From Natronococcus sp. CG52 (GTDB lineage Archaea > Halobacteriota > Halobacteria > Halobacteriales > Natrialbaceae), in contig NZ_CP099391.1 of NCBI RefSeq assembly GCF_023913515.1, forward strand, positions 2,604,001 through 2,668,000: 64,000 bases of DNA, written 5' to 3'. Numbering within the stretch: the stretch's first letter is position 1; each line of letters begins with the position of its first letter. This document shows positions 1 to 64,000 of this stretch, piece after piece. The notes under the pieces are model-generated. The model saw only the letters and a program-made list of their open reading frames with translations. It had not been told where the DNA came from and made no database searches. The translations under genes and the position numbers were made by a program.

Positions 1-90
1 CGATTGAAGGGTGAATCACCGACGAAATTCGTCAGTTCTCCTGCCGGCAGCAATCAGTCGTTTCAAGTTCGCTAGCGAGCCATATCAGCC

Positions 91-1104
91 ATGGACGAGC
101 GAAATCGGCGCGCATTTCTTCTCGGAGGGTTCGGGGCCATCACCGTCTTTGCCGTTCTGTTCTTCGTCGTCGGGGCGGATCGCGTCATCGACTCGCTCCT
201 GTCCGCGGAGCCGTCCCTGGTCGTCGTGACGTTCGCGCTCGCGCTGTGCTGGCTGGCCGCCTGGAGTCTGATGCTCCGGACCGTCCTTACCGCGCTCGGC
301 GTCGACGTTCCGATCTCCACGGCGTTTTTCGTCTACGCCGGCGCCGTCTTCGCCAACAACGTCACCCCCTTTGGCCAGGCCGGCGGAGAGCCGGTTGCTG
401 CGGCACTCATCTCGAAGGTCTCCGATTCTCGCTACGAGACCGGCCTCGCCGGCATCGCGAGCGTCGACGTCCTCAACGTCATCCCCTCCGTCTCGCTCGT
501 CCTCGTTGGCGTCGGCTACTACGCGACCACTACCGCCGTCAGTGAACGCCTCGAGACCGCCGTCGGCTCGGCGCTCGCACTGATCGGCGGGATCGTCCTC
601 GGTCTCGCGCTCGTTTGGCGGCACCGGCAGACGGTAATCGACCGCCTCCCGGCCATCGTTGCACCCCGCGTCGGCCGATTCGCCGGGTCCGACCCCGCTA
701 CGCTCGAGGGGGATCTCGCGGACCGGATCCGACGATTCTTCGGGAACATCGAGCGCGTCGCGACTGACCGGTGGCGTCTCGCCGCCGCCGTCGGGCTCTC
801 GCTGGCCGGCTGGCTCTTCCAGACGGCCGCACTCGCGGCGGCGTTCGCCGCCCTCGGGTACAGCGTCCCACCGTACGTCCTGTTATTCGTGATTCCACTG
901 GCCAACCTCGCCGGTGCAGCCCCGCTCCCGGGCGGGCTCGGCGGGGTCGAAGCCGCGTTCGTCACGCTGCTCGTGCCGACGACCGGCATCGAGGCGTCGG
1001 CCGTCACGGCGGCCGTCCTCATCTTTCGGGGCGCGATCTACTGGATGCCCGTCCTGATCGGCGGCGTGTCGGTGTCGGCGTTCGGCGTCCGGACGCTTCG
1101 GTGA
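91..1104 (+). CDS. Flippase-like membrane protein (lysylphosphatidylglycerol synthase TM-like family)
   Basis: This 337-residue protein is an integral membrane protein with about eight hydrophobic segments, starting at residues 8-28. It contains the NNVTPFGQAGGEP stretch and a late glycine-rich motif (GAAPLPGGLGGVEAAF) typical of the UPF0104 family, the transmembrane half of lysylphosphatidylglycerol synthase. In archaea such proteins stand alone and are thought to move or flip lipid-linked substrates; the substrate cannot be told here. The soluble aminoacyl-transferase domain of the bacterial enzyme is absent, as is usual for the archaeal family. The ATG at 91 gives a start just before the first membrane segment. 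Family assignment is firm, function is not. Confidence 0.8.
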   Translation: MDERNRRAFLLGGFGAITVFAVLFFVVGADRVIDSLLSAEPSLVVVTFALALCWLAAWSLMLRTVLTALGVDVPISTAFFVYAGAVFANNVTPFGQAGGEPVAAALISKVSDSRYETGLAGIASVDVLNVIPSVSLVLVGVGYYATTTAVSERLETAVGSALALIGGIVLGLALVWRHRQTVIDRLPAIVAPRVGRFAGSDPATLEGDLADRIRRFFGNIERVATDRWRLAAAVGLSLAGWLFQTAALAAAFAALGYSVPPYVLLFVIPLANLAGAAPLPGGLGGVEAAFVTLLVPTTGIEASAVTAAVLIFRGAIYWMPVLIGGVSVSAFGVRTLR

Positions 1105-1173
1105 CCGCTCGATCGCCGAGTCGACCGATCGGTTAATCCCCGTCCGGCACGGATAGTCGACCGTCTACTCGAC

Positions 1174-1671
1174 ATGTATCGGGGAGGTCACGCCGGATTC
1201 AACGCGTTGCTGTACGCCCCGTTCGTCCCGCTGGTGAGCCGCTACTGGTCGCTCGAGATAGCGCTGGTGGGTGCAGTGATCGCCGTCGGTATCGCAAACC
1301 TGCCGGATATCGATCAGTTTCTGCCGCGGCTCCCTCACCGCGGACCGACGCACACGGTCTGGTTCGCCGCCCTCGTCGGACTGCTCGCCGGCGGCGGAAC
1401 CGCGCTTGCCGCCCGCTCGACCCCGCAGGCGTTCCAGTTCGGCTTCGTCGTCGGAACCTGTAGCGTCCTCGCCCACCTCGCGGGCGACGTGGTGACACCG
1501 ATGGGGATCAGCCCCTTCGCCCCCCTCTCGCGATTCCACGTCACGCTCGACTGGTTCAAATCCAGGAACAGCCGGATCAATCGAGTCGTTCTACTCGTCG
1601 GCCTGTCGGCGCTGATCGCGTCGCTGCTCGTTACGATCGGACCGCCGACGGCGTTCGTCCACCCGAGCTAA
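1174..1671 (+). CDS. YdjM/DUF457-like membrane-bound metal-dependent hydrolase
   Basis: This 165-residue membrane protein shows the family signature: LPDID near residue 43, HRGPTHT near residue 53, and HLAGDVVTPMG around residue 108. The conserved His and Asp residues are the expected metal ligands. Proteins of this family (LexA-binding inner-membrane hydrolase-like, DUF457) have no established substrate. The gene lies 69 bases downstream of the flippase-like gene on the same strand and may be co-transcribed. A second member of the family lies about 100 bases further on, on the opposite strand. Confidence 0.8.
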   Translation: MYRGGHAGFNALLYAPFVPLVSRYWSLEIALVGAVIAVGIANLPDIDQFLPRLPHRGPTHTVWFAALVGLLAGGGTALAARSTPQAFQFGFVVGTCSVLAHLAGDVVTPMGISPFAPLSRFHVTLDWFKSRNSRINRVVLLVGLSALIASLLVTIGPPTAFVHPS

Positions 1672-1772
1672 TCGACATTCGGAAGAGTCCACGTCACGCC
1701 CCTCGTGGCTGCTTCCCGGATCGAAATCGTGACGAGACGACCGCCTCGATCGATAGCGCCTCGAGGGGTCCG

Positions 1773-2252
1773 TCACCGAATCGAGGGCAGGGCGTCCGTC
1801 CGCCACGCGAGGAGTCCGATCGACGCCGCCCAGAGCAGGACCGTCGCGGTCGCTCCGTGAACCGCGATCCCACCGCTCCACGTCGTCTCGAGCGGGAAGA
1901 GCCAGTCGATCCCGGCGGGCGAGAGCGAGTCGATTACGAGATGCGAGCCGATCGCCAGTCCGGCGGCCAGCGCGTCCGTCCGGTTGCGGGAGAGCGCGTA
2001 GGCGGCGAGGACGATCGCCAGGGCGAACAGAGGCGTGTGGGTGAGTCCGCGGTGGACGAACGGCCACCCCCACTCCGCGGGAAAGCAAAAGTCCGCGTCC
2101 GGAAGGAGGCCGAGAACGACCCCGATTCGCGGATCGGCGTCCGTAAATACTCGAACGAGGACACAGGCGACGATCGCGTGCGTGCTGAACGCTCCCGCGA
2201 GAAACAGGATTCGGAACGCGTCCATCGAACCACCTACGGCCGGCGTCACCAT
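1773..2252 (-). CDS. YdjM/DUF457-like membrane-bound metal-dependent hydrolase, second copy
   Basis: This 159-residue membrane protein carries the same family motifs as its neighbour: LLPDADF, HRGLTHT and SHLVIDSLSP, with four to five hydrophobic segments. Sequence outside the motifs differs considerably from the 1174-1671 protein, so the two are diverged paralogues and not a recent duplication. They are convergent. An alternative start at 2225 (MDAFRIL) is preceded by a GGTGG that could act as a ribosome binding site and would place the start directly at the first membrane segment. Catalytic role unknown. Confidence 0.75.
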   Translation of the reverse strand: MVTPAVGGSMDAFRILFLAGAFSTHAIVACVLVRVFTDADPRIGVVLGLLPDADFCFPAEWGWPFVHRGLTHTPLFALAIVLAAYALSRNRTDALAAGLAIGSHLVIDSLSPAGIDWLFPLETTWSGGIAVHGATATVLLWAASIGLLAWRTDALPSIR

Positions 2253-2377
2253 AGCTCGTGCCCGTCACGTGCGGTCGACGCCGGGATCGGGAACCGTGTT
2301 CCGAACCTGAAAGTACGTCGATACTGGCGAAGCGAATATTACGGTCCAAACCAACAATACGAAATTAGGGACTGACA

Positions 2378-2932
2378 ATGGAACTCGTACTGGTACCGCT
2401 ACAACTCGACGAGACACCGACGTGGCTCGAGTCGTTGTTCACGTCGGAACTCGCGTTCGTAGTGTTGCTCGGAATCTGTATCCTCGAGGGTGCGATGATG
2501 TTACGATTCATGCCGAGCGAACTCGTCGTTCCGAGCGCGCTCGTGCTGATCGGCTCGTCGATCCCCGAGACGGTCGTAATCGTCGCTATCGCAGTCGTCG
2601 GGACGACGATCGGACAGGCCATCCTGTTCTATCTCGTCCGCCGTGCTGGACGGGAGTACGTCATTCAGAAGCGATGGTTCCCGCTCACGGAATCGCGACT
2701 CGAGCGATTCGACGGCTGGTTCGACCGCTGGGGTCCCATCGCCGTCGCCGGGAGCAATACGATGTTGTTCGTCAGGGGACTACTCACTGTTCCTGCCGGG
2801 CTTTCGGAGATGAACGGGCGCTCGTTCGTCGCGCTGTCAGTGATCGGTTCGCTGTCCTTCCAATCGATCCTCGCCGCCCTCTACCTCCTCGGTGGCCATC
2901 TCCTCGTCTTCGGGCACTATCACCTCGTTTAA
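2378..2932 (+). CDS. DedA family membrane protein
   Basis: The 184-residue protein has the DedA/SNARE-associated layout: a hydrophobic segment with the E-G-x-x-x-P-x-E-x-x-x-P pattern (LEGAMMLRFMPSELVVPSAL, residues about 37-56), a central cytoplasmic stretch with RFDGWFDRWGP, and the RGLLTVPAGLSEM motif. DedA proteins are involved in lipid (polyprenyl or phospholipid) transport and membrane homeostasis. The stop lies one base from the stop of the convergent arylsulfotransferase-like gene. The exact lipid substrate cannot be inferred. Confidence 0.85.
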   Translation: MELVLVPLQLDETPTWLESLFTSELAFVVLLGICILEGAMMLRFMPSELVVPSALVLIGSSIPETVVIVAIAVVGTTIGQAILFYLVRRAGREYVIQKRWFPLTESRLERFDGWFDRWGPIAVAGSNTMLFVRGLLTVPAGLSEMNGRSFVALSVIGSLSFQSILAALYLLGGHLLVFGHYHLV

Positions 2933-2933
2933 A

Positions 2934-4352
2934 TCAGCCGTCCCGTCGATAGAACGGGAGCCGGAACCGGATTCCGGCGTCGCGAAGTTGCCACCTGATC
3001 TCTAACCCGACCCACGTCAATCCGGAGAGGAGCGCGACGCCGATAGCGGCGAGCTCGGTCGATCCCACCCAGATCGGCGATATAAAGAGGAGACCGTTGT
3101 AAATTCGGTGGGGGAGGTGCTCCTCGAGGAGGTCACCGAGATGCTCGAGCGGATTGAGTTCGAACCCGTCGCCACCGCCGCCGCCGTCGCCGTCATCGTC
3201 ATCGTCGTCGGCCGTGCGGGACTCGAGCCCGAGCTCAGCCGCGCTCTGGCCACCCTCGCTCTCTTCGCCGGTTTCGAGGCGTTCAGCATCGTAGGGGAGC
3301 GTCGACCCGACCTCCCACACGATGTCGCCCGATGCGTTGACCTCAATCACACGGTTACCGTGGGAGTCGACGATGAGCGTGTTCCCGTTGGGAAGCCGGT
3401 CAGCATCACGAGGCCACTGAATCCGATCGTCCGCCCACTGCCAGGTCCGGTTCCACTCACCATCCTCGCGCTGGAACTCCTGGACCCGCCCGTTCTCGGA
3501 GTCGGCGACGACGACGGCTGGCCCGCCCCGAGATTCGGCGATATAGTCGGGGTTGTGCTGTTCGTACTGGGTGTCGTAGTCGTTCTCGCTCCCGAGCGTC
3601 CAGTCGTCGATCAGTCCCTCCTCCGGATCGAGGAAGACGACCTGATCCTGATTCCGAAGGCTGGCCATGATTCGTCCCTCGTTCTCACCTTCCTCGATGT
3701 ACTCGACGTCGTTGATGTGCGCCCAGTCTTCCGGATACGGGCCAGCTTCCTCGACGGGGAAATCGCTCTGGGCATCCCAGAGCCAGTCGACGACCTCCGT
3801 TTCGGTGTTCACGACGAACACCTGATCCGCGACGATATCGGCGATGGCTACGCGCGTTTCGTTGATGCGGGTCGCATCGTGCCACTCGCCGGCGGTCTCC
3901 TTGTAGTCGTAGCGTTCGTAGAGTACTTCGGTTTCGCCGGTCTCGAGGTCGACTCGCTCGAGGACGTTCAGCGAACATGGTGGATCGCTGCACGTCGGCC
4001 CCTCGGTATAGATCGTGTCCGTTGCGGTGTACTCAACGGTCAGCGGGTCATCTTCGGTCGGATCGACGTCGAAATATTTCGTTCGCGTATTGTTATAGTA
4101 CATGACCTCGCCGTCGGGCGTGTAAGCGGTAATCGTCCCTGCACGCCCCGATTCGGTGATGACCGTGTGATTCTCCGTCTCCTGTGCGTTTGGAACGTCC
4201 GCTTCCGACGCAGTCGAGAGACCGTCTTCTGTCGCTGCACTAGCGAGTACGGCCGCTAAAAGGAGGAGTAGGGCGATGAACGCGATCCGAAGTCGATTCC
4301 GTGAGAGCACCGATCGGACGTCTGCAAGCGTTGGAACCGAACGATTGCTCAC
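2934..4352 (-). CDS. Arylsulfotransferase (ASST) family membrane-anchored protein
   Basis: The 472-residue protein starts with a GTG codon. It has an N-terminal membrane segment (about residues 19-41), a long outward-facing beta-propeller-like region with repeated blades (for example VADSENGRVQEFQ and NTLIVDSHGNRVIEVN) and HINDVEYI, which places it in the arylsulfotransferase family. Next come a run of Asp and Gly (about residues 375-392) and a C-terminal membrane segment near residues 430-450. Family members move sulfate between phenolic compounds, but many archaeal ones are uncharacterised, so the activity is unproven. A TATA-like stretch lies around 4420-4440. Confidence 0.75.
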   Translation of the reverse strand: MSNRSVPTLADVRSVLSRNRLRIAFIALLLLLAAVLASAATEDGLSTASEADVPNAQETENHTVITESGRAGTITAYTPDGEVMYYNNTRTKYFDVDPTEDDPLTVEYTATDTIYTEGPTCSDPPCSLNVLERVDLETGETEVLYERYDYKETAGEWHDATRINETRVAIADIVADQVFVVNTETEVVDWLWDAQSDFPVEEAGPYPEDWAHINDVEYIEEGENEGRIMASLRNQDQVVFLDPEEGLIDDWTLGSENDYDTQYEQHNPDYIAESRGGPAVVVADSENGRVQEFQREDGEWNRTWQWADDRIQWPRDADRLPNGNTLIVDSHGNRVIEVNASGDIVWEVGSTLPYDAERLETGEESEGGQSAAELGLESRTADDDDDDGDGGGGGDGFELNPLEHLGDLLEEHLPHRIYNGLLFISPIWVGSTELAAIGVALLSGLTWVGLEIRWQLRDAGIRFRLPFYRRDG

Positions 4353-4628
4353 AGTTCGGTCACCCTCGAGTATTGAACTGGCATCTGGGCCCTATCGGTT
4401 CCTGTTTCCCGAGCAAGATATTAGTGCTTTTTCTATATTGTCAACTATAACTAGTCGGGTGGATCGACGAAAACGGTAGTGTTTACGTTGAGCATCGTGA
4501 CGGATTGTGAAAGCTTGGAACCGCGATTCTACGGTCGATAGTCTCGTGTGATTGAAATAGTTCAGTAGCGAGAGGTTCGGCGCGTTACTTCTCTGAGGAT
4601 ACGTTCGACAGGTCCCAATTTCCTGCTT

Positions 4629-4811
4629 TCACGACCGATAGCAATCAAACTCCTCTAATTCCCGAACTGTATTCGAAGGCGATAGCTCAGCAAGATGAAG
4701 GCGAATACCGAGCTCCCTCAGTCGATGCAGTATCCGCTCTCGCTCCACAAAACTCAACTCGATCCAGTCTACACCCGCTGAGAAGGTCGATTTTTGGCAC
4801 GAACACCACAA
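4629..4811 (-). pseudogene. IS6-family transposase, N-terminal fragment
   Basis: A short reading frame encodes WIELSFVERERI and GIRLHLAELSPSNTVRELEEF. This matches the N-terminus of haloarchaeal IS6-family (ISH-type) transposases, which normally read DWIELSFVERERTP..GIRLHLAGLSLSNTV. Only about 45 residues of the family remain; the DDE catalytic domain and the terminal repeats are missing. The frame is joined upstream to unrelated sequence. It is a dead remnant of an insertion sequence. Confidence 0.65.
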
Positions 4812-4990
4812 AATACGTCTTCGACGATGTCAGAGTTCGGAAGGCCCGTCACAACCAGATCCGTACTCTCGGCGACTTGAGCGGCCGACATCGCGCCTTT
4901 ACCGCCGATCTCGTCGAGGATCGGGACCGTCTAATCGGGGTAGGCCCCGAGCGAACCGTCGACTGGGTTCGCGAGCAGTAGCTGGTCCCG
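4812..4990 (-). pseudogene. Remnant of a 3-hydroxyisobutyrate-dehydrogenase-like gene
   Basis: Read on the minus strand, this stretch gives GAMSAAQVAESTDLVVTGLP followed by NSDIVEDVF. This resembles the end of the NAD-binding Rossmann domain of beta-hydroxyacid dehydrogenases (AEVAEGADVVVTMLP..VEEV). There is an in-frame stop upstream of it (PD-stop-TVPILDEIGG) and no start, nucleotide-binding glycine motif or catalytic domain. It runs directly into the IS6 fragment on the same strand, so insertion followed by deletion is the likely history. Identification rests on about 35 residues. Confidence 0.4.
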
Positions 4991-5041
4991 ACTCTGAGCG
5001 ACCCGTTCGAACGCAGAAAGCGGTTCAGTTCAGGACGGATC

Positions 5042-6832
5042 CTACTCGACAGTTACGCTCTTCGCCAGATTGCGCGGTTTGTCGATCGGCCGGCCGAGCC
5101 GATTGGCGACCCAGTAGGAGACCAGTTGCAACTGGACGTTCGCCAATACCGGCGTCAGCTGCGGATGCGTCGAGGGGACCTCGAGGACGTGATCCGCATA
5201 CCGCTCAACGGTACCCGGCGCGTCGGTCACCGCGACGACGGGCGCCTCGCGAGCTTCGACCTCTTTGACGTTGCCCAGCGTCTTCTTCAGGCGTGAGCCC
5301 TCGGTCAGGAGCGCAAAGACGGGCGTGTCCTGACTCACGAGCGCCAGTGGCCCGTGCTTCAACTCGCCGGCGGCGAACCCCTCGGCGTGCTTGTACGTAA
5401 TCTCCTTCATCTTCAGCGCACCTTCGAAGGCGACCGGCGCGGTGTACTCCCGGCCAATGAAGAAGAAGGCGTCGGCGTCGACGTACGCGTCGGCGACCTC
5501 ACGGGCGTGCGAGTCGTCGAGGATCGACTGCACTTGGTCCGGCAGTCCGCGCAGCGCCTCGAGGAACGCCGGGGTGGCGTCGCCGGTCAACGCGCCTGCG
5601 ACAAGCGCCAATGCGACCTGCTGGCTCGCGAACGTCTTCGTTGCGGCGACGCCGATCTCGGGCCCGGCCCGGATGTAGCAGACGCGATCACACTCGCGGG
5701 CGGCCGAACTCCCCACAGTGTTGGTCAGCGCAAGCGTCGTTCCTCCTGACCTGTTAGCCTCTCGCAAGGCACGCATCGTGTCCGCGGTCTCGCCGCTCTG
5801 GGTGACGCCGATGACGAGTGTGTCCTCGTCGATCGGCACCGCGTCGGCACGATACTCGCTGGCGAGGAACGACTGCGTTGGCACGCCGCGCTCGCGCAGC
5901 AAGCGGGCGCCGTAGCGCGCGGCGTAGGAGGAGGTGCCGCAGGCGACGAGCTGGACCATCCCCGCGGGCTCGAGTTCAGCCACCTCCTCGAGCGTAATTG
6001 CACCCTCGAACTCCGCGACGCGGCCGCGAAGACACTGGCGGATCGCCCGCGGCTGCTCGTGGATCTCCTTTTTCATGTAGTGGTCGTAGCCGCTTTTGGC
6101 CGCGTCCTCGGGATCCCACGCGATCCGTTCGACCGACGTCTCGACGACGGTCCCCGCTTCGTCGGTCACCGTGACACCGTCGGGTGCAATCGTCGCGAAT
6201 TCGCCGTCCTCGAGGTAGATCACTTCGTCAGTGTACTCGATGAATGCGGGGACGTCGCTCGCCAGGTAGTGGCCGTCGTCGCCGACCCCGAGCACCAGCG
6301 GCGACTCGCGACGGGCGGCGTAGACGGTCTCGCTTCCCTGAAACACCGCTGCGACAGCGTAACTGCCGTCCAGCTGCGCGACCGCCTCTCGGAACGCGCT
6401 CTCGCGGTCGGCGCCCGTCTCGAGGGCCTCCTCGATCAGGTGCGGGATGACTTCGGTGTCGGTGTCACTCGCGAAGTCGTGGCCTCGCGCCGCGAGCTCG
6501 TCGCGCAGCGTCCGGTAGTTTTCGATGATCCCGTTGTGGACGACCGCGACTCGGCCGTCCTCGTCGGTGTGGGGATGGGCGTTGGCGTCCGACGGCGGTC
6601 CGTGGGTACTCCAGCGGGTATGGCCGAGACCGGCCGCACTACTGACGCTGCCGTCGGGCAGTGCCGCCTCGAGCGCTTCTACCGCGCCCTCGCGCTTGTG
6701 GACGTCGAGTTTGCTGTCGGCCAGCGCGACGCCCGCCGAGTCGTAGCCCCGATACTCGAGCCCCTCGAGGCCAGTGAGCAAGACATCGACCGTCGATCGG
6801 TCGTCGCCCGTATAACCGATAATCCCACACAT
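5042..6832 (-). CDS. glmS: Glutamine--fructose-6-phosphate aminotransferase (isomerizing)
   Basis: The 596-residue enzyme converts fructose 6-phosphate and glutamine to glucosamine 6-phosphate, the entry to UDP-N-acetylglucosamine for cell-surface glycans. It begins MCGIIGYTG, so Cys2 is the N-terminal nucleophile of the glutamine amidotransferase domain. HTRWSTHG and HNGIIENY follow in the first 110 residues. Two SIS sugar-isomerase domains follow (CGTSSYA near residue 295, and the ITYKHAEGFAAGELKHGPLAL stretch near 475), and the protein ends with the expected KSVTVE. Length is typical of the family. About 490 bases upstream carry no gene but do hold an inverted repeat. Confidence 0.97.
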   Translation of the reverse strand: MCGIIGYTGDDRSTVDVLLTGLEGLEYRGYDSAGVALADSKLDVHKREGAVEALEAALPDGSVSSAAGLGHTRWSTHGPPSDANAHPHTDEDGRVAVVHNGIIENYRTLRDELAARGHDFASDTDTEVIPHLIEEALETGADRESAFREAVAQLDGSYAVAAVFQGSETVYAARRESPLVLGVGDDGHYLASDVPAFIEYTDEVIYLEDGEFATIAPDGVTVTDEAGTVVETSVERIAWDPEDAAKSGYDHYMKKEIHEQPRAIRQCLRGRVAEFEGAITLEEVAELEPAGMVQLVACGTSSYAARYGARLLRERGVPTQSFLASEYRADAVPIDEDTLVIGVTQSGETADTMRALREANRSGGTTLALTNTVGSSAARECDRVCYIRAGPEIGVAATKTFASQQVALALVAGALTGDATPAFLEALRGLPDQVQSILDDSHAREVADAYVDADAFFFIGREYTAPVAFEGALKMKEITYKHAEGFAAGELKHGPLALVSQDTPVFALLTEGSRLKKTLGNVKEVEAREAPVVAVTDAPGTVERYADHVLEVPSTHPQLTPVLANVQLQLVSYWVANRLGRPIDKPRNLAKSVTVE

Positions 6833-6912
6833 TACGCCGTCACCCGAGCCGCACCTGACCGCGTTCCCCCGCTGACGGTTGTTCCCCAGACAGTCTCCAC
6901 AATCAACATACC

Positions 6913-6936
6913 AACAGTAACAGGAGCGGTACTGTT
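6913..6936 (-). promoter_or_regulatory. Inverted repeat upstream of glmS
   Basis: AACAGTA and TACTGTT form a perfect 7-base inverted repeat separated by ten bases, in an AT-rich patch about 80 bases upstream of the glmS start. On the minus strand, TATA-like AT-rich sequence (AATAACTAAAC) lies just upstream of it. This looks like an operator for glmS. The remainder of 6833-7324 shows no gene that I can support. Confidence 0.35.
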
Positions 6937-7324
6937 TAGTTATTCTGGTTATTACTTTTGGAACTGACTTCGTGTATTATTATCTGAATTTCGTGTTAGG
7001 TAGTAGAACTGATGGAACGGTATCCAAGCCGCTCAGTCGCGCGGTGAGACTTTCGAACGATCCGTCAGCGGGCCGAGAGTCGGACGATCACGCCGTCGTG
7101 ATACGGTTCTTGCTGTCTCCTGTTCGGATCGGCACGCTGACAAACGAATGCGCAGTCAGACAGACGGCTCGGATTCGGTCAGCCGAATCTGCCGCTCTGT
7201 CGCGCTCGTTTGTAGCGCCGGAGTTCGCACGGGAGCCACCCGTTACGCGTCCGGCGACCGCCGCCACAGGGAGGCGTGGGGAGCGCGGTGATCCGTTAGC
7301 CGTCGAACTGGTCCCTACCCGCGA

Positions 7325-8701
7325 TCAGGCCCCTCGATCGCGGCGCAACAGCGCGACCAGAAACTCCGCGTGACACCACGCCAGCGGCTCCGCGAAGGAA
7401 ATTACCTCCCGCTCTTCGAGTGCGGCTGCCATCTCGTCGTAGGCTCGTTGCATGTGCCCGAGTTCCTCGACGATGCGATCCTGTGGGACGTCCCGAAGCA
7501 CGTCGTCGTCGAACTCCTTCTCGTAGTCGAGTCCGGTATCCCACTCCTGCTCGACGAACTGCTCGAAGCGTTCGCGCGTCGAGAGGTGCTCTGGGATGTA
7601 GCCACGCTCGTCGGCGTGGCGCGTCACCGTCGCCAGCACCGCGTCGCCACGCTCGCGCTCCGCCTGGTCGAAACGGAACTGCGCGTGCCAGGCTGTGTAC
7701 TGCATCCACGGACCGTTACCACCGTGCTGGTGGACGTCGAAATCACGGTAGAAGCCTCGGAACCGTTGGATCCCACCCAGTCGCGGGTCCTCGAGGGAAC
7801 TCGCCGCCCGGGTGGCCGCGCGTGCGGCGTGCTCGCCGAACAGATCTTCGAGTCCGAAGTAGTACGGCGCGAACAGCGTGATGTCGGGGCGCTCGTCGCG
7901 TTCTCCGTCGGGGGAGTACCGCCGCGGGACGGGCATCCCCTCGACGGCGAAGCTGCGTTCGACCCCGCCTTCAAGCAGCGTCCGGAACGAGTCGATTCGG
8001 TCGCGAACGGCCGTGACGCCATCGAGGTCGACTGTGTCCGACTCGAGCCGGTCGAGCGCGTCGGCCGCCCGTCTCGAGGCGGCGAGCGCGGCGCAGTTGA
8101 CCCAGAGCGTGTACCCCGATTCGATGCGCCCTTCGTGGATACTGGAGGTGCTCTCGAGGAGATGGGCGTTGGCATCGTAGCATTCGTCTCGGAGCACAGC
8201 GACGGCGGCGCCGATCCGGTCGACGAGCGTCTCGAGAAACGGTTCGTCGAGCGGGCCACCGGCGCTACGCCCTGATAGATCGCCACACTCGGCCATCGCC
8301 TGAATCGCGTGCGAAAGCACGCGGATGCCGTGGGCGACGTTGTCCTCTTGTACATAGATCGAGGTATCGGTGCCGTCGAGCGCGTAACGCTGATACCACC
8401 AGCCGTCTGACTGGACGGCGGCGAAAAAGCGGGCGGCTGCGACGATGTGGTCCCGACACGCCTCTGGCTGGACGCCGGTTTCGATCGCGGCGAGCCAGGC
8501 GCGCGTAATCGAGGCCACGTCGCGCGGGTAAACGTACGGGTACCTGTTGTCGGGGAGACTGGCGAGCGGCACCGCGCCGTCGATCTCGGCGTCGAAGGTC
8601 AGTTCGTCGAGCACCTCGAGGTGGAACGATGGCTCGGCCATCGGCGCCTCGACGTGGTCCGCTACGATTCCGTCATCGGTGGAATGGTCTGTATACCTCA
8701 T
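7325..8701 (-). CDS. GH15-like glycoside hydrolase (glucoamylase-like)
   Basis: The 458-residue protein looks like an alpha/alpha-barrel enzyme of glycoside hydrolase family 15. YPYVYPRDVASITRAW matches the WPRD motif of glucoamylases, the GWWYQRY..QEDNVAHGI stretch matches the substrate-site loop, and SSIHEGRIESGYTLWVNCAAL resembles the region of the catalytic acid. There is no signal peptide, so it should act in the cytoplasm on imported oligosaccharides. It is the last gene of the seven-gene sugar operon, 16 bases after the second ATPase gene. MAEPSFHL at about 8641 is an alternative start. Substrate linkage is not determined. Confidence 0.65.
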   Translation of the reverse strand: MRYTDHSTDDGIVADHVEAPMAEPSFHLEVLDELTFDAEIDGAVPLASLPDNRYPYVYPRDVASITRAWLAAIETGVQPEACRDHIVAAARFFAAVQSDGWWYQRYALDGTDTSIYVQEDNVAHGIRVLSHAIQAMAECGDLSGRSAGGPLDEPFLETLVDRIGAAVAVLRDECYDANAHLLESTSSIHEGRIESGYTLWVNCAALAASRRAADALDRLESDTVDLDGVTAVRDRIDSFRTLLEGGVERSFAVEGMPVPRRYSPDGERDERPDITLFAPYYFGLEDLFGEHAARAATRAASSLEDPRLGGIQRFRGFYRDFDVHQHGGNGPWMQYTAWHAQFRFDQAERERGDAVLATVTRHADERGYIPEHLSTRERFEQFVEQEWDTGLDYEKEFDDDVLRDVPQDRIVEELGHMQRAYDEMAAALEEREVISFAEPLAWCHAEFLVALLRRDRGA

Positions 8702-8717
8702 TCAAAGAGTAGCTGTA

Positions 8718-9878
8718 TTACGTTGGTCGTGTCTCGACACGTTCGGCGCCGATACCGCGGGTTTTGATCGCGTCGCCGGTCGCCGGCTCGAACAGGTAGA
8801 CGTCTTCCGCGGCGACTGCGACCTCGACGTCAGTTCCCGGATCGGGGTAGACCGCCGGGGGAACGCGCGCGGTCAGCGTTCGGTTTCGATCGCCCGCTTC
8901 CAGGTAGACGAAGTTATCGTTGCCCTGGTACTCCGAGACGGTCACCGTCGCCTCGAACCGGCACACCGTCTCCGTGTCGTGGGGTGGATCCCCGACGTGG
9001 AGGTCCTCCGGACGCAGGCCGAGTCGCACGTCGGTATCGAGGAGATTGCGGTCGACGGCGTCGGTCGGGAGCCGGGCAAACGAGATGGTATCGCGCTCGA
9101 CGACGTACTCGTCGCCGCGCTCCCTGACGACGGCGTCGAAGACGTTCATCGCCGGACTGCCGAGGAACGTGCCGACGAACTCGTTGGCCGGATGATCGTA
9201 GGCGACCTCCGGGGGAGCGACCTGCTGGAGGACGCCGTCGTTCATGATCGCGAGCCGATCGGCCATCGTCATCGCCTCGGTCTGGTCGTGCGTGACGTAC
9301 ACCGCTGTCACGTCCAGTTCCTCCTGGATCCGCTGGAGTTCGGTCCGCATGTGCGATCGCAGTTTGGCGTCCAGGTTCGACAGCGGTTCGTCGAGTAAGA
9401 ACACCGACGGCTCACGGACGATCGCCCGGCCGAGCGCGACGCGCTGTTTCTGGCCGCCGCTCATCGCTTCCGGTTTGTCCTCGAGCAGGTCCTCGATGCC
9501 GAGCAACTCCGCGGTCTCGGTCACCCGCCGGTCGCGCTCGTCAGCGTTCAGGTCGGTCGAGTGTTTCAGGCCGTAACCGAGGTTTCCGCGGGCGGTCATG
9601 CGCTTGTACAGCGCGTAACTCTGGAACACCATCGCGATATCTCGCTCGCTCGGTGCCAGATGGTGGACCGTTCGGTCGCCGATCGTGACCTCGCCGTCGG
9701 TAATCGTCTCGAGGCCGGCGATCATGCGCAGCGTCGTCGACTTCCCGCAGCCGGAGGGACCGACCAGCACGAGAAACTCGCCGTCCTGGACGGTCAGCGT
9801 GAGGTCGTCAACGGCGGTTACTGACCCGTCCGTATCGTCGTAGACTTTCGTAACGTCGTGTACTGTGAGTTCTGCCAT
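8718..9878 (-). CDS. Sugar ABC transporter ATPase (MalK/UgpC type), operon copy 2
   Basis: The 386-residue ATPase has Walker A GPSGCGKST (about residues 38-46), the SGGQKQRVALGRAIV signature, Walker B VFLLDEPLSNLDAKLR, the switch His in YVTHDQTEAM, and a C-terminal TOBE/OB region of about 140 residues typical of the CUT1 MalK/UgpC subfamily. It would energise a sugar importer. It is the second full-length ATPase gene in this operon, following the debranching-enzyme-like gene by two bases. All catalytic motifs are intact, so it is not a decayed copy. Confidence 0.9.
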   Translation of the reverse strand: MAELTVHDVTKVYDDTDGSVTAVDDLTLTVQDGEFLVLVGPSGCGKSTTLRMIAGLETITDGEVTIGDRTVHHLAPSERDIAMVFQSYALYKRMTARGNLGYGLKHSTDLNADERDRRVTETAELLGIEDLLEDKPEAMSGGQKQRVALGRAIVREPSVFLLDEPLSNLDAKLRSHMRTELQRIQEELDVTAVYVTHDQTEAMTMADRLAIMNDGVLQQVAPPEVAYDHPANEFVGTFLGSPAMNVFDAVVRERGDEYVVERDTISFARLPTDAVDRNLLDTDVRLGLRPEDLHVGDPPHDTETVCRFEATVTVSEYQGNDNFVYLEAGDRNRTLTARVPPAVYPDPGTDVEVAVAAEDVYLFEPATGDAIKTRGIGAERVETRPT

Positions 9879-9880
9879 TG

Positions 9881-11959
9881 CTAATCACCGCTCGTTGTTC
9901 GCGACGATCGCATCGGTCCCCGCGAGCCGGTTCGGTCGGTCGTCGGAGCCATCACGATCGAATTGTCGGTACACCGTACTGCGTAGGGCACGTCGTGGCA
10001 CCGAACCGTCGCGTGGACGGCCTCGAATCGGTCCGGGAGCGCCGGCTGAGCGACGGGGGCCCCGTCACGAACGCCGATCCCGAGTGCTGCCCGAACGAAG
10101 CCGAACGCGCTCCCCGCGCTCCAGGCGGCCGGTTCGCAGGAATCCGGATGGTGTACGCGGCCGGTCTCGAGCGTGGGGGCGTCGAGGCCGACCATCAACT
10201 CCGGAAAACCCCATCGGTCGGGATCGGTCGTGGCGCTGGCTTCCAGCGCGTCGAGTCCGCGGCCGACGAGCGTGGCGACGGCGTCGTCACGACCGTAGCG
10301 GGCGAACCCCATCGCTGCGAAGCTCGTATCGTGAGGCCAGACGCTGCCCCGGTGGTACGAGAGCGGATCGAACGCGTCGTGCGATTCCGCGAACGTCCGA
10401 ATGCCGGCGTCGGTGAGCATGTCGGGCTCGAGCAGCCGATCGATCACGGCATCTGCACGGTCGTCCGGCGCGATACCGGCCCACAGCGCGTGGCCCTGAT
10501 TCGAAGCGACGCTCTCGACGACACCGTCGTCGTCGAGCGCCAGCGCGTAACACCGCTCGTCGGGCAGCCAGAACGCCTCGTCGAACCGATCGCGGACGTC
10601 GTCGGCGCGTGCGGCAAACCGATCGTGCAGGATGTCGTCGCCACGACTGGCGGCCAATTCAGCGACGTCGCACAACGCCCGATAGGCGTACCCTTGTACC
10701 TCCGCCAGTGCGATCGGCGGCGTGGCAGGGGTGCCGTCGGGACGCGCGAGCGCCCGCGAGCTGTCTTTCCAGCCGAGGTGAGCGAGCCCGTGCTCGTGAT
10801 CGTGCGGGTCGTATCGAAGCAGGCCGTCGGGCCCGCTCGCCTCGCAGATCCACTCGGCGGCGTCGACCGCGGCGGCATAGAGACCGTCGGTCACGGCGTC
10901 CGCACCGGCCCACTCGCCGTAGGCGGCGACGAGGGCCGCGTACAGCGGGGTCGCGTCGACCGTCCCGTAGTACGGTGCGCGAATCGATTTTCCGACGGCA
11001 GGTCGGTCGCCGTGGCGGGTCTCGTGCGGGATCTTCCCCGGCTCCTCGAGGGTTGTGGCGTCGGTCGTCGTCCCCTGCTGACCGGCAAAATACTCGATGG
11101 TTCGCCGGGTGAGCTGCGGCACGAACGGCAGCGTCTGAAACGCGACCAGCAGCGCGTCCCGGCCGAACGGGGCCAGAAAGCGCGGGGCGCCGGCGGCCGG
11201 CACGCCATCGGGAAGCATCAGTGCGGTCAGCGTGTCAGCGGCAGCGTCGAACAGCGGTGATGACGGCTGGGTCGACACGCCGGGCGCCGCCCGTCCGTCG
11301 GACGGGGCACGCGCCGGGGCGAACGTTGCCGAGGCGGTGATCGTGGCGGTGTCTCCGGGTGGAACCGGAAGCGTCGCGGTGATCGTCGTCCCGACATCGT
11401 CGGCGGTGCTCGTCGCGACCGCCGCCGCGTCCGTCACGTCGATCGTCGCACGTCGCGTCGTCTCGTCGGGACAGTCGGCTGTCAGTGTGGCCCCGTCGGG
11501 TCGCTCGCGAACGTCGAGCGTCCGGTCGACGGGCTCGCGTGGGGCGAAAAAGCCGGGACACTCGAACACGTGGCGAAACGAGGACCGGGCGGTCACCTCG
11601 ACATCGACCGTGCGGCGGTCAGTGGTGTAGTTCTCGACGGTCGTCGTCAGCGTGACGCCACTCGCGTCGGGAACGAGTCGTTTCTCGAGCAGCAACGGGC
11701 GGGCGTCGCCTCGACCGTCACCGACCGCGCCGCTGGCCAGAACGGTCGTCACGCCGTCGGGCCCCGCTCGACGGGCGATTCGATCCCAGCCGGTCGTCGG
11801 CTCATCCCGGTCCGTCGGTCGAACAGCGAACTCGCGGAGATACTGGACATCGCTCGTGTAGATGCCGTTTTCGCCGTGGCTGTCTCGGACGTCGCCGAAC
11901 TCGTCGACGACGGCGACGACGCCGTCCGCGATGGCGAGCGCACAGTCGTCGGGGATCAC
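9881..11959 (-). CDS. Glycogen-debranching-like glycoside hydrolase (amylo-alpha-1,6-glucosidase family)
   Basis: The 692-residue protein has an N-terminal beta-rich domain (residues about 1-220) like the glycogen-debranching N-terminal domain. It opens with VVAVVDEFGDVRDSHGENGIYTSD-type sequence followed by the DVQYLREF motif. An alpha/alpha-barrel domain follows with APFGRDALL, the LGWKDS motif near residue 395 and NQGHALWAGI near 490. It has no signal peptide and probably cleaves imported oligosaccharides. It starts with GTG at 11959, and the start overlaps the stop of the upstream ATPase gene by four bases (GTGA), implying translational coupling. Confidence 0.8.
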   Translation of the reverse strand: MIPDDCALAIADGVVAVVDEFGDVRDSHGENGIYTSDVQYLREFAVRPTDRDEPTTGWDRIARRAGPDGVTTVLASGAVGDGRGDARPLLLEKRLVPDASGVTLTTTVENYTTDRRTVDVEVTARSSFRHVFECPGFFAPREPVDRTLDVRERPDGATLTADCPDETTRRATIDVTDAAAVATSTADDVGTTITATLPVPPGDTATITASATFAPARAPSDGRAAPGVSTQPSSPLFDAAADTLTALMLPDGVPAAGAPRFLAPFGRDALLVAFQTLPFVPQLTRRTIEYFAGQQGTTTDATTLEEPGKIPHETRHGDRPAVGKSIRAPYYGTVDATPLYAALVAAYGEWAGADAVTDGLYAAAVDAAEWICEASGPDGLLRYDPHDHEHGLAHLGWKDSSRALARPDGTPATPPIALAEVQGYAYRALCDVAELAASRGDDILHDRFAARADDVRDRFDEAFWLPDERCYALALDDDGVVESVASNQGHALWAGIAPDDRADAVIDRLLEPDMLTDAGIRTFAESHDAFDPLSYHRGSVWPHDTSFAAMGFARYGRDDAVATLVGRGLDALEASATTDPDRWGFPELMVGLDAPTLETGRVHHPDSCEPAAWSAGSAFGFVRAALGIGVRDGAPVAQPALPDRFEAVHATVRCHDVPYAVRCTDNSIVMAPTTDRTGSRGPMRSSRTTSGD

Positions 11960-13113
11960 CGATCGATCACCTCGCCGTGTTCGTCGAAGCGATGGATCGC
12001 CGCCGCCGGAAACCGCAACGTCGCGGTCGTCCCGGGGTCGACGTGAGTCGGTCGCTGGCGAAGTCGCGCCGTCACGGACTCGCCGCCACAGTCGAACTCG
12101 ATCTCGTAGGCGTTGCCAAGCGGTTCGACGACGATCGCGTCGCCTTCGAGTTCGACTGTCCGTGTGCCGGCTGGCCGGTCGCCTCCGTCAGGACGCTGCT
12201 CCTCGGCGGACGCGTGTTCGTTTCGGGACCCGCCGTTTGCGACACCGGTCTCCTCGACGACGCTGACGTCTTCGGGACGGATCCCGATCGTCGTCGCGTC
12301 GGCTAGTGCCGGCTCGTCGGCCGCGAGGTGGTCAGGAGCGAGGAAATTCATCGGCGGCTCGCCGAGGAAGCCCGCGACGAACTCGTTCGTCGGATTCTCG
12401 TAGACTTCCTTCGGGGTGCCGACCTGCTGGAGTTCGCCGCCGTCCATCACCGCGATACGATCGGCGAGACTCATCGCCTCCTCCTGGTCGTGCGTCACGT
12501 ACACGGTCGTCGTCCCCAGTTGCTGCTGGAGGCGACGCAGTTCCGAGCGCGTCTGGACGCGGAGTTTGGCGTCGAGATTCGACAGCGGCTCGTCCATGAG
12601 GAACGCGCGCGGCTCGCGGACGATCGTCCGGCCGAGTGCGACGCGCTGGCGCTGCCCGCCGGAGAGCTGGCCCGGCTTCTGCTCGAGCAAGTCGTCGATC
12701 TCGAGCAGCTCGGCCGTCCGCTGCACGCGCTCGTCGACGTTGTCGACGTCCATCTTGGCCAGCGGGAACTCGAGGTTCCCCCGGATCGACTTGTGGGGGT
12801 ACAGCGCGTAGCTCTGGAACACCATCGAGAGTTCTCGTTGCTGGGGAAGCGTCTCGGTGACGTCCTCGCCGCCGATCTCGATGCGCCCATCGGAGGGCAT
12901 CTCGAGGCCGGCGATCATGCGCAGCGTCGTCGACTTCCCGCAGCCGGAGGGCCCCAGGAGGACGAGGAACTCGCCGTCCCGAATCGTCAATTCGAGGTCG
13001 TCGACCGCAACGAGATCGCCGAAGCGTTTCGTGACGCCGTCGAGTCGGATCTCGGCGTTCGCGTCGGAACTCAACGCGTCGGTCGCAGCGTCGGTGGTCG
13101 TATTTCCGGACAT
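11956..13113 (-). CDS. Sugar ABC transporter ATPase (MalK/UgpC type), operon copy 1
   Basis: The 385-residue ATPase carries Walker A GPSGCGKST, signature SGGQRQRVALGRTIV, Walker B AFLMDEPLSNLDAKLR, switch His in VTHDQEEAM, and a C-terminal TOBE domain containing a low-complexity acidic insert around residues 295-325. It lies one base after the MalG-like permease gene and so is the most obvious partner of that transporter. It resembles copy 2 in the core but differs widely in the C-terminal half, so the pair is not a recent duplication. Confidence 0.92.
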   Translation of the reverse strand: MSGNTTTDAATDALSSDANAEIRLDGVTKRFGDLVAVDDLELTIRDGEFLVLLGPSGCGKSTTLRMIAGLEMPSDGRIEIGGEDVTETLPQQRELSMVFQSYALYPHKSIRGNLEFPLAKMDVDNVDERVQRTAELLEIDDLLEQKPGQLSGGQRQRVALGRTIVREPRAFLMDEPLSNLDAKLRVQTRSELRRLQQQLGTTTVYVTHDQEEAMSLADRIAVMDGGELQQVGTPKEVYENPTNEFVAGFLGEPPMNFLAPDHLAADEPALADATTIGIRPEDVSVVEETGVANGGSRNEHASAEEQRPDGGDRPAGTRTVELEGDAIVVEPLGNAYEIEFDCGGESVTARLRQRPTHVDPGTTATLRFPAAAIHRFDEHGEVIDR

Positions 13114-13114
13114 G

Positions 13115-14023
13115 TTAGCCCTCCACCGCGCCGAAGGTCAGCCCCTCGACCATGAATTTTTCTAGATACATGAACATCACGATCAGCGGAACGCTCGTCA
13201 GCAGCGAGGCTGCCATGATCTCGCCCCAGACCTGGTGGAAGCCCGACGCGAGTGCCTCGATTCCGATCGGCAGCGTGTAGACGCCCTGGGACTCGAGGAA
13301 GATACTGGCGAACAGGTACTCGTTCCACGCGATCATGAAGGTGAAGAAGAACACCGCCACGATCGCCGGGGCCGACAGCGGCAGCGTGATTTTGAAGATC
13401 ACCTCGAGGCGCGAGTAGCCGTCCATGATCGCCGCTTCTTCGATCTCCTCGGGGATCGACCGGAAGTAGTTGCCGAGCATGTACAGCGAGACCGGCAGCG
13501 TCTGCACGAGGTAGGTGATAAAGAGGCTCCACAGCGAGTCGACGAAGCCGAGCCAGACGATCACCTGGAACATCGGGACCACGAGGAGGATCCCCGAGAA
13601 CATGTAGACCATGAGCACGCCTCGAGAGAAGATCCCGCGCCCCGCATAGTCCAGTCGCGCGAAACTGTAAGCGCCGAACGTGGCGACGAGCACCGAGGCG
13701 CCGGCAGTAATCGTGGCGACGATAAAGCTGTTCTTGAAGTAGGTGAGGAACGGGAACGTCTCGGGGCCGAACACCGTCCGGTAGTGCGTCAGCGTGATCT
13801 CGTCGGGGAGTAGCGTCGGCGGCAGCGAGTAGAGATTCGCCTCGGGCGTCAGACTCGCCACGGTCATGTAGTAGAACGGAAACAGCGTGACGAACAGCGA
13901 CAGGCCCAGCGCGATGTAGAAGACCAGTCGCTCGAACAGGGAGGTTTCGATCGTCTGCTCGCCGAGTCCGAGCGCGTTCTTGAACGAATCGACCGTGTGT
14001 CGGTAAGTGGATTTCGTACTCAT
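13115..14023 (-). CDS. Sugar ABC transporter permease (MalG type)
   Basis: This 302-residue permease has about six membrane segments. The conserved EAA loop reads EEAAIMDGYSRLEVIFKITLP near residue 200 and is the docking site for the ATPase. The C-terminal AVEG ending is common for CUT1 MalG homologues. It is encoded four bases after the MalF-like permease gene and should form a heterodimer with it in the cytoplasmic membrane. Confidence 0.92.
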   Translation of the reverse strand: MSTKSTYRHTVDSFKNALGLGEQTIETSLFERLVFYIALGLSLFVTLFPFYYMTVASLTPEANLYSLPPTLLPDEITLTHYRTVFGPETFPFLTYFKNSFIVATITAGASVLVATFGAYSFARLDYAGRGIFSRGVLMVYMFSGILLVVPMFQVIVWLGFVDSLWSLFITYLVQTLPVSLYMLGNYFRSIPEEIEEAAIMDGYSRLEVIFKITLPLSAPAIVAVFFFTFMIAWNEYLFASIFLESQGVYTLPIGIEALASGFHQVWGEIMAASLLTSVPLIVMFMYLEKFMVEGLTFGAVEG

Positions 14024-14027
14024 CGTA

Positions 14028-14918
14028 TCACCAGTCCAGTATCCAGGCGACGTACACGAGGACGAAGCCGATCAGTGCCAGAAACAGCACCATCGAGACC
14101 GCCGCCGCCTGTCCGTGTTGGTAGTTCGCGAACGCGACCTTGTACGCGTATATCGGCAGGGTGTCGACCTGTCGAGTGAGCAGCCAGATATCGGCGAACT
14201 TGTTGAAGTTCCAGATCCAGCGCAGCAGAAACACTGTCGCGAGGATGTACTTGAGTTCAGCGAGGGTAATATCCTTGAACTGGGCGAACCGCGAGGCGCC
14301 GTCGATCTTCGCCGCCTCGTACATGTCGCTCGGAATCGCCTGTACGCGAGCGATCAGCATCAGGAACGCGAACGGGAAGTAACGCCAGGCGTCCACGAAG
14401 ATCACCGACCACAGCGCGGTTCGGTCGTTGCTCAACAGGTCAACGTCGCCGCCGTACAGTCCGAGCACGTCGGCCCCCACGTACGGGATGATCCCGTACA
14501 GCGGATCGAGCATGAACCGCCAGACGAACGCGATCGAGATCAGCGGTGCGACGTACGGCAACAGAACGAGTCCGCGCGCGAAGCGCCGGCCGCGGAATTT
14601 ACGGTTGAACAACAGTGCTGCGCCGAGACCGCCGAGCGTGGCCAGCGTCGTGCTGAAAAACGTGAACACGACGGTCGTCCGCAGCGCCGACCAGAACTCG
14701 CCGCTCTGGGCCAGGTCCTGGTAGTGCTGGAGCCCGATCCATTCGGGGGATTCGGCCGGCGAGAGCGGCACGGCGGTAAAGCTCAGGTACACGTTGTACA
14801 ACACCGGATAGAGAATAACCGCCGCGATCAGCAGGAGCGAGGGAGCGATCAGCGCGTAGCCGAGTAACGCCTCTTTCTCTTCGAGCGTTCGTTCGCCGCT
14901 ACGGGTGAGTGAAACCAT
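14028..14918 (-). CDS. Sugar ABC transporter permease (MalF type)
   Basis: This 296-residue permease has six predicted membrane segments and an EAA loop reading YEAAKIDGASRFAQFKDITLA near residue 198. It has the N-terminal extension (ERTLEEKEALLGYALIAP) usual for CUT1 MalF/UgpA-type subunits. It follows the solute-binding protein gene by 22 bases and precedes the MalG-type gene by four. Together with that protein it forms the translocation path of the importer. Confidence 0.92.
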   Translation of the reverse strand: MVSLTRSGERTLEEKEALLGYALIAPSLLLIAAVILYPVLYNVYLSFTAVPLSPAESPEWIGLQHYQDLAQSGEFWSALRTTVVFTFFSTTLATLGGLGAALLFNRKFRGRRFARGLVLLPYVAPLISIAFVWRFMLDPLYGIIPYVGADVLGLYGGDVDLLSNDRTALWSVIFVDAWRYFPFAFLMLIARVQAIPSDMYEAAKIDGASRFAQFKDITLAELKYILATVFLLRWIWNFNKFADIWLLTRQVDTLPIYAYKVAFANYQHGQAAAVSMVLFLALIGFVLVYVAWILDW

Positions 14919-14940
14919 GGTTGAGTACAGACTCGCTGAG

Positions 14941-16254
14941 CTAGTTGATCGCGTCGCGCATCTTTTCGGCCTGCTCTTCGGCGACGGTTTCGGGATCGTC
15001 GCCGTTGGAAACGCGGCGAACTGCTTCGGCGACGAGGAACCGACTCGTGATCTCGCTGAATTCGGGGAACATCTGCCCGTCGACGTAGCCGAACCGTTCC
15101 ATGGTCTCGAACGCCCCGGAAATGTTCTCGATCGTCTCCTCGTCCCATTCCTGAAGGACGTCGTTCTCCCGGTACGCCTCGCTCTGAGAGGTCTCGCGTA
15201 GCACGGGGTTCATTCCGCCTGGCGCCATGTGGAGCCACTCGATGTACTCGTCGTCGGTCATGAGGAACTCGGCGAAGTCTGTGGCGACGTCGCGGTCCTC
15301 GTCGCTCGCAGTATTCAGCAAGTTGAGCGTGATGAGCGCCCCGAAGGAACTTTCACGTTCGTTCTCCAGGAAAGAGCTGAACCCGACGTTGTCGGCGTCG
15401 ATGCTGTCGCTGTCGCCGATATCTCCCATGACGTACGACGAGTACTCGATAAGGTGGCTCTGGTGGTTCATGAACGTGTTATTCGCGTCCTCCCAGATGT
15501 TGTTGCCCGGCGGGCTGTACTCCGAGAGCGAGCCGTAGAATTCCAGCGCCTCGACCATCTCGTCGCTGTCGAACACGATCTCACCGTTTGCGTCGAACAC
15601 CCGCGCACCGTTCGATCGGGCAAACGGCGTGAAACACTGCCGTGCGTACGCGGTTTCGTCGGATCCGACGACGATGCCGTACTCGTCGTTATCCGGATCG
15701 TGGAGTGCCTCCGCAGCCTCGAGGAGACTGTCCCAGTCGGTCGGATCGTCGAGCCCGAGCTCGTCGAAACGATCCTGGCGGTACCAGAAGCCCTGTACCC
15801 ACCCGTGCATCGGAACGGCGTAGTGATCTCCGTCGGGTGCCGCAGTGAGGTTCAACGCGCCCTCGAAGAATTCGTCTTCACCGAGACGGTCGATGACGTC
15901 TTCGGCCGCGTCTGACGAGAGCAAGTCTTCCTCACCGAGCGTCTGCATCGGATCGAGCGGCACTTCGGCGATCGACGGGAGCCGATCGGACGCTTGCGAA
16001 GAGGAAATCTGCGACGGAACGTCGTCCTCTTCGACCGCAATCAGTTCCAGGTCGCCCTCGTGTTCCTCTTCGAACCGGTCGAGGAGTCCGTTGATGACCT
16101 GCTGACGGTCCTCTTCGACCTGTGTCGACCAGAATCGGTTACCGGCGTCGTCGCCGCCGCCGCCCATACAGCCGGCGGCACCGGTGAGAAGCGCCGTCGC
16201 TCCGACCGACCGGAGAACGGTACGACGGGTAGTTTCGGACGTTCTACGTGACAT
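14941..16254 (-). CDS. Sugar ABC transporter solute-binding lipoprotein (Tat-exported)
   Basis: The 437-residue protein is a family-1 extracellular solute-binding protein. Its N-terminus has a twin-arginine motif (RRTVLRS, Arg10-Arg11), a short hydrophobic core and a lipobox LTGAAGC with Cys29, so it is expected to leave by the Tat pathway and be lipid-anchored outside. The body has the usual two-lobe binding-protein features (for example LGLDDPTDWDSLLEAAEALHD). It is the first gene of the seven-gene operon; its ATG is about 30 bases from a clear TATA-like box and it appears leaderless. The sugar bound cannot be read from sequence. Confidence 0.92.
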   Translation of the reverse strand: MSRRTSETTRRTVLRSVGATALLTGAAGCMGGGGDDAGNRFWSTQVEEDRQQVINGLLDRFEEEHEGDLELIAVEEDDVPSQISSSQASDRLPSIAEVPLDPMQTLGEEDLLSSDAAEDVIDRLGEDEFFEGALNLTAAPDGDHYAVPMHGWVQGFWYRQDRFDELGLDDPTDWDSLLEAAEALHDPDNDEYGIVVGSDETAYARQCFTPFARSNGARVFDANGEIVFDSDEMVEALEFYGSLSEYSPPGNNIWEDANNTFMNHQSHLIEYSSYVMGDIGDSDSIDADNVGFSSFLENERESSFGALITLNLLNTASDEDRDVATDFAEFLMTDDEYIEWLHMAPGGMNPVLRETSQSEAYRENDVLQEWDEETIENISGAFETMERFGYVDGQMFPEFSEITSRFLVAEAVRRVSNGDDPETVAEEQAEKMRDAIN

Positions 16255-16278
16255 TGTGTATCAACCACATGAAATAGA

Positions 16279-16292
16279 AATATTTAAAAGTT
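16279..16292 (-). promoter_or_regulatory. TATA box of the sugar uptake operon
   Basis: On the minus strand CTTTTAAATATTTC sits 25-38 bases upstream of the ATG at 16254, the spacing expected for a leaderless haloarchaeal promoter. A purine-rich BRE-like stretch (AAAA) precedes it. Confidence 0.6.
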
Positions 16293-16304
16293 TTGTATCC
16301 ATTT

Positions 16305-16318
16305 TTCACTCCAGTGAA
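16305..16318. promoter_or_regulatory. Palindromic operator candidate for the sugar uptake operon
   Basis: TTCACT-CC-AGTGAA is a perfect 6-base inverted repeat with a two-base centre. It lies about 13 bases upstream of the TATA box of the uptake operon and in the shared intergenic region with the TrmB-family regulator gene. A site upstream of BRE/TATA is where archaeal activators usually bind. It does not match the published Halobacterium TrmB consensus as I remember it. Confidence 0.45.
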
Positions 16319-16422
16319 GAACAAATACGCCAGACGAATTGAAACGATCGTGGCGGGAGTGAGCCGCTGTTCGAGACAGCGACGACCGCTTTGGCGTCTC
16401 CCCGGGGACAGCGATGACAAAC

Positions 16423-16430
16423 GTATACGG
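16423..16430 (+). promoter_or_regulatory. TATA-like box of the trmB-family gene
   Basis: CGTATACG, itself a palindrome, lies 24-31 bases upstream of the ATG at 16454, which fits a leaderless promoter. No ribosome binding site precedes the ATG. Confidence 0.4.
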
Positions 16431-16453
16431 ACCACGACGAGTTCGTCCTAATC

Positions 16454-17545
16454 ATGGATCGGACAACCCTTCGCGCCGGATTGATGGACGCCGGCTTGAC
16501 GCAGTACGAGGCCGACGCCTATCTCGCACTTCTCGAACGAGGGAAGGCGCCTGCGGTACGGATCGCCGAAGACACGGCGATTCCGAAGTCGCGCGTGTAC
16601 GATGTCCTCCGGGATCTCGAAGAAGAGGGTTACGTCGAAACCTACGAGCAGGACTCGCTACACGCGAGGGCGCGCGATCCCTCCGATGTTCTGACGGAGC
16701 TCCAGCAGCGCGCCGAGCGATTGCTCCAGACCGCAGACGAGATCGAGGATCGATGGGAACAGCCCGGACTCGACGACCACAAGATCACGATCGTCAAGCG
16801 CTTCGAGTCGGTACTCGATCAGTTCCGCGAGGTCGCGGGTGCTGCGGATAACCAAATTCAACTCGCCGCATCACCCGGGCAGATCGAGGAGATTCGGCCC
16901 GTGCTTCGGGATGCGATCGATCGCGACGTCTTCGTCAAACTGTGTGTTACGACGGGGCCAGGCGACGAACACCTCGTCGAAGAGATGGAGTTTGCCGACA
17001 TCGCAACGGAGGTCCGCCACCGCCATCTCCCCGCCCCGTTCACCGCCCTGATCGACCGTCGGTGGACGTGTTTTTCGTCGCAAACCCGCGTGAACGACCG
17101 CTACGGCATCCTTGTCGACGATCTAACCCTGACGTACGTCTTTCACTGGTATTTCCAGAGCGCACTCTGGGTGACCTGGGAGCTCGTCTACGCCGACAGT
17201 ACGAACGGGAGCAAACGCGAGTACGTCAACGTCCGGGAGTGTATCTGTGATGTTGCACCGCTCGTTACTGACGGCGTCGAGATTCCGGTAACGGTTCGCG
17301 GCTTCGACGTCCGAAGCGGTGACGACGTCACGCTTTCGGGCCGTATCGTCGACATCATCTCCGCCGGAACACCCACCAGAGACGACGGATCACTGACTCT
17401 CACACACCTTGCAGGCCAGGCGACGCTCGTCGTCGAATCTGACGGGACGGAGTACGGAATCGGCGGGCGCGGCGCGACACTCGAGGATATCGAGGCGACC
17501 AGAATCGTCACCGAGACAACGAGAGTGGCCGAGCGAACTGACTAA
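16454..17545 (+). CDS. TrmB-family transcriptional regulator
   Basis: This 363-residue regulator has an N-terminal winged helix (residues 1-75: GLTQYEADAYLALLERGKAP..IAEDTAIPKSRVYDVLRDLEEEGYV), a short coiled-coil linker (about 80-110), and the TrmB C-terminal sugar-binding region with the characteristic RYGILVDD..VFHWYFQSALWV stretch (about 215-245). TrmB proteins sense sugars and control transport and central carbon genes. Divergent from the sugar uptake operon, it is the obvious regulator of that operon. It is followed two bases later by the isomerase-like gene. Confidence 0.92.
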   Translation: MDRTTLRAGLMDAGLTQYEADAYLALLERGKAPAVRIAEDTAIPKSRVYDVLRDLEEEGYVETYEQDSLHARARDPSDVLTELQQRAERLLQTADEIEDRWEQPGLDDHKITIVKRFESVLDQFREVAGAADNQIQLAASPGQIEEIRPVLRDAIDRDVFVKLCVTTGPGDEHLVEEMEFADIATEVRHRHLPAPFTALIDRRWTCFSSQTRVNDRYGILVDDLTLTYVFHWYFQSALWVTWELVYADSTNGSKREYVNVRECICDVAPLVTDGVEIPVTVRGFDVRSGDDVTLSGRIVDIISAGTPTRDDGSLTLTHLAGQATLVVESDGTEYGIGGRGATLEDIEATRIVTETTRVAERTD

Positions 17546-17547
17546 CA

Positions 17548-18366
17548 ATGCAATACGGACTCAACCAGTGCGGATTTCCAAGCGAGAACATCGAACAGAC
17601 CTGTGCGATCGTCGCCGACGCCGGCTACGACGGCATCGAACCGAACGTCGAAAAGGACGGGCCGCTGACGACCGACAGCGGTCGGCGAGAGCTCCGCGAG
17701 ACGGTCGAACGGTTCGATCTCGCCGTCCCGGCTCTCTCGACGATCAGCCACTGGGAGTATCCGCTGTCGAGCGGAAACGACGAATTGCGGGAGACGGGCC
17801 TCCGGATCGGTCGCGACATGATCGACGCCGCAGTCGCGCTCGACGCGAGTGCGGTCCTGATCGTTCCGGCCGCCATCGACGCCGGGACGCGCTACGAGGA
17901 GGCGTATCGGCGAGCCGTCGAGTCCGTCCGAGAACTCGCACGCTATGCGGACGGACGCGGCGTCACCGTCGCGATCGAGAACGTCCAGAACAACTTTCTT
18001 CCCTCGCCGGAGGAGTTCCTCGCGTTTCTCGAAGATGTCGACCAGGCCGGCCCCGTCGAGGCGTACTTCGACATCGGCAATGCGTTCCGCTCGGGGCTGC
18101 CGAGCCGGTGGCTGCGAACCCTGGACGAGCGAATCGCGAAGCTCCACGTCAAAGACTGGCTCCGGGACGCCCATCGGCCGACGTACCCGCCACAGGGCGA
18201 CGTCGACTGGACGCACGTCGTCGACGCGTTCAGTGCCGTGGATTACGACGGCTGGATTACCGCTGAAGTGCCGCCGTACGCATCGTTCGGCGAGCGGATG
18301 CCGCCGCAGGTTCTGGAGAACATGCGCTTTCTCTTCGAAGAGGCCGCGGGAGGTGAGGCGCGGTGA
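17548..18366 (+). CDS. Sugar phosphate isomerase/epimerase-like TIM barrel protein
   Basis: The 272-residue protein belongs to the xylose-isomerase-like TIM barrel superfamily (AP endonuclease family 2 fold). Metal ligands are visible: Glu in VAIENVQ, Asp in YFDIGNA, His in KLHVKDW and Glu in TAEVPPY. Such enzymes isomerise or epimerise sugars or sugar-derived keto compounds. The gene is only two bases after the trmB-family gene and overlaps the next gene by four bases, so the three form one operon. Substrate unknown. Confidence 0.8.
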   Translation: MQYGLNQCGFPSENIEQTCAIVADAGYDGIEPNVEKDGPLTTDSGRRELRETVERFDLAVPALSTISHWEYPLSSGNDELRETGLRIGRDMIDAAVALDASAVLIVPAAIDAGTRYEEAYRRAVESVRELARYADGRGVTVAIENVQNNFLPSPEEFLAFLEDVDQAGPVEAYFDIGNAFRSGLPSRWLRTLDERIAKLHVKDWLRDAHRPTYPPQGDVDWTHVVDAFSAVDYDGWITAEVPPYASFGERMPPQVLENMRFLFEEAAGGEAR

Positions 18367-19379
18367 CTCGGGCCATCGTCGTCGGCCCGCTGTTCGAAGA
18401 CGTCTGGCCGTTCGCGGCCGACGACCTCCACGAACTGTGGCGCGAGCGGGGACCGGTCGAATTCGTTCGCACGGCTGAGACGCCGGAAACCCTTGCTGGC
18501 GTTCTCGATGACCCCGCCGATCTCACCGAACTCGTCTCGCTTGGCGTCCCCATTACCGAGGACTGCATCGATCAGCTCCGGAACCTGGAGGCGGCGTTCG
18601 TGATGACGACCTCGATGTACGAGGTCGACGCGGAGGTCCACGCCGCGCTGGCGGAGCGGGGCGTCGCGGTTCACGACCACACCGACGAGGGGTTCTGGGC
18701 GCAGTCCGTTGCGGAGTTCGGAGTCGGTCTCACGATAGACGCGCTACGGAAAATCCCCCAGAAGCACGCGCGAATGGTCGACGATCACGACCCCTGGGAC
18801 CTCGAGCAACTAGCTAACGAGGTCCCCGGCGCTCGTGGCCACCAATTCGCCGACGATCCGGCGTTTACGAACGGGACCGTGTCGGGGTCCCGGGTGCGCA
18901 TCGCTGGCGTCGGTAACATCGGGAGCACCTACGCGAGCATCGTCGACTTCCTCGGCGCGAACGTCGCGGCGTACGATCCGTACGCCGACGAACCGTGCTT
19001 CCATCGCTCGGGGGCGCGACGGGTTCGGTCGCTCGACGCGCTCGTCGAAGATGCGGAAGTGTTCGTACCGGCAGTGCCACTGACGGATGCAACCGAGGGG
19101 CTGGTCACTGCTGAACACGTCCGCGCGCTGCCGAAGGGGTGCGTCGTCGTCCTGATCACTCGGGCCGGCGTGATCGATATGGATGCGGTTCGAGCACGCG
19201 TACTCGACGACGAAATCGCGCTCGCGGCCGACGTCTGGGACGAGGAACCACTTCCGCTCGAGGACCCGTTACTCGATCGTCACAACGTGGTCCACACTCC
19301 CCATATCGCCGGTCGGACGCGCGACGCGAACAGAGCGTGGGCCGAGCGACTCGACGCTCACTTCCGGTCGGCCGGGTAA
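18363..19379 (+). CDS. D-isomer-specific 2-hydroxyacid dehydrogenase family protein
   Basis: The 338-residue protein has the NAD-binding motif GVGNIGSTYASIVDFLGANV followed by AAYDPYADE near residue 180, the catalytic Arg in LITRAGVIDMDAV, the acidic partner in DVWDEEPLPLEDPLL, and the catalytic His in HTPHIAGRTRD. It should reduce a 2-keto acid or oxidise a 2-hydroxy acid with NAD(P). Start is GTG at 18363, overlapping the stop of the isomerase-like gene. Its position behind a sugar regulator suggests a step in sugar or sugar-acid degradation. Confidence 0.85.
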   Translation: MTRAIVVGPLFEDVWPFAADDLHELWRERGPVEFVRTAETPETLAGVLDDPADLTELVSLGVPITEDCIDQLRNLEAAFVMTTSMYEVDAEVHAALAERGVAVHDHTDEGFWAQSVAEFGVGLTIDALRKIPQKHARMVDDHDPWDLEQLANEVPGARGHQFADDPAFTNGTVSGSRVRIAGVGNIGSTYASIVDFLGANVAAYDPYADEPCFHRSGARRVRSLDALVEDAEVFVPAVPLTDATEGLVTAEHVRALPKGCVVVLITRAGVIDMDAVRARVLDDEIALAADVWDEEPLPLEDPLLDRHNVVHTPHIAGRTRDANRAWAERLDAHFRSAG

Positions 19380-19648
19380 ATCGATCGCACTTGCAGGCTG
19401 GAGCCGGCCTCTGGACGACCGTGCTCGAGTCACCGTGGCGTGACTTCGTGGCGGCTCCACTCGCGGGGGAAGCCGCGGAGTAGCACTACGCACCGTGAAT
19501 GAGTTCCGTCCGGACGTTCCCCAGCACGTCCGATCGGTCGGACAGCCCGCCTGATCGCCCTCTTACGATCTCCGGACGGAGTGCTCGAAACCACGTGAGT
19601 GAAAACAACCCATCACTTACCCGTTTGGCGGCCAGATAGTAGAGCTGA

Positions 19649-20083
19649 ATGCCACCAGCAGAGCTCCAGCACTCACAGTCGGACATCACTGAAGGCCGCT
19701 CGGCCATCCACTGTGAGGAGTGTCAGTCTGCCCACCAATCTGCGGGCCAGCAGGCTATTTCATTTCTCCTACTGGATCAACTCACGATTCCCGCGATCGG
19801 TTGTGACGACCATCTCGAGCAGTTCACCTCGATCTGCGGGTTGACAACCAAAGAGACAGCTGATCTCCTGGATCACCACCCCGCCGGTGGGATCTGTTGT
19901 CCCGGCTGTCGCCTCGCACCGAACAGTTCAGCTCACCCTATGATACCGATCCGAGACGGGGCGATCGTCGTCATGGCCTGTCCGGATCACCGGTCAGAGA
20001 TCGTTCAGCGGTTCCACACGGGACGCCAAACACGCGACTATCTGACAGCCAGTCTCAGTACTCCCACGAGCTCATCACTGTGA
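19649..20083 (+). CDS. Conserved-looking small zinc-binding protein of unknown function
   Basis: This 144-residue protein has a Cys-rich pattern: CEECQ near residue 22, C..HL near residue 52, C near residue 63, then GGICCPGCR near residues 80-88 and ACPDHR near 109. The cysteines and histidines are arranged as one or two zinc-binding sites. I recall similar proteins in other haloarchaea, with no known function. No catalytic motif or membrane segment is seen. The 270 bases upstream hold no other gene. Confidence 0.55.
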   Translation: MPPAELQHSQSDITEGRSAIHCEECQSAHQSAGQQAISFLLLDQLTIPAIGCDDHLEQFTSICGLTTKETADLLDHHPAGGICCPGCRLAPNSSAHPMIPIRDGAIVVMACPDHRSEIVQRFHTGRQTRDYLTASLSTPTSSSL

Positions 20084-20205
20084 CCCTGGGACGGGAACGT
20101 CGGTCGAGATTCGTGGATCACCAGACGCGATACGAATTGCCGGGCCGTTCTGCAACGGCACCTCGTTGACTCGATTACGTTGGGCGACCGCCGTGTCCAG
20201 TGACA

Positions 20206-21378
20206 TCAGTATCCGAGCTCGAACGTCCAGTTCGCGACGAGCGCGAGGAACGGAAGCAAGAACAGACCGGCGAGGATGAGAAACGCCGTTCCCCAACCGA
20301 ACAGGTCAGCGAGCAGGCCGACCCCAACCGAGCCGGCGGAGCCGACGACGGTATAGACCGTTCGAACGAGCCCGAAGCCGGCACCTCGTTCAGTGTCACC
20401 GAACTGATCGAGAAAGCGCGGGTCGAGCGCCGCAAAGAAGCTCGAGCCCAGGCCAGCCGACAGCACGGCGACACCGACCGTGACGAGGCCCGGTCCAACG
20501 ACCATTCCGAAGAGTCCGATCGCTCCCGCGACCATCGCCGCGCCGATCGCGAGATCCCGTCCGTATCGGTCGGAGAGTTCGCCGAGCAGGAACTGGCCGA
20601 CGGTTCGCACGACGAAAAACGCCGAAAAGGCTGCGCCGGCGAGCGTCGCCGAGTAGCGGTGGTAGTCGATCAGAAACGTCGGGAGAAACGTGAGCAACCC
20701 CTGGACGATGAACGTTCCGAGCATGGCGATCGCGAGCGTAAAGGCGACCGCCGGCCGCGAGACGAGTTCGCGGAGCGCGGCGAGTTCGAACCGCTCGCGC
20801 ATCGGCTGACTGGGCCGTCGCGGCTCCGTCGGGCGCACCCGCCAGGCGAACAGTGCGAAGACGGGGATCCCGACGATGAGGGTGAGCGCGACCGCCGGCC
20901 GCCAGCCGAACCGGGTGCCGACCCAGGCTGCCGCGACGGGTGCGACCAGTCCCGCGAGCGGGCCGCCGATCGAGTGGATACCCACCGCGCGTCCGAGTTC
21001 GTCGTACGTTCGCGACAGCAGCGTCGTCGCGACGGCGTAGTGGAGCCCGGCGACCGATCCAAGAAGGATGGCGAAGAGAACGAACACGGGGAACGCCGGT
21101 GCGAACGCCAGCAACAGGCTCGCAATCGCCGTTCCGCCGACGGCAACGAGAATGATCGGCTTCTCTCCGTACCGGTCGCCGAGAACGCCGCTCGGGAACT
21201 GTGAGAGGCCGTACGCGAGCCACATCCCCGAGAGGGCGAGTCCGATCTGCGTGTTCGAGACGTCGAAGTCGTCGGCAATGAACGGAATAACCGGGCTAAT
21301 CGCCATTCGGGCAAAGTAGGTCACGAAGAACGCGAGCAGACAGAGCAAGAGAACTGTCGTTCGGTACCGCCAGCGCAT
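20206..21378 (-). CDS. MFS transporter
   Basis: This 390-residue carrier has about 12 membrane segments and the family motif between segments 2 and 3 (GVLGDRYGEKPIILV, about residues 64-78), repeated in weaker form in the second half (LGELSDRYGRDLAIG). Substrate is not evident. It lies about 110 bases downstream of the enoyl-CoA hydratase gene on the same strand. Confidence 0.88.
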   Translation of the reverse strand: MRWRYRTTVLLLCLLAFFVTYFARMAISPVIPFIADDFDVSNTQIGLALSGMWLAYGLSQFPSGVLGDRYGEKPIILVAVGGTAIASLLLAFAPAFPVFVLFAILLGSVAGLHYAVATTLLSRTYDELGRAVGIHSIGGPLAGLVAPVAAAWVGTRFGWRPAVALTLIVGIPVFALFAWRVRPTEPRRPSQPMRERFELAALRELVSRPAVAFTLAIAMLGTFIVQGLLTFLPTFLIDYHRYSATLAGAAFSAFFVVRTVGQFLLGELSDRYGRDLAIGAAMVAGAIGLFGMVVGPGLVTVGVAVLSAGLGSSFFAALDPRFLDQFGDTERGAGFGLVRTVYTVVGSAGSVGVGLLADLFGWGTAFLILAGLFLLPFLALVANWTFELGY

Positions 21379-21488
21379 TGATGGGGTCGTCCACTACGTT
21401 CGCAGAGGCGCGTATAAGTGTAGTGATACCACCTGCGGGAACCGACGTACAACCCGGAGACTCGGGTCTCGATCCGACTCAACAGCCA

Positions 21489-22277
21489 CTATCGACCGAC
21501 GAAATCGGGGTCGCCGTCGCCGAAGAACGCCTCGAGCCCTCGTTCGTAGTCTTCCGTCCGCGTCGCTTCCGCGATGGCATCCGCCTCGGCGGCCAATTGT
21601 GACTCGAGGCTCCGCTCGTAGCTGTCGGTCAACAGACGGGCCGCAGTACCGAGCGCGCGGGTCGGACCGGCCGCGAGGTCGGCGGCGACCTCGCCGAGTC
21701 GATCGTCGAACTCGTCCGCGGGTGCGACTTCGTTCGCGAGTCCCATCGCGACGGCCTGCTCTGGGGTGATCGGCTCGTCTCGGAGCACGATCTCCTTCGC
21801 GGTTCGAAGGCCGACGAGTCGCGGCAGGAAGAACGTCGACCCGCCGTCACCGGTCAGTCCGATCCCGGGATACGCGAACTTCAGGGTCGCGTCCTCGCCG
21901 AGCACGACCAGGTCCGGCATGAGCGCGAGACTGAACCCGATGCCGGCAGCGATACCGTTGATACCGCCGAGTACCGGCGTCTCCGTCCGGTGAAAGTGGA
22001 CGATCGCTTCGTGGGCCCGGCCGGCCAGCTCTCGGAGCAGGGGTGCGTCCGATTCGTCGCCCGCAAACTGGGAGAGATCGGCACCAGCACCGAAGAACTC
22101 GCCGGCGTGCGTCAACACGATGCACCGGACGGCCGGATCGTCCCCCATCGTCGTCGCCACCGACACCAGCTCGTCGGCCATCTCGAGGGTGAGCGCGTTC
22201 CGCCCGGCAGCGCTATCGAGTGTTACCGTCGCAATGCCGTTATCGACCTCGACGGTCAGGTTTTCGTAGTCGTTCAT
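21489..22277 (-). CDS. Enoyl-CoA hydratase/isomerase family protein
   Basis: The 262-residue protein has the crotonase fold: an oxyanion-hole region FGAGADLSQF (about residue 63), GGINGIAAGIGFSLAL (about residue 103) and the PGIGLTGDGGSTFFLPRLVG loop (about 136-155). The Asp in TGDGG is where PaaG-like members have their catalytic acid. It likely works on an enoyl-CoA in fatty or aromatic acid degradation. I place the start at MNDYENL (ATG at 22277); a longer upstream frame would run into the MITE-like element. Confidence 0.87.
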   Translation of the reverse strand: MNDYENLTVEVDNGIATVTLDSAAGRNALTLEMADELVSVATTMGDDPAVRCIVLTHAGEFFGAGADLSQFAGDESDAPLLRELAGRAHEAIVHFHRTETPVLGGINGIAAGIGFSLALMPDLVVLGEDATLKFAYPGIGLTGDGGSTFFLPRLVGLRTAKEIVLRDEPITPEQAVAMGLANEVAPADEFDDRLGEVAADLAAGPTRALGTAARLLTDSYERSLESQLAAEADAIAEATRTEDYERGLEAFFGDGDPDFVGR

Positions 22278-22329
22278 CCGAATCGGCGGTTCGCGACTCG
22301 GATTGTTAACTATTGGTATGACTCGTCGG

Positions 22330-22456
22330 CTATAGTGCCAACTGAAACGGTTTCCACATCGGTCGCACTGTCCGCGGTTCTCGCTCGCTTCGCTCGCTCC
22401 GAACCGCGCTCCTGTCGTGCGATCGGGTGTGCACTGACTTTCAGCGGCTACTATAG
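22330..22456. repeat. MITE-like palindromic element, copy 1 (127 bp)
   Basis: The element begins CTATAGTGCCAACTGAAACG and ends TTTCAGCGGCTACTATAG. The two halves are imperfect inverted complements, with inner arms around CGATCGGGTGTGCACTGA. It has no reading frame of its own. A second copy lies in inverted orientation at 23863-23948. Compared with that copy it carries about 40 extra central bases, which form a hairpin (CGCGGTTC at 22373-22380 with GAACCGCG at 22401-22408). Confidence 0.7.
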
Positions 22457-22569
22457 TATCCGACCAGCGTGACGAGCGTGCCGACCCTCCAGCAGCGGTC
22501 ACCGCACACCAGCAGGCATCCGTTCGATGCATCTATACTTCCCGTTGTTCAACGGTACCACGGTATACT

Positions 22570-22833
22570 ATGACTCGGAGCTTCGGCGTCAGAACAGGTG
22601 TAACTGCTTACGGAATACACCCCGAGAGGACGGGACGCGTTCGCGGCGGTCGGGGTCGCCACACGCAAAGGCGTCGATCGTTCGGCCGTAGACGCCGACG
22701 AATTGTCCTCGAGGAGCTCGTCGGGCGGGTTCCGGAAACCCGAACGCCTCGGACGCCCCACGACGTCCGGATCGCTCGCGTCGTCACCACCGTCGACGCG
22801 TCCGCTGAACGAGCGGGCACGATCCGATCGTAA
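22570..22833 (+). pseudogene. Decayed gene, possibly an HMG-CoA-synthase-like N-terminus
   Basis: No single frame looks like a gene, but joined frames read GVTAYG, then YTPRGRDAFAAVGVATRKG and VDRSAVDADE. This resembles the start of haloarchaeal hydroxymethylglutaryl-CoA-synthase-family (thiolase-fold) proteins, ITAYGxYxPRxRI..DADEDT. At least two frameshifts are needed and the catalytic Cys region is absent. Neighbouring acyl-CoA genes make the identity plausible. Weak call. Confidence 0.3.
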
Positions 22834-22839
22834 CTAGCC

Positions 22840-23256
22840 ATGCCGCACACGACTGAAATTACCGTCGACTGGGGCGATACCGACGCGGGAGGACTGATCT
22901 ACTATCCGCGATTCTTTCACTTCGTAATCATCGGACTGAACGACTACTTCAGGCTCGCTACCGACGACGAACACCCGATGGAGACGTACCGGAGAGACGG
23001 CTACGTTCTCCCCGCCGTCGAGGCATCAGCATCGTTTTACTCGCCACTTCGCGCCGGCGATGAGGCCGTCATCGAGACGCGGGTCGTCGCCAGCGGGACG
23101 ACCTCGTTGACGATCGCGTTCGCGATCACGCGAGCCACGAGCGAGGAGTGCGTCGCCGACGGCGAGGTGTCGTTCGTCTTCGTCGACGAGACGTTCGAGG
23201 CGACGCCGCTGCCCGACGCGATTCACGAGTGTATTCGTGAACGTGGGGACGGGTAA
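22840..23256 (+). CDS. Acyl-CoA thioesterase (4HBT hotdog family)
   Basis: The 138-residue protein shows the 4-hydroxybenzoyl-CoA thioesterase signature VDWGDTDAGGLIYYPRFFHF (residues about 9-28) with the catalytic Asp in DTDAGG. A hotdog-fold beta stretch follows. It hydrolyses acyl-CoA thioesters in the cytoplasm; chain length is not evident. It lies between the two MITE-like elements, and the decayed gene ends just seven bases before its ATG. Confidence 0.88.
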   Translation: MPHTTEITVDWGDTDAGGLIYYPRFFHFVIIGLNDYFRLATDDEHPMETYRRDGYVLPAVEASASFYSPLRAGDEAVIETRVVASGTTSLTIAFAITRATSEECVADGEVSFVFVDETFEATPLPDAIHECIRERGDG

Positions 23257-23327
23257 TGCGACGAAATCAGATAACACGGGTAATCTATCGATAAATACGG
23301 AGCGTGTCGCCGGCGAAGAGGCAAACG

Positions 23328-23777
23328 TCACGACCTGTGCCGACGAACCGCGTGCGCGGTCCGGGAGGCGACGACGTAGCCGACGACCGTAAAGCCGATC
23401 GCCAGGAGCACGTTCCCGACGAGCAGCCGCACGAGCACGTCGGCGCCGGCATCGATCGCGATATCGTGGTGACTGATCCCCGGAATCGGGCCGAGCAAGT
23501 GCGTCCCGATGAGAAAGCTTGCCACGTAGACGCCGCCTTTCACCACCGGGTTCAGGACCGCGATTGCGGCGACGAACGCGGATTTGTTGGCCCACTCGAA
23601 CCGGTGTCCGGCCCACGCAAGCACCGGAAGACCAGCTCCGAGGGTTGGGAGCGTGGTGACGAAGATCCCGAGCGCAAAGCTGCCCGCGATAAACCGGGGC
23701 GGGTGATCCTCGGCGAACGCCGCCCGGAGTGCATCCCGAACGCGTGTCAGGGGGCTCCTGAATCGGCTGGTGTCCAT
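23328..23777 (-). CDS. DUF2062 domain membrane protein
   Basis: The 149-residue protein has SPLTRVRDALRAAFAEDHPPRF then three to four hydrophobic segments with FALGIFVTTLPTLGAG and NKSAFVAAIAVLNPVVKGGVY, the pattern of DUF2062 proteins. Function is unknown. I chose ATG at 23777 because an upstream GTG frame would begin right at the edge of the MITE-like element (23863) and adds unlike sequence. Confidence 0.75.
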   Translation of the reverse strand: MDTSRFRSPLTRVRDALRAAFAEDHPPRFIAGSFALGIFVTTLPTLGAGLPVLAWAGHRFEWANKSAFVAAIAVLNPVVKGGVYVASFLIGTHLLGPIPGISHHDIAIDAGADVLVRLLVGNVLLAIGFTVVGYVVASRTAHAVRRHRS

Positions 23778-23862
23778 TGGCTGTCCCCTGGAACTGTCCG
23801 AGGGTGAACTTCCCCACCGAGAGACAAAGATCCACGCACCGATCGTGCTGGGTCCGACCACT

Positions 23863-23948
23863 CTATAGTAGCCGCTGATAGTCAGTGCACACCCGATCGC
23901 ACGGCTGTCGTGTGATCGGTGTGTAAATCGTTTCAGTTGGTACTATAG
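23863..23948. repeat. MITE-like palindromic element, copy 2 (86 bp, inverted relative to copy 1)
   Basis: It begins CTATAGTAGCCGCTGATAGT and ends CGTTTCAGTTGGTACTATAG. Its left half matches the reverse complement of the right half of copy 1 and the reverse. Inside, ACACCCGATCGCAC and GTGTGATCGGTGTGT form an imperfect stem. Lacking the extra hairpin, this looks like the basic form of the element. Confidence 0.7.
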
Positions 23949-24191
23949 TCAGCACCGCGCGCTCGCTGGCGCGGAACAGCGGTCGGACCCTCGCGCTCAC
24001 GCTCCTTTAGTAACCACGTCCGTTCTGTTGTGACTGCTTCAACGGACATAGACGGGGCTTACTGCGTACGGATCGCTCTCGAGGTGGGGCACCGATACCG
24101 AATCGCCTATCGCCCGAACCGGATCATAATACTATTTTGACGGATGAGGAGTGGTGCTGTAGCTCCCCTCTGTATGGGCGGCCAACTGAGG

Positions 24192-24207
24192 GTAACTGAT
24201 CAGTTAC
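24192..24207. promoter_or_regulatory. Perfect 16-bp palindrome
   Basis: GTAACTGATCAGTTAC is fully self-complementary. It lies in the 545-base gap between MITE copy 2 and the ABC permease pair, about 290 bases upstream of the first permease and just upstream of a frame-broken coding stretch. It could be an operator; no TATA box can be placed with confidence. The gap otherwise holds only the broken frame. Confidence 0.35.
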
Positions 24208-24228
24208 AATAGCATAGCTGAGCGTTCG

Positions 24229-24430
24229 TTGTGCCACGATCGTATGATCAGCCATCAGTCGTGGGCGGAGAGACGCCCAAACCCGGTCGAACACGAGATC
24301 GCCGACGCGACTGTGCTGCGAAGCGTCCGCCTCGAGGGAGGGGGTTGCGGTTCTCGCTCGAGAGTTCGACGCGGAGTTCGACGTCGAGCACGTAACGAAC
24401 GCGACGGAGACGGCTCGTAGCGCGTCGTGA
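24229..24430 (+). pseudogene. Frame-broken coding remnant, unidentified
   Basis: Two frames look coding in sequence: VEHEIADATVLRSVRLEG up to about 24342, then, after a frameshift, VAVLAREFDAEFDVEHVTNA and TETARSAS ending at a stop near 24429. The codon pattern (acidic, GC-rich third positions) matches haloarchaeal genes. I do not recognise the family. It may be the 3' end of a decayed gene or contain a genuine frameshift. Confidence 0.3.
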
Positions 24431-24493
24431 CACCTCTCGTATTGATCAGCGAACGCAGTGGCCCGTTCAGTTCACGCCAGAGATGAGGGTGCC

Positions 24494-25762
24494 ATGACAA
24501 CGCGCGATCCGAAAACGGACGATAGTACTTTCGGAAATCGGTTTACCCGGTGGCGCGGCCTCCTCACGGTTGCGCTGGCCAGCGTCCGCACGCGGGCGAA
24601 GACGTCCGCGAAGGGACAGACGCTCGCCACGATCTGCATCGTCGCGCTAACAGTCGCGAACCTCCTGCTGGTCACGGGTATCGCGCTCGCGCTCGCCGAC
24701 GACCCCGTCGATCACGACGCCGATCTCCGAGTCGTCCCCGGTGACGGCGACATCCACTCCTCGGTCACCGGCGTCGAGGGGTCCCGACTGGGTGAGAGTC
24801 ACGACCGGGCCGCGACGATCGCCGAGCGCGACGGGGTCACCCACGCCACGCCGGTGCTCGCCGAACCGCTCCGAGTCGCGAATCCCGACAGTGACCGCAG
24901 TGAGTATATTCTCGTCGTCGGAATCGTTCCCGGATCGGAGTCGACGTCGGTCGCCGGCCTGCCGACCGACGCGCTCGAGCCCGGCGATCCGCACCACGCT
25001 GACGGCACCTACGACGGCTCACCGACGGGCGAGATCGTTCTCTCGACGGCCGCCGCCGACTCGCTCGAGGCCGACGCGGACGACTCGCTCACGCTCGAGA
25101 GCGAGGCCGGCGATCTCGAGACACAGTACACCGTCACCGCCGTCGAAGACGCCGAACGCGGCGAGACCGAGTCCCCGGTTGCGCTCGTCCATTTGAGCGA
25201 ACTGCAATCGCTCACCGGCGCTGACGAGGGCGGGCTCGCCGACCGGGTGCTCGTCTGGGGCGAGGACGACGCCGCCCAGGCGGGGGCCGCCGCCGCGTAC
25301 CCGAACGCGGCGGCGGAGACGGACGGGACCGCTGATATCCGCGCGCTGTTCGGTGACCGACTCGCGCTCGCGACGAGCGCGCTCGCGTTGGTAGTCGCGC
25401 TCAGCATCTGTTCGCTGCTGGTCGCAACTACTGCCGGCCTGGCGGTCGAGGCGGACCGGCAGACGCTCGCGACGCTCGCTGCGGTCGGCTTTCCGACCGG
25501 AAGCCGACTGGTCGTCGTCGCGGTGACGACGCTGACGACGGCGGGACTCGGGGCGCTGCTGGGTCTGGTTCTCGGTGTCGCCGGGATCGCGGCGACCAAC
25601 GCCGCTGCGACGGCGACCGTCGCCCCCGAGGCGGTCGCGACCGTCCACCCGCTGTTCGTTCCGTACGCGTTCGGGGTCGCGCTGCTGTCGACGCTGGTGG
25701 CGCTGCCGTACCCGCTCGCGCTCGCGGCTCGAACGGACATCCTCGCGGAGGTGAGTCGATGA
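24494..25762 (+). CDS. ABC transporter permease (FtsX/MacB type), first of pair
   Basis: The 422-residue protein has an N-terminal membrane segment (about 40-65), a large outside domain rich in acidic residues (about 70-275), and three membrane segments at the C-terminus with the FtsX-like LATLAAVGFPTGSRLVVV motif. This is the MacB/LolE-type permease layout. ATG at 24494 was chosen, with GAGGGTG upstream as a weak ribosome binding site. It overlaps the next gene by four bases. No ATPase gene is near. Confidence 0.85.
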   Translation: MTTRDPKTDDSTFGNRFTRWRGLLTVALASVRTRAKTSAKGQTLATICIVALTVANLLLVTGIALALADDPVDHDADLRVVPGDGDIHSSVTGVEGSRLGESHDRAATIAERDGVTHATPVLAEPLRVANPDSDRSEYILVVGIVPGSESTSVAGLPTDALEPGDPHHADGTYDGSPTGEIVLSTAAADSLEADADDSLTLESEAGDLETQYTVTAVEDAERGETESPVALVHLSELQSLTGADEGGLADRVLVWGEDDAAQAGAAAAYPNAAAETDGTADIRALFGDRLALATSALALVVALSICSLLVATTAGLAVEADRQTLATLAAVGFPTGSRLVVVAVTTLTTAGLGALLGLVLGVAGIAATNAAATATVAPEAVATVHPLFVPYAFGVALLSTLVALPYPLALAARTDILAEVSR

Positions 25763-26985
25763 ATTCTCGAGGAGCAGTCACGCGAGCCCGTGCCGTCGTC
25801 GGCCTCGCGCTCGCACAGCTTCGGCACTCGCCCGGACGGACCGCGCTTGCAGTGTTCGGCGTCGTGCTGGCCGTGCTCTCCGTCACGCTGCTCGCGGGTC
25901 TCGGGATCGGCGTGATCGAAACGGGCCAGGAAAAGTTCGACGAGTCCGGCCGTGATATCTGGATCACCGGGGGCCCCGGCGGGGACGCGTCAGCCGGGGC
26001 CGAGAACGAGGTCGTCGATGCGCAAGCCGTCGCAGCCGACGTCCGCGAGCGCGACGACGTCGGCGACGTCTCGACGATCGCGATGCACGACGTCTACGTC
26101 GGCCCGGACCCCGAAGCCACCGAGCCGGTCACCGCCGTCGGCATCCAGGGCACCCACACCCACTTCGAGTTCGAGGCGGGCGGGGGATTCGACGGCACCG
26201 CGTACGCGGACGAGGATCTCGAGTCCGAAGACGTCCCGTCGAACGTCGTCGTCCTCGATCCAGCCGTCGCCGACCAGCACGACGTCGGTGTCGGCGATAC
26301 CGTCTACATCGGGGCGAGTCCTCACCACGCGGAGCCCTACACCGTCGTCGGCGTCGGTTCGTACTATTCGGAGTACCTCGGGACGGAGACGGTGACGGTC
26401 CAGATCGAGGACTTGCAGTCGACAACCGGAACCGCCGGCTCGAGCCGGGCGTCGTTCATCACGGTCAACCTCGCAGACGACGCCGACCGCGAGGCCGTCG
26501 CGGACGAGCTGCAGGCCGACTATCCGGCCTACGATATCCGCACCAGTGACGATCAGTTTGCGTCGATGCTCACCGATCAGCTGCTCGTGGTCGCCAGCGG
26601 GATGGCACTCGTCGGGCTCGCAATCGTCGGCGGCGTCGCGCTGACGGCGAACCTGTTCGTGCTGGTCGCCTACCAGCAACGCGAGACGCTCGCGGCGCTG
26701 CGCGCGCTCGGACTCTCCCGCGGCCTGCTCGCCGGCATCATCGGCGTCCAGGGCGCGCTCATCGGCCTCCTCGGCGGGGCACTCGGGCTCGCCGTGACGC
26801 CCGCGCTCGCATACGGGCTGAACCACCTCTCGACGGCCGTCATCGGGTTCGAACGGCTCGTCCGGACGACCCACGAAGTGTACGTCCTCGGACTCGCCGT
26901 CGCGCTCGTCGTCGGCACGGCAGTCGCGGTCATCACCGGCTGGCATGCGAGCCGCTCCGCGGTGCTTGCGTCACTCGAGTCGTGA
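25759..26985 (+). CDS. ABC transporter permease (FtsX/MacB type), second of pair
   Basis: The 408-residue protein has the same layout as its partner: N-terminal membrane segment (about 20-50), an extracytoplasmic MacB-like periplasmic core domain, and three C-terminal segments with the LAALRALGLSRGLLAGIIGVQG motif of the FtsX domain. It starts within the stop of the first permease gene (ATGA). The two probably form a heterodimer needing an ATPase encoded elsewhere. Such systems act in lipoprotein release, peptide export or mechanotransmission; which one is unknown. Confidence 0.87.
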   Translation: MNSRGAVTRARAVVGLALAQLRHSPGRTALAVFGVVLAVLSVTLLAGLGIGVIETGQEKFDESGRDIWITGGPGGDASAGAENEVVDAQAVAADVRERDDVGDVSTIAMHDVYVGPDPEATEPVTAVGIQGTHTHFEFEAGGGFDGTAYADEDLESEDVPSNVVVLDPAVADQHDVGVGDTVYIGASPHHAEPYTVVGVGSYYSEYLGTETVTVQIEDLQSTTGTAGSSRASFITVNLADDADREAVADELQADYPAYDIRTSDDQFASMLTDQLLVVASGMALVGLAIVGGVALTANLFVLVAYQQRETLAALRALGLSRGLLAGIIGVQGALIGLLGGALGLAVTPALAYGLNHLSTAVIGFERLVRTTHEVYVLGLAVALVVGTAVAVITGWHASRSAVLASLES

Positions 26986-27135
26986 CGGCCGCCTGATCGC
27001 AGCCGTGAGTGAAACCTCGTTCGACTGAGGGTGGTCTCTACTCCCGGGGACCCGGTGCTCACCGTGCTGATCGGCGCGTCGCTTCTCACCGCCTCGTTCC
27101 GTCTCTCGTAGGAAAAAACCGAACCGCTGCCCGGC

Positions 27136-27933
27136 TCAGAACGGGAACAGCGAGTCCGCCTCGAGGTCGCGCTCGAGCAACTCGATCTCGTGGCCGTCCT
27201 GGTCGCGCGTGAACGCGTACATGTTGTCGTTGCTCTCGGGATCGCGGTAGTCGTCGGCCTCGCGCTCCATGAGCTGGTCCCAGTCCTCCTCGAGGTCGTC
27301 CATTCGAACGCAGACGTGACCCCAGGCGTCGCCCATCTCGTAGCTGCGGCCGTCGTAGTTGTAGGTGAGTTCGACCGACATGGCCTCGTCGGCGGCGTCC
27401 GCGGGTTCGACGAAGTAGTTCGCGAAGGAGTCGGACTCCCAGCGGCTAACCTCGTCGTACTCGAACTTCCGGGTCCAGAAGCCGAGCGCCTCGTCGGCGT
27501 CCTCGACGCGGATCATGGTGTGGTCGAGCGACCACAGTGCGCCCTGATCAGGATCGCGCTTGACGATCTCGATCTCGTGGCCGTCGGGGTCCTTGACGAA
27601 CGCGTAGCGGCCGCCGCAGGACTCGGGGTCGCGGTAGTCCTCGACGCCCTCGTCCATCAGCTGCTGGTAGCGCTCCTCGAGTTCGCCCTCGGGCACTCGC
27701 ACCGCAACGTGCCCCCAGGCGTCGCCGACCTCGAGGTCGTCCTCGCCCTCGTTGTGGGTGAGCTCGAGCATCGCGCCCTCCTCGTGCATCTCCTCGGGAC
27801 CGAGGTAGACGATGGTGAAGCCGTCGCCCTCGTGGCGATCCTTCTCCTCGTACTCGAGGTGGGTCTGGTACCAGTCGAGCGATTCCTCCAGGTCTCCGAC
27901 GCGAAGCATCGTGTGATCGAGGGTTCCGTCCAT
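27136..27933 (-). CDS. VOC family protein with two glyoxalase-like domains
   Basis: The 265-residue protein is two vicinal-oxygen-chelate units in tandem: the first begins LDHTMLRVGDLEESLDWY (residue 5), the second LDHTMIRVEDADEALGFW (about residue 130). Each has ELTHN/ELTYN and a GDAWGHVAVRV/GDAWGHVCVRM stretch, the expected metal ligands. This resembles glyoxalase I (methylglyoxal detoxification). Haloarchaea lack glutathione, so any thiol cofactor would be a different one such as gamma-glutamylcysteine. Start ATG at 27933. Confidence 0.82.
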   Translation of the reverse strand: MDGTLDHTMLRVGDLEESLDWYQTHLEYEEKDRHEGDGFTIVYLGPEEMHEEGAMLELTHNEGEDDLEVGDAWGHVAVRVPEGELEERYQQLMDEGVEDYRDPESCGGRYAFVKDPDGHEIEIVKRDPDQGALWSLDHTMIRVEDADEALGFWTRKFEYDEVSRWESDSFANYFVEPADAADEAMSVELTYNYDGRSYEMGDAWGHVCVRMDDLEEDWDQLMEREADDYRDPESNDNMYAFTRDQDGHEIELLERDLEADSLFPF

Positions 27934-28039
27934 ACGTGAGAAAACGGTGGCCCGGCGCAAAAGCTTGTGGAAGCCGGCCGATTCGTCGAGCGCCCGCGCC
28001 AGTTCCGCCACGCTCCGTTCGGGACGAAACGGCCGTCGC

Positions 28040-29797
28040 TTACCTGGTGTCGTCCGTCGGTTCGTCGCCGAGATCGCTCGAGCCCGCACCCGAATCCGAT
28101 TCTGCCGCTGATTCACCGGACTCGGACGCGGCGGTCGATTCCACGGCGGGTTTCACCGGGCCGTCCGTGTTCTCCTGTTCGGCGTTCACCGCCACCGGTT
28201 CGATCCCCTTGCGCCGGGCGTCGAACTCGGAGAGCGCGTAGACGAGGCCGACCAGGGTGAGCGCGCCGACCGGCAGAAGGATCAGCGGCGTGATCCGGAA
28301 GACGCCCCACACGAGCAGCAGTGCGATCGTCACGATGCCGACCGTGACCGCGTAGTAGAGCTGCGTCCTGACGTGATCGATGAGGTCTGCACCGGTAAAC
28401 GTCGAGGACAGCACCGACGTGTCCGAGATGGGGGAGGTGTGGTCGCCGAAGATAGCTCCGGAGAAGATCGTACCGACGACCGCGGCGACCATCGTGTGGT
28501 CGTTCGTGAGCCCCCAGGCGACCGGGATCACGATCGGCGTCAGGATCGCCATCGTCCCCCAGGAGGTCCCGGTCGAGAACGCGATGAACGCCGCCGTCAG
28601 CAGGACGACCGCCGGTAGCACCGACGCGGGGAGCTGATCGCCCACGAAGTCGGCGACGTAGTCGCCCGTCTCGAGGGCCGAGACGACCTCGCCGATCCCC
28701 CACGCGAGCACGAGGATGGAGACGGCGGTGAGCATGATGCCGAAGCCGTCGATCGTCGTATCCGTCGCCTCGCCGAAGTCGAAGATGTCGTAGACCTTCC
28801 CGAGGATGAACCCCGAGACGACCATCGCGAACGAGCCGTAGATCAGCGCCGTCGCGTAGTCGGCCTCCGTGACCGTCTCGAACAGAGTCGCCCCGGGCTC
28901 GTAGCCCGTCAACAGGGCCGCGCCCAGCGTGACGACGATGAGCACGGCGACCGGTACGAAGAAGTTCACCAGTCGGGGGTTCGCAGCCGATGGAGCGCCG
29001 AGATCGGCCTCGACGTCCTGCATCGGCTGGGCGTCCCCGCGGTAGACCTTTCCGGTGCGCCAGGAGCGGTGCTCGGCGTCGAGCATCTCGCCGTAGTCCC
29101 GTCGGGTGGCGACGATGATCGCCACCATCACGATGGCGAGGATGGCGTACATGTTGTACGGGATGGAGTTGAGGAAGACCTCGAACGCCGAGGGATGCTC
29201 CTCCAGTCCGAGGTCGTTGTAGGCGTCGGCGATGAGACCGAGCTGAAACGCGACCCACGACGAGATCGCGAGCGTCGCCACCGGCGCCGCGGTCGAGTCG
29301 ACGATGTACGACAGCTTCTCGCGGGAGATCCGGAGCTGGTCGGAGACGTCTTTCATCGCGCTCCCGACGATGGCCGTGTTGGCGTAGTCGTCGAAGAACA
29401 TCAGGATACCGAGCAGCCAGGCGGCCGCTCCCGCCCCGCGCGGGGTCTCGATCTTCGAGAGCGCCCAGTCCCGGACGGCGTAGGAGCCGCCGAGGTTCCA
29501 GATCATGGCGACGCCCGAGCCGAGCAACAGGGTGAACAGCAGGATCTGTGCGTGAAAGCCCTCGTCGGCGATGATCGCCGCCACGATCCAGTCGAACGTC
29601 GTAACCAGGCCGAAGCCGGACGCAGCGACGTCGCCGAGCCAGCCCGTCGGATCCGCGAGCGGATCGGGGCCGCCGGCGTACAGGATGCCCCCGGACCAGA
29701 TACCGAGGAACAGCGACAGCACTGCTTTTCGTGTAATGATCGCCAGGGCGATCGCTAGCAACGGTGGCAGAAGCGAGAGTACACCGAACTCGGACAT
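28040..29797 (-). CDS. Na+/H+ antiporter NhaC family protein, copy 1
   Basis: The 585-residue membrane protein has about 12 segments and the NhaC-family motifs FFDDYANTAIVGSAM (about residue 140) and AFSTGTSWGTMAILTPI followed by GAIFGDHTSPISDTSV. Antiporters of this family exchange Na+ for H+, or a solute in some lineages (malate/lactate). The C-terminal 50 residues are an acidic, Ser-rich tail. The ATG at 29797 lies 28 bases from a TATA-like box, so the transcript is probably leaderless. Confidence 0.88.
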   Translation of the reverse strand: MSEFGVLSLLPPLLAIALAIITRKAVLSLFLGIWSGGILYAGGPDPLADPTGWLGDVAASGFGLVTTFDWIVAAIIADEGFHAQILLFTLLLGSGVAMIWNLGGSYAVRDWALSKIETPRGAGAAAWLLGILMFFDDYANTAIVGSAMKDVSDQLRISREKLSYIVDSTAAPVATLAISSWVAFQLGLIADAYNDLGLEEHPSAFEVFLNSIPYNMYAILAIVMVAIIVATRRDYGEMLDAEHRSWRTGKVYRGDAQPMQDVEADLGAPSAANPRLVNFFVPVAVLIVVTLGAALLTGYEPGATLFETVTEADYATALIYGSFAMVVSGFILGKVYDIFDFGEATDTTIDGFGIMLTAVSILVLAWGIGEVVSALETGDYVADFVGDQLPASVLPAVVLLTAAFIAFSTGTSWGTMAILTPIVIPVAWGLTNDHTMVAAVVGTIFSGAIFGDHTSPISDTSVLSSTFTGADLIDHVRTQLYYAVTVGIVTIALLLVWGVFRITPLILLPVGALTLVGLVYALSEFDARRKGIEPVAVNAEQENTDGPVKPAVESTAASESGESAAESDSGAGSSDLGDEPTDDTR

Positions 29798-29818
29798 GTG
29801 CTACTGTTCGATACAGCT

Positions 29819-29832
29819 CAGTATAAATACTG
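29819..29832. promoter_or_regulatory. TATA box inside a palindrome upstream of antiporter copy 1
   Basis: CAGTAT-AA-ATACTG is a perfect inverted repeat with a two-base centre. Its core TATAAATA is in the right place (about 28 bases from the ATG) to be the TATA box of the minus-strand antiporter gene. A protein bound here would block TBP, which suits a repressor site. Confidence 0.5.
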
Positions 29833-29982
29833 TCGTGTTCGGAAACTGTTCCGGAACGGAGGCAACCCCGAACGACCCCGTCACCGACGGGTGGTGGTCA
29901 CCCGTCACGGCGTCTGTCAGGACGGTCCCGGTGGAGACGGTCGGTCGAAGATCCGGTCTCGAGAACTCGTCCAGCGAGGTCG

Positions 29983-31092
29983 CTACCGCCGCAGGATCAG
30001 CTTCAGCACGTCCTCGTCCTCGAGCACGTGATCCTTTCCGACCTGCTGTTCGTCGTGGGTCGCGCTGGGGCCGCTGACGCGGGCGAAGCGGAACCGCTCT
30101 TCCATCTCGCCGCCGAGTTTCTCGACCGCCTCGCCGATGGTCGTTCCGGACTCGACGACGAGCGGTTCCTCCCAGTCGATCCCTCGGCCCGGCTTGTCCA
30201 TGTAGACCCGGATCAGGTCCAGGTTATCCCAGATTCGGTCCTTGAGCGCCTCGAGCCCCTTCTCCTTCTCGGCGCTGATGAACGTGACGTCCTCGGGGTC
30301 GAGGTCGCGCTCGCGGAGCTGGTCGTCGACCTTCTCCTTGTAATCGGTGTCGATGAGGTCGACCTTGTTCACGCAGGTGATCGACGGGATGTACTCGCGG
30401 TTCTCCATCAGTCCGTCGATCAACCGGTCGATAGTGACGGTTTCCTGCAGGTTCAGATCGGCGTTGACGTACCCCTGGTCGCGAAGCACGTCGGAAATCG
30501 TCTCCTCGTCTAACTCCTGCTCCGTGCTCGAGGTGATCTTGATGCCGTCTTTGATTTTCGGCCGCACCGTCACCCGAGGCGGTTCCCGGTCGACGCGGAT
30601 GTTGATGTCGTACAGCTCCTCCTGCAAGCGGTCGTACTGGTCGATCTCGAACACCGACAGCATGAAGATGATCAGGTCGGCGTTCCTGACCACTGCGAGC
30701 ACCTGTTGACCGTCGCCTTTCCCCGATGCTGCGCCTTCGATCAGCCCAGGTACGTCCAACAGCTGGATGTTCGCCCCCCGGTGACTGAGCATGCCGGGGT
30801 TGACGTCCAGCGTCGTGAACTCGTAGGAGCCCGTCTCGCTCTCGGCGTTGGTCAGCGAGTTCAGCAGTGACGACTTGCCGACGCTGGGAAATCCGACCAG
30901 CGCGACGGTCGCGTCGCCGTGTTTCTCGACGGAGTAGCCGGTTCCGCCGCCCGACGAACTCTGGTTTTCGAGTTTCTCCTTCTTCTCCGCGAGCTTGGAC
31001 TTCAGCCGACCGATGTGCGCCTCGGTTGACTTGTTGTAGGGCGTATTGGCGATTTCCTCCTCGATCTCGTCGATCTCGTCCTCGAGCCCCAT
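29983..31092 (-). CDS. drg: Drg/Obg-family GTP-binding protein
   Basis: The 369-residue GTPase has N-terminal basic helices (EIEEEIANTPYNKSTEAHIGRLKSKLAEKKEKL), P-loop GFPSVGKSS near residue 70, switch II DVPGLIEGAASGKG near residue 115, NKVD near residue 235, and a C-terminal TGS domain (about 290-369). It matches the archaeal/eukaryotic Drg subfamily, which acts on ribosomes in translation. ATG at 31092 removes eight upstream residues that do not fit the family. Length agrees with archaeal Drg. Confidence 0.95.
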   Translation of the reverse strand: MGLEDEIDEIEEEIANTPYNKSTEAHIGRLKSKLAEKKEKLENQSSSGGGTGYSVEKHGDATVALVGFPSVGKSSLLNSLTNAESETGSYEFTTLDVNPGMLSHRGANIQLLDVPGLIEGAASGKGDGQQVLAVVRNADLIIFMLSVFEIDQYDRLQEELYDINIRVDREPPRVTVRPKIKDGIKITSSTEQELDEETISDVLRDQGYVNADLNLQETVTIDRLIDGLMENREYIPSITCVNKVDLIDTDYKEKVDDQLRERDLDPEDVTFISAEKEKGLEALKDRIWDNLDLIRVYMDKPGRGIDWEEPLVVESGTTIGEAVEKLGGEMEERFRFARVSGPSATHDEQQVGKDHVLEDEDVLKLILRR

Positions 31093-31292
31093 TTGTCTGT
31101 ATTCAACCGGTCGCACCGAAAAACACTTTCCATGCGGCCCCGCAGCCCGCCCCGTCGCGGTGGCTGTCGCCGACTCGGAAGTGCTATACGGACCCGCGAA
31201 CGGAACCGGATGATACCACTCGGTTCCGATACCAATGATGGTTAGAATTCGACACGCATATACCGCGCGCGAAAGATCGTTCGAATATACGA

Positions 31293-31496
31293 ATGCCGGA
31301 ACCGTCGCAGCTGCGCGATAGCACGCAGATCGTGCTCCCCCGCGAAACCGTCGAGGGGCTCGAGCCGCAGCTCGACGATCGGTTTACCGTGACCGTCTTT
31401 CCGGAGGACGAGGACCACTACCGAATCATCGGGAGCCCGGTCGAGATCAAGGAGGCCAGCGAGTTCCTCGCTCGTCGCGGGATCAACGTTCCCTGA
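31293..31496 (+). CDS. Small haloarchaeal conserved protein (VNG_1110C-like)
   Basis: This 67-residue protein reads MPEPSQLRDSTQIVLPRETV and ends SEFLARRGINVP. It has no cysteines or membrane segments. I recall it as a small conserved haloarchaeal family named after Halobacterium VNG_1110C; the identification is from memory of the N- and C-terminal motifs. Function unknown. It is divergent from the Drg gene and followed 107 bases later by the site-2 protease gene. Confidence 0.65.
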   Translation: MPEPSQLRDSTQIVLPRETVEGLEPQLDDRFTVTVFPEDEDHYRIIGSPVEIKEASEFLARRGINVP

Positions 31497-31603
31497 TTCG
31501 CTGTCGCAGCTCTTCTCGTGTTCGCCGTTCGACGTCACAACTCACGACGAGCGGTGCAGAAACCGACGGCTAAAGTGAATTCGGATCCTCTGCTGCGATC
31601 ATC

Positions 31604-32752
31604 ATGCGAAATTACCGAATCACGAGCGTCTGGGGGATCCCGATTCAGCTCAACATCTCCCTGGTGGTGTTCCTCCCGGTTCTCGTCTGGTTGATCGCTG
31701 CGAGCGGTCAGATCGACGTGTACGCCGCGATCATCGACGATCTCTCGCCGGCGGGACTCGACGTCGACGTGCTACAGGAGGGAGCGAACCCGTGGCTGAT
31801 CGGGACCGCGGCCGCGATCGGTCTATTCTTCAGCGTCGCCGTTCACGAACTCGGCCACGCGTACGTGGCTCGCCGGTACGGAATCGGTATCCGATCGATC
31901 ACGCTCTGGATCTTCGGCGGACTCGCGTCGCTCGAGTCGATGCCCCGCGAGTGGAACCGAGAGTTCTGGATCGCTATCGCGGGACCGATCACGAGCGTGC
32001 TGCTCGGCGTCGCCTTCGTCGGCCTGTTACAGGTGATTCCCGCCGGACTCCCGGTCGTGCTGTTCGTCGTCGGCTGGCTCGCCGTCATCAACGTCGTCCT
32101 CGCGATCTTCAACATGCTCCCGGCCTTCCCGATGGACGGCGGCCGCATCCTCAGGGCCCTGCTCGCTCGCTCGCGGTCGTACGCCGAGGCGACGCGAACG
32201 GCCGCGCGCGTCGGGACGTTCTTCGCGTTGCTGTTCGCAGTCGTCGGCGTCCTCTCGTGGAACCCGGTACTGATTCTCATCGCGCTGTTCGTCTACGGAA
32301 CGGCGACGACCGAGTCGCGGACGACGATGCTCGACGAACTTCTCACGGGCGTAACCGCAGCGAACGTGATGGACGCGTCGGTTCGAACCGTCGGCGCCAA
32401 CGACACCGTCGCCGACTTCACCGACCGGATGCTCCGCGACCGACGGAGCGAGTACGTCGTTCTCGACGACGGCGAGATCGCCGGTCTCGTGACGCTCTCG
32501 AGTCTGAAACGGGTCGACCGCGACGGTCACGAGTCGACCACCGTCCGATCGGTCATGAGCACCGACGTCCCGACCGTCGAACCGACGATGCCCGCCTTCG
32601 ACGTGCTTGTGGCGATGCGGGACGGGCCGCTGGTCGTCGTCGTCGAGGACGGAGACCCCATCGGAACGGTCTCCCGCGGCGACCTCGGCAGGGTCATGGA
32701 ACTCCGGAAACGGCTCGGAACGGACCAGCCGACGGATCGGGTCCCGATGTGA
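31604..32752 (+). CDS. Site-2 protease-like metallopeptidase (M50) with CBS domains
   Basis: The 382-residue membrane protein has the zinc motif HELGH (about residues 86-90) and the second motif NMLPAFPMDGGRILRALLA (about residues 168-186), with Asp as third ligand. Six or so membrane segments are followed by two CBS domains (about 250-370; VMDASVRTVG and VMSTDVPTVEP). Such proteins cut membrane-embedded substrates, and CBS domains usually bind adenine nucleotides to gate activity. Substrate unknown. Confidence 0.9.
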   Translation: MRNYRITSVWGIPIQLNISLVVFLPVLVWLIAASGQIDVYAAIIDDLSPAGLDVDVLQEGANPWLIGTAAAIGLFFSVAVHELGHAYVARRYGIGIRSITLWIFGGLASLESMPREWNREFWIAIAGPITSVLLGVAFVGLLQVIPAGLPVVLFVVGWLAVINVVLAIFNMLPAFPMDGGRILRALLARSRSYAEATRTAARVGTFFALLFAVVGVLSWNPVLILIALFVYGTATTESRTTMLDELLTGVTAANVMDASVRTVGANDTVADFTDRMLRDRRSEYVVLDDGEIAGLVTLSSLKRVDRDGHESTTVRSVMSTDVPTVEPTMPAFDVLVAMRDGPLVVVVEDGDPIGTVSRGDLGRVMELRKRLGTDQPTDRVPM

Positions 32753-32760
32753 AGCGGCCG

Positions 32761-34029
32761 CTACCGTTCGGGATGTGTCGGCGCGTCGAATCCGCCTCGA
32801 ACCAGCGGTTTCGCGATGTGTCGGCGCGCACAGGGAGGGACCTCGTACCAGCCCTCCTCGAGGTCGCGCTCGAGCGGGACGGTCGCCTTCTCCGCGGCGC
32901 TCGTTCCGCAGTCTCGACACCGATAGCCCTGGTTCCGGCCGGCGCTCTTCATCGTCCGCCCGCAGTCGGGACAGGTCGGCGTGACGCGCTCGGTCGTCAC
33001 GAGGTCACGGATCGCTAGCTTCTCGAGTTTGAGCGTCCCCCGCGACACCTCGCCGCAGGCGGTGATCCGGTCGCCGACGCGAACGGCGCGCACGCGGTTG
33101 CGGAACCGCTTCGTCGGCTCGAAGGCGGCGCACTCGAGCGGCGGCCCCTCGCCCTCGAGCGTCACGAAGACGTGGCCGCCCCGCCTGGTCTCGGGATCGC
33201 TCGCGACTCGGCCGTCGACGCGGTAGGCGTGGCCGTCCCGAACGGTTTCGAGCGTTCCGTCCCGGAGGTGGACGTCGGTTCCCTGGTTCGTCACGAATAG
33301 CTGGCTCGAGACGACGGGTTCGCTCTCGATGCGGTCCGCGACGGCCCGGACGGCGTCCGCGTCGTCGCCCCTGATCCCGTACAGGATCGGACCGGGCGTG
33401 TGCGGCACGCAGACGGAATCGTCCTCGCCGCGGTCGACGGTGTCCCAGACCGTCGGATACGCCCAGTTCGCCGCGGCGAAGACGCTGTCGCGGTCGATGT
33501 CGCGCGGCGTCCCCCACCGTTCGGGTTCGCGGTAGGAGATGTGCTCGGCGGTCCAGTCCTCGAGGGCGCGCCAGGCGCCGATCGCGGCCAGGGCGCCGAT
33601 CCGGCCGCGACCGTTGCCGGCGTGCCACGCGCGGTAGCCGTGACGGTCGATCAGCGTCGTCGCGTCGGCGCGCTCGAGGTGCGTCCGGATCGCGCGGCGG
33701 GCGAACGCGCGGACGTCGTCCGGTGCGTCGTCGGGCCCGTGATCGGCGACGACCAGTCCCGGATGCGTCCGGTCGTCGGCCGTCTCCGCGAGGGACTCGA
33801 GGCGCTCGCGAGCGACGGCGAACGCGCGGTCCGGGTCGCAGTCGGTGTGGATCGCCAGCGCGGCGTTGCCGCGAGTCTTGTACTCGACCGCGGGGTTGAG
33901 TCGGACGAGCAGCAGCCGCGAGACGGACGCTCCCGTCCGTCGTAGCCGCTCGGCGATCTCTCCGGCGACGTAGGTCGTACACATCCCGCGCTCGCGGGAG
34001 TCGGTATCGTCGAGGCCGACGACGGTCAT
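32761..34029 (-). CDS. tiaS: tRNA(Ile2) 2-agmatinylcytidine synthetase
   Basis: The 422-residue enzyme attaches agmatine to C34 of tRNA-Ile2 so that it reads AUA. It begins MTVVGLDDTDSRERGMCTTY, the typical TiaS N-terminal motif, has the central ATP-dependent kinase-like domain (IDRHGYRAWHAGNGRGRIGALAAI), an OB domain, and a C-terminal zinc ribbon (CPDCGRTMKSAG..YRCRDCG). Start ATG at 34029 was chosen because upstream sequence does not match the family. A TATA-like GCTATAAAAGTATAC lies about 65-75 bases upstream. Confidence 0.95.
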   Translation of the reverse strand: MTVVGLDDTDSRERGMCTTYVAGEIAERLRRTGASVSRLLLVRLNPAVEYKTRGNAALAIHTDCDPDRAFAVARERLESLAETADDRTHPGLVVADHGPDDAPDDVRAFARRAIRTHLERADATTLIDRHGYRAWHAGNGRGRIGALAAIGAWRALEDWTAEHISYREPERWGTPRDIDRDSVFAAANWAYPTVWDTVDRGEDDSVCVPHTPGPILYGIRGDDADAVRAVADRIESEPVVSSQLFVTNQGTDVHLRDGTLETVRDGHAYRVDGRVASDPETRRGGHVFVTLEGEGPPLECAAFEPTKRFRNRVRAVRVGDRITACGEVSRGTLKLEKLAIRDLVTTERVTPTCPDCGRTMKSAGRNQGYRCRDCGTSAAEKATVPLERDLEEGWYEVPPCARRHIAKPLVRGGFDAPTHPER

Positions 34030-34188
34030 CGTCGGTGGTTGCCGGGCGAGCGAGTAACCGCTTTCGGGACGAGCGTCCGGGCAAAGCCAGCTATAAAAGT
34101 ATACTGGCGGTAACAGATCGAATCGCCACCCTGCACCCGGACGAGGCGGGGACAACGCTCATATAGCTGGAATCACTTACGTATCCGT

Positions 34189-35154
34189 ATGTCCCGATCC
34201 GCACTGGTCGGCAACGTCACCGCGATGCTGGAGGACGCGGGGTTCGTGGTCAGCGACCGGTGTGCGATTCGACCGAAGAGCTTCGATATCGCTGCACGCC
34301 GCAACGAGGATCTGTTGCTCGTGAAGATCCTCGGCAACATCGACGCGTTCAACGAGGAGACCGGCCACGAGATGCGTCGCCTCGGAACCTACCTCCAGGC
34401 GACCCCGCTCGTTATCGGACTCCGCAGCCGCGACGAGGACCTCAAACCCGATGTCGTCTACTTCCGACACGGCGTCCCCGTCTTCAGCCCCGACACGGCG
34501 TACAACCTGTTCATCGAGGACGTCCCGCCGCTGATCTACGCCGCGCCCGGCGGCCTCTACGTCAACATCGACGGCGACCTGCTCGCCGACGAGCGCGAGG
34601 ACCGCGACCTGAGCCTCGGTCAGCTCGCGAGTCAGCTCGGCGTCTCGCGGCGGACCGTCTCGAAGTACGAGGACGGGATGAACGCCTCCGTCGAGGTCGC
34701 GATGGCGCTTCAGGAACTCTTCGACGCGCCGCTGACGAGCCCCGTCGACGTCCTCGAGGGCGCCGACGACGTCCACGAGAGCGAGTCGACGCCCGACGAT
34801 CCGGCGGCCGATCCGACCGACGAACGAGTCGTCGCCGTGTTCACCCGGGCCGGTTACCGGGTTCACCCGACCGCTCGGTCGCCGTTCAAAGCGGTCAGCG
34901 AGGACGAGGACGACAGCGGCGTCGTTCTCACCGGTCACTCCGAGTTCACGAAGGCCGCCGAGAAGCGCGCCCGGATCATGAGCTCGATCGGCCACGTGAC
35001 GCGAACCCAGTCGGTCTACATCGTCGACCGCGCGAAACGCGACGCCGTCAACGGCACCGCACTCGTCGAGCGCGACGAACTCGAGGAACTCCGCGACGCG
35101 GACGACCTTCGGGCGGTCATCCGGGAACGCGCGGAACACGAAGAGGCAGCCTGA
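34189..35154 (+). CDS. Archaeal HTH-type transcriptional regulator (COG1395-like)
   Basis: The 320-residue protein has an N-terminal restriction-endonuclease-like fold region (about 1-120), then a Cro/C1-type helix-turn-helix ([24 protein letters not shown], about residues 142-165), then a C-terminal domain after an acidic linker. This is the layout of a widespread archaeal family of predicted regulators. Targets are unknown. ATG at 34189 is preceded by an AT-rich stretch (CATATAGCTGG) at TATA distance. Confidence 0.85.
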
Positions 35155-35331
35155 TTCTCTCCGGCGGTTCGACGGTAGTCGGCGGCGACACTCCTGTGAA
35201 AAAGGGAGACGCAGGAATCGTCAGGAGCCGTCGCTCAGCGGTCCGAACAGCGTCGTCGTTCGTTGCGGTAGAACTCGAGAGGATTGGGAGTGAAAACGAA
35301 TCGCGACGCGAAACGCGCTACGGTCGAACGA

Positions 35332-35577
35332 TCAGGCGTACGTTTCCTCGAGATACGTGACGATATCCTCGCTCTCGTGCATCCCCTCGACGCCCTCGGC
35401 CTCGTCGGTGATCACCGGAACGCCGGTCTGGCCGCTGACGCGCTCGACCTCGGTGCGGTCCCCGTGGGAGCGGGGCACCTCGATCACGTCGTAATCGACC
35501 TCGAGATCGTCGAGTTTCGTGCGGACTTTCGCACAGTACGGACAGCCGGGGAGTTCGTACAGCGTGATGTCAGCCAT
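35332..35577 (-). CDS. Glutaredoxin-like protein
   Basis: The 81-residue thioredoxin-fold protein has the redox motif CPYC (residues 12-15), a cis-Pro in GQTGVPVI and a glutaredoxin-type ending HESEDIVTYLEETYA. It can reduce disulfides or mixed disulfides. It follows the NCS2 permease gene by 71 bases on the same strand. Haloarchaea do not make glutathione, so the electron donor must be another thiol or a reductase. Start ATG at 35577. Confidence 0.88.
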   Translation of the reverse strand: MADITLYELPGCPYCAKVRTKLDDLEVDYDVIEVPRSHGDRTEVERVSGQTGVPVITDEAEGVEGMHESEDIVTYLEETYA

Positions 35578-35648
35578 AGCGGCCAGTAACGGATAGACGG
35601 CCAAGAGGTCTCCGGTAGGATACCGAATTGCCGCAACCGCGGGCGGAG

Positions 35649-37130
35649 TCAGAACGTAACGGTCCCCGCCTCGACCGAGAAGTAGACGACGAAGTAGACG
35701 ATGAACGCGAGCGCCAGTACCCACTGGCCGGGCGAGACGTCCCGGCGTTCGCCCGTCGCGGCCTTGAGCAGCGGGTAGCTGATGATCCCGGCGGCGAGAC
35801 CGTTCGCGATCGACGTCGTCAGCGGCATGATCGTGATCGTCAGCCCGGCGCTGATCGCCCAGGCGGGATCCTGCCAGTCGATGTCGGTGACGCCCTGCAG
35901 CATGATGATCCCGACGACGATCAGCGCCAGGTAGGTGGCGTACTGGGGAATCGCCTGCATGAGCGGGACGACGAGCAACGCGAGCGCGAACATCCCGCCG
36001 ACGACGAGCGCCGTAAAGCCGGTCCGTCCGCCCTCCTCGAGGCCGGCCGATGACTCGATGAACGTCGTCACCGTCGAGGTTCCGATCATCGCGCCGACCG
36101 TCGTCCCGACCGCGTCGGCCATCAGGGGCTTCTCGATGTTCGGCAAGTCACCCCGTTCGTCGAGGAAGCCGCCGATCTGGGAGACGCCGATGAGCGTCCC
36201 CGCGGTGTCGAAGAAGTCGACGAAGAAGAACGTGAACACGACCAGCGCGAAGACGAGCGGATCGTCGGTGATCATTCCCAGTCCGTCGACGAATCCCCAG
36301 AACAGCGGGGTGAAGTCGTACTGGACGGACGTGAGCATCGAGACGATCCCCTCGTTCGTGACGTTGTCGTAGGACCCTTCGGGTGTGAGTACGCCGGGGG
36401 AAACGAGTCCCGCGAGCGTGAGGCCCCACCCGGCGGCGGCCGTCGTCAGGATGCCGATGATGATCGAGCCGCGCAGGCCGCGGGCGTACAGCAACAGCGT
36501 CAGGACGAGACCCGCAAGCGAGAGCGCGGCGACCGGGCTCTGGAGCACGTTGCCGAGCGTGACGAGCGTCGCGTCGTACGGGACGACGAGTTCGATCTCC
36601 TGCAGTCCGAGAAAGAGCAGAAAAATACCGATACCCGCTCCGACGGAGAACTTGACGGGCTCCGGGAACAGTTCGATGACGTACCGTCGCGCGCCGACGG
36701 CGGTGAGCGCGATGAAGATGAGTCCTTCGACGAAGACGGCCGCGAGCGCGAGTTGCCACGGAACGCCGAGGATGACGACGACGGTGAACGTGAAGAACGC
36801 GTTCAGTCCCATCCCCGGCGCCAGTCCGAACGGGCGATTCGCGTAGAGCGCCATCACGAGGATCGCGGCGATCGACGCGAGAATCGTCACGACGGCGATC
36901 ATCTGGAAGATCTCGCCCTCGCTGTAGACCGTTCCGTTGATCAGCGCCTCTCCCTGGAACTCCCCCGTCTCGTGGTTCCAGAGGATCGCCTGGCTCAGGA
37001 TTGCCGGGTTGACCACGACGATGTACGCCATCGCCAGGAACGTCGTTACCCCGGCGATGATCTCTGTCTGTAAGTCGGTATCGTGCTCGTCGAATCCGAA
37101 GTAGTCTCCAATGCTGTCGGAAGCCCCCAT
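35649..37130 (-). CDS. NCS2 family nucleobase permease (AzgA-like)
   Basis: The 493-residue membrane protein has about 12-14 segments and motifs of the AzgA branch of the NCS2 family: GVTTFLAMAYIVVVNP near residue 28, APGMGLNAFFTFTVV near residue 100, and GTSTVTTFIESSAGLEEGGRTG near residue 345. AzgA-like permeases import hypoxanthine, adenine or guanine by proton symport. Start ATG at 37130; a longer frame is not supported. The divergent TrkA-like gene begins about 200 bases away. Confidence 0.9.
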   Translation of the reverse strand: MGASDSIGDYFGFDEHDTDLQTEIIAGVTTFLAMAYIVVVNPAILSQAILWNHETGEFQGEALINGTVYSEGEIFQMIAVVTILASIAAILVMALYANRPFGLAPGMGLNAFFTFTVVVILGVPWQLALAAVFVEGLIFIALTAVGARRYVIELFPEPVKFSVGAGIGIFLLFLGLQEIELVVPYDATLVTLGNVLQSPVAALSLAGLVLTLLLYARGLRGSIIIGILTTAAAGWGLTLAGLVSPGVLTPEGSYDNVTNEGIVSMLTSVQYDFTPLFWGFVDGLGMITDDPLVFALVVFTFFFVDFFDTAGTLIGVSQIGGFLDERGDLPNIEKPLMADAVGTTVGAMIGTSTVTTFIESSAGLEEGGRTGFTALVVGGMFALALLVVPLMQAIPQYATYLALIVVGIIMLQGVTDIDWQDPAWAISAGLTITIMPLTTSIANGLAAGIISYPLLKAATGERRDVSPGQWVLALAFIVYFVVYFSVEAGTVTF

Positions 37131-37337
37131 ATTGGATGTACGAGCATAACCAGACTGCTTAGTTAAAGGTTCCCGTCTCGGATCGAGGCATCTTGAGCAC
37201 GTTCGTGGATACACCTCGAGCGATTCGGTCACGGACGAGAGACGCCGAACGACGCGCCTGACGGATCCGTTCGCGGATCCTCGAGACGGACGGCGTCGAA
37301 CGAACGTATTTGTCCCCCGAGCGCATACCTGGGAAGC

Positions 37338-38000
37338 ATGAGGTTTGTCATCGTGGGTTACGGCCGAGTCGGATCGCGGACGGCGCGTATCCTGACCGAA
37401 GAGGGACACGACGCCGTCGTCGTCGAGAAGGATCCCGACCGGATCGACCGCGCCCAGACCGACGGGTTCGAGACGGTCCAGGGAGATGGCGCCGACGAGG
37501 AGGTGCTTCTCGAAGCGAGGATCGACGCTGCGGACGCGATCGGTGCGTTCACGCCGGACCTCAACGCCAACTTCGCGGCCTGTATGGTCGGCAACCACCA
37601 CGACTGCCGGACCGTGTTACGGATCGACGAGGACTACCGCGAGGACATCTACAACAAGTACGCCGAGGACGTCGACGAGATCATCTATCCCGAACGGCTG
37701 GGCGCGGCGGGCGCGAAGACGGCCATGCTCGGCGGCGACTTCAACGTCGTCGCCGACCTCGCCACGAACCTCCAGTTGACCGTCCTCGAGATTCGCGAGG
37801 GATCGCCCGCGGTCGGAAAGCGGATGAGCGAACTCGAGTTACCCGAATCCGCGCGGATCTACGCGCACGGTCGTGCTCGCGAGTCGCTGACGATTCCGCT
37901 TCCGGGAACCGAACTGGACGTCGGCGACGAGGTCGCCATCATCACCGAAACGGATAGCGTCGACGACGTTCGGGCGTCGCTGTTACCCGCGTCCGCCTGA
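37338..38000 (+). CDS. TrkA-like K+ transport regulatory protein
   Basis: The 220-residue protein has an RCK-N Rossmann domain starting MRFVIVGYGRVGSRTARIL (nucleotide-binding GxGxxG) and a C-terminal RCK-C domain (about 140-215). These cytoplasmic proteins bind NAD(H) or ATP and control Trk/Ktr K+ channels, important for haloarchaeal K+ accumulation. No TrkH-like membrane subunit is next to it. Confidence 0.9.
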   Translation: MRFVIVGYGRVGSRTARILTEEGHDAVVVEKDPDRIDRAQTDGFETVQGDGADEEVLLEARIDAADAIGAFTPDLNANFAACMVGNHHDCRTVLRIDEDYREDIYNKYAEDVDEIIYPERLGAAGAKTAMLGGDFNVVADLATNLQLTVLEIREGSPAVGKRMSELELPESARIYAHGRARESLTIPLPGTELDVGDEVAIITETDSVDDVRASLLPASA

Positions 38001-38146
38001 TCGGTGAGAAAGGGGGATGGAGCAGGTGGCGCACGGGCGCGACCGGAGTGGGGGATGGGTATCGTCCAGTTCGCGCCCAGTAGTTCCATCGACGGTGTTC
38101 GTGATAAAACCGCGTCAGACGGCCGGATGACGCGAGTCAGACCAGT

Positions 38147-39214
38147 TTAGCCGTCGTCCTCGAGTCGGAAAACGAGAACGTTCTGGTGGACCATCGAGGG
38201 GACGAACGAGAACGGGTAGCCGTAGACGTGGAGATCCTTCGTCGGGTCGTACCAGACCAGGTTCGCCGCGAGCGTCAGCGGCGCGGTCGACTCGATCGCC
38301 TGCGCGAGATCCGCCGAGAGGAACTCGTAGGACTGGTCTCGGTACATGTCGCCGATGAAGACGACCACGTGGCCGTCCGGCGTGACCGCGTCGGCGAACC
38401 GGTCGAACTTCTCGGCCATGTCGGCGAGCCACTCGGCTTTCGTCCCGGTCTCACCGTCGTCGGTATTGCCCGCGGCTTCGTCTCCGTCCGCAGTCTCGTT
38501 TTCGTCCGCAACCTCGCCCGCGTCGAACGCGCCCAGTTTGCTCTCGCGCGTCTCGCGCTCGTTTCGCGTCTGCTCGAGTTCGTCCATGTGCCAGTACGGG
38601 ACGTCCGTCAACAGGAGGTCGACGCTGTCGTCGGGGACGTCCTCGATCAGGTCGGCACAGTCGCCGCGGCGAAGTTCCTGCTCGGCGAGCGGCGGCTCCT
38701 CGCGGGCCTGCCGTTCCTCGTTCTCGCACTCGAGGACTTCCCCGTAGAGCTCGACCCAGCGCTCGTTGCGCTCGAACCCGATCGCCTCGCGGAGTCCGGT
38801 CCCCTCGTGTTCGCAGAAGCTGGCGCCGAGCAAGGTGCCGCCGACGCCGGCGAAGGGATCGAGGACGGTGTCGTCGGCCGTGCTGAATCGACCGATCAGC
38901 TCCGCACAGAGCCGCGGCGGCTTCTGTCCCCCGTGTTCGCTCCGCAGACCGTGCTGGACGTCCGGCGGGTAGCTCTCCGCGATGACGGACTTGGTGGCGT
39001 ACTTCCACTCCTTGCCGGTGAGGTCGTTGATCCGGTTTCGCTCGTCGTAGATCCCTCGCCCCTCGACGTACCGCTGGTGGTCGGCGAGCTGGTCGGTGTC
39101 GATCACGTCGCCGTCCTCGACCGGCAGGGATTCGTCTCGAGCGCGCTCGGCGTCGAATTCGCCGTCGTCGTCCGTGAAGAGCCGACTCTGACGGTGGCTG
39201 TCCCCGTCGTCCAT
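38147..39214 (-). CDS. Orphan DNA methyltransferase (N4/N6 amino type)
   Basis: The 355-residue protein has AdoMet-binding motif I DPFAGVGGT (residues 119-127), a preceding HGGQKPPRL stretch (motif X-like), and catalytic motif IV TDVPYW (residues 203-208), with Val where most have the first Pro of TDPPYW. The order X-I-IV suggests a beta-class-like amino methyltransferase. A low-complexity acidic insert (about 222-255) interrupts the second half. There is no restriction enzyme or specificity subunit nearby. RNA methylation cannot be excluded. Confidence 0.72.
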   Translation of the reverse strand: MDDGDSHRQSRLFTDDDGEFDAERARDESLPVEDGDVIDTDQLADHQRYVEGRGIYDERNRINDLTGKEWKYATKSVIAESYPPDVQHGLRSEHGGQKPPRLCAELIGRFSTADDTVLDPFAGVGGTLLGASFCEHEGTGLREAIGFERNERWVELYGEVLECENEERQAREEPPLAEQELRRGDCADLIEDVPDDSVDLLLTDVPYWHMDELEQTRNERETRESKLGAFDAGEVADENETADGDEAAGNTDDGETGTKAEWLADMAEKFDRFADAVTPDGHVVVFIGDMYRDQSYEFLSADLAQAIESTAPLTLAANLVWYDPTKDLHVYGYPFSFVPSMVHQNVLVFRLEDDG

Positions 39215-39287
39215 ATGTCGTGTGCGAGTGCTCTCACCCGGCGTACTTAAAATCGCGTTCCTCGATCGAGGCGCGGACGGCGAGCCG

Positions 39288-39563
39288 TTACCCGGTGTAG
39301 GAGCTCTCGCCGACGATCTCGAGGAACTCGCCGCGGCCGGTCGCAGTCGCGCTGTCGAACTCGGTCACCCGAACGCGGACGCGCTTTTCGACCGTCTCCG
39401 GACCCGCACCGTTGACGACCAGGTGGGTGTCACCGATGTAGACGTGTCCTTCGTTGTTACTGTTCGACTCTGCGACGAAGACGTCGAAGACGTCGCCCTC
39501 GGTGAGCGACGGACTCGTGTCGCGGAACTGCCATCCTTTGAAGTACTTTTTCAGGAAGCTCAT
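39288..39563 (-). CDS. Small TRAM-like protein
   Basis: This 91-residue protein begins MSFLKKYFKGWQFRDT, then has a beta-barrel-like region (GDVFDVFVAES.., GHVYIGDTHLVV.., VRVRVTEFDSATATGRGEFL) resembling a TRAM RNA-binding domain. Its start overlaps the stop of the antiporter gene by four bases (ATGA), so the two are coupled; the methyltransferase gene follows 73 bases later. Function unknown; RNA binding is an inference from the fold. Confidence 0.6.
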   Translation of the reverse strand: MSFLKKYFKGWQFRDTSPSLTEGDVFDVFVAESNSNNEGHVYIGDTHLVVNGAGPETVEKRVRVRVTEFDSATATGRGEFLEIVGESSYTG

Positions 39564-41128
39564 ATTCGTGCCACCTCTTCACTTTCGCGGTCGATGATGT
39601 ACTCGCGGCCGAAGCCGGTGAGTGCCGCCACCACGAAGACGGCGACCAGCAGCCACCCCTGGAAGACGAACGGGACGACGTCGATCGGCGTCACGAGCAT
39701 ATCGGTGCTGAACCAATCGTACTGTCCGGGGAGGTCCTGCATCGCCGTATAACCGGCGAGGACGCCGCCGGACCACGGGAAGATGTAGCCCAGAGCAGCC
39801 GTCTGGGCGTCCAGGATGTTCGCCCGCCGGTAGCCGTTCAGGTTGAACCGTTCGCCGATCTTCGAGATGTACGGTCCGATCGCGACCTCCGCGGCCGTGT
39901 TGATCGTGATGACGGCGTTGATCAGCGCCGCGGAGCCGACCATCGTGAGTTCGGCGTTGCGAACGTTCGTCGCGAGGTTCTCGATCGACCAGTCGAGAAT
40001 CGCCTGGAACGCGCCGCCGCGGATCATGATCTGTGCCGCGGCGATGATCAGCAGGACGAGAATCGCCAGCTCGAAGAAGCCGGCCGCGCCGTTGATCAGG
40101 CTCCCGCCGACGCTGACCGCGTCGGGATCCTCGACGATCGTCAGAATCGGGAGGAACTCGAGCGGCTCCGCCACTGGCGCGTCCTCGGGTGCGTTGAACA
40201 TGACGATATCGCCGAACGACATCAGCCCCAGGACGAGGCTGAACGCTGCTGCGACGACGATTCCCCACGAGATCGCCTCGACGATGTGGCGCCCGGCGAT
40301 CGCTGCGCCGATCACGACCCCCATCGAAACGAGGTGGATCAGGCCGACGGGTTCGCTCTCGGCGACCAGGATCTGTTGGGCGTCGCCGCCGATCTCGAGG
40401 CCGCCCATGAACTGCCCGGCAACGATGTAGCCGACGAACGCGATGATCGCAGCGACGATCACGTACTTGAATCGCGAGGCGACGACGCCACCGATGTCGG
40501 AGTCCTGCGTAACCGCACTAACGATCGTCGTGTCGCTGACGGGTGCGAGGTTATCGCCGAAGATCGCCCCCGAGAGGATCGCGCCGAACAGCAGGACGGG
40601 ATTCGCTCCGAGCAGGATCCCCGCGGGGAAGAACAGGGTGACGAACGCGATCGCCGCGCCGTATCCCGTCCCGATCCCGGTCGTAAACAGCGCTGCGAGG
40701 ACGAACGTGATCGCCGGGAACAGCGTCGCACCGATCCCGCCGACGTCGGCCAGCCAGACGAGACCGTCGACGAATCCGCCGTCCTGTAGGATCTCGGCGA
40801 ACATCCCGGCCCAGATCCAGGCGACGATCGCCGTCACCGCGACAGGCTGGGTCATCCCCTCGAAGATCGTGTTCGCGTAGGTTTTCCAGTTTCCGCGAAC
40901 GAAGAACATCCCGAGGATCAGTCCGACCAGGATACCGACGACCAGTCCGCCCGTATCTGAGATCCGCCAGAGGGCGGTCTGGGCGATCGCCCAGACGATG
41001 AAGAACCCGATCGGGATCGCGCTCATGCCTCGACCGCCGTAGAACGTTATTCGCGGCTCGTCGTCAGTTCCCTGGGTGAACGACTCACTCGGATCCGACT
41101 CACCTGGCTCGCCGTTGTCAGTACTCAT
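39560..41128 (-). CDS. Na+/H+ antiporter NhaC family protein, copy 2
   Basis: The 522-residue membrane protein has about 12 segments and the motifs GAIFGDNLAPVSDTTIVSAVT near residue 195 and TTGIGTGYGAAIAFVTLFFP near residue 150, typical of the NhaC superfamily. It differs greatly from the 28040-29797 antiporter and lacks that protein's FFDDYANT motif, so it may carry another substrate. TATA-like GGTATAATTCGAG lies about 30 bases upstream of the ATG, so the transcript is probably leaderless. Confidence 0.85.
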   Translation of the reverse strand: MSTDNGEPGESDPSESFTQGTDDEPRITFYGGRGMSAIPIGFFIVWAIAQTALWRISDTGGLVVGILVGLILGMFFVRGNWKTYANTIFEGMTQPVAVTAIVAWIWAGMFAEILQDGGFVDGLVWLADVGGIGATLFPAITFVLAALFTTGIGTGYGAAIAFVTLFFPAGILLGANPVLLFGAILSGAIFGDNLAPVSDTTIVSAVTQDSDIGGVVASRFKYVIVAAIIAFVGYIVAGQFMGGLEIGGDAQQILVAESEPVGLIHLVSMGVVIGAAIAGRHIVEAISWGIVVAAAFSLVLGLMSFGDIVMFNAPEDAPVAEPLEFLPILTIVEDPDAVSVGGSLINGAAGFFELAILVLLIIAAAQIMIRGGAFQAILDWSIENLATNVRNAELTMVGSAALINAVITINTAAEVAIGPYISKIGERFNLNGYRRANILDAQTAALGYIFPWSGGVLAGYTAMQDLPGQYDWFSTDMLVTPIDVVPFVFQGWLLVAVFVVAALTGFGREYIIDRESEEVARI

Positions 41129-41310
41129 CGTAGCACACGACAGTAATACTCGAATTATACCGGATAAATGTTACCGAACGTCGACTGAGGATCTAACGGC
41201 GGTCTAACATGTGGTTTCTTCGCCCTACTCGAGCCGCTTGCGCGCCGCCACCACGTCGCAGCCGCGCTCTCGAACCGGATTTTTACGCCGGTCGGCCGAA
41301 GGTATGAGGC

Positions 41311-41565
41311 GTGTCGCCGCTCGTCGGTTCGGTCGCGCTTCTCGTCGCCACCGTACTCGGCCTGCGGGTCGGCGTTCTGGGCGTCGCCGCGCTCGTCCAG
41401 TCGATGACCGTCGATCTGGCCGTAATTCCCGGGCTGGCGTGGCCGGCAGTACTGACCGCCGCTGTGACGGTGTTGCTCGCGACCGGTCGACGGGTGACCC
41501 GACTCGAGAGCGCGCTCCTGATCGCGCTCACGGCGGCGTACTGGCTCGTGAACGCGGTCGGCTGA
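41311..41565 (+). CDS. Small membrane protein of unknown function
   Basis: This 84-residue protein is almost entirely hydrophobic, with three predicted membrane segments (about 5-25, 40-58, 66-82). It starts with GTG at 41311; a TATA-like GGATTTTTACG lies 26-32 bases upstream, consistent with a leaderless transcript, which supports the gene being real. No family recognised. Confidence 0.5.
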   Translation: MSPLVGSVALLVATVLGLRVGVLGVAALVQSMTVDLAVIPGLAWPAVLTAAVTVLLATGRRVTRLESALLIALTAAYWLVNAVG

Positions 41566-41633
41566 CGGGACCCGCGGCCGGTAACACTGGGGTTAGGAAC
41601 GAGCCTTTCACCGTCCGGCGCGTACGATCGGGT

Positions 41634-42641
41634 ATGAACACGCTCGTCGACGGCGAGTGGCGGACAGACGCGTACGAGACGACCGGCGACGACGGTTCGT
41701 TCGAACGTCAGGAGACGACGTTCCGAGACTGGGTCCGCGACGATCCCGACGCGGAGTTCCGGCCCGAGGCCGGCCGCTACCACCTCTACGTTTCTTACGC
41801 CTGCCCGTGGGCCCACCGAACGCTCGTGACGCGCGCGCTGAAGGGACTCGAGGACGCGATCTCCGTCTCGGTCGTCGATCCGTACCGCGACGAGGACGGC
41901 TGGCAGTTCACGCCCGACAAGGAGGACTGTACGCGAGATCACGTTCACGGCGCCGACTACCTGCGCGAACTGTACGTTCGGGCCGACCCCGACGTCACCG
42001 CCCGCGTCACCGTGCCGGTTCTCTGGGACAAGCGCGAGGACACGATCGTCAACAACGAGTCGAAAGAGATCATGCGGATGCTCGACACCGAGTTCGATTC
42101 GGTCGCCTCGCGGGACGTCGATCTCTATCCCGAAGGGTACCGGGAGGAGGTCGACCGGATCATCGACGAAATCTACGAGCCGATCAACAACGGCGTTTAC
42201 CGGGCCGGATTCGCGACCAGTCAGGGGCCGTACGACGAGGCGGTCGACGACCTCTTTGCGGCGCTCGACCACTGGGACGACGTTCTGGGCGACCAGCGCT
42301 ACCTCGCCGGCGATCGGCTCACGGAGGCCGACGTCGCGATGTTCACGACGCTCGTCCGGTTCGACAACGTCTATCACACGCACTTCATATGTAACGTCCA
42401 GTACGTCCGGGAGTACGAGCACCTGTGGCCGTACCTTCGGGATCTTTTCCAGACGCCCGGTGTCGCACGGACGGTAAACGTGGACCACATCAAGGAGCAC
42501 TACTACACGACCCATCCGGACGTGAACCCGCACCGGATTATCGCCCGCGGACCCGACCCGGCGTTCGACGCGTCCCACGACCGAGACGAACTCCCGGGGT
42601 CGCCGCCCTCGGGACTCGAGGCGGCGAGTGCGGGCGACTGA
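41634..42641 (+). CDS. Glutathionyl-hydroquinone reductase-like protein (GST superfamily)
   Basis: The 335-residue protein matches the YqjG/ECM4-type branch: YHLYVSYACPWAHRTLV (about residues 46-62, with the active Cys in CPWAH), then the VDPYRDEDGWQF stretch, VPVLWDKREDTIVNNESKEIMRML, and a helical C-terminal domain with YLAGDRLTEADVAMFTTLVRFDNVY. Bacterial members reduce glutathionyl-hydroquinones. Haloarchaea have gamma-glutamylcysteine instead of glutathione, so that is a likely thiol partner. Start ATG at 41634 at the beginning of family homology. Confidence 0.88.
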   Translation: MNTLVDGEWRTDAYETTGDDGSFERQETTFRDWVRDDPDAEFRPEAGRYHLYVSYACPWAHRTLVTRALKGLEDAISVSVVDPYRDEDGWQFTPDKEDCTRDHVHGADYLRELYVRADPDVTARVTVPVLWDKREDTIVNNESKEIMRMLDTEFDSVASRDVDLYPEGYREEVDRIIDEIYEPINNGVYRAGFATSQGPYDEAVDDLFAALDHWDDVLGDQRYLAGDRLTEADVAMFTTLVRFDNVYHTHFICNVQYVREYEHLWPYLRDLFQTPGVARTVNVDHIKEHYYTTHPDVNPHRIIARGPDPAFDASHDRDELPGSPPSGLEAASAGD

Positions 42642-42860
42642 TCAGGAGTCACCCGGCCGACGACCGGACTCGCGGCGCCACCGCTCGAAGCTGTGTTCCT
42701 CTTCGTCGACGAAGAAGGCCCGCCAGACGAGCCAGCCGATCACGAACAGCGGCAACACCGGGAGAAGAACGATCACGACGAGCGCCGCGGCGATGTACCC
42801 GAAAAGGGACATCTGGCTGTTCGGACCGTAGCCCGTCGACTCGGACACCCTTGTTGACAT
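42642..42860 (-). CDS. Small single-span membrane protein
   Basis: This 72-residue protein has one or two hydrophobic stretches (SLFGYIAAALVVIVLLPVLP and FVIGWLVWRAFFV, residues 17-50) and a basic, polar tail. ATG at 42860 was preferred over a start five residues upstream. Its stop abuts the stop of the reductase-like gene (convergent). I recognise no family. Confidence 0.55.
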   Translation of the reverse strand: MSTRVSESTGYGPNSQMSLFGYIAAALVVIVLLPVLPLFVIGWLVWRAFFVDEEEHSFERWRRESGRRPGDS

Positions 42861-42920
42861 GTGCGAGGGTAGCACCGTCCCGATATTCCGTCTTTCGATC
42901 TCGAGAACGCCCGCCCGCTC

Positions 42921-43721
42921 TCAGGGCGCCTCGAGTCCGTTCCGTCCCTCCTCGTCGTCCGCGAGGACCTCGGCGGCGTCGTCCCGCGGCTGGTAGCCGA
43001 GTTCGAGCATCGTCTCCGAGAGCGAGAGGAACCGCTCGGCGTTCCGAGAGATGCCGTGGGCGGTCAGCGGTGTCGTTCGGAGCGACCCCGTCGCGGCCGC
43101 GCGGATGACCCGCCGGCAGTCGCCGGGGCTGAGCCACATCGCCCGGGCGTAGCGCTCGCCGGCACCGTCGCGGTCGGCGACCTCGCCCCGCAGTTCGTCG
43201 CGCGTGAGCAGCCAGCCGATCCGGAGGTTGACCACGTCGAGACCGTGACGCTTCGCGTAGTAGTGGCCCATCGCCTCGCCGAACACCTTGCTGACGCCGT
43301 AGTAGGTGTCGGGTGCCGGGGGATCGTCGGGCCGCACGACGTCGGGGGCCCCGTTCGTCGACTCCGGCCGCGTCGGCGAGACGGTGTTAGCCATGTTGAC
43401 GGCGTGGTTCGAACTCGAGAAGACGACCCGCTCGAGGCCGTTCTCGGCGGCGGCCGCGAAGGCGTTGTAGACCCCTTCGACGTTCGGCCCCGAGACCGCA
43501 TCCCACTCGGCCCGGGGGTCCGGGTTGGCCGCCAGGTGGATCAGCACGTCCTGGCCCTCGAGCGCGTCGACGAACGCCTCGCGCTCGGTGATCTCGATGG
43601 GCGTGGTCTCGAGATCCTCGGACTCGCTGTGAGAGAACAGCGTGAGATCGTCGTCCGGGAACGCCTCGATCGCCTGCCTGCCGACGTTGCCGGAGGCGCC
43701 GGTGATTGCGATCTTGGTCAT
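42921..43721 (-). CDS. NAD-dependent epimerase/dehydratase family protein
   Basis: The 266-residue extended SDR has GASGNVGRQAIEAF (residues 8-21, NAD binding), HLAANPDPRAEW, the active Ser in VVFSSSNHAV, and Tyr-x-x-x-Lys in YYGVSKVFGEA. It resembles uronate dehydrogenase-like SDRs, but the substrate is not certain. The 550 bases upstream (43722-44278) hold no supported gene, only a weak stem near 44137-44158. Confidence 0.85.
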   Translation of the reverse strand: MTKIAITGASGNVGRQAIEAFPDDDLTLFSHSESEDLETTPIEITEREAFVDALEGQDVLIHLAANPDPRAEWDAVSGPNVEGVYNAFAAAAENGLERVVFSSSNHAVNMANTVSPTRPESTNGAPDVVRPDDPPAPDTYYGVSKVFGEAMGHYYAKRHGLDVVNLRIGWLLTRDELRGEVADRDGAGERYARAMWLSPGDCRRVIRAAATGSLRTTPLTAHGISRNAERFLSLSETMLELGYQPRDDAAEVLADDEEGRNGLEAP

Positions 43722-44278
43722 AGAGAAGCGTCACCGTCCGGGTGGAAATAGGTCTGGCCGGCGCGTTCCGGGATCGTATCGGCCGAAGAGTGGGGGCACG
43801 GTTTTTGGCCATTTCGGTCGTCCGTTCCGTATCCGCTCCGGTCTCGGCCGGCACTCTCGAGCGCGCGATCGAAAACGGACAACGAGTACCGGAGTCCGAT
43901 GGCGACGGCCGAACCGCTCGAGGCCGACCGCGACGCGTTCGTCGTGGAATTTTCCTCGGGTTCGAACTCCGGCCGACGACGTCCCGTCTCGCCGTAAACG
44001 GTCGAGGGCCGTAGCAGGGGCCATTCGATCCGGGTGCATCGATCATTCTCGGATCCTGTCTCTCGCCGTAACGTATTTTGGACGGCTCGTGGTGGTCTCT
44101 CGTGTACGCGTGTCCGGGTTGGGGTAGTGGCTATCCTTCAGCCGTGAAGGCTGAGACGCGTAGTTCGATTCTCGCACCCGGACCTTCCGCGACCGCTCGT
44201 GCGAACGCGAGTCGTCGGCTGGTTCTCCGAGAGTCGGGACGGCCGGTTTCGAAGCCGTGGACGGGAACGAGAACGGAT

Positions 44279-44719
44279 TCAGTTGTAGCGGTAGGGCCAG
44301 TACAGCGATCTGCCGGTCTTGACCAGTTTCCAGAGAACGCTGCAGCCCCGTTCCCAGACGAGGATCGGTACGATCCGTCCGCCGAACCCTTCTTTGAATC
44401 GGAACACCCCGTTCTCGAAGCTCGAGTTCGTACTTCCGAAGTCGTAGGTCTCGTACCCGTTCTCGATCCCCCACCGGATCGCGCGATCGTAAAGAAGCTC
44501 CGACGCGTGATCGTCGAAGTATTCGCTGGGGACGGCCGCGAAGAAGCCGTGGACCGAAGACCGCTTCTCATCGAGCAGCTCGAGGAACCCGTTGAAGACG
44601 TCGGCCGCGATTACCGTCTCGGCGTCGCCGGGACCCTCGTCCTCGAGTCCGCGAACCGGCAGCGTCGACAGAGCCGGCCGGGCGTAGTCTACCACACCGG
44701 TTGGGCCCACTGACTGCAC
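44279..44719 (-). pseudogene. C-terminal fragment of a FemAB/GNAT-like acyltransferase
   Basis: The last 90 residues (YFDDHASELLYDRAIRWGIE, then NGYETYDFGSTNSSFENGVF and RFKEGFGG) match the C-terminal half of GNAT/FemAB-type aminoacyltransferase-like proteins found near haloarchaeal cell-surface gene clusters. The full proteins are over 300 residues; here there is no N-terminal GNAT domain and the first 50 residues look unrelated. It is most likely a truncated remnant, possibly fused to other sequence. Confidence 0.45.
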
Positions 44720-44765
44720 ACCCTGCTCTCCTCGACCGAGGACCCCTCGGAATCGCGAGTTCGGG

Positions 44766-46043
44766 TTACTCCGGGTCCGGCGCGGGCAGCGACCGGTGTC
44801 GGCGCGGTGGGACGAGGTAGTTCGCCCGCCGGCGGACCCGCATATACTGGAGAATGCCGTTGTGTAGCCGGGAGTCGATCGCGCCGTCGGTGAGATCGCC
44901 GCCCGTCATCGCCTCTCGAGTGGCGACGAAGTCGGCGATCGATCGCTGGTGGGAGACGAAGTGCACGCCGGCCTGACCGTCGTCGGTCGAGTTGACGTCC
45001 CGACGGAGGATGATCGGATCGCCGTCCTCGCGGGCGCGGCCGGCCTTCTGGGCGTGTCCGACCAGTCCGTTTCGGGCGTCCGTTTCGGCGTTTTCGATGC
45101 AGTCCTCGACGCCGCTCGAGTCGCCGAGATTGTGGCCGGCGTCCTCGACGCGATTCTCGTCTGCGTGGGCCGGACAGAACAGTTTGGCGACGCGCTGGTC
45201 GTGGGTTTCCTGCTCGTACCACTGCTGCAGGTTGAGTTCGATCTTCGAGAGGTGGGTCGTCGTTCCGCCCTCGAAGGGGCCCTCGACGATCGTCACGCGG
45301 TCCTCGCCGGCCTGGTTGCGCTCGAAGCCGGACTTGAACCCCATAAAGAACGGGGCGTCGTCGGGAACCGGATCGGTGTCCGGGATGCCGCGGATTTCTG
45401 CCTGGTTCTCCGCCGGGAGCCCCTCGCCGACGAATCCGGTTCGACGGTCGGTTACCTCGAGCACCCCCTCGAGAGTTCCCTCGACGGAGACGTCGTTGAT
45501 CTCCTCGATTCCGCCGGTGAGCGCTTCCTCGACGCTCAGGACGACGTGGCCGTGATCGCTGGCGAGGTGGAGCAGAGCGTCGTGGGCGTCGAGTTCCGGC
45601 TCTTCGATCGGGGCGAGCGGTTCGGGCGCCGGCAGATCGACGTCGTCCGAGAGGGAGTCGTCGAAGCGGTCGAAGTAGGCGGGTCCGTAGCCGACGGTGA
45701 AGACGAGACCGTCGTTGCCGCGCCCGTAGGCTCGCTCGAGCGTCGTGAATGCGTCCTCGAGGCGCTCGCGCTCGGCGTCGTCGGGACCGTCGCCGACGTA
45801 CTCGAGGCCGAGCAGGAGGTGGTGTTCAGGCGGCCTGACGTTGCCGCGGTCGTCCCGGTCGAGGAACTCGTTCCAGGCGTGCTGTCGGTCGGGCAACGCT
45901 CCGGGCTCGAGGTCCGCCTGCGGGACGTCTTCCTCCTCTTCGCGAGTGGTGCAGGCGGCCAGCGCACCCGCACCGCCGACGGCGACGGCACTCCGAACGA
46001 ACGCTCGACGCGAGAGACCGCGGTCCGGACCGGACATACTCAT
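44766..46043 (-). CDS. Divergent Dyp-type peroxidase-like Tat lipoprotein
   Basis: The 425-residue protein has a twin-arginine motif (SRRAFVRS, Arg12-Arg13) and lipobox ALAAC (Cys31), so it should be a Tat-exported surface lipoprotein. The C-terminal domain matches Dyp-type heme peroxidases: the proximal His330 in GHAQKAGR, Arg347/348 in IILRRDVNS, and HFVSHQRSIADF. The GxxDG motif reads GFKSG (residues 235-239), with Ser238 where the catalytic Asp should be. Heme binding seems possible, but the peroxidase mechanism must be altered or lost. EfeB-like iron or heme handling is an alternative. Confidence 0.7.
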   Translation of the reverse strand: MSMSGPDRGLSRRAFVRSAVAVGGAGALAACTTREEEEDVPQADLEPGALPDRQHAWNEFLDRDDRGNVRPPEHHLLLGLEYVGDGPDDAERERLEDAFTTLERAYGRGNDGLVFTVGYGPAYFDRFDDSLSDDVDLPAPEPLAPIEEPELDAHDALLHLASDHGHVVLSVEEALTGGIEEINDVSVEGTLEGVLEVTDRRTGFVGEGLPAENQAEIRGIPDTDPVPDDAPFFMGFKSGFERNQAGEDRVTIVEGPFEGGTTTHLSKIELNLQQWYEQETHDQRVAKLFCPAHADENRVEDAGHNLGDSSGVEDCIENAETDARNGLVGHAQKAGRAREDGDPIILRRDVNSTDDGQAGVHFVSHQRSIADFVATREAMTGGDLTDGAIDSRLHNGILQYMRVRRRANYLVPPRRHRSLPAPDPE

Positions 46044-46195
46044 TCCTGAGCCGTGCGCCCTCAAGGAAATTCCGGTGAGACGAGGACTCGAGAAGACGCG
46101 AGAACAGTGCTCGAGTGCCGAGTCGAACGAGCCGACTACGGGGAGCGCTCTCCCAACCGATACAGTCATCCCGTCGTAAAACGATTCGTGCTAGC

Positions 46196-46642
46196 ATGAA
46201 CCAGGTCGAGGTGTTCGAAGAGATCGACGCGCCCCCGGCGGCCGTCTGGGACGCCCTCCTCGAGTTCAGCACCGATCCCGCGTTGAACCCGTTCGTCCGG
46301 TCGATGGAAGACGTCCCCGTCATCGGCGAGCGACTCCGCTCCCGGGCGGGGTCGGGCGGTTCCCGACCCAGCACCTTCCAGCCGGAAGTGATCGCCGTCG
46401 AGAAGGGCCGGCGCCTCGTCTGGCACGGACGGCTGTTCCTCCCGTTCACCTTCGACGGCTACCACGAATTCCACCTCGAACCGATCGGCGACGGCTCGCG
46501 CACGCGGCTCCTCCAGCGCGAGACGGTGCGCGGCGCGCTCGTTCCGCTGCTGTTCGACGAACGGCGGTTCGAGCGCGAGTTCAGAGAACTAAACGAGACG
46601 ATCAAGGAACGCGCCGAGCGTCGGGTGAACGTAGCAAGTTGA
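46196..46642 (+). CDS. SRPBCC family protein
   Basis: This 148-residue protein begins VEVFEEIDAPPAAVWDALLEF, the standard START/SRPBCC opening, and ends with the long C-terminal helix (RRFEREFRELNETIKERAERR). The PEVIAVEKGRRLVWHGRL stretch is common in this family. It has a hydrophobic pocket fold for an unknown ligand. Start ATG at 46196, after removing an unlikely upstream extension. Confidence 0.85.
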   Translation: MNQVEVFEEIDAPPAAVWDALLEFSTDPALNPFVRSMEDVPVIGERLRSRAGSGGSRPSTFQPEVIAVEKGRRLVWHGRLFLPFTFDGYHEFHLEPIGDGSRTRLLQRETVRGALVPLLFDERRFEREFRELNETIKERAERRVNVAS

Positions 46643-46828
46643 CGGGTAGCGACGCCAGTGCAGCGCGACGGCGATGCCGGCTCGAGACCTGAAACAACTG
46701 GCGGCCCGCTCGTTCGGCTGCTCCTCGACGAGACGGCCGCCCGGCGCGGCTTCGACGCAATGGATCTCGCTCTCAAAAACCGCGCCGGAGCGCAGGCGGC
46801 CTGATCGGTATCGAGTCTCGAAACGGGC

Positions 46829-47476
46829 TCAGTACAGGCTCGTGATCCCCTCGAGCGACTCGATCTCGTGGGTTGGCTTCGTCGGTAGCTCGTACCCCTG
46901 CCGGTGGTCACGACGGACGAACGCCGAGTCGATTCCGAGCGCGTCGGCCGCGGCGACGTCGACGCGGCTATCGCCCACGTAGAGCGGATTCTCGACGCCG
47001 AGATCGGTGATCGCCCGCTCGATATAGTACGGCTCCGGCTTCTTGCGCTCGATCCCCTCGAGGGTCGGCTCGCGGCCGTACCAGGCGTCGAACGGGGAGA
47101 GCGAGCAGTGCTCGAGGATGTTTCCGATCGTCTCGTGCTGGTTGTTGCTGACGATCGCCGTCGGCGCGTCGAGCGACTCGAGCGCCGACACGTCCTCGTA
47201 CGGGCATTTTCGGCCGGTTCGGAGCTCCTCGAGTTGCGCCTCGATCGCCGCGCGTTCGCGCGCCTCCCACAGGGTCGACGGCTCGACGTCGTACTCGTCG
47301 GCGATCCTGCGAAGGGAGGCGACGTCGGGACCGAGCAGCGTCTCGATCTCCTCGTTCGTCGGCTCTCCCACGCCGACATCCGCGAAGGCGGTGTGGATCG
47401 CCTCGAGCAGAACGTCGCGGTCCGTCGGCGTCGTCAACACGCCGTCGTTGTCGAACACGAATGCGTCGTACTCCAT
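46829..47476 (-). CDS. HAD family hydrolase
   Basis: The 215-residue protein has the haloacid dehalogenase motifs in order: FDNDGVL (nucleophile Asp9-type DxD), TAIVSNN (motif II), the Lys in ERKKPEPY (motif III) and GDSRVDVAAA (motif IV). It resembles phosphoglycolate-phosphatase-like members with a helical cap. Substrate is unknown. Confidence 0.9.
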   Translation of the reverse strand: MEYDAFVFDNDGVLTTPTDRDVLLEAIHTAFADVGVGEPTNEEIETLLGPDVASLRRIADEYDVEPSTLWEARERAAIEAQLEELRTGRKCPYEDVSALESLDAPTAIVSNNQHETIGNILEHCSLSPFDAWYGREPTLEGIERKKPEPYYIERAITDLGVENPLYVGDSRVDVAAADALGIDSAFVRRDHRQGYELPTKPTHEIESLEGITSLY

Positions 47477-47654
47477 CTTTCGTTGGGGCCGCTACGCCTC
47501 GCAGGGTTTTCGGCGTTGTGCTCGCTTCCGGTCGGTACCGCTGCATCCGGAGGTTGAAGTACGGGCGGGCGGCCAGAAGGAGCGATGTCCCACCACACAG
47601 GTGACCGCCGCTCGAGAACCGGTCCCTCCGAACGGTCGCGTCGCGGAGGTGACG

Positions 47655-48164
47655 ATGGGTCATAGAGCCCTCGTCGCGTACGGGCGACCGGACCGCCTCT
47701 ACGACCTGCGCTACAGCCACTGGGGCGGCGACCAACTCGCGCTGGCGTCACGGCTCACGGACGAGACTCCGCTGGCCGACGGTGCCGTCGAGCCGTCGCT
47801 GCTCGCCGACTCGATCACGCGCGACCGGATCCTCACGGACTTCCTCGATCCCTGCATCTACGAGGCGCTGTATCTCGTCGATCTCGGCGAGGCGGTCGAC
47901 TCCTACCGCGTCTGCTGGCTCGAGTGGAGCGACGGCCACGACGAGAACCGCGGCGCGATTGTCGAACTCGCGCCGGGAGCCGACGACCGCGACTTTCGGA
48001 CCTGGTTTCGCGCGACGAAGACCGTGCTCGGGGACGTCATCGAAATGGGCCGGCTCTCGAGGCGGGCCGCACGGACGTATCTCGAGGCGCGAATCTGCGA
48101 GGAGTACGACGGCGTGCCGTACGCGTACAGCGACGACGAAGACAGCGAGCAGTCTCTCGAGTAG
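47655..48164 (+). CDS. DUF6735-like haloarchaeal protein
   Basis: This 169-residue protein begins MGHRALVAYGRPDRLYDLRY and continues HWGGDQLAL, the opening I remember for a haloarchaeal family named DUF6735 (family number from memory). The body is acidic and contains WLEWSDGHDENRGAIVEL. No enzymatic motif is seen. It is convergent with the MutS-like gene, separated by six bases. Confidence 0.7.
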   Translation: MGHRALVAYGRPDRLYDLRYSHWGGDQLALASRLTDETPLADGAVEPSLLADSITRDRILTDFLDPCIYEALYLVDLGEAVDSYRVCWLEWSDGHDENRGAIVELAPGADDRDFRTWFRATKTVLGDVIEMGRLSRRAARTYLEARICEEYDGVPYAYSDDEDSEQSLE

Positions 48165-48170
48165 CTCCCG

Positions 48171-50015
48171 CTACTCGTCCCAGCGGGCGTCCGCCAGCGT
48201 CCGCTGGACGACCTCGTTGCCGACCGCCTCCCCGAGCGTCTCGAAGCCGGCGCGCTCGCCCCGGTCGCTCGCGTTCGCGACCAGCCGCGAGACGATGAAC
48301 TCCGGCGTCGAGCGTCCGACGGTGCCGAAGCGGGGCTGGTAATCGACGAGTAGCTCGAGATCGGGATTGAGCCCCTCCGCGAAGATCCCGTCGACCCGCG
48401 CCTCCGGCGGCAGCGGTTCGAGGTCGTCCGCGAGGTGGGTGACGAAGACGCCCAGCGCGTCCCGTTCGACGGTGAGCGTAACGAGGCCGTGCAGCAGGTC
48501 GGCCGCGCTGCCCGGCTCCGTGATCGCCTCGAACTCGTCGACGAGCATCAGCGTCTTCCCGTCCGCCGAGAGCGGCGGCACGATCGATTTCAGCGTCGAC
48601 TCGAGGACGCCCGCGTTGAAACTGGCGTGGCGACGGTGGAAGACCAGGGAGTCAACTGGCGTCACCTCGGCGCAGTCGGCGGGGACGGGCAGCCCCATCG
48701 TCGCCAGCAGGACGACCTGGCAGAGCGTCTCGAGCAGGGTCGTCTTCCCGCCGCTGTTCGCCCCGGTCAGTACCGCGACGCGCTGTTCGCCGGGCGGCGC
48801 TTCGATGCTCTTCGGAACCGGCGTCACGCCGTGTTCTCCGAGCGCGTAGGTGATCGGCTGGACCGACTCGTCTTCCTCGTCGACGTCTCCTGTTGCGATG
48901 CCGTCCTGGCGGTCGTCGCTGTCGCGCGCTGGCGTGTCTTCGTTCGGCGTCGCGAGCGTGAGGTTCCGCGCGTTGACGACCGAGACGGCCGCATCGCCGT
49001 CCGCATCCTCCACGAACGACGGCCGCGTGCAGTCGTACGCCAGTGCAAATCGGGCCAGCGAGAGGTGGAACGCGATCTCGTCGACGGCATCGACGGCCCG
49101 ATCGACCGCCTCGCGGGCCTCCTCGAGGGTCGCCTCGAGTTCGGTCGCGACGACCCGTTTGCGCTCGTCGACGGCCTCGGTGAGATCCGCGCGCAGCGTT
49201 CGAAGGGTTCCCCCGACGAAGTCGGTCGCGTCTGCCGCGTCGGACGGCATCGCCTCGTGAACCCGGTCGATCGTCACCTCCGTCTCCCGCAGGAGGTGGT
49301 CCTCGAACGCCTCTCGGAACTCGCCGACGTCCTGGACCCCGTCGTCCCGCAGGTCCTCGATCAGTTCGAGCGCGTTCGCGTCCATGTCCTCGACCGCGCC
49401 CAGCGCCGCCCGGAGGCGGTCGAGTTCGTCGTCCGCACCCTCCCTGACGCGGCTCCCGTCGAGCGCGGCGAGCGCGTCGGCGGCCTCCGCGAGACGTTCG
49501 CGCTCGAGACCCGCGACGGTCGCGAAGGGTCCGGTGTCGACCTCGGCCTCGGACAGTGCGAGGGCGGCGTCGACGGCCGCGCGCTCGGTGCCGTCGCGCT
49601 CGTCGTAGCGATCGTACGCCTCGAGGACGGCCTCTCGGTCGTCCGCGGCGAGCGCGTCCCAGGCCTCCTGGGCCGCGAGCACGTCGTCGAGTCGGTTCTC
49701 CATCTCCTCGCGGCTGGTGAGCGGTGTGAGAACGCGGATGCGATCGGCGGCACGCTCGGTGACGGCGTGATCGACCGCCAGTTCGAGCAGCTCCTTGTAC
49801 GCCGAACGGGCGTCGCCGGTCGCCAGCGTGTCCATTCCGTCGCCGCCGGTCGCCCGGCGCAGGATGCGCGTGGCTCGCCCTCGGGCGAGGCCGGCCTCCG
49901 AGAGCGTGCGCACGTCGCCGCTCTCGATCGCCCGGATCGCCCGCTCTCTGCCGAGTTCTTCGGTCAACGTCTCCCGCGTCTTCGGCCCCACTCCCCAGTA
50001 CTCCTCGAGTTGCAT
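48171..50015 (-). CDS. Archaeal MutS-like ATPase (MutS5/COG1193 type)
   Basis: The 614-residue protein starts with a helix-hairpin-helix-like region (residues 1-60: EEYWGVGPKTRETLTEE..), continues with long coiled helices (about 100-320), and ends with a MutS ATPase domain: Walker A TGANSGGKTT (about 417-426), Walker B LMLVDEFEAITEP (about 489-501), VFVTHLADDLE. It lacks the mismatch-recognition domain I of MutS1, so a role in recombination, stalled-fork or tRNA/rRNA quality control is as likely as mismatch repair. Start ATG at 50015. Confidence 0.82.
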   Translation of the reverse strand: MQLEEYWGVGPKTRETLTEELGRERAIRAIESGDVRTLSEAGLARGRATRILRRATGGDGMDTLATGDARSAYKELLELAVDHAVTERAADRIRVLTPLTSREEMENRLDDVLAAQEAWDALAADDREAVLEAYDRYDERDGTERAAVDAALALSEAEVDTGPFATVAGLERERLAEAADALAALDGSRVREGADDELDRLRAALGAVEDMDANALELIEDLRDDGVQDVGEFREAFEDHLLRETEVTIDRVHEAMPSDAADATDFVGGTLRTLRADLTEAVDERKRVVATELEATLEEAREAVDRAVDAVDEIAFHLSLARFALAYDCTRPSFVEDADGDAAVSVVNARNLTLATPNEDTPARDSDDRQDGIATGDVDEEDESVQPITYALGEHGVTPVPKSIEAPPGEQRVAVLTGANSGGKTTLLETLCQVVLLATMGLPVPADCAEVTPVDSLVFHRRHASFNAGVLESTLKSIVPPLSADGKTLMLVDEFEAITEPGSAADLLHGLVTLTVERDALGVFVTHLADDLEPLPPEARVDGIFAEGLNPDLELLVDYQPRFGTVGRSTPEFIVSRLVANASDRGERAGFETLGEAVGNEVVQRTLADARWDE

Positions 50016-50165
50016 ATCCAAGAGGTTCGAGTCAACGGTCTTGAACACTGTGTCATCGGCGCCACCCGCCGCGCCCCGTCGCCGGGAAAGGGGCCAGTTT
50101 CGCCCTCCGGCAGCGGAGCTATCGGCAGCGGTACCATTTTTTCTGCGGTCGCCGTAGGCTGTCGC

Positions 50166-51053
50166 ATGCCAACGGACGCCACTCGTCCTTCCCTCGATCA
50201 CGACCGACGGTCGTTTCGCTACTATCGGAACGCGGTCGAACGACACTGGGACCCCCACGAGATCGACCTCGAGCCCGACCGCGAGGCGATCACCGAGGTG
50301 CCGTCGGACGCCTTCTACGGCCTGCGGGAGACCCTCGCCCTGTTCGGTGCCGGCGAGGAGGCGGTGACCGAGGATCTCTCGCCGCTCGCGGTGGTGATCG
50401 AGAACGCCGCCGATCAGCTGTTCGTCACGACCCAGCTCTACGAGGAGGCCAAACACGCCGACTTCTTCGATCGCTACTGGCGGACGGTGATCAACCCCGA
50501 AGAGGACCGGCGCGGGCTCGAGCGGACGTCGCCGACCGACGCCCGCTGGTTCAACGAGCCCTACGACGAACTGTTCGATCGCAACGAGGCGGCGATGCAC
50601 CGGTTGCTCGTCGAGGACACGCCCGAAAACCGCGCGCTCGCGTACTGTCACTACCACATGGCGATCGAGGGGATCCTCGCCCAGACGGGGTACTACGGCG
50701 TCCAGACGAACTTCAGCGGCGACTTCCCGGATCTTCCGCGGCTCTCGGGACTCGTCGAGGGGTTCTCGAGCATCCGGAGCGACGAGGGTCGTCACGTCGG
50801 CTTCGGTATGTGGAGGCTCAAACAACTGGTCCAGGAGGAGGGCGTCGATCCCGAACTCGTCACCGAGACCGTCGGCGAACTCGCGGCGCTCACCCAGCGG
50901 ATCGTCGGCGGTGAGGCGGAGGGAAGTGCGATCGCCCTCGAGGAGAGCGAACTTGCGAGCTACGCCGCTGAGAAACACGCCCAGCGCATGACACAGATCG
51001 TCGACGCCTCGGCCGAGATGCCCGACGTCGAGGATCTCGTCCGACTCGAGTGA
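50166..51053 (+). CDS. R2lox-like/ferritin-like di-metal carboxylate protein
   Basis: The 295-residue helical protein has the ligands of R2-like di-metal proteins: Glu69, Glu94-x-x-His97 (YEEAKH), Glu168 (MAIEG), Glu207-x-x-His210 (DEGRH). Tyr163 precedes Glu168 by five residues, like the Tyr162/Glu167 pair of R2lox. Databases often call such proteins ribonucleotide reductase beta subunit, but no R1 gene is nearby and haloarchaea mainly use class II reductase. I infer an R2-like ligand-binding oxidase; the reaction is unknown. Start ATG at 50166. Confidence 0.75.
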   Translation: MPTDATRPSLDHDRRSFRYYRNAVERHWDPHEIDLEPDREAITEVPSDAFYGLRETLALFGAGEEAVTEDLSPLAVVIENAADQLFVTTQLYEEAKHADFFDRYWRTVINPEEDRRGLERTSPTDARWFNEPYDELFDRNEAAMHRLLVEDTPENRALAYCHYHMAIEGILAQTGYYGVQTNFSGDFPDLPRLSGLVEGFSSIRSDEGRHVGFGMWRLKQLVQEEGVDPELVTETVGELAALTQRIVGGEAEGSAIALEESELASYAAEKHAQRMTQIVDASAEMPDVEDLVRLE

Positions 51054-51142
51054 CCACATTCTTGCATAACAACTGTCTTCGGTGGCGGCATTGGTAGCAC
51101 AAACACGGGGATTTTTATCTACTCGAGGCCCTACGGTCGACC

Positions 51143-52654
51143 ATGACTGATGGGCGGGGCGAGACTCCCCGGCGAACAGGAATGACCGAGAAGTGTGGCG
51201 TGGTCGGCGTCTCACTGAACGGTCGAGACGCGGCACGACCGTTGTACTACGCGCTCTACGCGCTCCAGCACCGCGGCCAGGAGTCCGCCGGGATCGTCAC
51301 CCACGACGGCTTTCAGCAACACAGCCACGTCGACATGGGACTCGTCGGCGACGTCTTCGAGGAGGACGACCTCGACATGCTCAACGGGGCGGCCGGGATC
51401 GGCCACGTCCGGTATCCGACGGCCGGCTCGGTCGACTCCTGCTGTGCCCAGCCCTTCTCCGTCTCGTTCAAGAGCGGCTCGCTCGGCCTCTCGCACAACG
51501 GGAACCTCGTCAACGCCGAGGAGATCCGCGACGAACTGGCGGCCGTGGGCCACGCGTTCACCAGCGACGGCGACACCGAGGTGATCGCTCACGACCTCGC
51601 GCGCAACCTGCTCGAGGAGGACCTCGTCCGGGCGGTCAAGCGGACGATGCAGCGGATTCACGGCTCCTATTCGCTGACGATCAGCCACGACGACACCGTC
51701 CTCGGGGTGCGCGACCCGGAGGGGAACCGTCCGCTCTGTATCGGGAAGCTCGAGGACGGCTACATTCTCGCTTCCGAGTCGGCGGCGATCGACACGCTCG
51801 ACGGGGAACTCGTCCGCGACGTGCGTCCCGGCGAACTGGTCGTTCTCCAGGAGGACGGCCAGGGCTTCGACTCCTACCAGTTGATCGACCGCGAGAACAC
51901 GGCCCACTGCTTCTTCGAACACGTCTACTTCGCCCGTCCGGACAGCGTCATCGACGACACGCTCGTCTACGAGGCCCGTCGAAACCTGGGACGCAGGCTC
52001 TGGGAGGAGAGCGGCGTCGAGACCGACGTCGTGATGCCGGTGCCCGACTCCGGGCGAGCGTTCGCCTCCGGCTACGCCGACGCCGCGAGTGAGACGACTC
52101 CCGACGGCGATCCGCGCGACGAGGACGACGACGGTGTCGAGTTCGCCGAGGGGCTAATGAAAAACCGCTACGTCGGGCGCACGTTCATTATGCCGACACA
52201 GGACGAACGCGAGCGCGCGGTGAGACTGAAGCTCAACCCTATCAAGTCCACGATCGAGGGCAAGACCGTCACCGTCATCGACGACTCGATCGTCCGCGGG
52301 ACGACCTCGACGCAGCTCGTCCAGCTGCTCAAAGACTGCGGTGCCGAGGAGGTCCACGTCCGCATCGGCGCACCGGCGATCGTCGCCCCCTGCTACATGG
52401 GGATCGACATGGCCACTCGCGAGGAGCTGATCGCCGCGGACAAGACGACCGAGGAAATCCGCGACGCCATCGACGCCGACAGCCTCGCGTACCTCTCGAC
52501 CGACGCCGTCGCCGACGTGCTCGAGGAAGAGCGTATCGACCTCTGTCTGGGCTGCGTGACGGGAGAGTACCCCTACGACATCGAGGGCGAGGAGACCGAC
52601 CGCGACGTCTCCCGACCCGGACTCGAGGGGCGGACGATGCGCGCCGACGACTGA
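51143..52654 (+). CDS. purF: Amidophosphoribosyltransferase
   Basis: The 503-residue enzyme makes phosphoribosylamine, the first step of de novo purine synthesis. A 17-residue propeptide precedes the nucleophile Cys18 in EKCGVVGVSL; ALQHRGQESAGI, HNGNLVNAEE and the PRPP motif VIDDSIVRGTTS follow. Iron-sulfur ligands of the Bacillus-type enzyme are visible: Cys in HCFFEHVYF, Cys in APCYMGID, and CLGCVTGEYP. An acidic insert lies around residue 315-335. GGATTTTTATCTA is about 28 bases before the ATG at 51143, supporting that start and a leaderless message; MTEKCGVV at 51182 is the alternative. Confidence 0.97.
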   Translation: MTDGRGETPRRTGMTEKCGVVGVSLNGRDAARPLYYALYALQHRGQESAGIVTHDGFQQHSHVDMGLVGDVFEEDDLDMLNGAAGIGHVRYPTAGSVDSCCAQPFSVSFKSGSLGLSHNGNLVNAEEIRDELAAVGHAFTSDGDTEVIAHDLARNLLEEDLVRAVKRTMQRIHGSYSLTISHDDTVLGVRDPEGNRPLCIGKLEDGYILASESAAIDTLDGELVRDVRPGELVVLQEDGQGFDSYQLIDRENTAHCFFEHVYFARPDSVIDDTLVYEARRNLGRRLWEESGVETDVVMPVPDSGRAFASGYADAASETTPDGDPRDEDDDGVEFAEGLMKNRYVGRTFIMPTQDERERAVRLKLNPIKSTIEGKTVTVIDDSIVRGTTSTQLVQLLKDCGAEEVHVRIGAPAIVAPCYMGIDMATREELIAADKTTEEIRDAIDADSLAYLSTDAVADVLEEERIDLCLGCVTGEYPYDIEGEETDRDVSRPGLEGRTMRADD

Positions 52655-52696
52655 CGCCAGGCGACGACTTCCGCGCTGCCCCGGGTTTATTTCGGC

Positions 52697-52712
52697 TTAC
52701 AAAAGGTTGTAA
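52697..52712. promoter_or_regulatory. Inverted repeat upstream of the Tat-protein/amidase operon
   Basis: TTACAA-AAGG-TTGTAA is a perfect inverted repeat about ten bases upstream of the TATA-like AATACTTATTC (52721-52731). The gene start at 52801 is preceded by GGAGGG, so this operon has a leader with a ribosome binding site. The repeat looks like an activator operator; it could also be a terminator hairpin for purF, but it lacks a T-run. Confidence 0.4.
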
Positions 52713-52800
52713 ACTGCGGCAATACTTATTCGACTACCTGTAGACCTCAATCGTGCTGCATGGTGTCACGAGGCAATTCGTTCGAAACGGAGGGATCGGC

Positions 52801-53121
52801 ATGACTCGTCGGCGGACGTTTCTCGCACTGCTCGGTGCGGCGACAGTGGCGAGCGCGACGGGTACCGGAACGGCGGAAGAGGTCGACGGAGAACGAGAGG
52901 CGGAACCGGTAGAACCGACGGGAGAACTCGAGCCCGCAGAGGCGCTGCTCGCGTACGTCGTCGCGAACTACGGTGATCGCCTCGACGACGAGGATCGCGA
53001 GGTGATCCGCGAGGGAATCGAGGGCTCGCTCGGATCGGCGGCCGCGTTCCGGGAGGTCGGGCTCGAGAACGCGGACGAGCCGGCCTACGGGTTCAGCGCG
53101 TATCGGGGTGACCGGTCGTGA
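52801..53121 (+). CDS. Small protein with Tat-type N-terminus
   Basis: The 106-residue protein begins MTRRRTFLALLGAATVASAT, a Tat-like signal with hydrophobic core and Ala-rich cleavage region. The mature part is short and acidic with LEPAEALLAYVVANYGDRLDDEDRE and a GSLGSAAAFREVGLEN helix. Start chosen at 52801 because GGAGGG lies eight bases upstream. It overlaps the amidase gene by four bases, so it may be a small partner or export chaperone of it. No family recognised. Confidence 0.6.
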   Translation: MTRRRTFLALLGAATVASATGTGTAEEVDGEREAEPVEPTGELEPAEALLAYVVANYGDRLDDEDREVIREGIEGSLGSAAAFREVGLENADEPAYGFSAYRGDRS

Positions 53122-54560
53122 TACCCGACGAGATGCTCGTCGAACCGGTCGACGAACTCGGTCGACAGCTTCGCGACGGCGAGTTTACCGTCCGAGAGCT
53201 CACGGAGGCCTACCTCGAGCGTCTCGAGCGAGTCGGTCCCGAACTCAACGCCCTCGTGACGATTACCGAGGATCGGGCTCTGGAGGCGGCCGACCGTCTC
53301 GACGAGGAGCTCGCGGCCGGCGAGGACCGCGGCCCGCTGCACGGCATCCCCTACGGCGTGAAGGACCTCGTCGCCACCGAGGACGCCCCGACGACCTGGG
53401 GCGCGGAACCGTACCGCGCCCAGGAGTTCGACGAGGACGCCGCCGCGGTCCGACGGCTCGACGAGGCCGGCGGCGTGTTGCTCGGAAAACTCGCGATGGT
53501 CGAACTCGCCGGCGGCTTCGGCTACGACAGCGCGGACGCCTCCTTTTCCGGCCCCGGGCGGAACCCGTGGAACGTCGAGGCCTGGAGCGGCGGTTCCTCG
53601 AGCGGTTCCGCGGCCGCAGTCGCGTCCGGACTCGTCGGCTTCGCGATCGGGACGGAGACGTGGGGCTCGCTCAACACGCCGGCAGCGTTCTCCGGCGTCA
53701 GCGCGATCCGGCCGACCTACGATCGGGTGAGCCGCAACGGCGTCATGGCGCTGTCCTGGACGATGGACAAGGTCGGCCCGATGTGTCGAACGGTCGGCGG
53801 CTGTCGACGCGTGCTGGAAGCGATCGCGGAGCCTCACCCGGAGGACCATCCCGGAGGGGGATCGCCGAAGAAAGGACCGCCGTGCCCGCTTCGGACGACC
53901 AAGCGCGCGGACGGGTTCACGATCGCCGTCCCCGAGGATGCAGGCGAGGGCGAACAGGAGAGCGTCCGCGAGAACTTCGAGCGCTCGCTCGAGACCCTCG
54001 CCGAGTTCGCGACGCTCGAGCGCGTCTCGCTGCCCGACCTGCCGTACGCCGCGATGGCGGGGACGATCATCGACGCCGAGGCCGCGGCGGCGTTCGAGAC
54101 GCTCGTCGAGAGCGGCGAGGTTCACGAACTCGACGACGAGACCCACCAGCTCGGCAGCTACCGGGCGAGTGCCGTGCTCGCGAAGGACTACGTCAACGCC
54201 AACCGCGTTCGAACCCGGGCGCAGCGGCAACTCGACGAACTCCTCGCCGAGTACGACGCGCTCGTCTCCCCGGCGCGAGAGTCCGTGGCGAATCCGATCG
54301 AGGAGTCGCTCGCGGAGTTCTTCGGGCAGTTCGAGACTCCGCCCGTCAACGCCGTCGCGAACGTGACCGGACTGCCGGGCGTGACGGTTCCGAACGGCTT
54401 CGGCGAGCGCGACCTCCCGACGGCCGTCGAGTTCGTCGGCCGCGCGTGGGACGAGTCGACGGTACTCGCGGTCGCGTGCGAGTACGAGCGACGGACCGAC
54501 CACGTCGACTACGCGGCGCTGGTCGAGGGCCTCAAGGGGCGGACGATGCCCGCCGACTGA
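53118..54560 (+). CDS. Amidase-signature hydrolase
   Basis: The 480-residue enzyme has the Ser-cisSer-Lys triad: Lys in YGVKDLVATEDAPTTWG (about residue 83), GGSSSGSAAAVASGL (about 157-171) and GTETWGSLNTPAAFSG (about 179-194). The usual GTDTGGS is GTETWGS here. The tail fits aryl or aliphatic amidases, not GatA, since no GatB/C neighbours exist. The GTG start at 53118 lies inside the previous stop (GTGA), so translation is coupled to the small Tat-type protein. Confidence 0.87.
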   Translation: MIPDEMLVEPVDELGRQLRDGEFTVRELTEAYLERLERVGPELNALVTITEDRALEAADRLDEELAAGEDRGPLHGIPYGVKDLVATEDAPTTWGAEPYRAQEFDEDAAAVRRLDEAGGVLLGKLAMVELAGGFGYDSADASFSGPGRNPWNVEAWSGGSSSGSAAAVASGLVGFAIGTETWGSLNTPAAFSGVSAIRPTYDRVSRNGVMALSWTMDKVGPMCRTVGGCRRVLEAIAEPHPEDHPGGGSPKKGPPCPLRTTKRADGFTIAVPEDAGEGEQESVRENFERSLETLAEFATLERVSLPDLPYAAMAGTIIDAEAAAAFETLVESGEVHELDDETHQLGSYRASAVLAKDYVNANRVRTRAQRQLDELLAEYDALVSPARESVANPIEESLAEFFGQFETPPVNAVANVTGLPGVTVPNGFGERDLPTAVEFVGRAWDESTVLAVACEYERRTDHVDYAALVEGLKGRTMPAD

Positions 54561-54566
54561 GCCGCG

Positions 54567-55154
54567 CTACCAGAGTCCGGGAAGGAGACGGTACGGCGTC
54601 CGCCGCGCGTATTCGGCGTACGCCTCGCCCAGGGTGTCGCGTAGGGCACGTTCCTCGACGCGGATCCGGTAGCCGTAGCCCGCCAGCCCGGCGGCGAGGA
54701 CGACGGCGATACTCAGCCAGTTGCCAGCGGCGATCCCGACGCCGAGGAGCGAGAGCAAGGCACCGGTGTACGACGGATGTCGGACCCACCGGTACGGCCC
54801 CGAATCGACCACCTCGTCGTCCGCATCGACGGTAACCTCGAGCGAGAATCCGTCTCCGAGCGTCCGAATCGCGTACTGCCGGACGGCGATGCCGAGCAAG
54901 ATCGTTCCGAGTCCGGCCCAGAAGGCGACCGTCGGCGACGGGACTCGCGGTGCGGGAACGATCAGCGGGAGCAGTGCGGCGGCGAGGACGCCCCCGGCGA
55001 CGGCCGCGCCGATGACGCGTTTCGAGCCCCGGTCTCGCGATTCCTCGACCGCTCCCCGGTACCGGAAAGCGATGGACCAGTCCGAGACGACCCAGACGCC
55101 GACGACGAAGAAGGCGGCCGTCGACGGGAATTCCGGACCGGACTGCGGGAACAT
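54567..55154 (-). CDS. Isoprenylcysteine carboxyl-methyltransferase-like membrane protein
   Basis: The 195-residue membrane protein has four to five hydrophobic segments and the ICMT/PEMT-family C-terminal motif GPYRWVRHPSYTGALL (about residues 123-138) with RVEERALRDTLGEAYAEYARRTPYRLLPGLW at the end. It is likely to methylate a small lipid or isoprenoid group with AdoMet. The start ATG at 55154 is convergent with the amidase gene by six bases at the other end. Confidence 0.8.
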   Translation of the reverse strand: MFPQSGPEFPSTAAFFVVGVWVVSDWSIAFRYRGAVEESRDRGSKRVIGAAVAGGVLAAALLPLIVPAPRVPSPTVAFWAGLGTILLGIAVRQYAIRTLGDGFSLEVTVDADDEVVDSGPYRWVRHPSYTGALLSLLGVGIAAGNWLSIAVVLAAGLAGYGYRIRVEERALRDTLGEAYAEYARRTPYRLLPGLW

Positions 55155-55267
55155 ACGGCGGAGTATTCCCCGACGGGGGATAAGTGTTAGATGTCTGTCA
55201 CGGACGGTGAGCGCTCCTCGGTGACGAACTCGCCGCCGGCGAGGCGCGAGGGCCGGACGGCGGCCGC

Positions 55268-56209
55268 CTATCCGCCCACGATCGAGCCGCCGTTGATGTG
55301 CAGCGTCTGCCCGCTCACGTACGAGGAGTCCTCGCAGGCGAGAAAGACGTACGCCGGCCCGAGTTCGCTGGGCTGGCCCGGACGGCCCATCGGCACGTCC
55401 TGTCCGAACTCTTCGACCATTTCCGGATCGTAGTCGCCGATCGTCGCAGGGATTAGCGGCGTCCAGATCGGGCCGGGGGCGACCTGGTTGACGCGGATCC
55501 CCTCGCCTGCAAGCTGCTGGGACAGCGAGCGCGTGAAGGCAACGATCGCACCCTTCGTCGTGGAGTAGTCCACCAGGGTCGCCTTCCCGGCGAACGCGTT
55601 TATCGAGGTCGTGTTGACGATCGCGTCGCCGTCCTCGAGGTGCGGCAGCGCCGCCTTGGTCATGTAGAAGTAGCCGTGGATGTTCGTCGCGAACGTCTCC
55701 TCCCACTGCTCGTCGGTGATGTCGGTCAGGTCGGTCTTCACGACCTGGGTCGCCGCGTTGTTGACGAGGACGTCCACGTTGCCGAGTTCGCCGACGATCT
55801 CTTCGACGGCGGCCTGGCAGAACGCGCTGTCGCGGACGTCGCCCCCGATGGTCAGACACTCCTGGCCTTCCGCCTCGATCATCCCGGCCGTCGTCTCGGC
55901 ATCCTCCTCCTCGTCGAGGTACATGACCGCGACGTCCGCGCCCTCCCGGGCGAAGTGTACCGCGGCGGCTCGGCCGATTCCGCTGTCCCCGCCGGTGACG
56001 ATCGCGACCTTTCCCTCGAGTTTGCCGCTACCCCGGTAGTCGTCGCGGATGAACTCGGCGGGCGGGACCATCTCGCCTTCGACGCCGGGCTGTCGGTCCT
56101 GTTCCTGCGGGGCGATCTCCTCCGCCTTGTCGCGCGCCTCCTCGCGTGTCATGAACGACGGTACTTCCGGACGACCGTTGGGCGTGTCCGTTGCTATGGA
56201 ATGGTCCAC
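55268..56209 (-). CDS. SDR family oxidoreductase (YhdF/general-stress type)
   Basis: The 313-residue protein is a classical SDR with the N-terminal RQPG-E-x-M extension (DRQPGVEGEMVPPAEFIRDD), NAD-binding TGGDSGIGRAAA, NNAA in VLVNNAATQ, catalytic Tyr-x-x-x-Lys in VDYSTTKGAIVAF, and NQVAPGPIWTPL. The extension is typical of YhdF/GSP39-like reductases. The GTG at 56209 is the upper start; ATG at 56152 is an alternative. Confidence 0.88.
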   Translation of the reverse strand: MDHSIATDTPNGRPEVPSFMTREEARDKAEEIAPQEQDRQPGVEGEMVPPAEFIRDDYRGSGKLEGKVAIVTGGDSGIGRAAAVHFAREGADVAVMYLDEEEDAETTAGMIEAEGQECLTIGGDVRDSAFCQAAVEEIVGELGNVDVLVNNAATQVVKTDLTDITDEQWEETFATNIHGYFYMTKAALPHLEDGDAIVNTTSINAFAGKATLVDYSTTKGAIVAFTRSLSQQLAGEGIRVNQVAPGPIWTPLIPATIGDYDPEMVEEFGQDVPMGRPGQPSELGPAYVFLACEDSSYVSGQTLHINGGSIVGG

Positions 56210-56342
56210 AGATTGCCGATACAGGCGCGTCGACGACGCGGCGCTGACGGACTCGCTCAGTTCCGGCAGATCGGGCGGGAAGATCGGACCAGTGCCGCAG
56301 ACGAACCGAACGGTCCGTCACTTCGGCTCGCGGCGGAACGCG

Positions 56343-56906
56343 TCAGTACACCGCGTGCAATAGCACGTAGACGACGATTCCGAGCGCGAACGAGATCAGC
56401 CACAGACTCGCGGCGACTCGACCGACGCGGGCGTGGTTCGTCCGCGAGAGTTCCTCGAGCGGATACGCGCCCGCCAGCAGGAGCACGTAGTAGAGCAGCG
56501 GAATGCAGACGACCGCGAGGAGGATGTGGACGGCGAGCACCGGCAGGTAGACGAACTGTTCGACGGCTGCGGGACCGGGGAACTCCTGTGGCCCGCCGGT
56601 CGCGACGAGTCGGTAGAGGTAGAGCACCAGAAAGGTCGCGAACAGCCCGAACGACGCGAGCATCGCGACTCGATGGCGGTCGATCCGTCCGCGGCGGATG
56701 GCCCGCCAGCCGAGCGCGATCGTTCCGATGGCCGTCGCGCTGATCGCGACGTTGACGTGCGGAATCAGGTCCAGGAACCGCTCCGACGCGACGGGCACCG
56801 TCGACCGCGGAATCTGTCCGCCCGCAGCCGCGAACACGAGCGCCAGCGAAACGACGCTCAGAACGACGGTGAGCGGCCGGATGCGCTCTCGAGGAACGTA
56901 TGCCAT
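56343..56906 (-). CDS. DUF420 domain membrane protein
   Basis: The 187-residue membrane protein has five hydrophobic segments and the DUF420 pattern: LIPHVNVAISATAIGTIALG near residue 47, FLVLYLYRL, and HILLAVVCIPLLYYVLLLAGAYPLEE near residue 120. Conserved histidines (HVN, HRVAM, HILLA, NHARVG) may bind metal or heme. In other microbes this family sits near cytochrome oxidase genes; none are here. Confidence 0.8.
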   Translation of the reverse strand: MAYVPRERIRPLTVVLSVVSLALVFAAAGGQIPRSTVPVASERFLDLIPHVNVAISATAIGTIALGWRAIRRGRIDRHRVAMLASFGLFATFLVLYLYRLVATGGPQEFPGPAAVEQFVYLPVLAVHILLAVVCIPLLYYVLLLAGAYPLEELSRTNHARVGRVAASLWLISFALGIVVYVLLHAVY

Positions 56907-57055
56907 ATCTCGAGATTCGGCTGTGCGGAGAAAGGGATTGCTGTCTCGACGAACCTGGTAGTCGTCTCGAGCAGTCCGGTTGCTGGGACTCGAGTGCTCG
57001 AGCGACTAGCTGTCGCTGTGTAGTGTAGTTTCCGAAAGGATTGTGCGTGGGTGAT

Positions 57056-57128
57056 GTCCGCGAAGGGAAATCACCTGCATCGTCGTTCGGCGGTTACACC
57101 GCCTCACGTTTCGCGGACTTTGTCCGCG
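57056..57128 (-). other. Overlapping alternative stem-loops next to tRNA-Leu
   Basis: Just beyond the tRNA 3' end lies CGCGGAC (57112-57118)-TTT-GTCCGCG (57122-57128), a perfect 7-bp hairpin. The CGCGGAC arm can instead pair with GTCCGCGAA at 57056-57064 (9 bp with TTCGCGGAC at 57110-57118), closing a larger loop that holds GGCGGT-TAC-ACCGCC (57089-57103). The two stems are mutually exclusive. Confidence 0.45.
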
Positions 57129-57135
57129 CTTGCGA

Positions 57136-57220
<85 letters not shown>

Positions 57221-57455
57221 TCGCGATCTCTTTCTGCACTCAATCGTATCCAGTGTGATTATAAAAGCCCTTTCCTTTGAATCGGCGCCTGCGCCGGGGT
57301 CACATGGAAATCACCCCCAGGGAAGGGTACTAATCGGTTCCTAATGGTCGTCAGTTCCGGTTCGCGTCTCCTCGCTCTTCTCACGCAACTCGCTGAGTGA
57401 CGCGAAACGTTCCGGCTACCGCTGTATTGAAATGCGACAGATCCCAACGTAGCGT

Positions 57456-57983
57456 ATGGCTAAGTACTCGACCGGTTCGTCCGGCGGCGGCGGCGGGACG
57501 AACTGCGAACTCTGTGGCGCGGAGAGCAACTCGCTCCGACGGGCGCAGGTCGCCGGGGCCGAACTCGAGGTCTGTCCCGACTGTGCACCGCACGACGACG
57601 CACAAAAACGCAGCCGTGGGAGCCAGGGCAAGTCTCGCTCGCAGGACGCGGGCGGCGGTCAGGACGAGCCCAGTCGGAAGCAAAAGGCGGCCCAGAACGT
57701 CGCGAAGGCGAACCCGATCTGGGACGGCGACTCCAAACACTGGGAGAAGGAAGGGACCAACTACGACGACGACCCGCTTCCGTACCTCGTCTCCGGCTAC
57801 GGATCGGTGCTAGTCGAGGCCCGCCGGGAAGCCGGCTACCAGCGCGAGGAACTGGCCGAGGAACTCGGCGTTCCCGAGCGGGAGCTCCTCGCCATCGAAC
57901 AGGGTCGCGCGACGCAGGCCGGCGTCGGCGGCGGACTGATCAGCGCGCTCGAGGAGGTCCTCGACGTGACGCTCGCCGAATAG
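57456..57983 (+). CDS. Multiprotein bridging factor 1 (MBF1) homologue
   Basis: The 175-residue protein has an N-terminal zinc ribbon (CELCG..CPDC, residues about 17-43), a basic, flexible linker (about 45-80), and a C-terminal Cro/C1-type helix-turn-helix (YQREELAEELGVPERELLAIEQGRAT, about residues 128-153). It matches archaeal MBF1, which binds the ribosome or transcription complexes. Length and order of domains are standard. Confidence 0.92.
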   Translation: MAKYSTGSSGGGGGTNCELCGAESNSLRRAQVAGAELEVCPDCAPHDDAQKRSRGSQGKSRSQDAGGGQDEPSRKQKAAQNVAKANPIWDGDSKHWEKEGTNYDDDPLPYLVSGYGSVLVEARREAGYQREELAEELGVPERELLAIEQGRATQAGVGGGLISALEEVLDVTLAE

Positions 57984-58053
57984 CGGTCGTCTGCCGGGCG
58001 ATTTTGACGTCGCGCGGGGCACCTTTTTGATACCGGGCGACGGAGTGAGACCG

Positions 58054-59313
58054 ATGAGCGGGCAACCCGCAGCAGCGCAACCGTACACCACGCGCTTCGA
58101 GACGGAAGTGACGGCGGTCGACGGCCGACGGGTCTGGCTCGAGACGAGCTACTTCTACGCCGAGAGCGGCGGCCAGCCGGCCGATCGCGGCACGATCGGC
58201 GACCACGAGGTCGTCGACGTCCGGCCGGTCGACGGCGATCCGGTGCACGTCCTCGCCGAGGAACCCTCGTTCGCCGCGGGCCGGAGCGTGCTCTGCTCGG
58301 TCGACTGGTCGTTCCGAATGTACTGCATGCGCGCCCACACCGCCAGCCACGTCCTCTACGGTGCCGGTCGGCGGCTCCTCGAGGACCTCGGCTACGGCGG
58401 CTTCGACATCGGCGCGGAGAAGGTCCGGGTCGACCTCGAGACGAGCACGGAGATCGACGACGGAACGCTGGTCGAACTGGAGGAGCTCGTCAACCGGGCA
58501 GTCTGGGAATCACACCAGGTCTCCTGGGAGGACGTCTCCGTCGCCGAGGCGCGCGAGCGCGAGGAGATCGCGTTCAACGACGCGACCGAGGACGGCGCGT
58601 TCCGAAAGGGGCGAGTTCGGATCGTCACCGTCGGTAGCGAGAACGACAACGGGAGCACCGCGACGGCGAGCAGCGCCGACGCGACGACGAGCGTCGGGGC
58701 TGGCTCGCGGGAACCGTGGGACGTCGCGGCCTGCGGCGGCACCCACGTTCGCAACACGCGGGAGATTGGCCCGGTCACCGTCCTCGGCCGATCGAACCCC
58801 GGCGAGGGGCTGACGCGGGTCGAGTTTGCCGTCGGGCCGCGCGCCATCGATCGCCGCGGCGTCGAAAAACGCGTCGCGTTCGACGCGAGCCGAGCGCTCG
58901 GCGCACCGCTCGAGTCGGTGACCGACGACCTGCACCGTCTGCAGGAGGAGCGCGCCGAACTCGCAGATTCGGTCCAGTCGCTCCGACGGGAACTCGTCGA
59001 AACCCGCCTCGAGCGGGCGGAGCCGTTCGAGCGCGAGGGTGCGGAGTGGCTCGCGACGACGGTCGAGGACGTCGAGTCGAGCGAGGCGGCGGAGATCGCG
59101 ACGGACGCCGCGGGCGAACTGGCCGACGTCGTCGTCCTCGTCGGTCGCGACTCTCCCTACGCGGCCGTAGCTGCGACCGGATCCGTGGCCGCCGACGAAG
59201 TCGTGGGCGAGCTAACAACGGAGTTCGGCGGCGGTGGCGGCGGCTCCGCACACGCGGCGCAGGCGGGCGGCTTCGACGCCGCTCCGGACGACGTCGTCGC
59301 GGCGCTGAAGTGA
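58054..59313 (+). CDS. AlaX-type alanyl-tRNA editing protein with DHHA1 domain
   Basis: The 419-residue protein has the editing domain of alanyl-tRNA synthetase: YFYAESGGQPADRGTI near residue 33, HTASH near residue 96, and CGGTHVRNT near residue 231, which supply the zinc ligands. A coiled coil (about 280-325) and a C-terminal DHHA1 domain with GGGGGGSAHAAQAGG follow. It removes Ser or Gly from mischarged tRNA-Ala. A TATA-like TTTTTGATA about 28 bases upstream supports ATG at 58054 over a start nine residues earlier. Confidence 0.92.
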   Translation: MSGQPAAAQPYTTRFETEVTAVDGRRVWLETSYFYAESGGQPADRGTIGDHEVVDVRPVDGDPVHVLAEEPSFAAGRSVLCSVDWSFRMYCMRAHTASHVLYGAGRRLLEDLGYGGFDIGAEKVRVDLETSTEIDDGTLVELEELVNRAVWESHQVSWEDVSVAEAREREEIAFNDATEDGAFRKGRVRIVTVGSENDNGSTATASSADATTSVGAGSREPWDVAACGGTHVRNTREIGPVTVLGRSNPGEGLTRVEFAVGPRAIDRRGVEKRVAFDASRALGAPLESVTDDLHRLQEERAELADSVQSLRRELVETRLERAEPFEREGAEWLATTVEDVESSEAAEIATDAAGELADVVVLVGRDSPYAAVAATGSVAADEVVGELTTEFGGGGGGSAHAAQAGGFDAAPDDVVAALK

Positions 59314-59413
59314 CGTTCCGGAATCGACGAGACTGATCCGGTGTCGAACGGACCTCCTCTCGAGCCGACTGTCGCCGGCCTATCATTTTTGATCGCGGCG
59401 TCATAGGGAGCCT

Positions 59414-59905
59414 ATGGATTTCGAATCCCTCCGGACGGACTTTCCGAACGTCGCAGCGGGACCAAAGACGGTGTCGGTGGCCGATCTCGGTACGGAGTCG
59501 GCGTTCGTCGTTTTGCTGTTGATGCAGAGTCCCGGCAGCGGTACGTGCCGCCAGCAGGCCCGCGAGATCGCGGCCGAGTACGACGAGTTCCAGCGGCGAA
59601 ACGCGACGGTCGCAGCCATCGTTCCCGGGAGTGCCCCGAAGGTCAGATCGTGGCGACGACTCGTCGATCCGCCGTTCCCGGTCCTGGCCGACCGTGAAGC
59701 GTCCCTCGCCGAAGAGTTCTATCAACGAACCCGGTACGGTCGACTCGGACGGTTCGTCTCCTCGATCGGTCGGATGCCGATGACGATCGTCCTCGACTTC
59801 CGCGACGAGGTGCCCTCGATCGAGTACACCGACGAAGGTGCAACGTCGTTCGACCGACCGTCCGTTCACGAACTGCTCGCTGCGATCGACGAGAGTCGGG
59901 AGTAA
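59414..59905 (+). CDS. Peroxiredoxin-like (AhpC/TSA) protein
   Basis: The 163-residue thioredoxin-fold protein has SPGSGTCRQQAREIAAEYDEF with Cys45 in the peroxiredoxin position; the preceding residues differ from the usual PxxxTxxC. Downstream come the beta strands VAAIVPGSAPKV and FPVLADREASLAEEFY. The TATA-like TTTTTGAT is about 28 bases upstream of ATG 59414. It may reduce peroxides or act as a thiol oxidoreductase. Confidence 0.72.
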   Translation: MDFESLRTDFPNVAAGPKTVSVADLGTESAFVVLLLMQSPGSGTCRQQAREIAAEYDEFQRRNATVAAIVPGSAPKVRSWRRLVDPPFPVLADREASLAEEFYQRTRYGRLGRFVSSIGRMPMTIVLDFRDEVPSIEYTDEGATSFDRPSVHELLAAIDESRE

Positions 59906-60035
59906 CCGACCGGCCACACGCTGCCAACGGGACCGATAGCTGTGCTGCTCGAGAAACGGTCGGCTCTCCGTGCGAGTTGATGACTCTCAAATTTGGTAAC
60001 GGATAACTTACTCGGAACTCGATGAATTTCTCCTG

Positions 60036-60051
60036 ATTGTAATTATACAAT
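60036..60051. promoter_or_regulatory. Inverted repeat upstream of the GntP-like permease
   Basis: ATTGTA-ATTA-TACAAT is a perfect inverted repeat in an AT-rich 200-base region upstream of the GntP-like gene. A TATA-like TTAAATATAAT lies at 60158-60168, about 38 bases before the ATG at 60203. The repeat is about 110 bases upstream of that box. No gene was found in 59906-60202. Confidence 0.35.
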
Positions 60052-60202
60052 CAACGTAGTACTAAATACGGGGTATAATACGGTACTTTGGATAGTCATT
60101 ACAATTTCTCCGGATAATAATGAACGTTTATCCAGTATATATTGGGTAACGATGTGGTTAAATATAATACGATCTGCTCGAATTGGTGTGATTGTATCAT
60201 AC

Positions 60203-61627
60203 ATGGCAATCGCCAACCCACTGATCGTATTCCTGATCGGATTGGTTGCGGTTATTGCACTACTCGTCTGGTTAAAGTTACCTGCAGTCATTGGTCTTAT
60301 CATCGCGTCGCTGATCGTCGGCGCTGCGACCGCTGCGGTGCCGTTCGGCGAGGTACCGGCCGAAATCGCTGGCGGATTCGGTGAGACGATGGCAGGGATC
60401 GGTATCCCCATTCTGATGGCTGCGGTCATCGGAAAGGGCATGATGGAGAGCGGTGCTGCGGAGCGCATCGTTCGCTCGTTCCAATCCGTTACCGGCGAAG
60501 ATAAGTCGTACCTCGCACTGTGGGGCAGCAGCAGCGCGCTGTCGATCCCGGTGTTCTTCGACAACGTCTTCTACCTGATGGCTCCCCTGGCCCGCTCGAT
60601 GCGGGCCCGAACCGGACGCGACTACGCGCTCTTCCTCTGTGTGGTCGGCGCCGGTGCGGCGACGACCCACGTCTTCGTCCCGCCGACGCCGGGCCCGCTC
60701 GCGGTGGCGGCGGAACTCGGTGACGCGGTCGACCTCGGCGCAATGATGGTCGGCGGCGTCCTCGTCGCGCTCCCGACGGCCGCGATCTCCGGGGTTCTCT
60801 ACGGAAAGTGGATCAACAACCGTCTCGACGACATTCCGCTGCGGGAGACGATGGGGTCGACCGCAGAGGAGGTCCACGAACTGGCGGAGCGGTCCACCAG
60901 CGAACTGCCCGGAATGTTCGAAGCCTCACTCCCGATTCTCCTCGCGGTGGTTCTGGTCGCAACGAACACGACCGTGGATTTCATGCTCGACCTCGCGGAA
61001 GAAGGCGTCGATCCGTTCGCTGCCATGGAGGGAGCACTCGAGTCGTTCGCTCCGGTAGCGAGTTTCCTCGGCGATCCGAACTTCGCGCTGACCGCAGCCG
61101 CGCTCGCCGCCGCCGTGACGTATCTGCGCGTTCGCGCGATCGAACACGACGTCTGGACGGACGAACTCGTCGAGTCGCTCAAGAGCGGCGCCCACATCGC
61201 CGCGATCACCTCCGCCGGCGGCGCGTTCGGTGGACTGCTCGCTGCCTCCGGTATCGGCGAATACATCACGGGCCTGGTCGCCGTCGGTGCCGGCGGCGGC
61301 GTCACCGTACTGGTCTCGGCGTGGCTCATCGCCGCTGCGATCCGCATCGCACAGGGTTCGGCGACCGTCGCGATGATTACGACTGCAGGGATCATGGCAC
61401 CGCAAGTGCCCGAGCTGGCCGTCCACCCAGTCTACCTCGCGCTGATAATCGGTGCGGGCGGGAACATCTGCTCGTGGTTCAACGACAGCGGCTTCTGGCT
61501 TGTCAAAGAGATCGGCGGCCTCACGCAGGCCGAAACGGTCAAGATCTGGACGGCGCTGACGACGATCATCTCGATCACGGCGTTCATCATCATCACGATC
61601 GCCGCGTCGATCGTGCCGCTGGCCTGA
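60203..61627 (+). CDS. GntP family gluconate-type permease
   Basis: The 474-residue membrane protein has 12-14 hydrophobic segments and the GntP pattern: AGIGIPILMAAVIGKGMMES, SIPVFFDNVFYLMAPLA, HVFVPPTPGPLAVAAELG, and RIAQGSATVAMITTAGIM. Family members import gluconate or related sugar acids by H+ symport. The ATG at 60203 was chosen because the first membrane segment and family homology begin there. Next to KDPG aldolase and glucose dehydrogenase genes, gluconate is a sensible substrate. Confidence 0.85.
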   Translation: MAIANPLIVFLIGLVAVIALLVWLKLPAVIGLIIASLIVGAATAAVPFGEVPAEIAGGFGETMAGIGIPILMAAVIGKGMMESGAAERIVRSFQSVTGEDKSYLALWGSSSALSIPVFFDNVFYLMAPLARSMRARTGRDYALFLCVVGAGAATTHVFVPPTPGPLAVAAELGDAVDLGAMMVGGVLVALPTAAISGVLYGKWINNRLDDIPLRETMGSTAEEVHELAERSTSELPGMFEASLPILLAVVLVATNTTVDFMLDLAEEGVDPFAAMEGALESFAPVASFLGDPNFALTAAALAAAVTYLRVRAIEHDVWTDELVESLKSGAHIAAITSAGGAFGGLLAASGIGEYITGLVAVGAGGGVTVLVSAWLIAAAIRIAQGSATVAMITTAGIMAPQVPELAVHPVYLALIIGAGGNICSWFNDSGFWLVKEIGGLTQAETVKIWTALTTIISITAFIIITIAASIVPLA

Positions 61628-61991
61628 TCGGTAGGCACCGTTTCGTCGCGCTTTTTTGCGCATCTCCGACCGCGATAGACTCGCAACTCGAGACCGAATA
61701 GCGACGGCTATCGGACCACACGGAGACAAAAAACGAATCCGCTTCCGACTTCGGCAGCCCAGTACGGTGACCGTGACAGCCACTTTCGGCCGGCCGCGTG
61801 CTCTCTGCCGGACGTGTCGACCGGTTCGGCGACTTCCGCGCCTCGAGCGGTCGGCCGTAGACAACCTTCTTGAGAGCGGACGGCGAACGTCGTCGTGATG
61901 GATTTCCGCTTGCTATCGACCGAATCGCGCGTGGAGACGCGTCCGGGCCAACGGAGCACTCGACGGATCACCGTACGCGGAGGGGAGACCG

Positions 61992-62645
61992 ATGACTGAG
62001 AGCGAAGCGGTCAAGGACCGCATCGCCGAAAACGGCGTCCTCGCCGTGCTTCGCGGCGTCGACGAGGAGCAGATCGTTCCGGTCGCTCGAGCGATGTACG
62101 AGGCGGGCGTCGGCGCGCTCGAGGTCACCGCGGACGACACGCGAACGTACGAGAAGATCGCCGCAATCGACCGCGAACTGGCGGATACGGACGCCGTCGT
62201 CGGGGCCGGCACGGTCCTCGACGCCGCGTCGGCCCAGTCGGTGATCGACGCGGGTGCGGAGTTCGTCGTCTCGCCACACACCGACCCCGAGGTCGTTCAC
62301 GTCTGCAACCGCCACGACGTGCTCTCGGCGCCCGGCGTCATGACGCCGACGGAGGCCGTCACCGCGATCGACGCCGGTGCGGACGTCCTCAAGATGTTCC
62401 CCGCATCGACGGTTGGTCCGGGTCACATCGGCGCGCTACAGGGGCCGCTGGGCGACGTTCCGGTCATCCCGACCGGCGGCGTCAGCCGCGACAACGTCGC
62501 CGACTATCTCGACGCGGGTGCCGTCGCGGTCGGCGCTGGCGGTGCGATCGTCGACTACGAGGCGATCGCCGAGGACGACATGGACCAGGTCCGCGAGACG
62601 GCAGCGGCGTTCGTCGAGGCCGTCGAGGACGCGCGGAGCGAGTAA
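61992..62645 (+). CDS. kdgA: 2-keto-3-deoxy-6-phosphogluconate aldolase
   Basis: The 217-residue class I aldolase of the Eda type has Glu44 in GALEVT and the Schiff-base Lys134 in DVLKMFPAS, with GAGTVLDAAS and IPTGGVS for phosphate binding. It splits KDPG to pyruvate and glyceraldehyde 3-phosphate in the semi-phosphorylative Entner-Doudoroff pathway used by haloarchaea. GGAGG lies nine bases upstream of the ATG. The usual R/T motif after EVT is ADD here. Confidence 0.92.
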   Translation: MTESEAVKDRIAENGVLAVLRGVDEEQIVPVARAMYEAGVGALEVTADDTRTYEKIAAIDRELADTDAVVGAGTVLDAASAQSVIDAGAEFVVSPHTDPEVVHVCNRHDVLSAPGVMTPTEAVTAIDAGADVLKMFPASTVGPGHIGALQGPLGDVPVIPTGGVSRDNVADYLDAGAVAVGAGGAIVDYEAIAEDDMDQVRETAAAFVEAVEDARSE

Positions 62646-62824
62646 GTGCAGAATCGAAGCGCGCGAGTCGACCCCGTCGGACGCAACGGATGCGTTGGAC
62701 GGGTCTGACGCGCTCGCTCGAGTACCGTTTTGATGCCCTCGAAGCGGATAGTAACCCCGAGCCGACGGCACGTCTCGTGGAGACTTCGAATCGCCGAGTG
62801 CGATCGCCAAATATCACGTACCCG

Positions 62825-62836
62825 ACCAGTACTGGT
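62825..62836. promoter_or_regulatory. Perfect 12-bp palindrome upstream of glucose dehydrogenase
   Basis: ACCAGTACTGGT is fully self-complementary and lies about 15 bases upstream of the TATA-like GATAAGATATTTAC (62851-62864) of the dehydrogenase gene. Start codon at 62910 is about 45 bases after the box. The position suits an activator operator. Confidence 0.5.
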
Positions 62837-62909
62837 GCTCGCCGACCGCGGATAAGATATTTACTACAGATAGGGTAATCTTTTGTTCTCCGAGCGCGAC
62901 GATCGAGTC

Positions 62910-63977
62910 ATGAAGGCGATCGCAGTCGAACCGGGGGCCGGCGAACCGACCCTCGTGGAGAAACCGCGTCCCGAACCGTCGCAGGGCGAAGCTCTCGTTC
63001 GCACACTTCGCGTCGGCGTCGACGGAACCGACCACGAAGTCATCGCGGGGAACCACGGCGACCTCCCGGCCGGCGCGGATCGACTCGTCCTCGGTCACGA
63101 AGCCGTCGGCGTCGTCGAGGACGCGAACGGCACCGACCTCGAGGAGGGACAGCACGTCGTTCCGACCGTCCGCCGACCGCCGAACGGGACCAACGAGTAC
63201 TTCGAGCGCGGTGAGCCCGACATGGCACCCGACGGCGAGTACCTCGAGCGCGGCATCGTCGGAGAACACGGCTTCATGGCGGAGTACTTCACCAGCCCTG
63301 CGGAGTACCTCGTGCCGATTCCCGAACGTCTCGCACACCTCGGCTTCCTCGTCGAACCGATCAGCATCTCCGAGAAGGCGATCGAGCACGCCGTCGCGTC
63401 ACGGTCCGCGTTCGACTGGGAACCCGAATCGGCGCTCGTCCTCGGCAACGGCTCGCTCGGACTGTTGACGCTCGCGATGTTCGAATCGGTGCTCGAACTC
63501 GAGCGCACGTACTGTCTCGGGCGACGCGACCGACCCGACCCGTCGATCGACATCATCGACGAACTCGGCTCGACGTACGTCGACTCGCGCGAGACGCCGG
63601 TTTCCGAGATTCCGAACGAGTACGAGTCCGTCGACATCGTCTACGAGGCGACCGGCTACGCCAAGCACGCGTTCGAAACCATCGACGCGCTCGCGCCCAA
63701 CGGCGTCGGCGTCCTGCTGGGCGTCCCCGAACCCTGGTCGTTCGAGATCGATGGCGGGCGACTCCACCAGGAGTTCGTCCTCCACAACAAGGCTTTGGTC
63801 GGCTCGGTAAACTCCCACCGCGGCCACTTCGAGGCGGCCATCGACACGCTCGAGGGGCTGCCGACGTGGGTGACCGACGACCTCGTAACCGGCATCTACG
63901 GCCTCGAGGAGTACCAGGCCGCGTTCGAGACCGGCGACGACGTCGTGAAGACGGCGGTCGAGTTCGCCCCGGTCTGA
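62910..63977 (+). CDS. gdh: Glucose 1-dehydrogenase (zinc MDR family)
   Basis: The 355-residue enzyme oxidises glucose (or galactose) to gluconolactone with NAD(P)+, the first step of the haloarchaeal Entner-Doudoroff pathway. Zinc and catalytic residues match those of the Haloferax mediterranei enzyme: Asp38 in GVDGTDHEV, His63-Glu64 in LGHEAVGV, and Glu149 in FLVEPISI. The LGNGSLGLLTL nucleotide-binding motif and GRRDRPDP stretch follow. Homology across the whole length is strong. Start ATG at 62910. Confidence 0.95.
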   Translation: MKAIAVEPGAGEPTLVEKPRPEPSQGEALVRTLRVGVDGTDHEVIAGNHGDLPAGADRLVLGHEAVGVVEDANGTDLEEGQHVVPTVRRPPNGTNEYFERGEPDMAPDGEYLERGIVGEHGFMAEYFTSPAEYLVPIPERLAHLGFLVEPISISEKAIEHAVASRSAFDWEPESALVLGNGSLGLLTLAMFESVLELERTYCLGRRDRPDPSIDIIDELGSTYVDSRETPVSEIPNEYESVDIVYEATGYAKHAFETIDALAPNGVGVLLGVPEPWSFEIDGGRLHQEFVLHNKALVGSVNSHRGHFEAAIDTLEGLPTWVTDDLVTGIYGLEEYQAAFETGDDVVKTAVEFAPV

Positions 63978-64000
63978 GCGACGGGACAGCACTGAGCGAC

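Follow-up and report, generated by a model that had tools for sequence, protein, structure and literature searches.

Pockets of DyP-type peroxidases are built almost exclusively from His, Asp, and Arg, with Glu taking the place of Asp in a few cases (available sections of PMC7611857). A gene in the window, which is the whole 64,000-nucleotide stretch of Natronococcus sp. CG52 DNA analyzed in this study, encodes a DyP-like lipoprotein in which the Asp is missing, and this raises the question of what such a protein can do at the cell surface. The initial annotation of the gene had suggested either a heme protein with a changed reaction or a role in heme or iron handling. Here we consider whether the protein has a DyP fold, whether the loss of Asp is confined to this copy, and which reaction, partner, and metal its family may be associated with.

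Gene structure and predicted export

The coordinates of the gene and its features are given in Table 1. The second ATG of the frame, at 46037, is an alternative start and may be the true one. Codon-position GC differs between the frame (0.76/0.44/0.85) and its mechanical extension to 46169 (0.57/0.60/0.64), which makes the shorter start likelier; a chance or artefactual frame is ruled out by codon-position GC together with homologues at 37%–88% identity. A polyketide-cyclase-type (SRPBCC) gene on the plus strand adjoins the 5' end of the gene, and a short FemAB-like piece and an epimerase gene lie 3' of it on the minus strand. The Tat signal and lipobox on which a cell-surface location had been based are both present, and their conservation was assessed in an alignment of 89 rows (88 family frames plus the query, with six fragments dropped and 85 rows distinct). 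These motifs support the prediction that the window protein is a surface lipoprotein exported via Tat.

Table 1. Positions of the DUF7405 gene and its predicted functional sites in the window
Feature	Position	Strand	Basis
ACCGGAATTTCCTT, half of the family promoter element	46063..46076	(-)	39 nt before second ATG
DUF7405 (predicted DyP-fold) Tat lipoprotein gene, 425 aa	44766..46043	(-)	open frame, stop at 44766
Twin-arginine codons, residues 12-13, predicted Tat signal	46005..46010	(-)	RR in 89/89 aligned rows
Predicted lipobox Cys31 (LAAC)	45951..45953	(-)	Cys in 87/89 aligned rows
GFKSG (residues 235-239), counterpart of GxxDG; Ser238 at the missing Asp	45327..45341	(-)	hhalign
His330 (VGHAQK), counterpart of the proximal heme ligand	45054..45056	(-)	160/160 rows
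Arg347 (ILRRD, 347-348), counterpart of the distal Arg	45003..45005	(-)	160/160 rows
Asp349, Arg+2, where DypB/DtpB have pocket Asn246/245	44997..44999	(-)	placed by alignment
Phe362, aligned with Phe of YfeX and EfeB	44958..44960	(-)	160/160 rows

Family membership and predicted fold

The window protein is a full-length member of the Pfam family DUF7405 (PF24152), matching positions 1–347 of the 347 in the model at 526.8 bits (cut-off 27), and no difference was found between the protein and the family model. Pfam Dyp_perox_C also matches it (28.5 bits, cut-off 20). An AlphaFold2 prediction of the single chain, based on an alignment of 64 family members, reached a mean pLDDT of 93.5 and a pTM of 0.93. 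The 50 PDB matches listed by Foldseek for this model were all DyP-type proteins, and VIA-align gave Z scores of about 27 (26–28) over about 285–315 aligned residues for both type A and type B DyPs, among them EfeB. A member of the second subtype of the family (Ala at position 238 and His at position 349, see below) was modeled with the same DyP fold (pLDDT 94.9), and the models of both subtypes aligned over about 285–320 residues at Z 26–28 and an rmsd of 2.7–3.6 Å. The Pfam scores and the structure match agree with the original description of a Dyp-like protein, and according to its model the DUF7405 window protein is a complete DyP fold, a dimeric alpha+beta barrel. Searching solved structures with the single window sequence returned chance matches only, and the family profile gave weak DyP matches, the best at E 0.02.

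The Pfam entry DUF7405 assigns no function, a full-text search of the literature library consulted returned no paper with this name, and no study of the family was present among the matches listed there for DyP and haloarchaea or for a wider query. Public databases already carry the annotation 'Dyp-type peroxidase' or 'Dyp-type peroxidase domain-containing' for 12 of 36 plasmid-borne relatives.

DUF7405 was detected in 261 of 292 sampled genomes of the class, and the window's genome holds three copies. When 196 genomes were sampled across the phylum, all 26 with a DUF7405 match belonged to the window's order. The classical DyP C-domain, searched with the C-terminal Pfam model alone at E≤1e-9, was found in none of the 292 class genomes, and the controls E. 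coli, B. subtilis, and C. glutamicum were positive; the window protein matches this model at 8e-7, so the threshold separates it from classical DyPs. Spread via phages or plasmids was rejected, as no phage match was found and 35 of the 36 plasmid records with a relative are haloarchaeal by name. The remaining record is from Streptomyces, and its relative reads GFHSG and has no Tat signal at the annotated start. At locus L194 (G114:C1:1553155-1569507), broken DUF7405 pieces lie in a row at 1559155-1563507, with an exact copy of the promoter element described below at 1558260, and these pieces look like decayed copies.

Residues of the predicted heme pocket

An hhalign comparison in which the family profile was set against YfeX and EfeB of E. 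coli placed Ser238 opposite D143/D235, His330 opposite H215/H329, and Arg347 opposite R232/R347. Taken alone, these matches are weak (probability 18% for YfeX and 1% for EfeB), but the Dyp_perox_C score and the structure match agree with them. GFKSG does occupy the place of GxxDG, as first annotated, and the retention of the proximal His and of the Arg region was borne out by the lack of any variation at His330, Arg347, Arg348, and Phe362 across 160 aligned rows. These rows were obtained from 189 matches, of which 159 remained once fragments shorter than 280 aa and duplicates had been removed, and the window protein was added, so that it enters the alignment twice (also as row L001). The three named heme sites all fall among the 12 invariant columns of 385, which would be expected with p of about 2e-5 if columns were random. 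We take the Phe of YfeX and EfeB that aligns with Phe362 to be the distal-pocket Phe.

At position 238, the 160 rows carry Ser (90), Ala (60), Asn (3), Asp (3), Thr (2), or Val (2). Close homologues were thus not found to retain the distal Asp, which is absent in 157 of the 160 aligned DUF7405 rows, and as judged from this alignment its loss is a trait of nearly the whole family and not just of the window copy. The possibility that Ser is fixed in haloarchaeal homologues, raised in the initial annotation, did not hold, and Ser as a fixed signature residue is ruled out by the frequency of Ala.

Position 349, two residues after the distal Arg, is occupied by Asp in 94 rows, His in 60, Ser in 3, and Thr in 3. 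PDB titles give the residue at this place as Asn245 in DtpB and Asn246 in DypB, and the Asn of DtpB juts into the distal pocket, where it replaces a water molecule that, in type A enzymes, is bonded to the Asp (available text of PMC8463360). A tree was built by a quick method from 131 of the 160 rows, after thinning at 88% identity and with the pocket columns left out; in it, the 44 rows with His349 make up a single derived clade (SH-aLRT 100) nested among the Ser/Asp forms. The Ala/His change is one event on this tree, a pattern that suggests rather than proves that Asp or His at 349 compensates for the Asp lost at 238. Exceptions to the pairing are Ala238 with Asp349 in three rows and Ser238 with His349 in one; since His349 arose once, a strict coupling of Ser/Asp versus Ala/His is unsupported as a statistical claim.

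Asp238 (GFND) and Asp349 occur together in three long-form members of 681–740 aa. The long DUF7405 forms, at L180:5593-7812 (-), L182:4864-7062 (+), and L076:1192-3234 (+), contain an insertion ahead of the distal Arg and additional sequence that no Pfam model matches. A divergent clade has Ser or Thr at position 349 (L074, L075, L084, L086, L202, and L203), and a CRTAC1 family gene lies next to DUF7405 in the annotated plasmid records L202 and L203.

Consequences of Asp loss and comparison with known DyPs

Whether Asp or Arg drives the formation of Compound I in DyPs is disputed (PMC8463360 and PMC6153280, in the parts available). In DtpB, the Asp variant resembles wild type, making Asp dispensable for Compound I, and it is the Arg that matters; DtpAa tolerates the loss of Asp as well, with a variant comparable to wild type (PMC8463360). 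In KpDyP, Asp is reported to be essential to fast, pH-independent Compound I formation (PMC6153280), the D171N variant of the B. adusta enzyme forms no Compound I, and in ElDyP Arg is less important than Asp (available sections of PMC8197335). As these published results are mixed, a missing Asp does not by itself show a changed reaction. The window protein most likely binds heme b via His330.

Type B DyPs (TyrA, DypB, DtpB, and YfeX) share with DUF7405 the fold (Z 26–28), the proximal His, the distal Arg, and the Phe. DUF7405 differs from them in having Ser or Ala for the Asp of GxxDG, in being a predicted Tat lipoprotein, and in carrying Asp or His at Arg+2 where type B enzymes have Asn or Ser. 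With type A EfeB of the EfeUOB system, DUF7405 shares the LRR at the distal Arg, the fold, and a metal-system context, whereas it lacks the Asp and has a predicted lipid anchor and a P19-like partner. Tat export, predicted for DUF7405, is also found in type A DyPs (PMC7611857). Set against a functional DyP-type peroxidase, DUF7405 has the predicted fold, the His, and the Arg, but the Asp of GxxDG in only 3 of 160 rows.

A P19-like partner

In 70 of 121 DUF7405 loci, a lipoprotein that combines an Iron_transport (P19) domain, above the PF10634 cut-off, with a DUF7350 domain is encoded no more than about 6 kb away, and in 63 of these 70 its gene is on the same strand. The loci represent 116 distinct proteins, mostly high-scoring members, with a few loci shortened by contig ends; the partner genes were found with a profile of seven partners, and adjacency after clustering at 85% identity was seen in 57 of 99 loci. 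Both DUF7405 and DUF7350 occur in 253 of the 292 genomes, DUF7405 only in 8, DUF7350 only in 1, and neither in 30 (Fisher p 2e-32, ignoring relatedness and with the genomes sorted by eye). In five of the eight partnerless genomes, the best DUF7405 match (E 5e-115 to 3e-35) is a divergent or partial member.

A profile of 32 partners matches FtrA (E 9e-6) with the GpHYGdN region aligned, and more weakly (E 0.003–0.06) FtrA-P19, the 34 kDa membrane antigen, and a periplasmic Fe2+ transport protein. Met137, Met142, His99, and His145 are invariant among 82 partners. The partner belongs to the FtrA/P19 family, which also includes FetP and Tp34, and differs by the added DUF7350 domain and by the lack of an FTR1-type permease in the class genomes sampled.

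The window copy and ten Natrinema/Natronococcus-type loci (L004-L011, L015, and L025) have no partner within 6 kb, and among the three DUF7405 copies of the window's genome only C1:1500581 adjoins one. Other neighbors in the 121 loci include NirK (6), cytochrome oxidase subunit I (5), DUF7282 (14), an HTH gene (34), and DUF7471 (32), which are too patchy to decide the metal. The gene order P19/DUF7350 - DUF7282 - DUF7405 - rhodanese lipoprotein - diadenylate cyclase is present at L105, L120, and L160.

A shared promoter element

Words enriched upstream of DUF7405 genes defined the element TTCGA-N7-ACC[A/G][G/C]AA-N4-CTT. At the loci, loose forms of the element precede 38 of 102 DUF7405 and 24 of 65 partner frames, and at most 5 of 971 others. 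The exact form TTCGAN7ACCASAAN4CTT was found at 86 sites in 72 of 292 genomes, and 75 of these sites lead directly into DUF7405 or its partner; the reversed pattern, used as a control, gave 0 sites in the 292 genomes. The distance from ACC to the start codon is 38–41 bases in 50 of 53 cases for DUF7405 and in 23 of 23 for the partner. Three other exact sites precede NosL in one genus (one Pfam-tested, the others near-identical), and single sites precede genes for a halocyanin, COX15-CtaA, an AhpC/TSA peroxiredoxin, a rhodanese lipoprotein, and a His-rich membrane protein; of the remaining three exact sites, two belong to membrane proteins of no assigned type and one lies at an unclear place. 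When one mismatch was allowed, 20 genomes yielded 57 sites, 31 of them exact, and the control yielded 4. Among the 26 sites with a mismatch, 8 lead into DUF7405 or the partner, 13 into nothing convincing, and 5 into other genes at the right distance, namely NosL, SCO1-SenC, a DsbA-like thioredoxin, and two unknown membrane proteins.

Several of the genes that share the element are copper-site and oxidase assembly genes. Sco-, NosL-, and halocyanin-type genes share it in single or few genomes, and no conserved DUF7405-Sco operon was seen. This sharing parallels the Streptomyces sco-ecuc-dtpA operon. In S. lividans, the operon of dtpA also holds sco, ecuc, and the gene of a Cu transporter, and DtpA has been suggested to oxidize Cu(I) bound to Sco (available text of PMC4736821). 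DtpA, like DUF7405 by prediction, is a Tat-exported DyP, and it is tied to Sco and extracytoplasmic copper proteins (PMC4736821); it differs in having the distal Asp (PMC8463360) and in published partners that are not P19-like.

At the window gene, the TTCGA half upstream of the conserved half listed in Table 1 is absent, and the window's genome contains no exact element. Scans for sigma-70-type promoters and terminators, which are unsuited to archaea, gave nothing above shuffles. The HTH genes found in 34 of 121 DUF7405 loci are of the HTH_HVO_0163 type and are candidate regulators of the element.

Proposed function and alternative explanations

We propose, with moderate confidence, that DUF7405 is a surface heme redox protein for metal handling, and that the metal is probably copper. 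The folded protein would be exported by Tat and held at the cell surface by its lipid, where His330 would hold heme b and peroxide would react with Arg347 as the essential distal residue. Ser or Ala would stand in for the GxxDG acid, and a new acid/base group, Asp349 (His in the derived clade), would lie two residues after Arg347. The electron donor would most likely be a metal ion held by the P19-like lipoprotein, and the pair, presumably in contact, would oxidize Cu(I) or Fe(II) at the cell surface; copper would then serve the copper sites of oxidase, nitrite reductase, or nitrous-oxide reductase. This system-level picture comes from the relatives, as the window copy lacks a neighboring partner and retains just half of the element, and it may extend to the window copy. 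Of the role in heme or iron handling suggested initially, the link to metal handling stands, while the partner and the promoter element are no less indicative of copper than of iron. We slightly prefer copper, a reading limited by the fact that few copper genes share the element and most sites belong to DUF7405 or the partner itself.

Iron uptake, in which DUF7405 would act like EfeB as a ferroxidase or deferrochelatase and hand iron on to its P19-like partner, is possible and in our estimate somewhat unlikely. The fold does match EfeB (6jbn, 3o72, and 2y4e), the partner scores above the Iron_transport cut-off and its profile matches FtrA/P19-type proteins, and iron is further favored by a ferritin-like gene that recurs beside DUF7405 in Natrinema-type loci (11 of 121) and by the annotation 'iron transporter' on two partners in Haloarcula marismortui. 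However, none of 145 class genomes, the window's own included, yielded FTR1, the permease family of the Efe and Ftr systems, and an EfeUOB-type explanation with FTR1 was rejected on this basis. The named genes that share the element likewise include several for copper or oxidase assembly and no known iron permease, and the deferrochelatase activity of DyPs is itself disputed (PMC7611857 and PMC8197335, in the parts available).

A non-catalytic heme carrier or sensor, which would bind heme and have lost peroxide chemistry along with the Asp, appears improbable. Although such a role would fit the near-universal absence of Asp in the family and the damage that its loss causes in KpDyP and the B. 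adusta enzyme (PMC6153280, PMC8197335), Arg347 and Phe362 show no more variation than the ligand His330, and Compound I in DtpB does not need Asp (PMC8463360). It is more improbable still that the protein no longer binds heme and uses its barrel for protein contacts or metal: the invariance of the heme-site residues argues against this, even if binding of heme or heme derivatives is known for only 4 of 23 structural families of the superfamily (available sections of PMC7611857).

Returning to the surface heme redox protein, we can extend the proposal to a rather doubtful form, in which Haloarchaea, lacking a classical DyP, moved the acid/base group to Arg+2 and built a copper-feeding, two-protein surface metal oxidase with a dedicated promoter element. 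It would be part of this same doubtful extension that Asp came first and His followed in one clade, which would make the distal pair Arg/His, as in plant-type peroxidases.

A nearly class-wide natural family without the Asp, and with Asp or His nearby, offers a ready-made test of the dispute over Asp and Arg in DyPs. With these results, a near-core haloarchaeal family of unknown function gains a concrete partner (DUF7350/P19) and a promoter element, and knowledge of both makes its function testable in Haloferax volcanii, which has both the DUF7405 and DUF7350 families.
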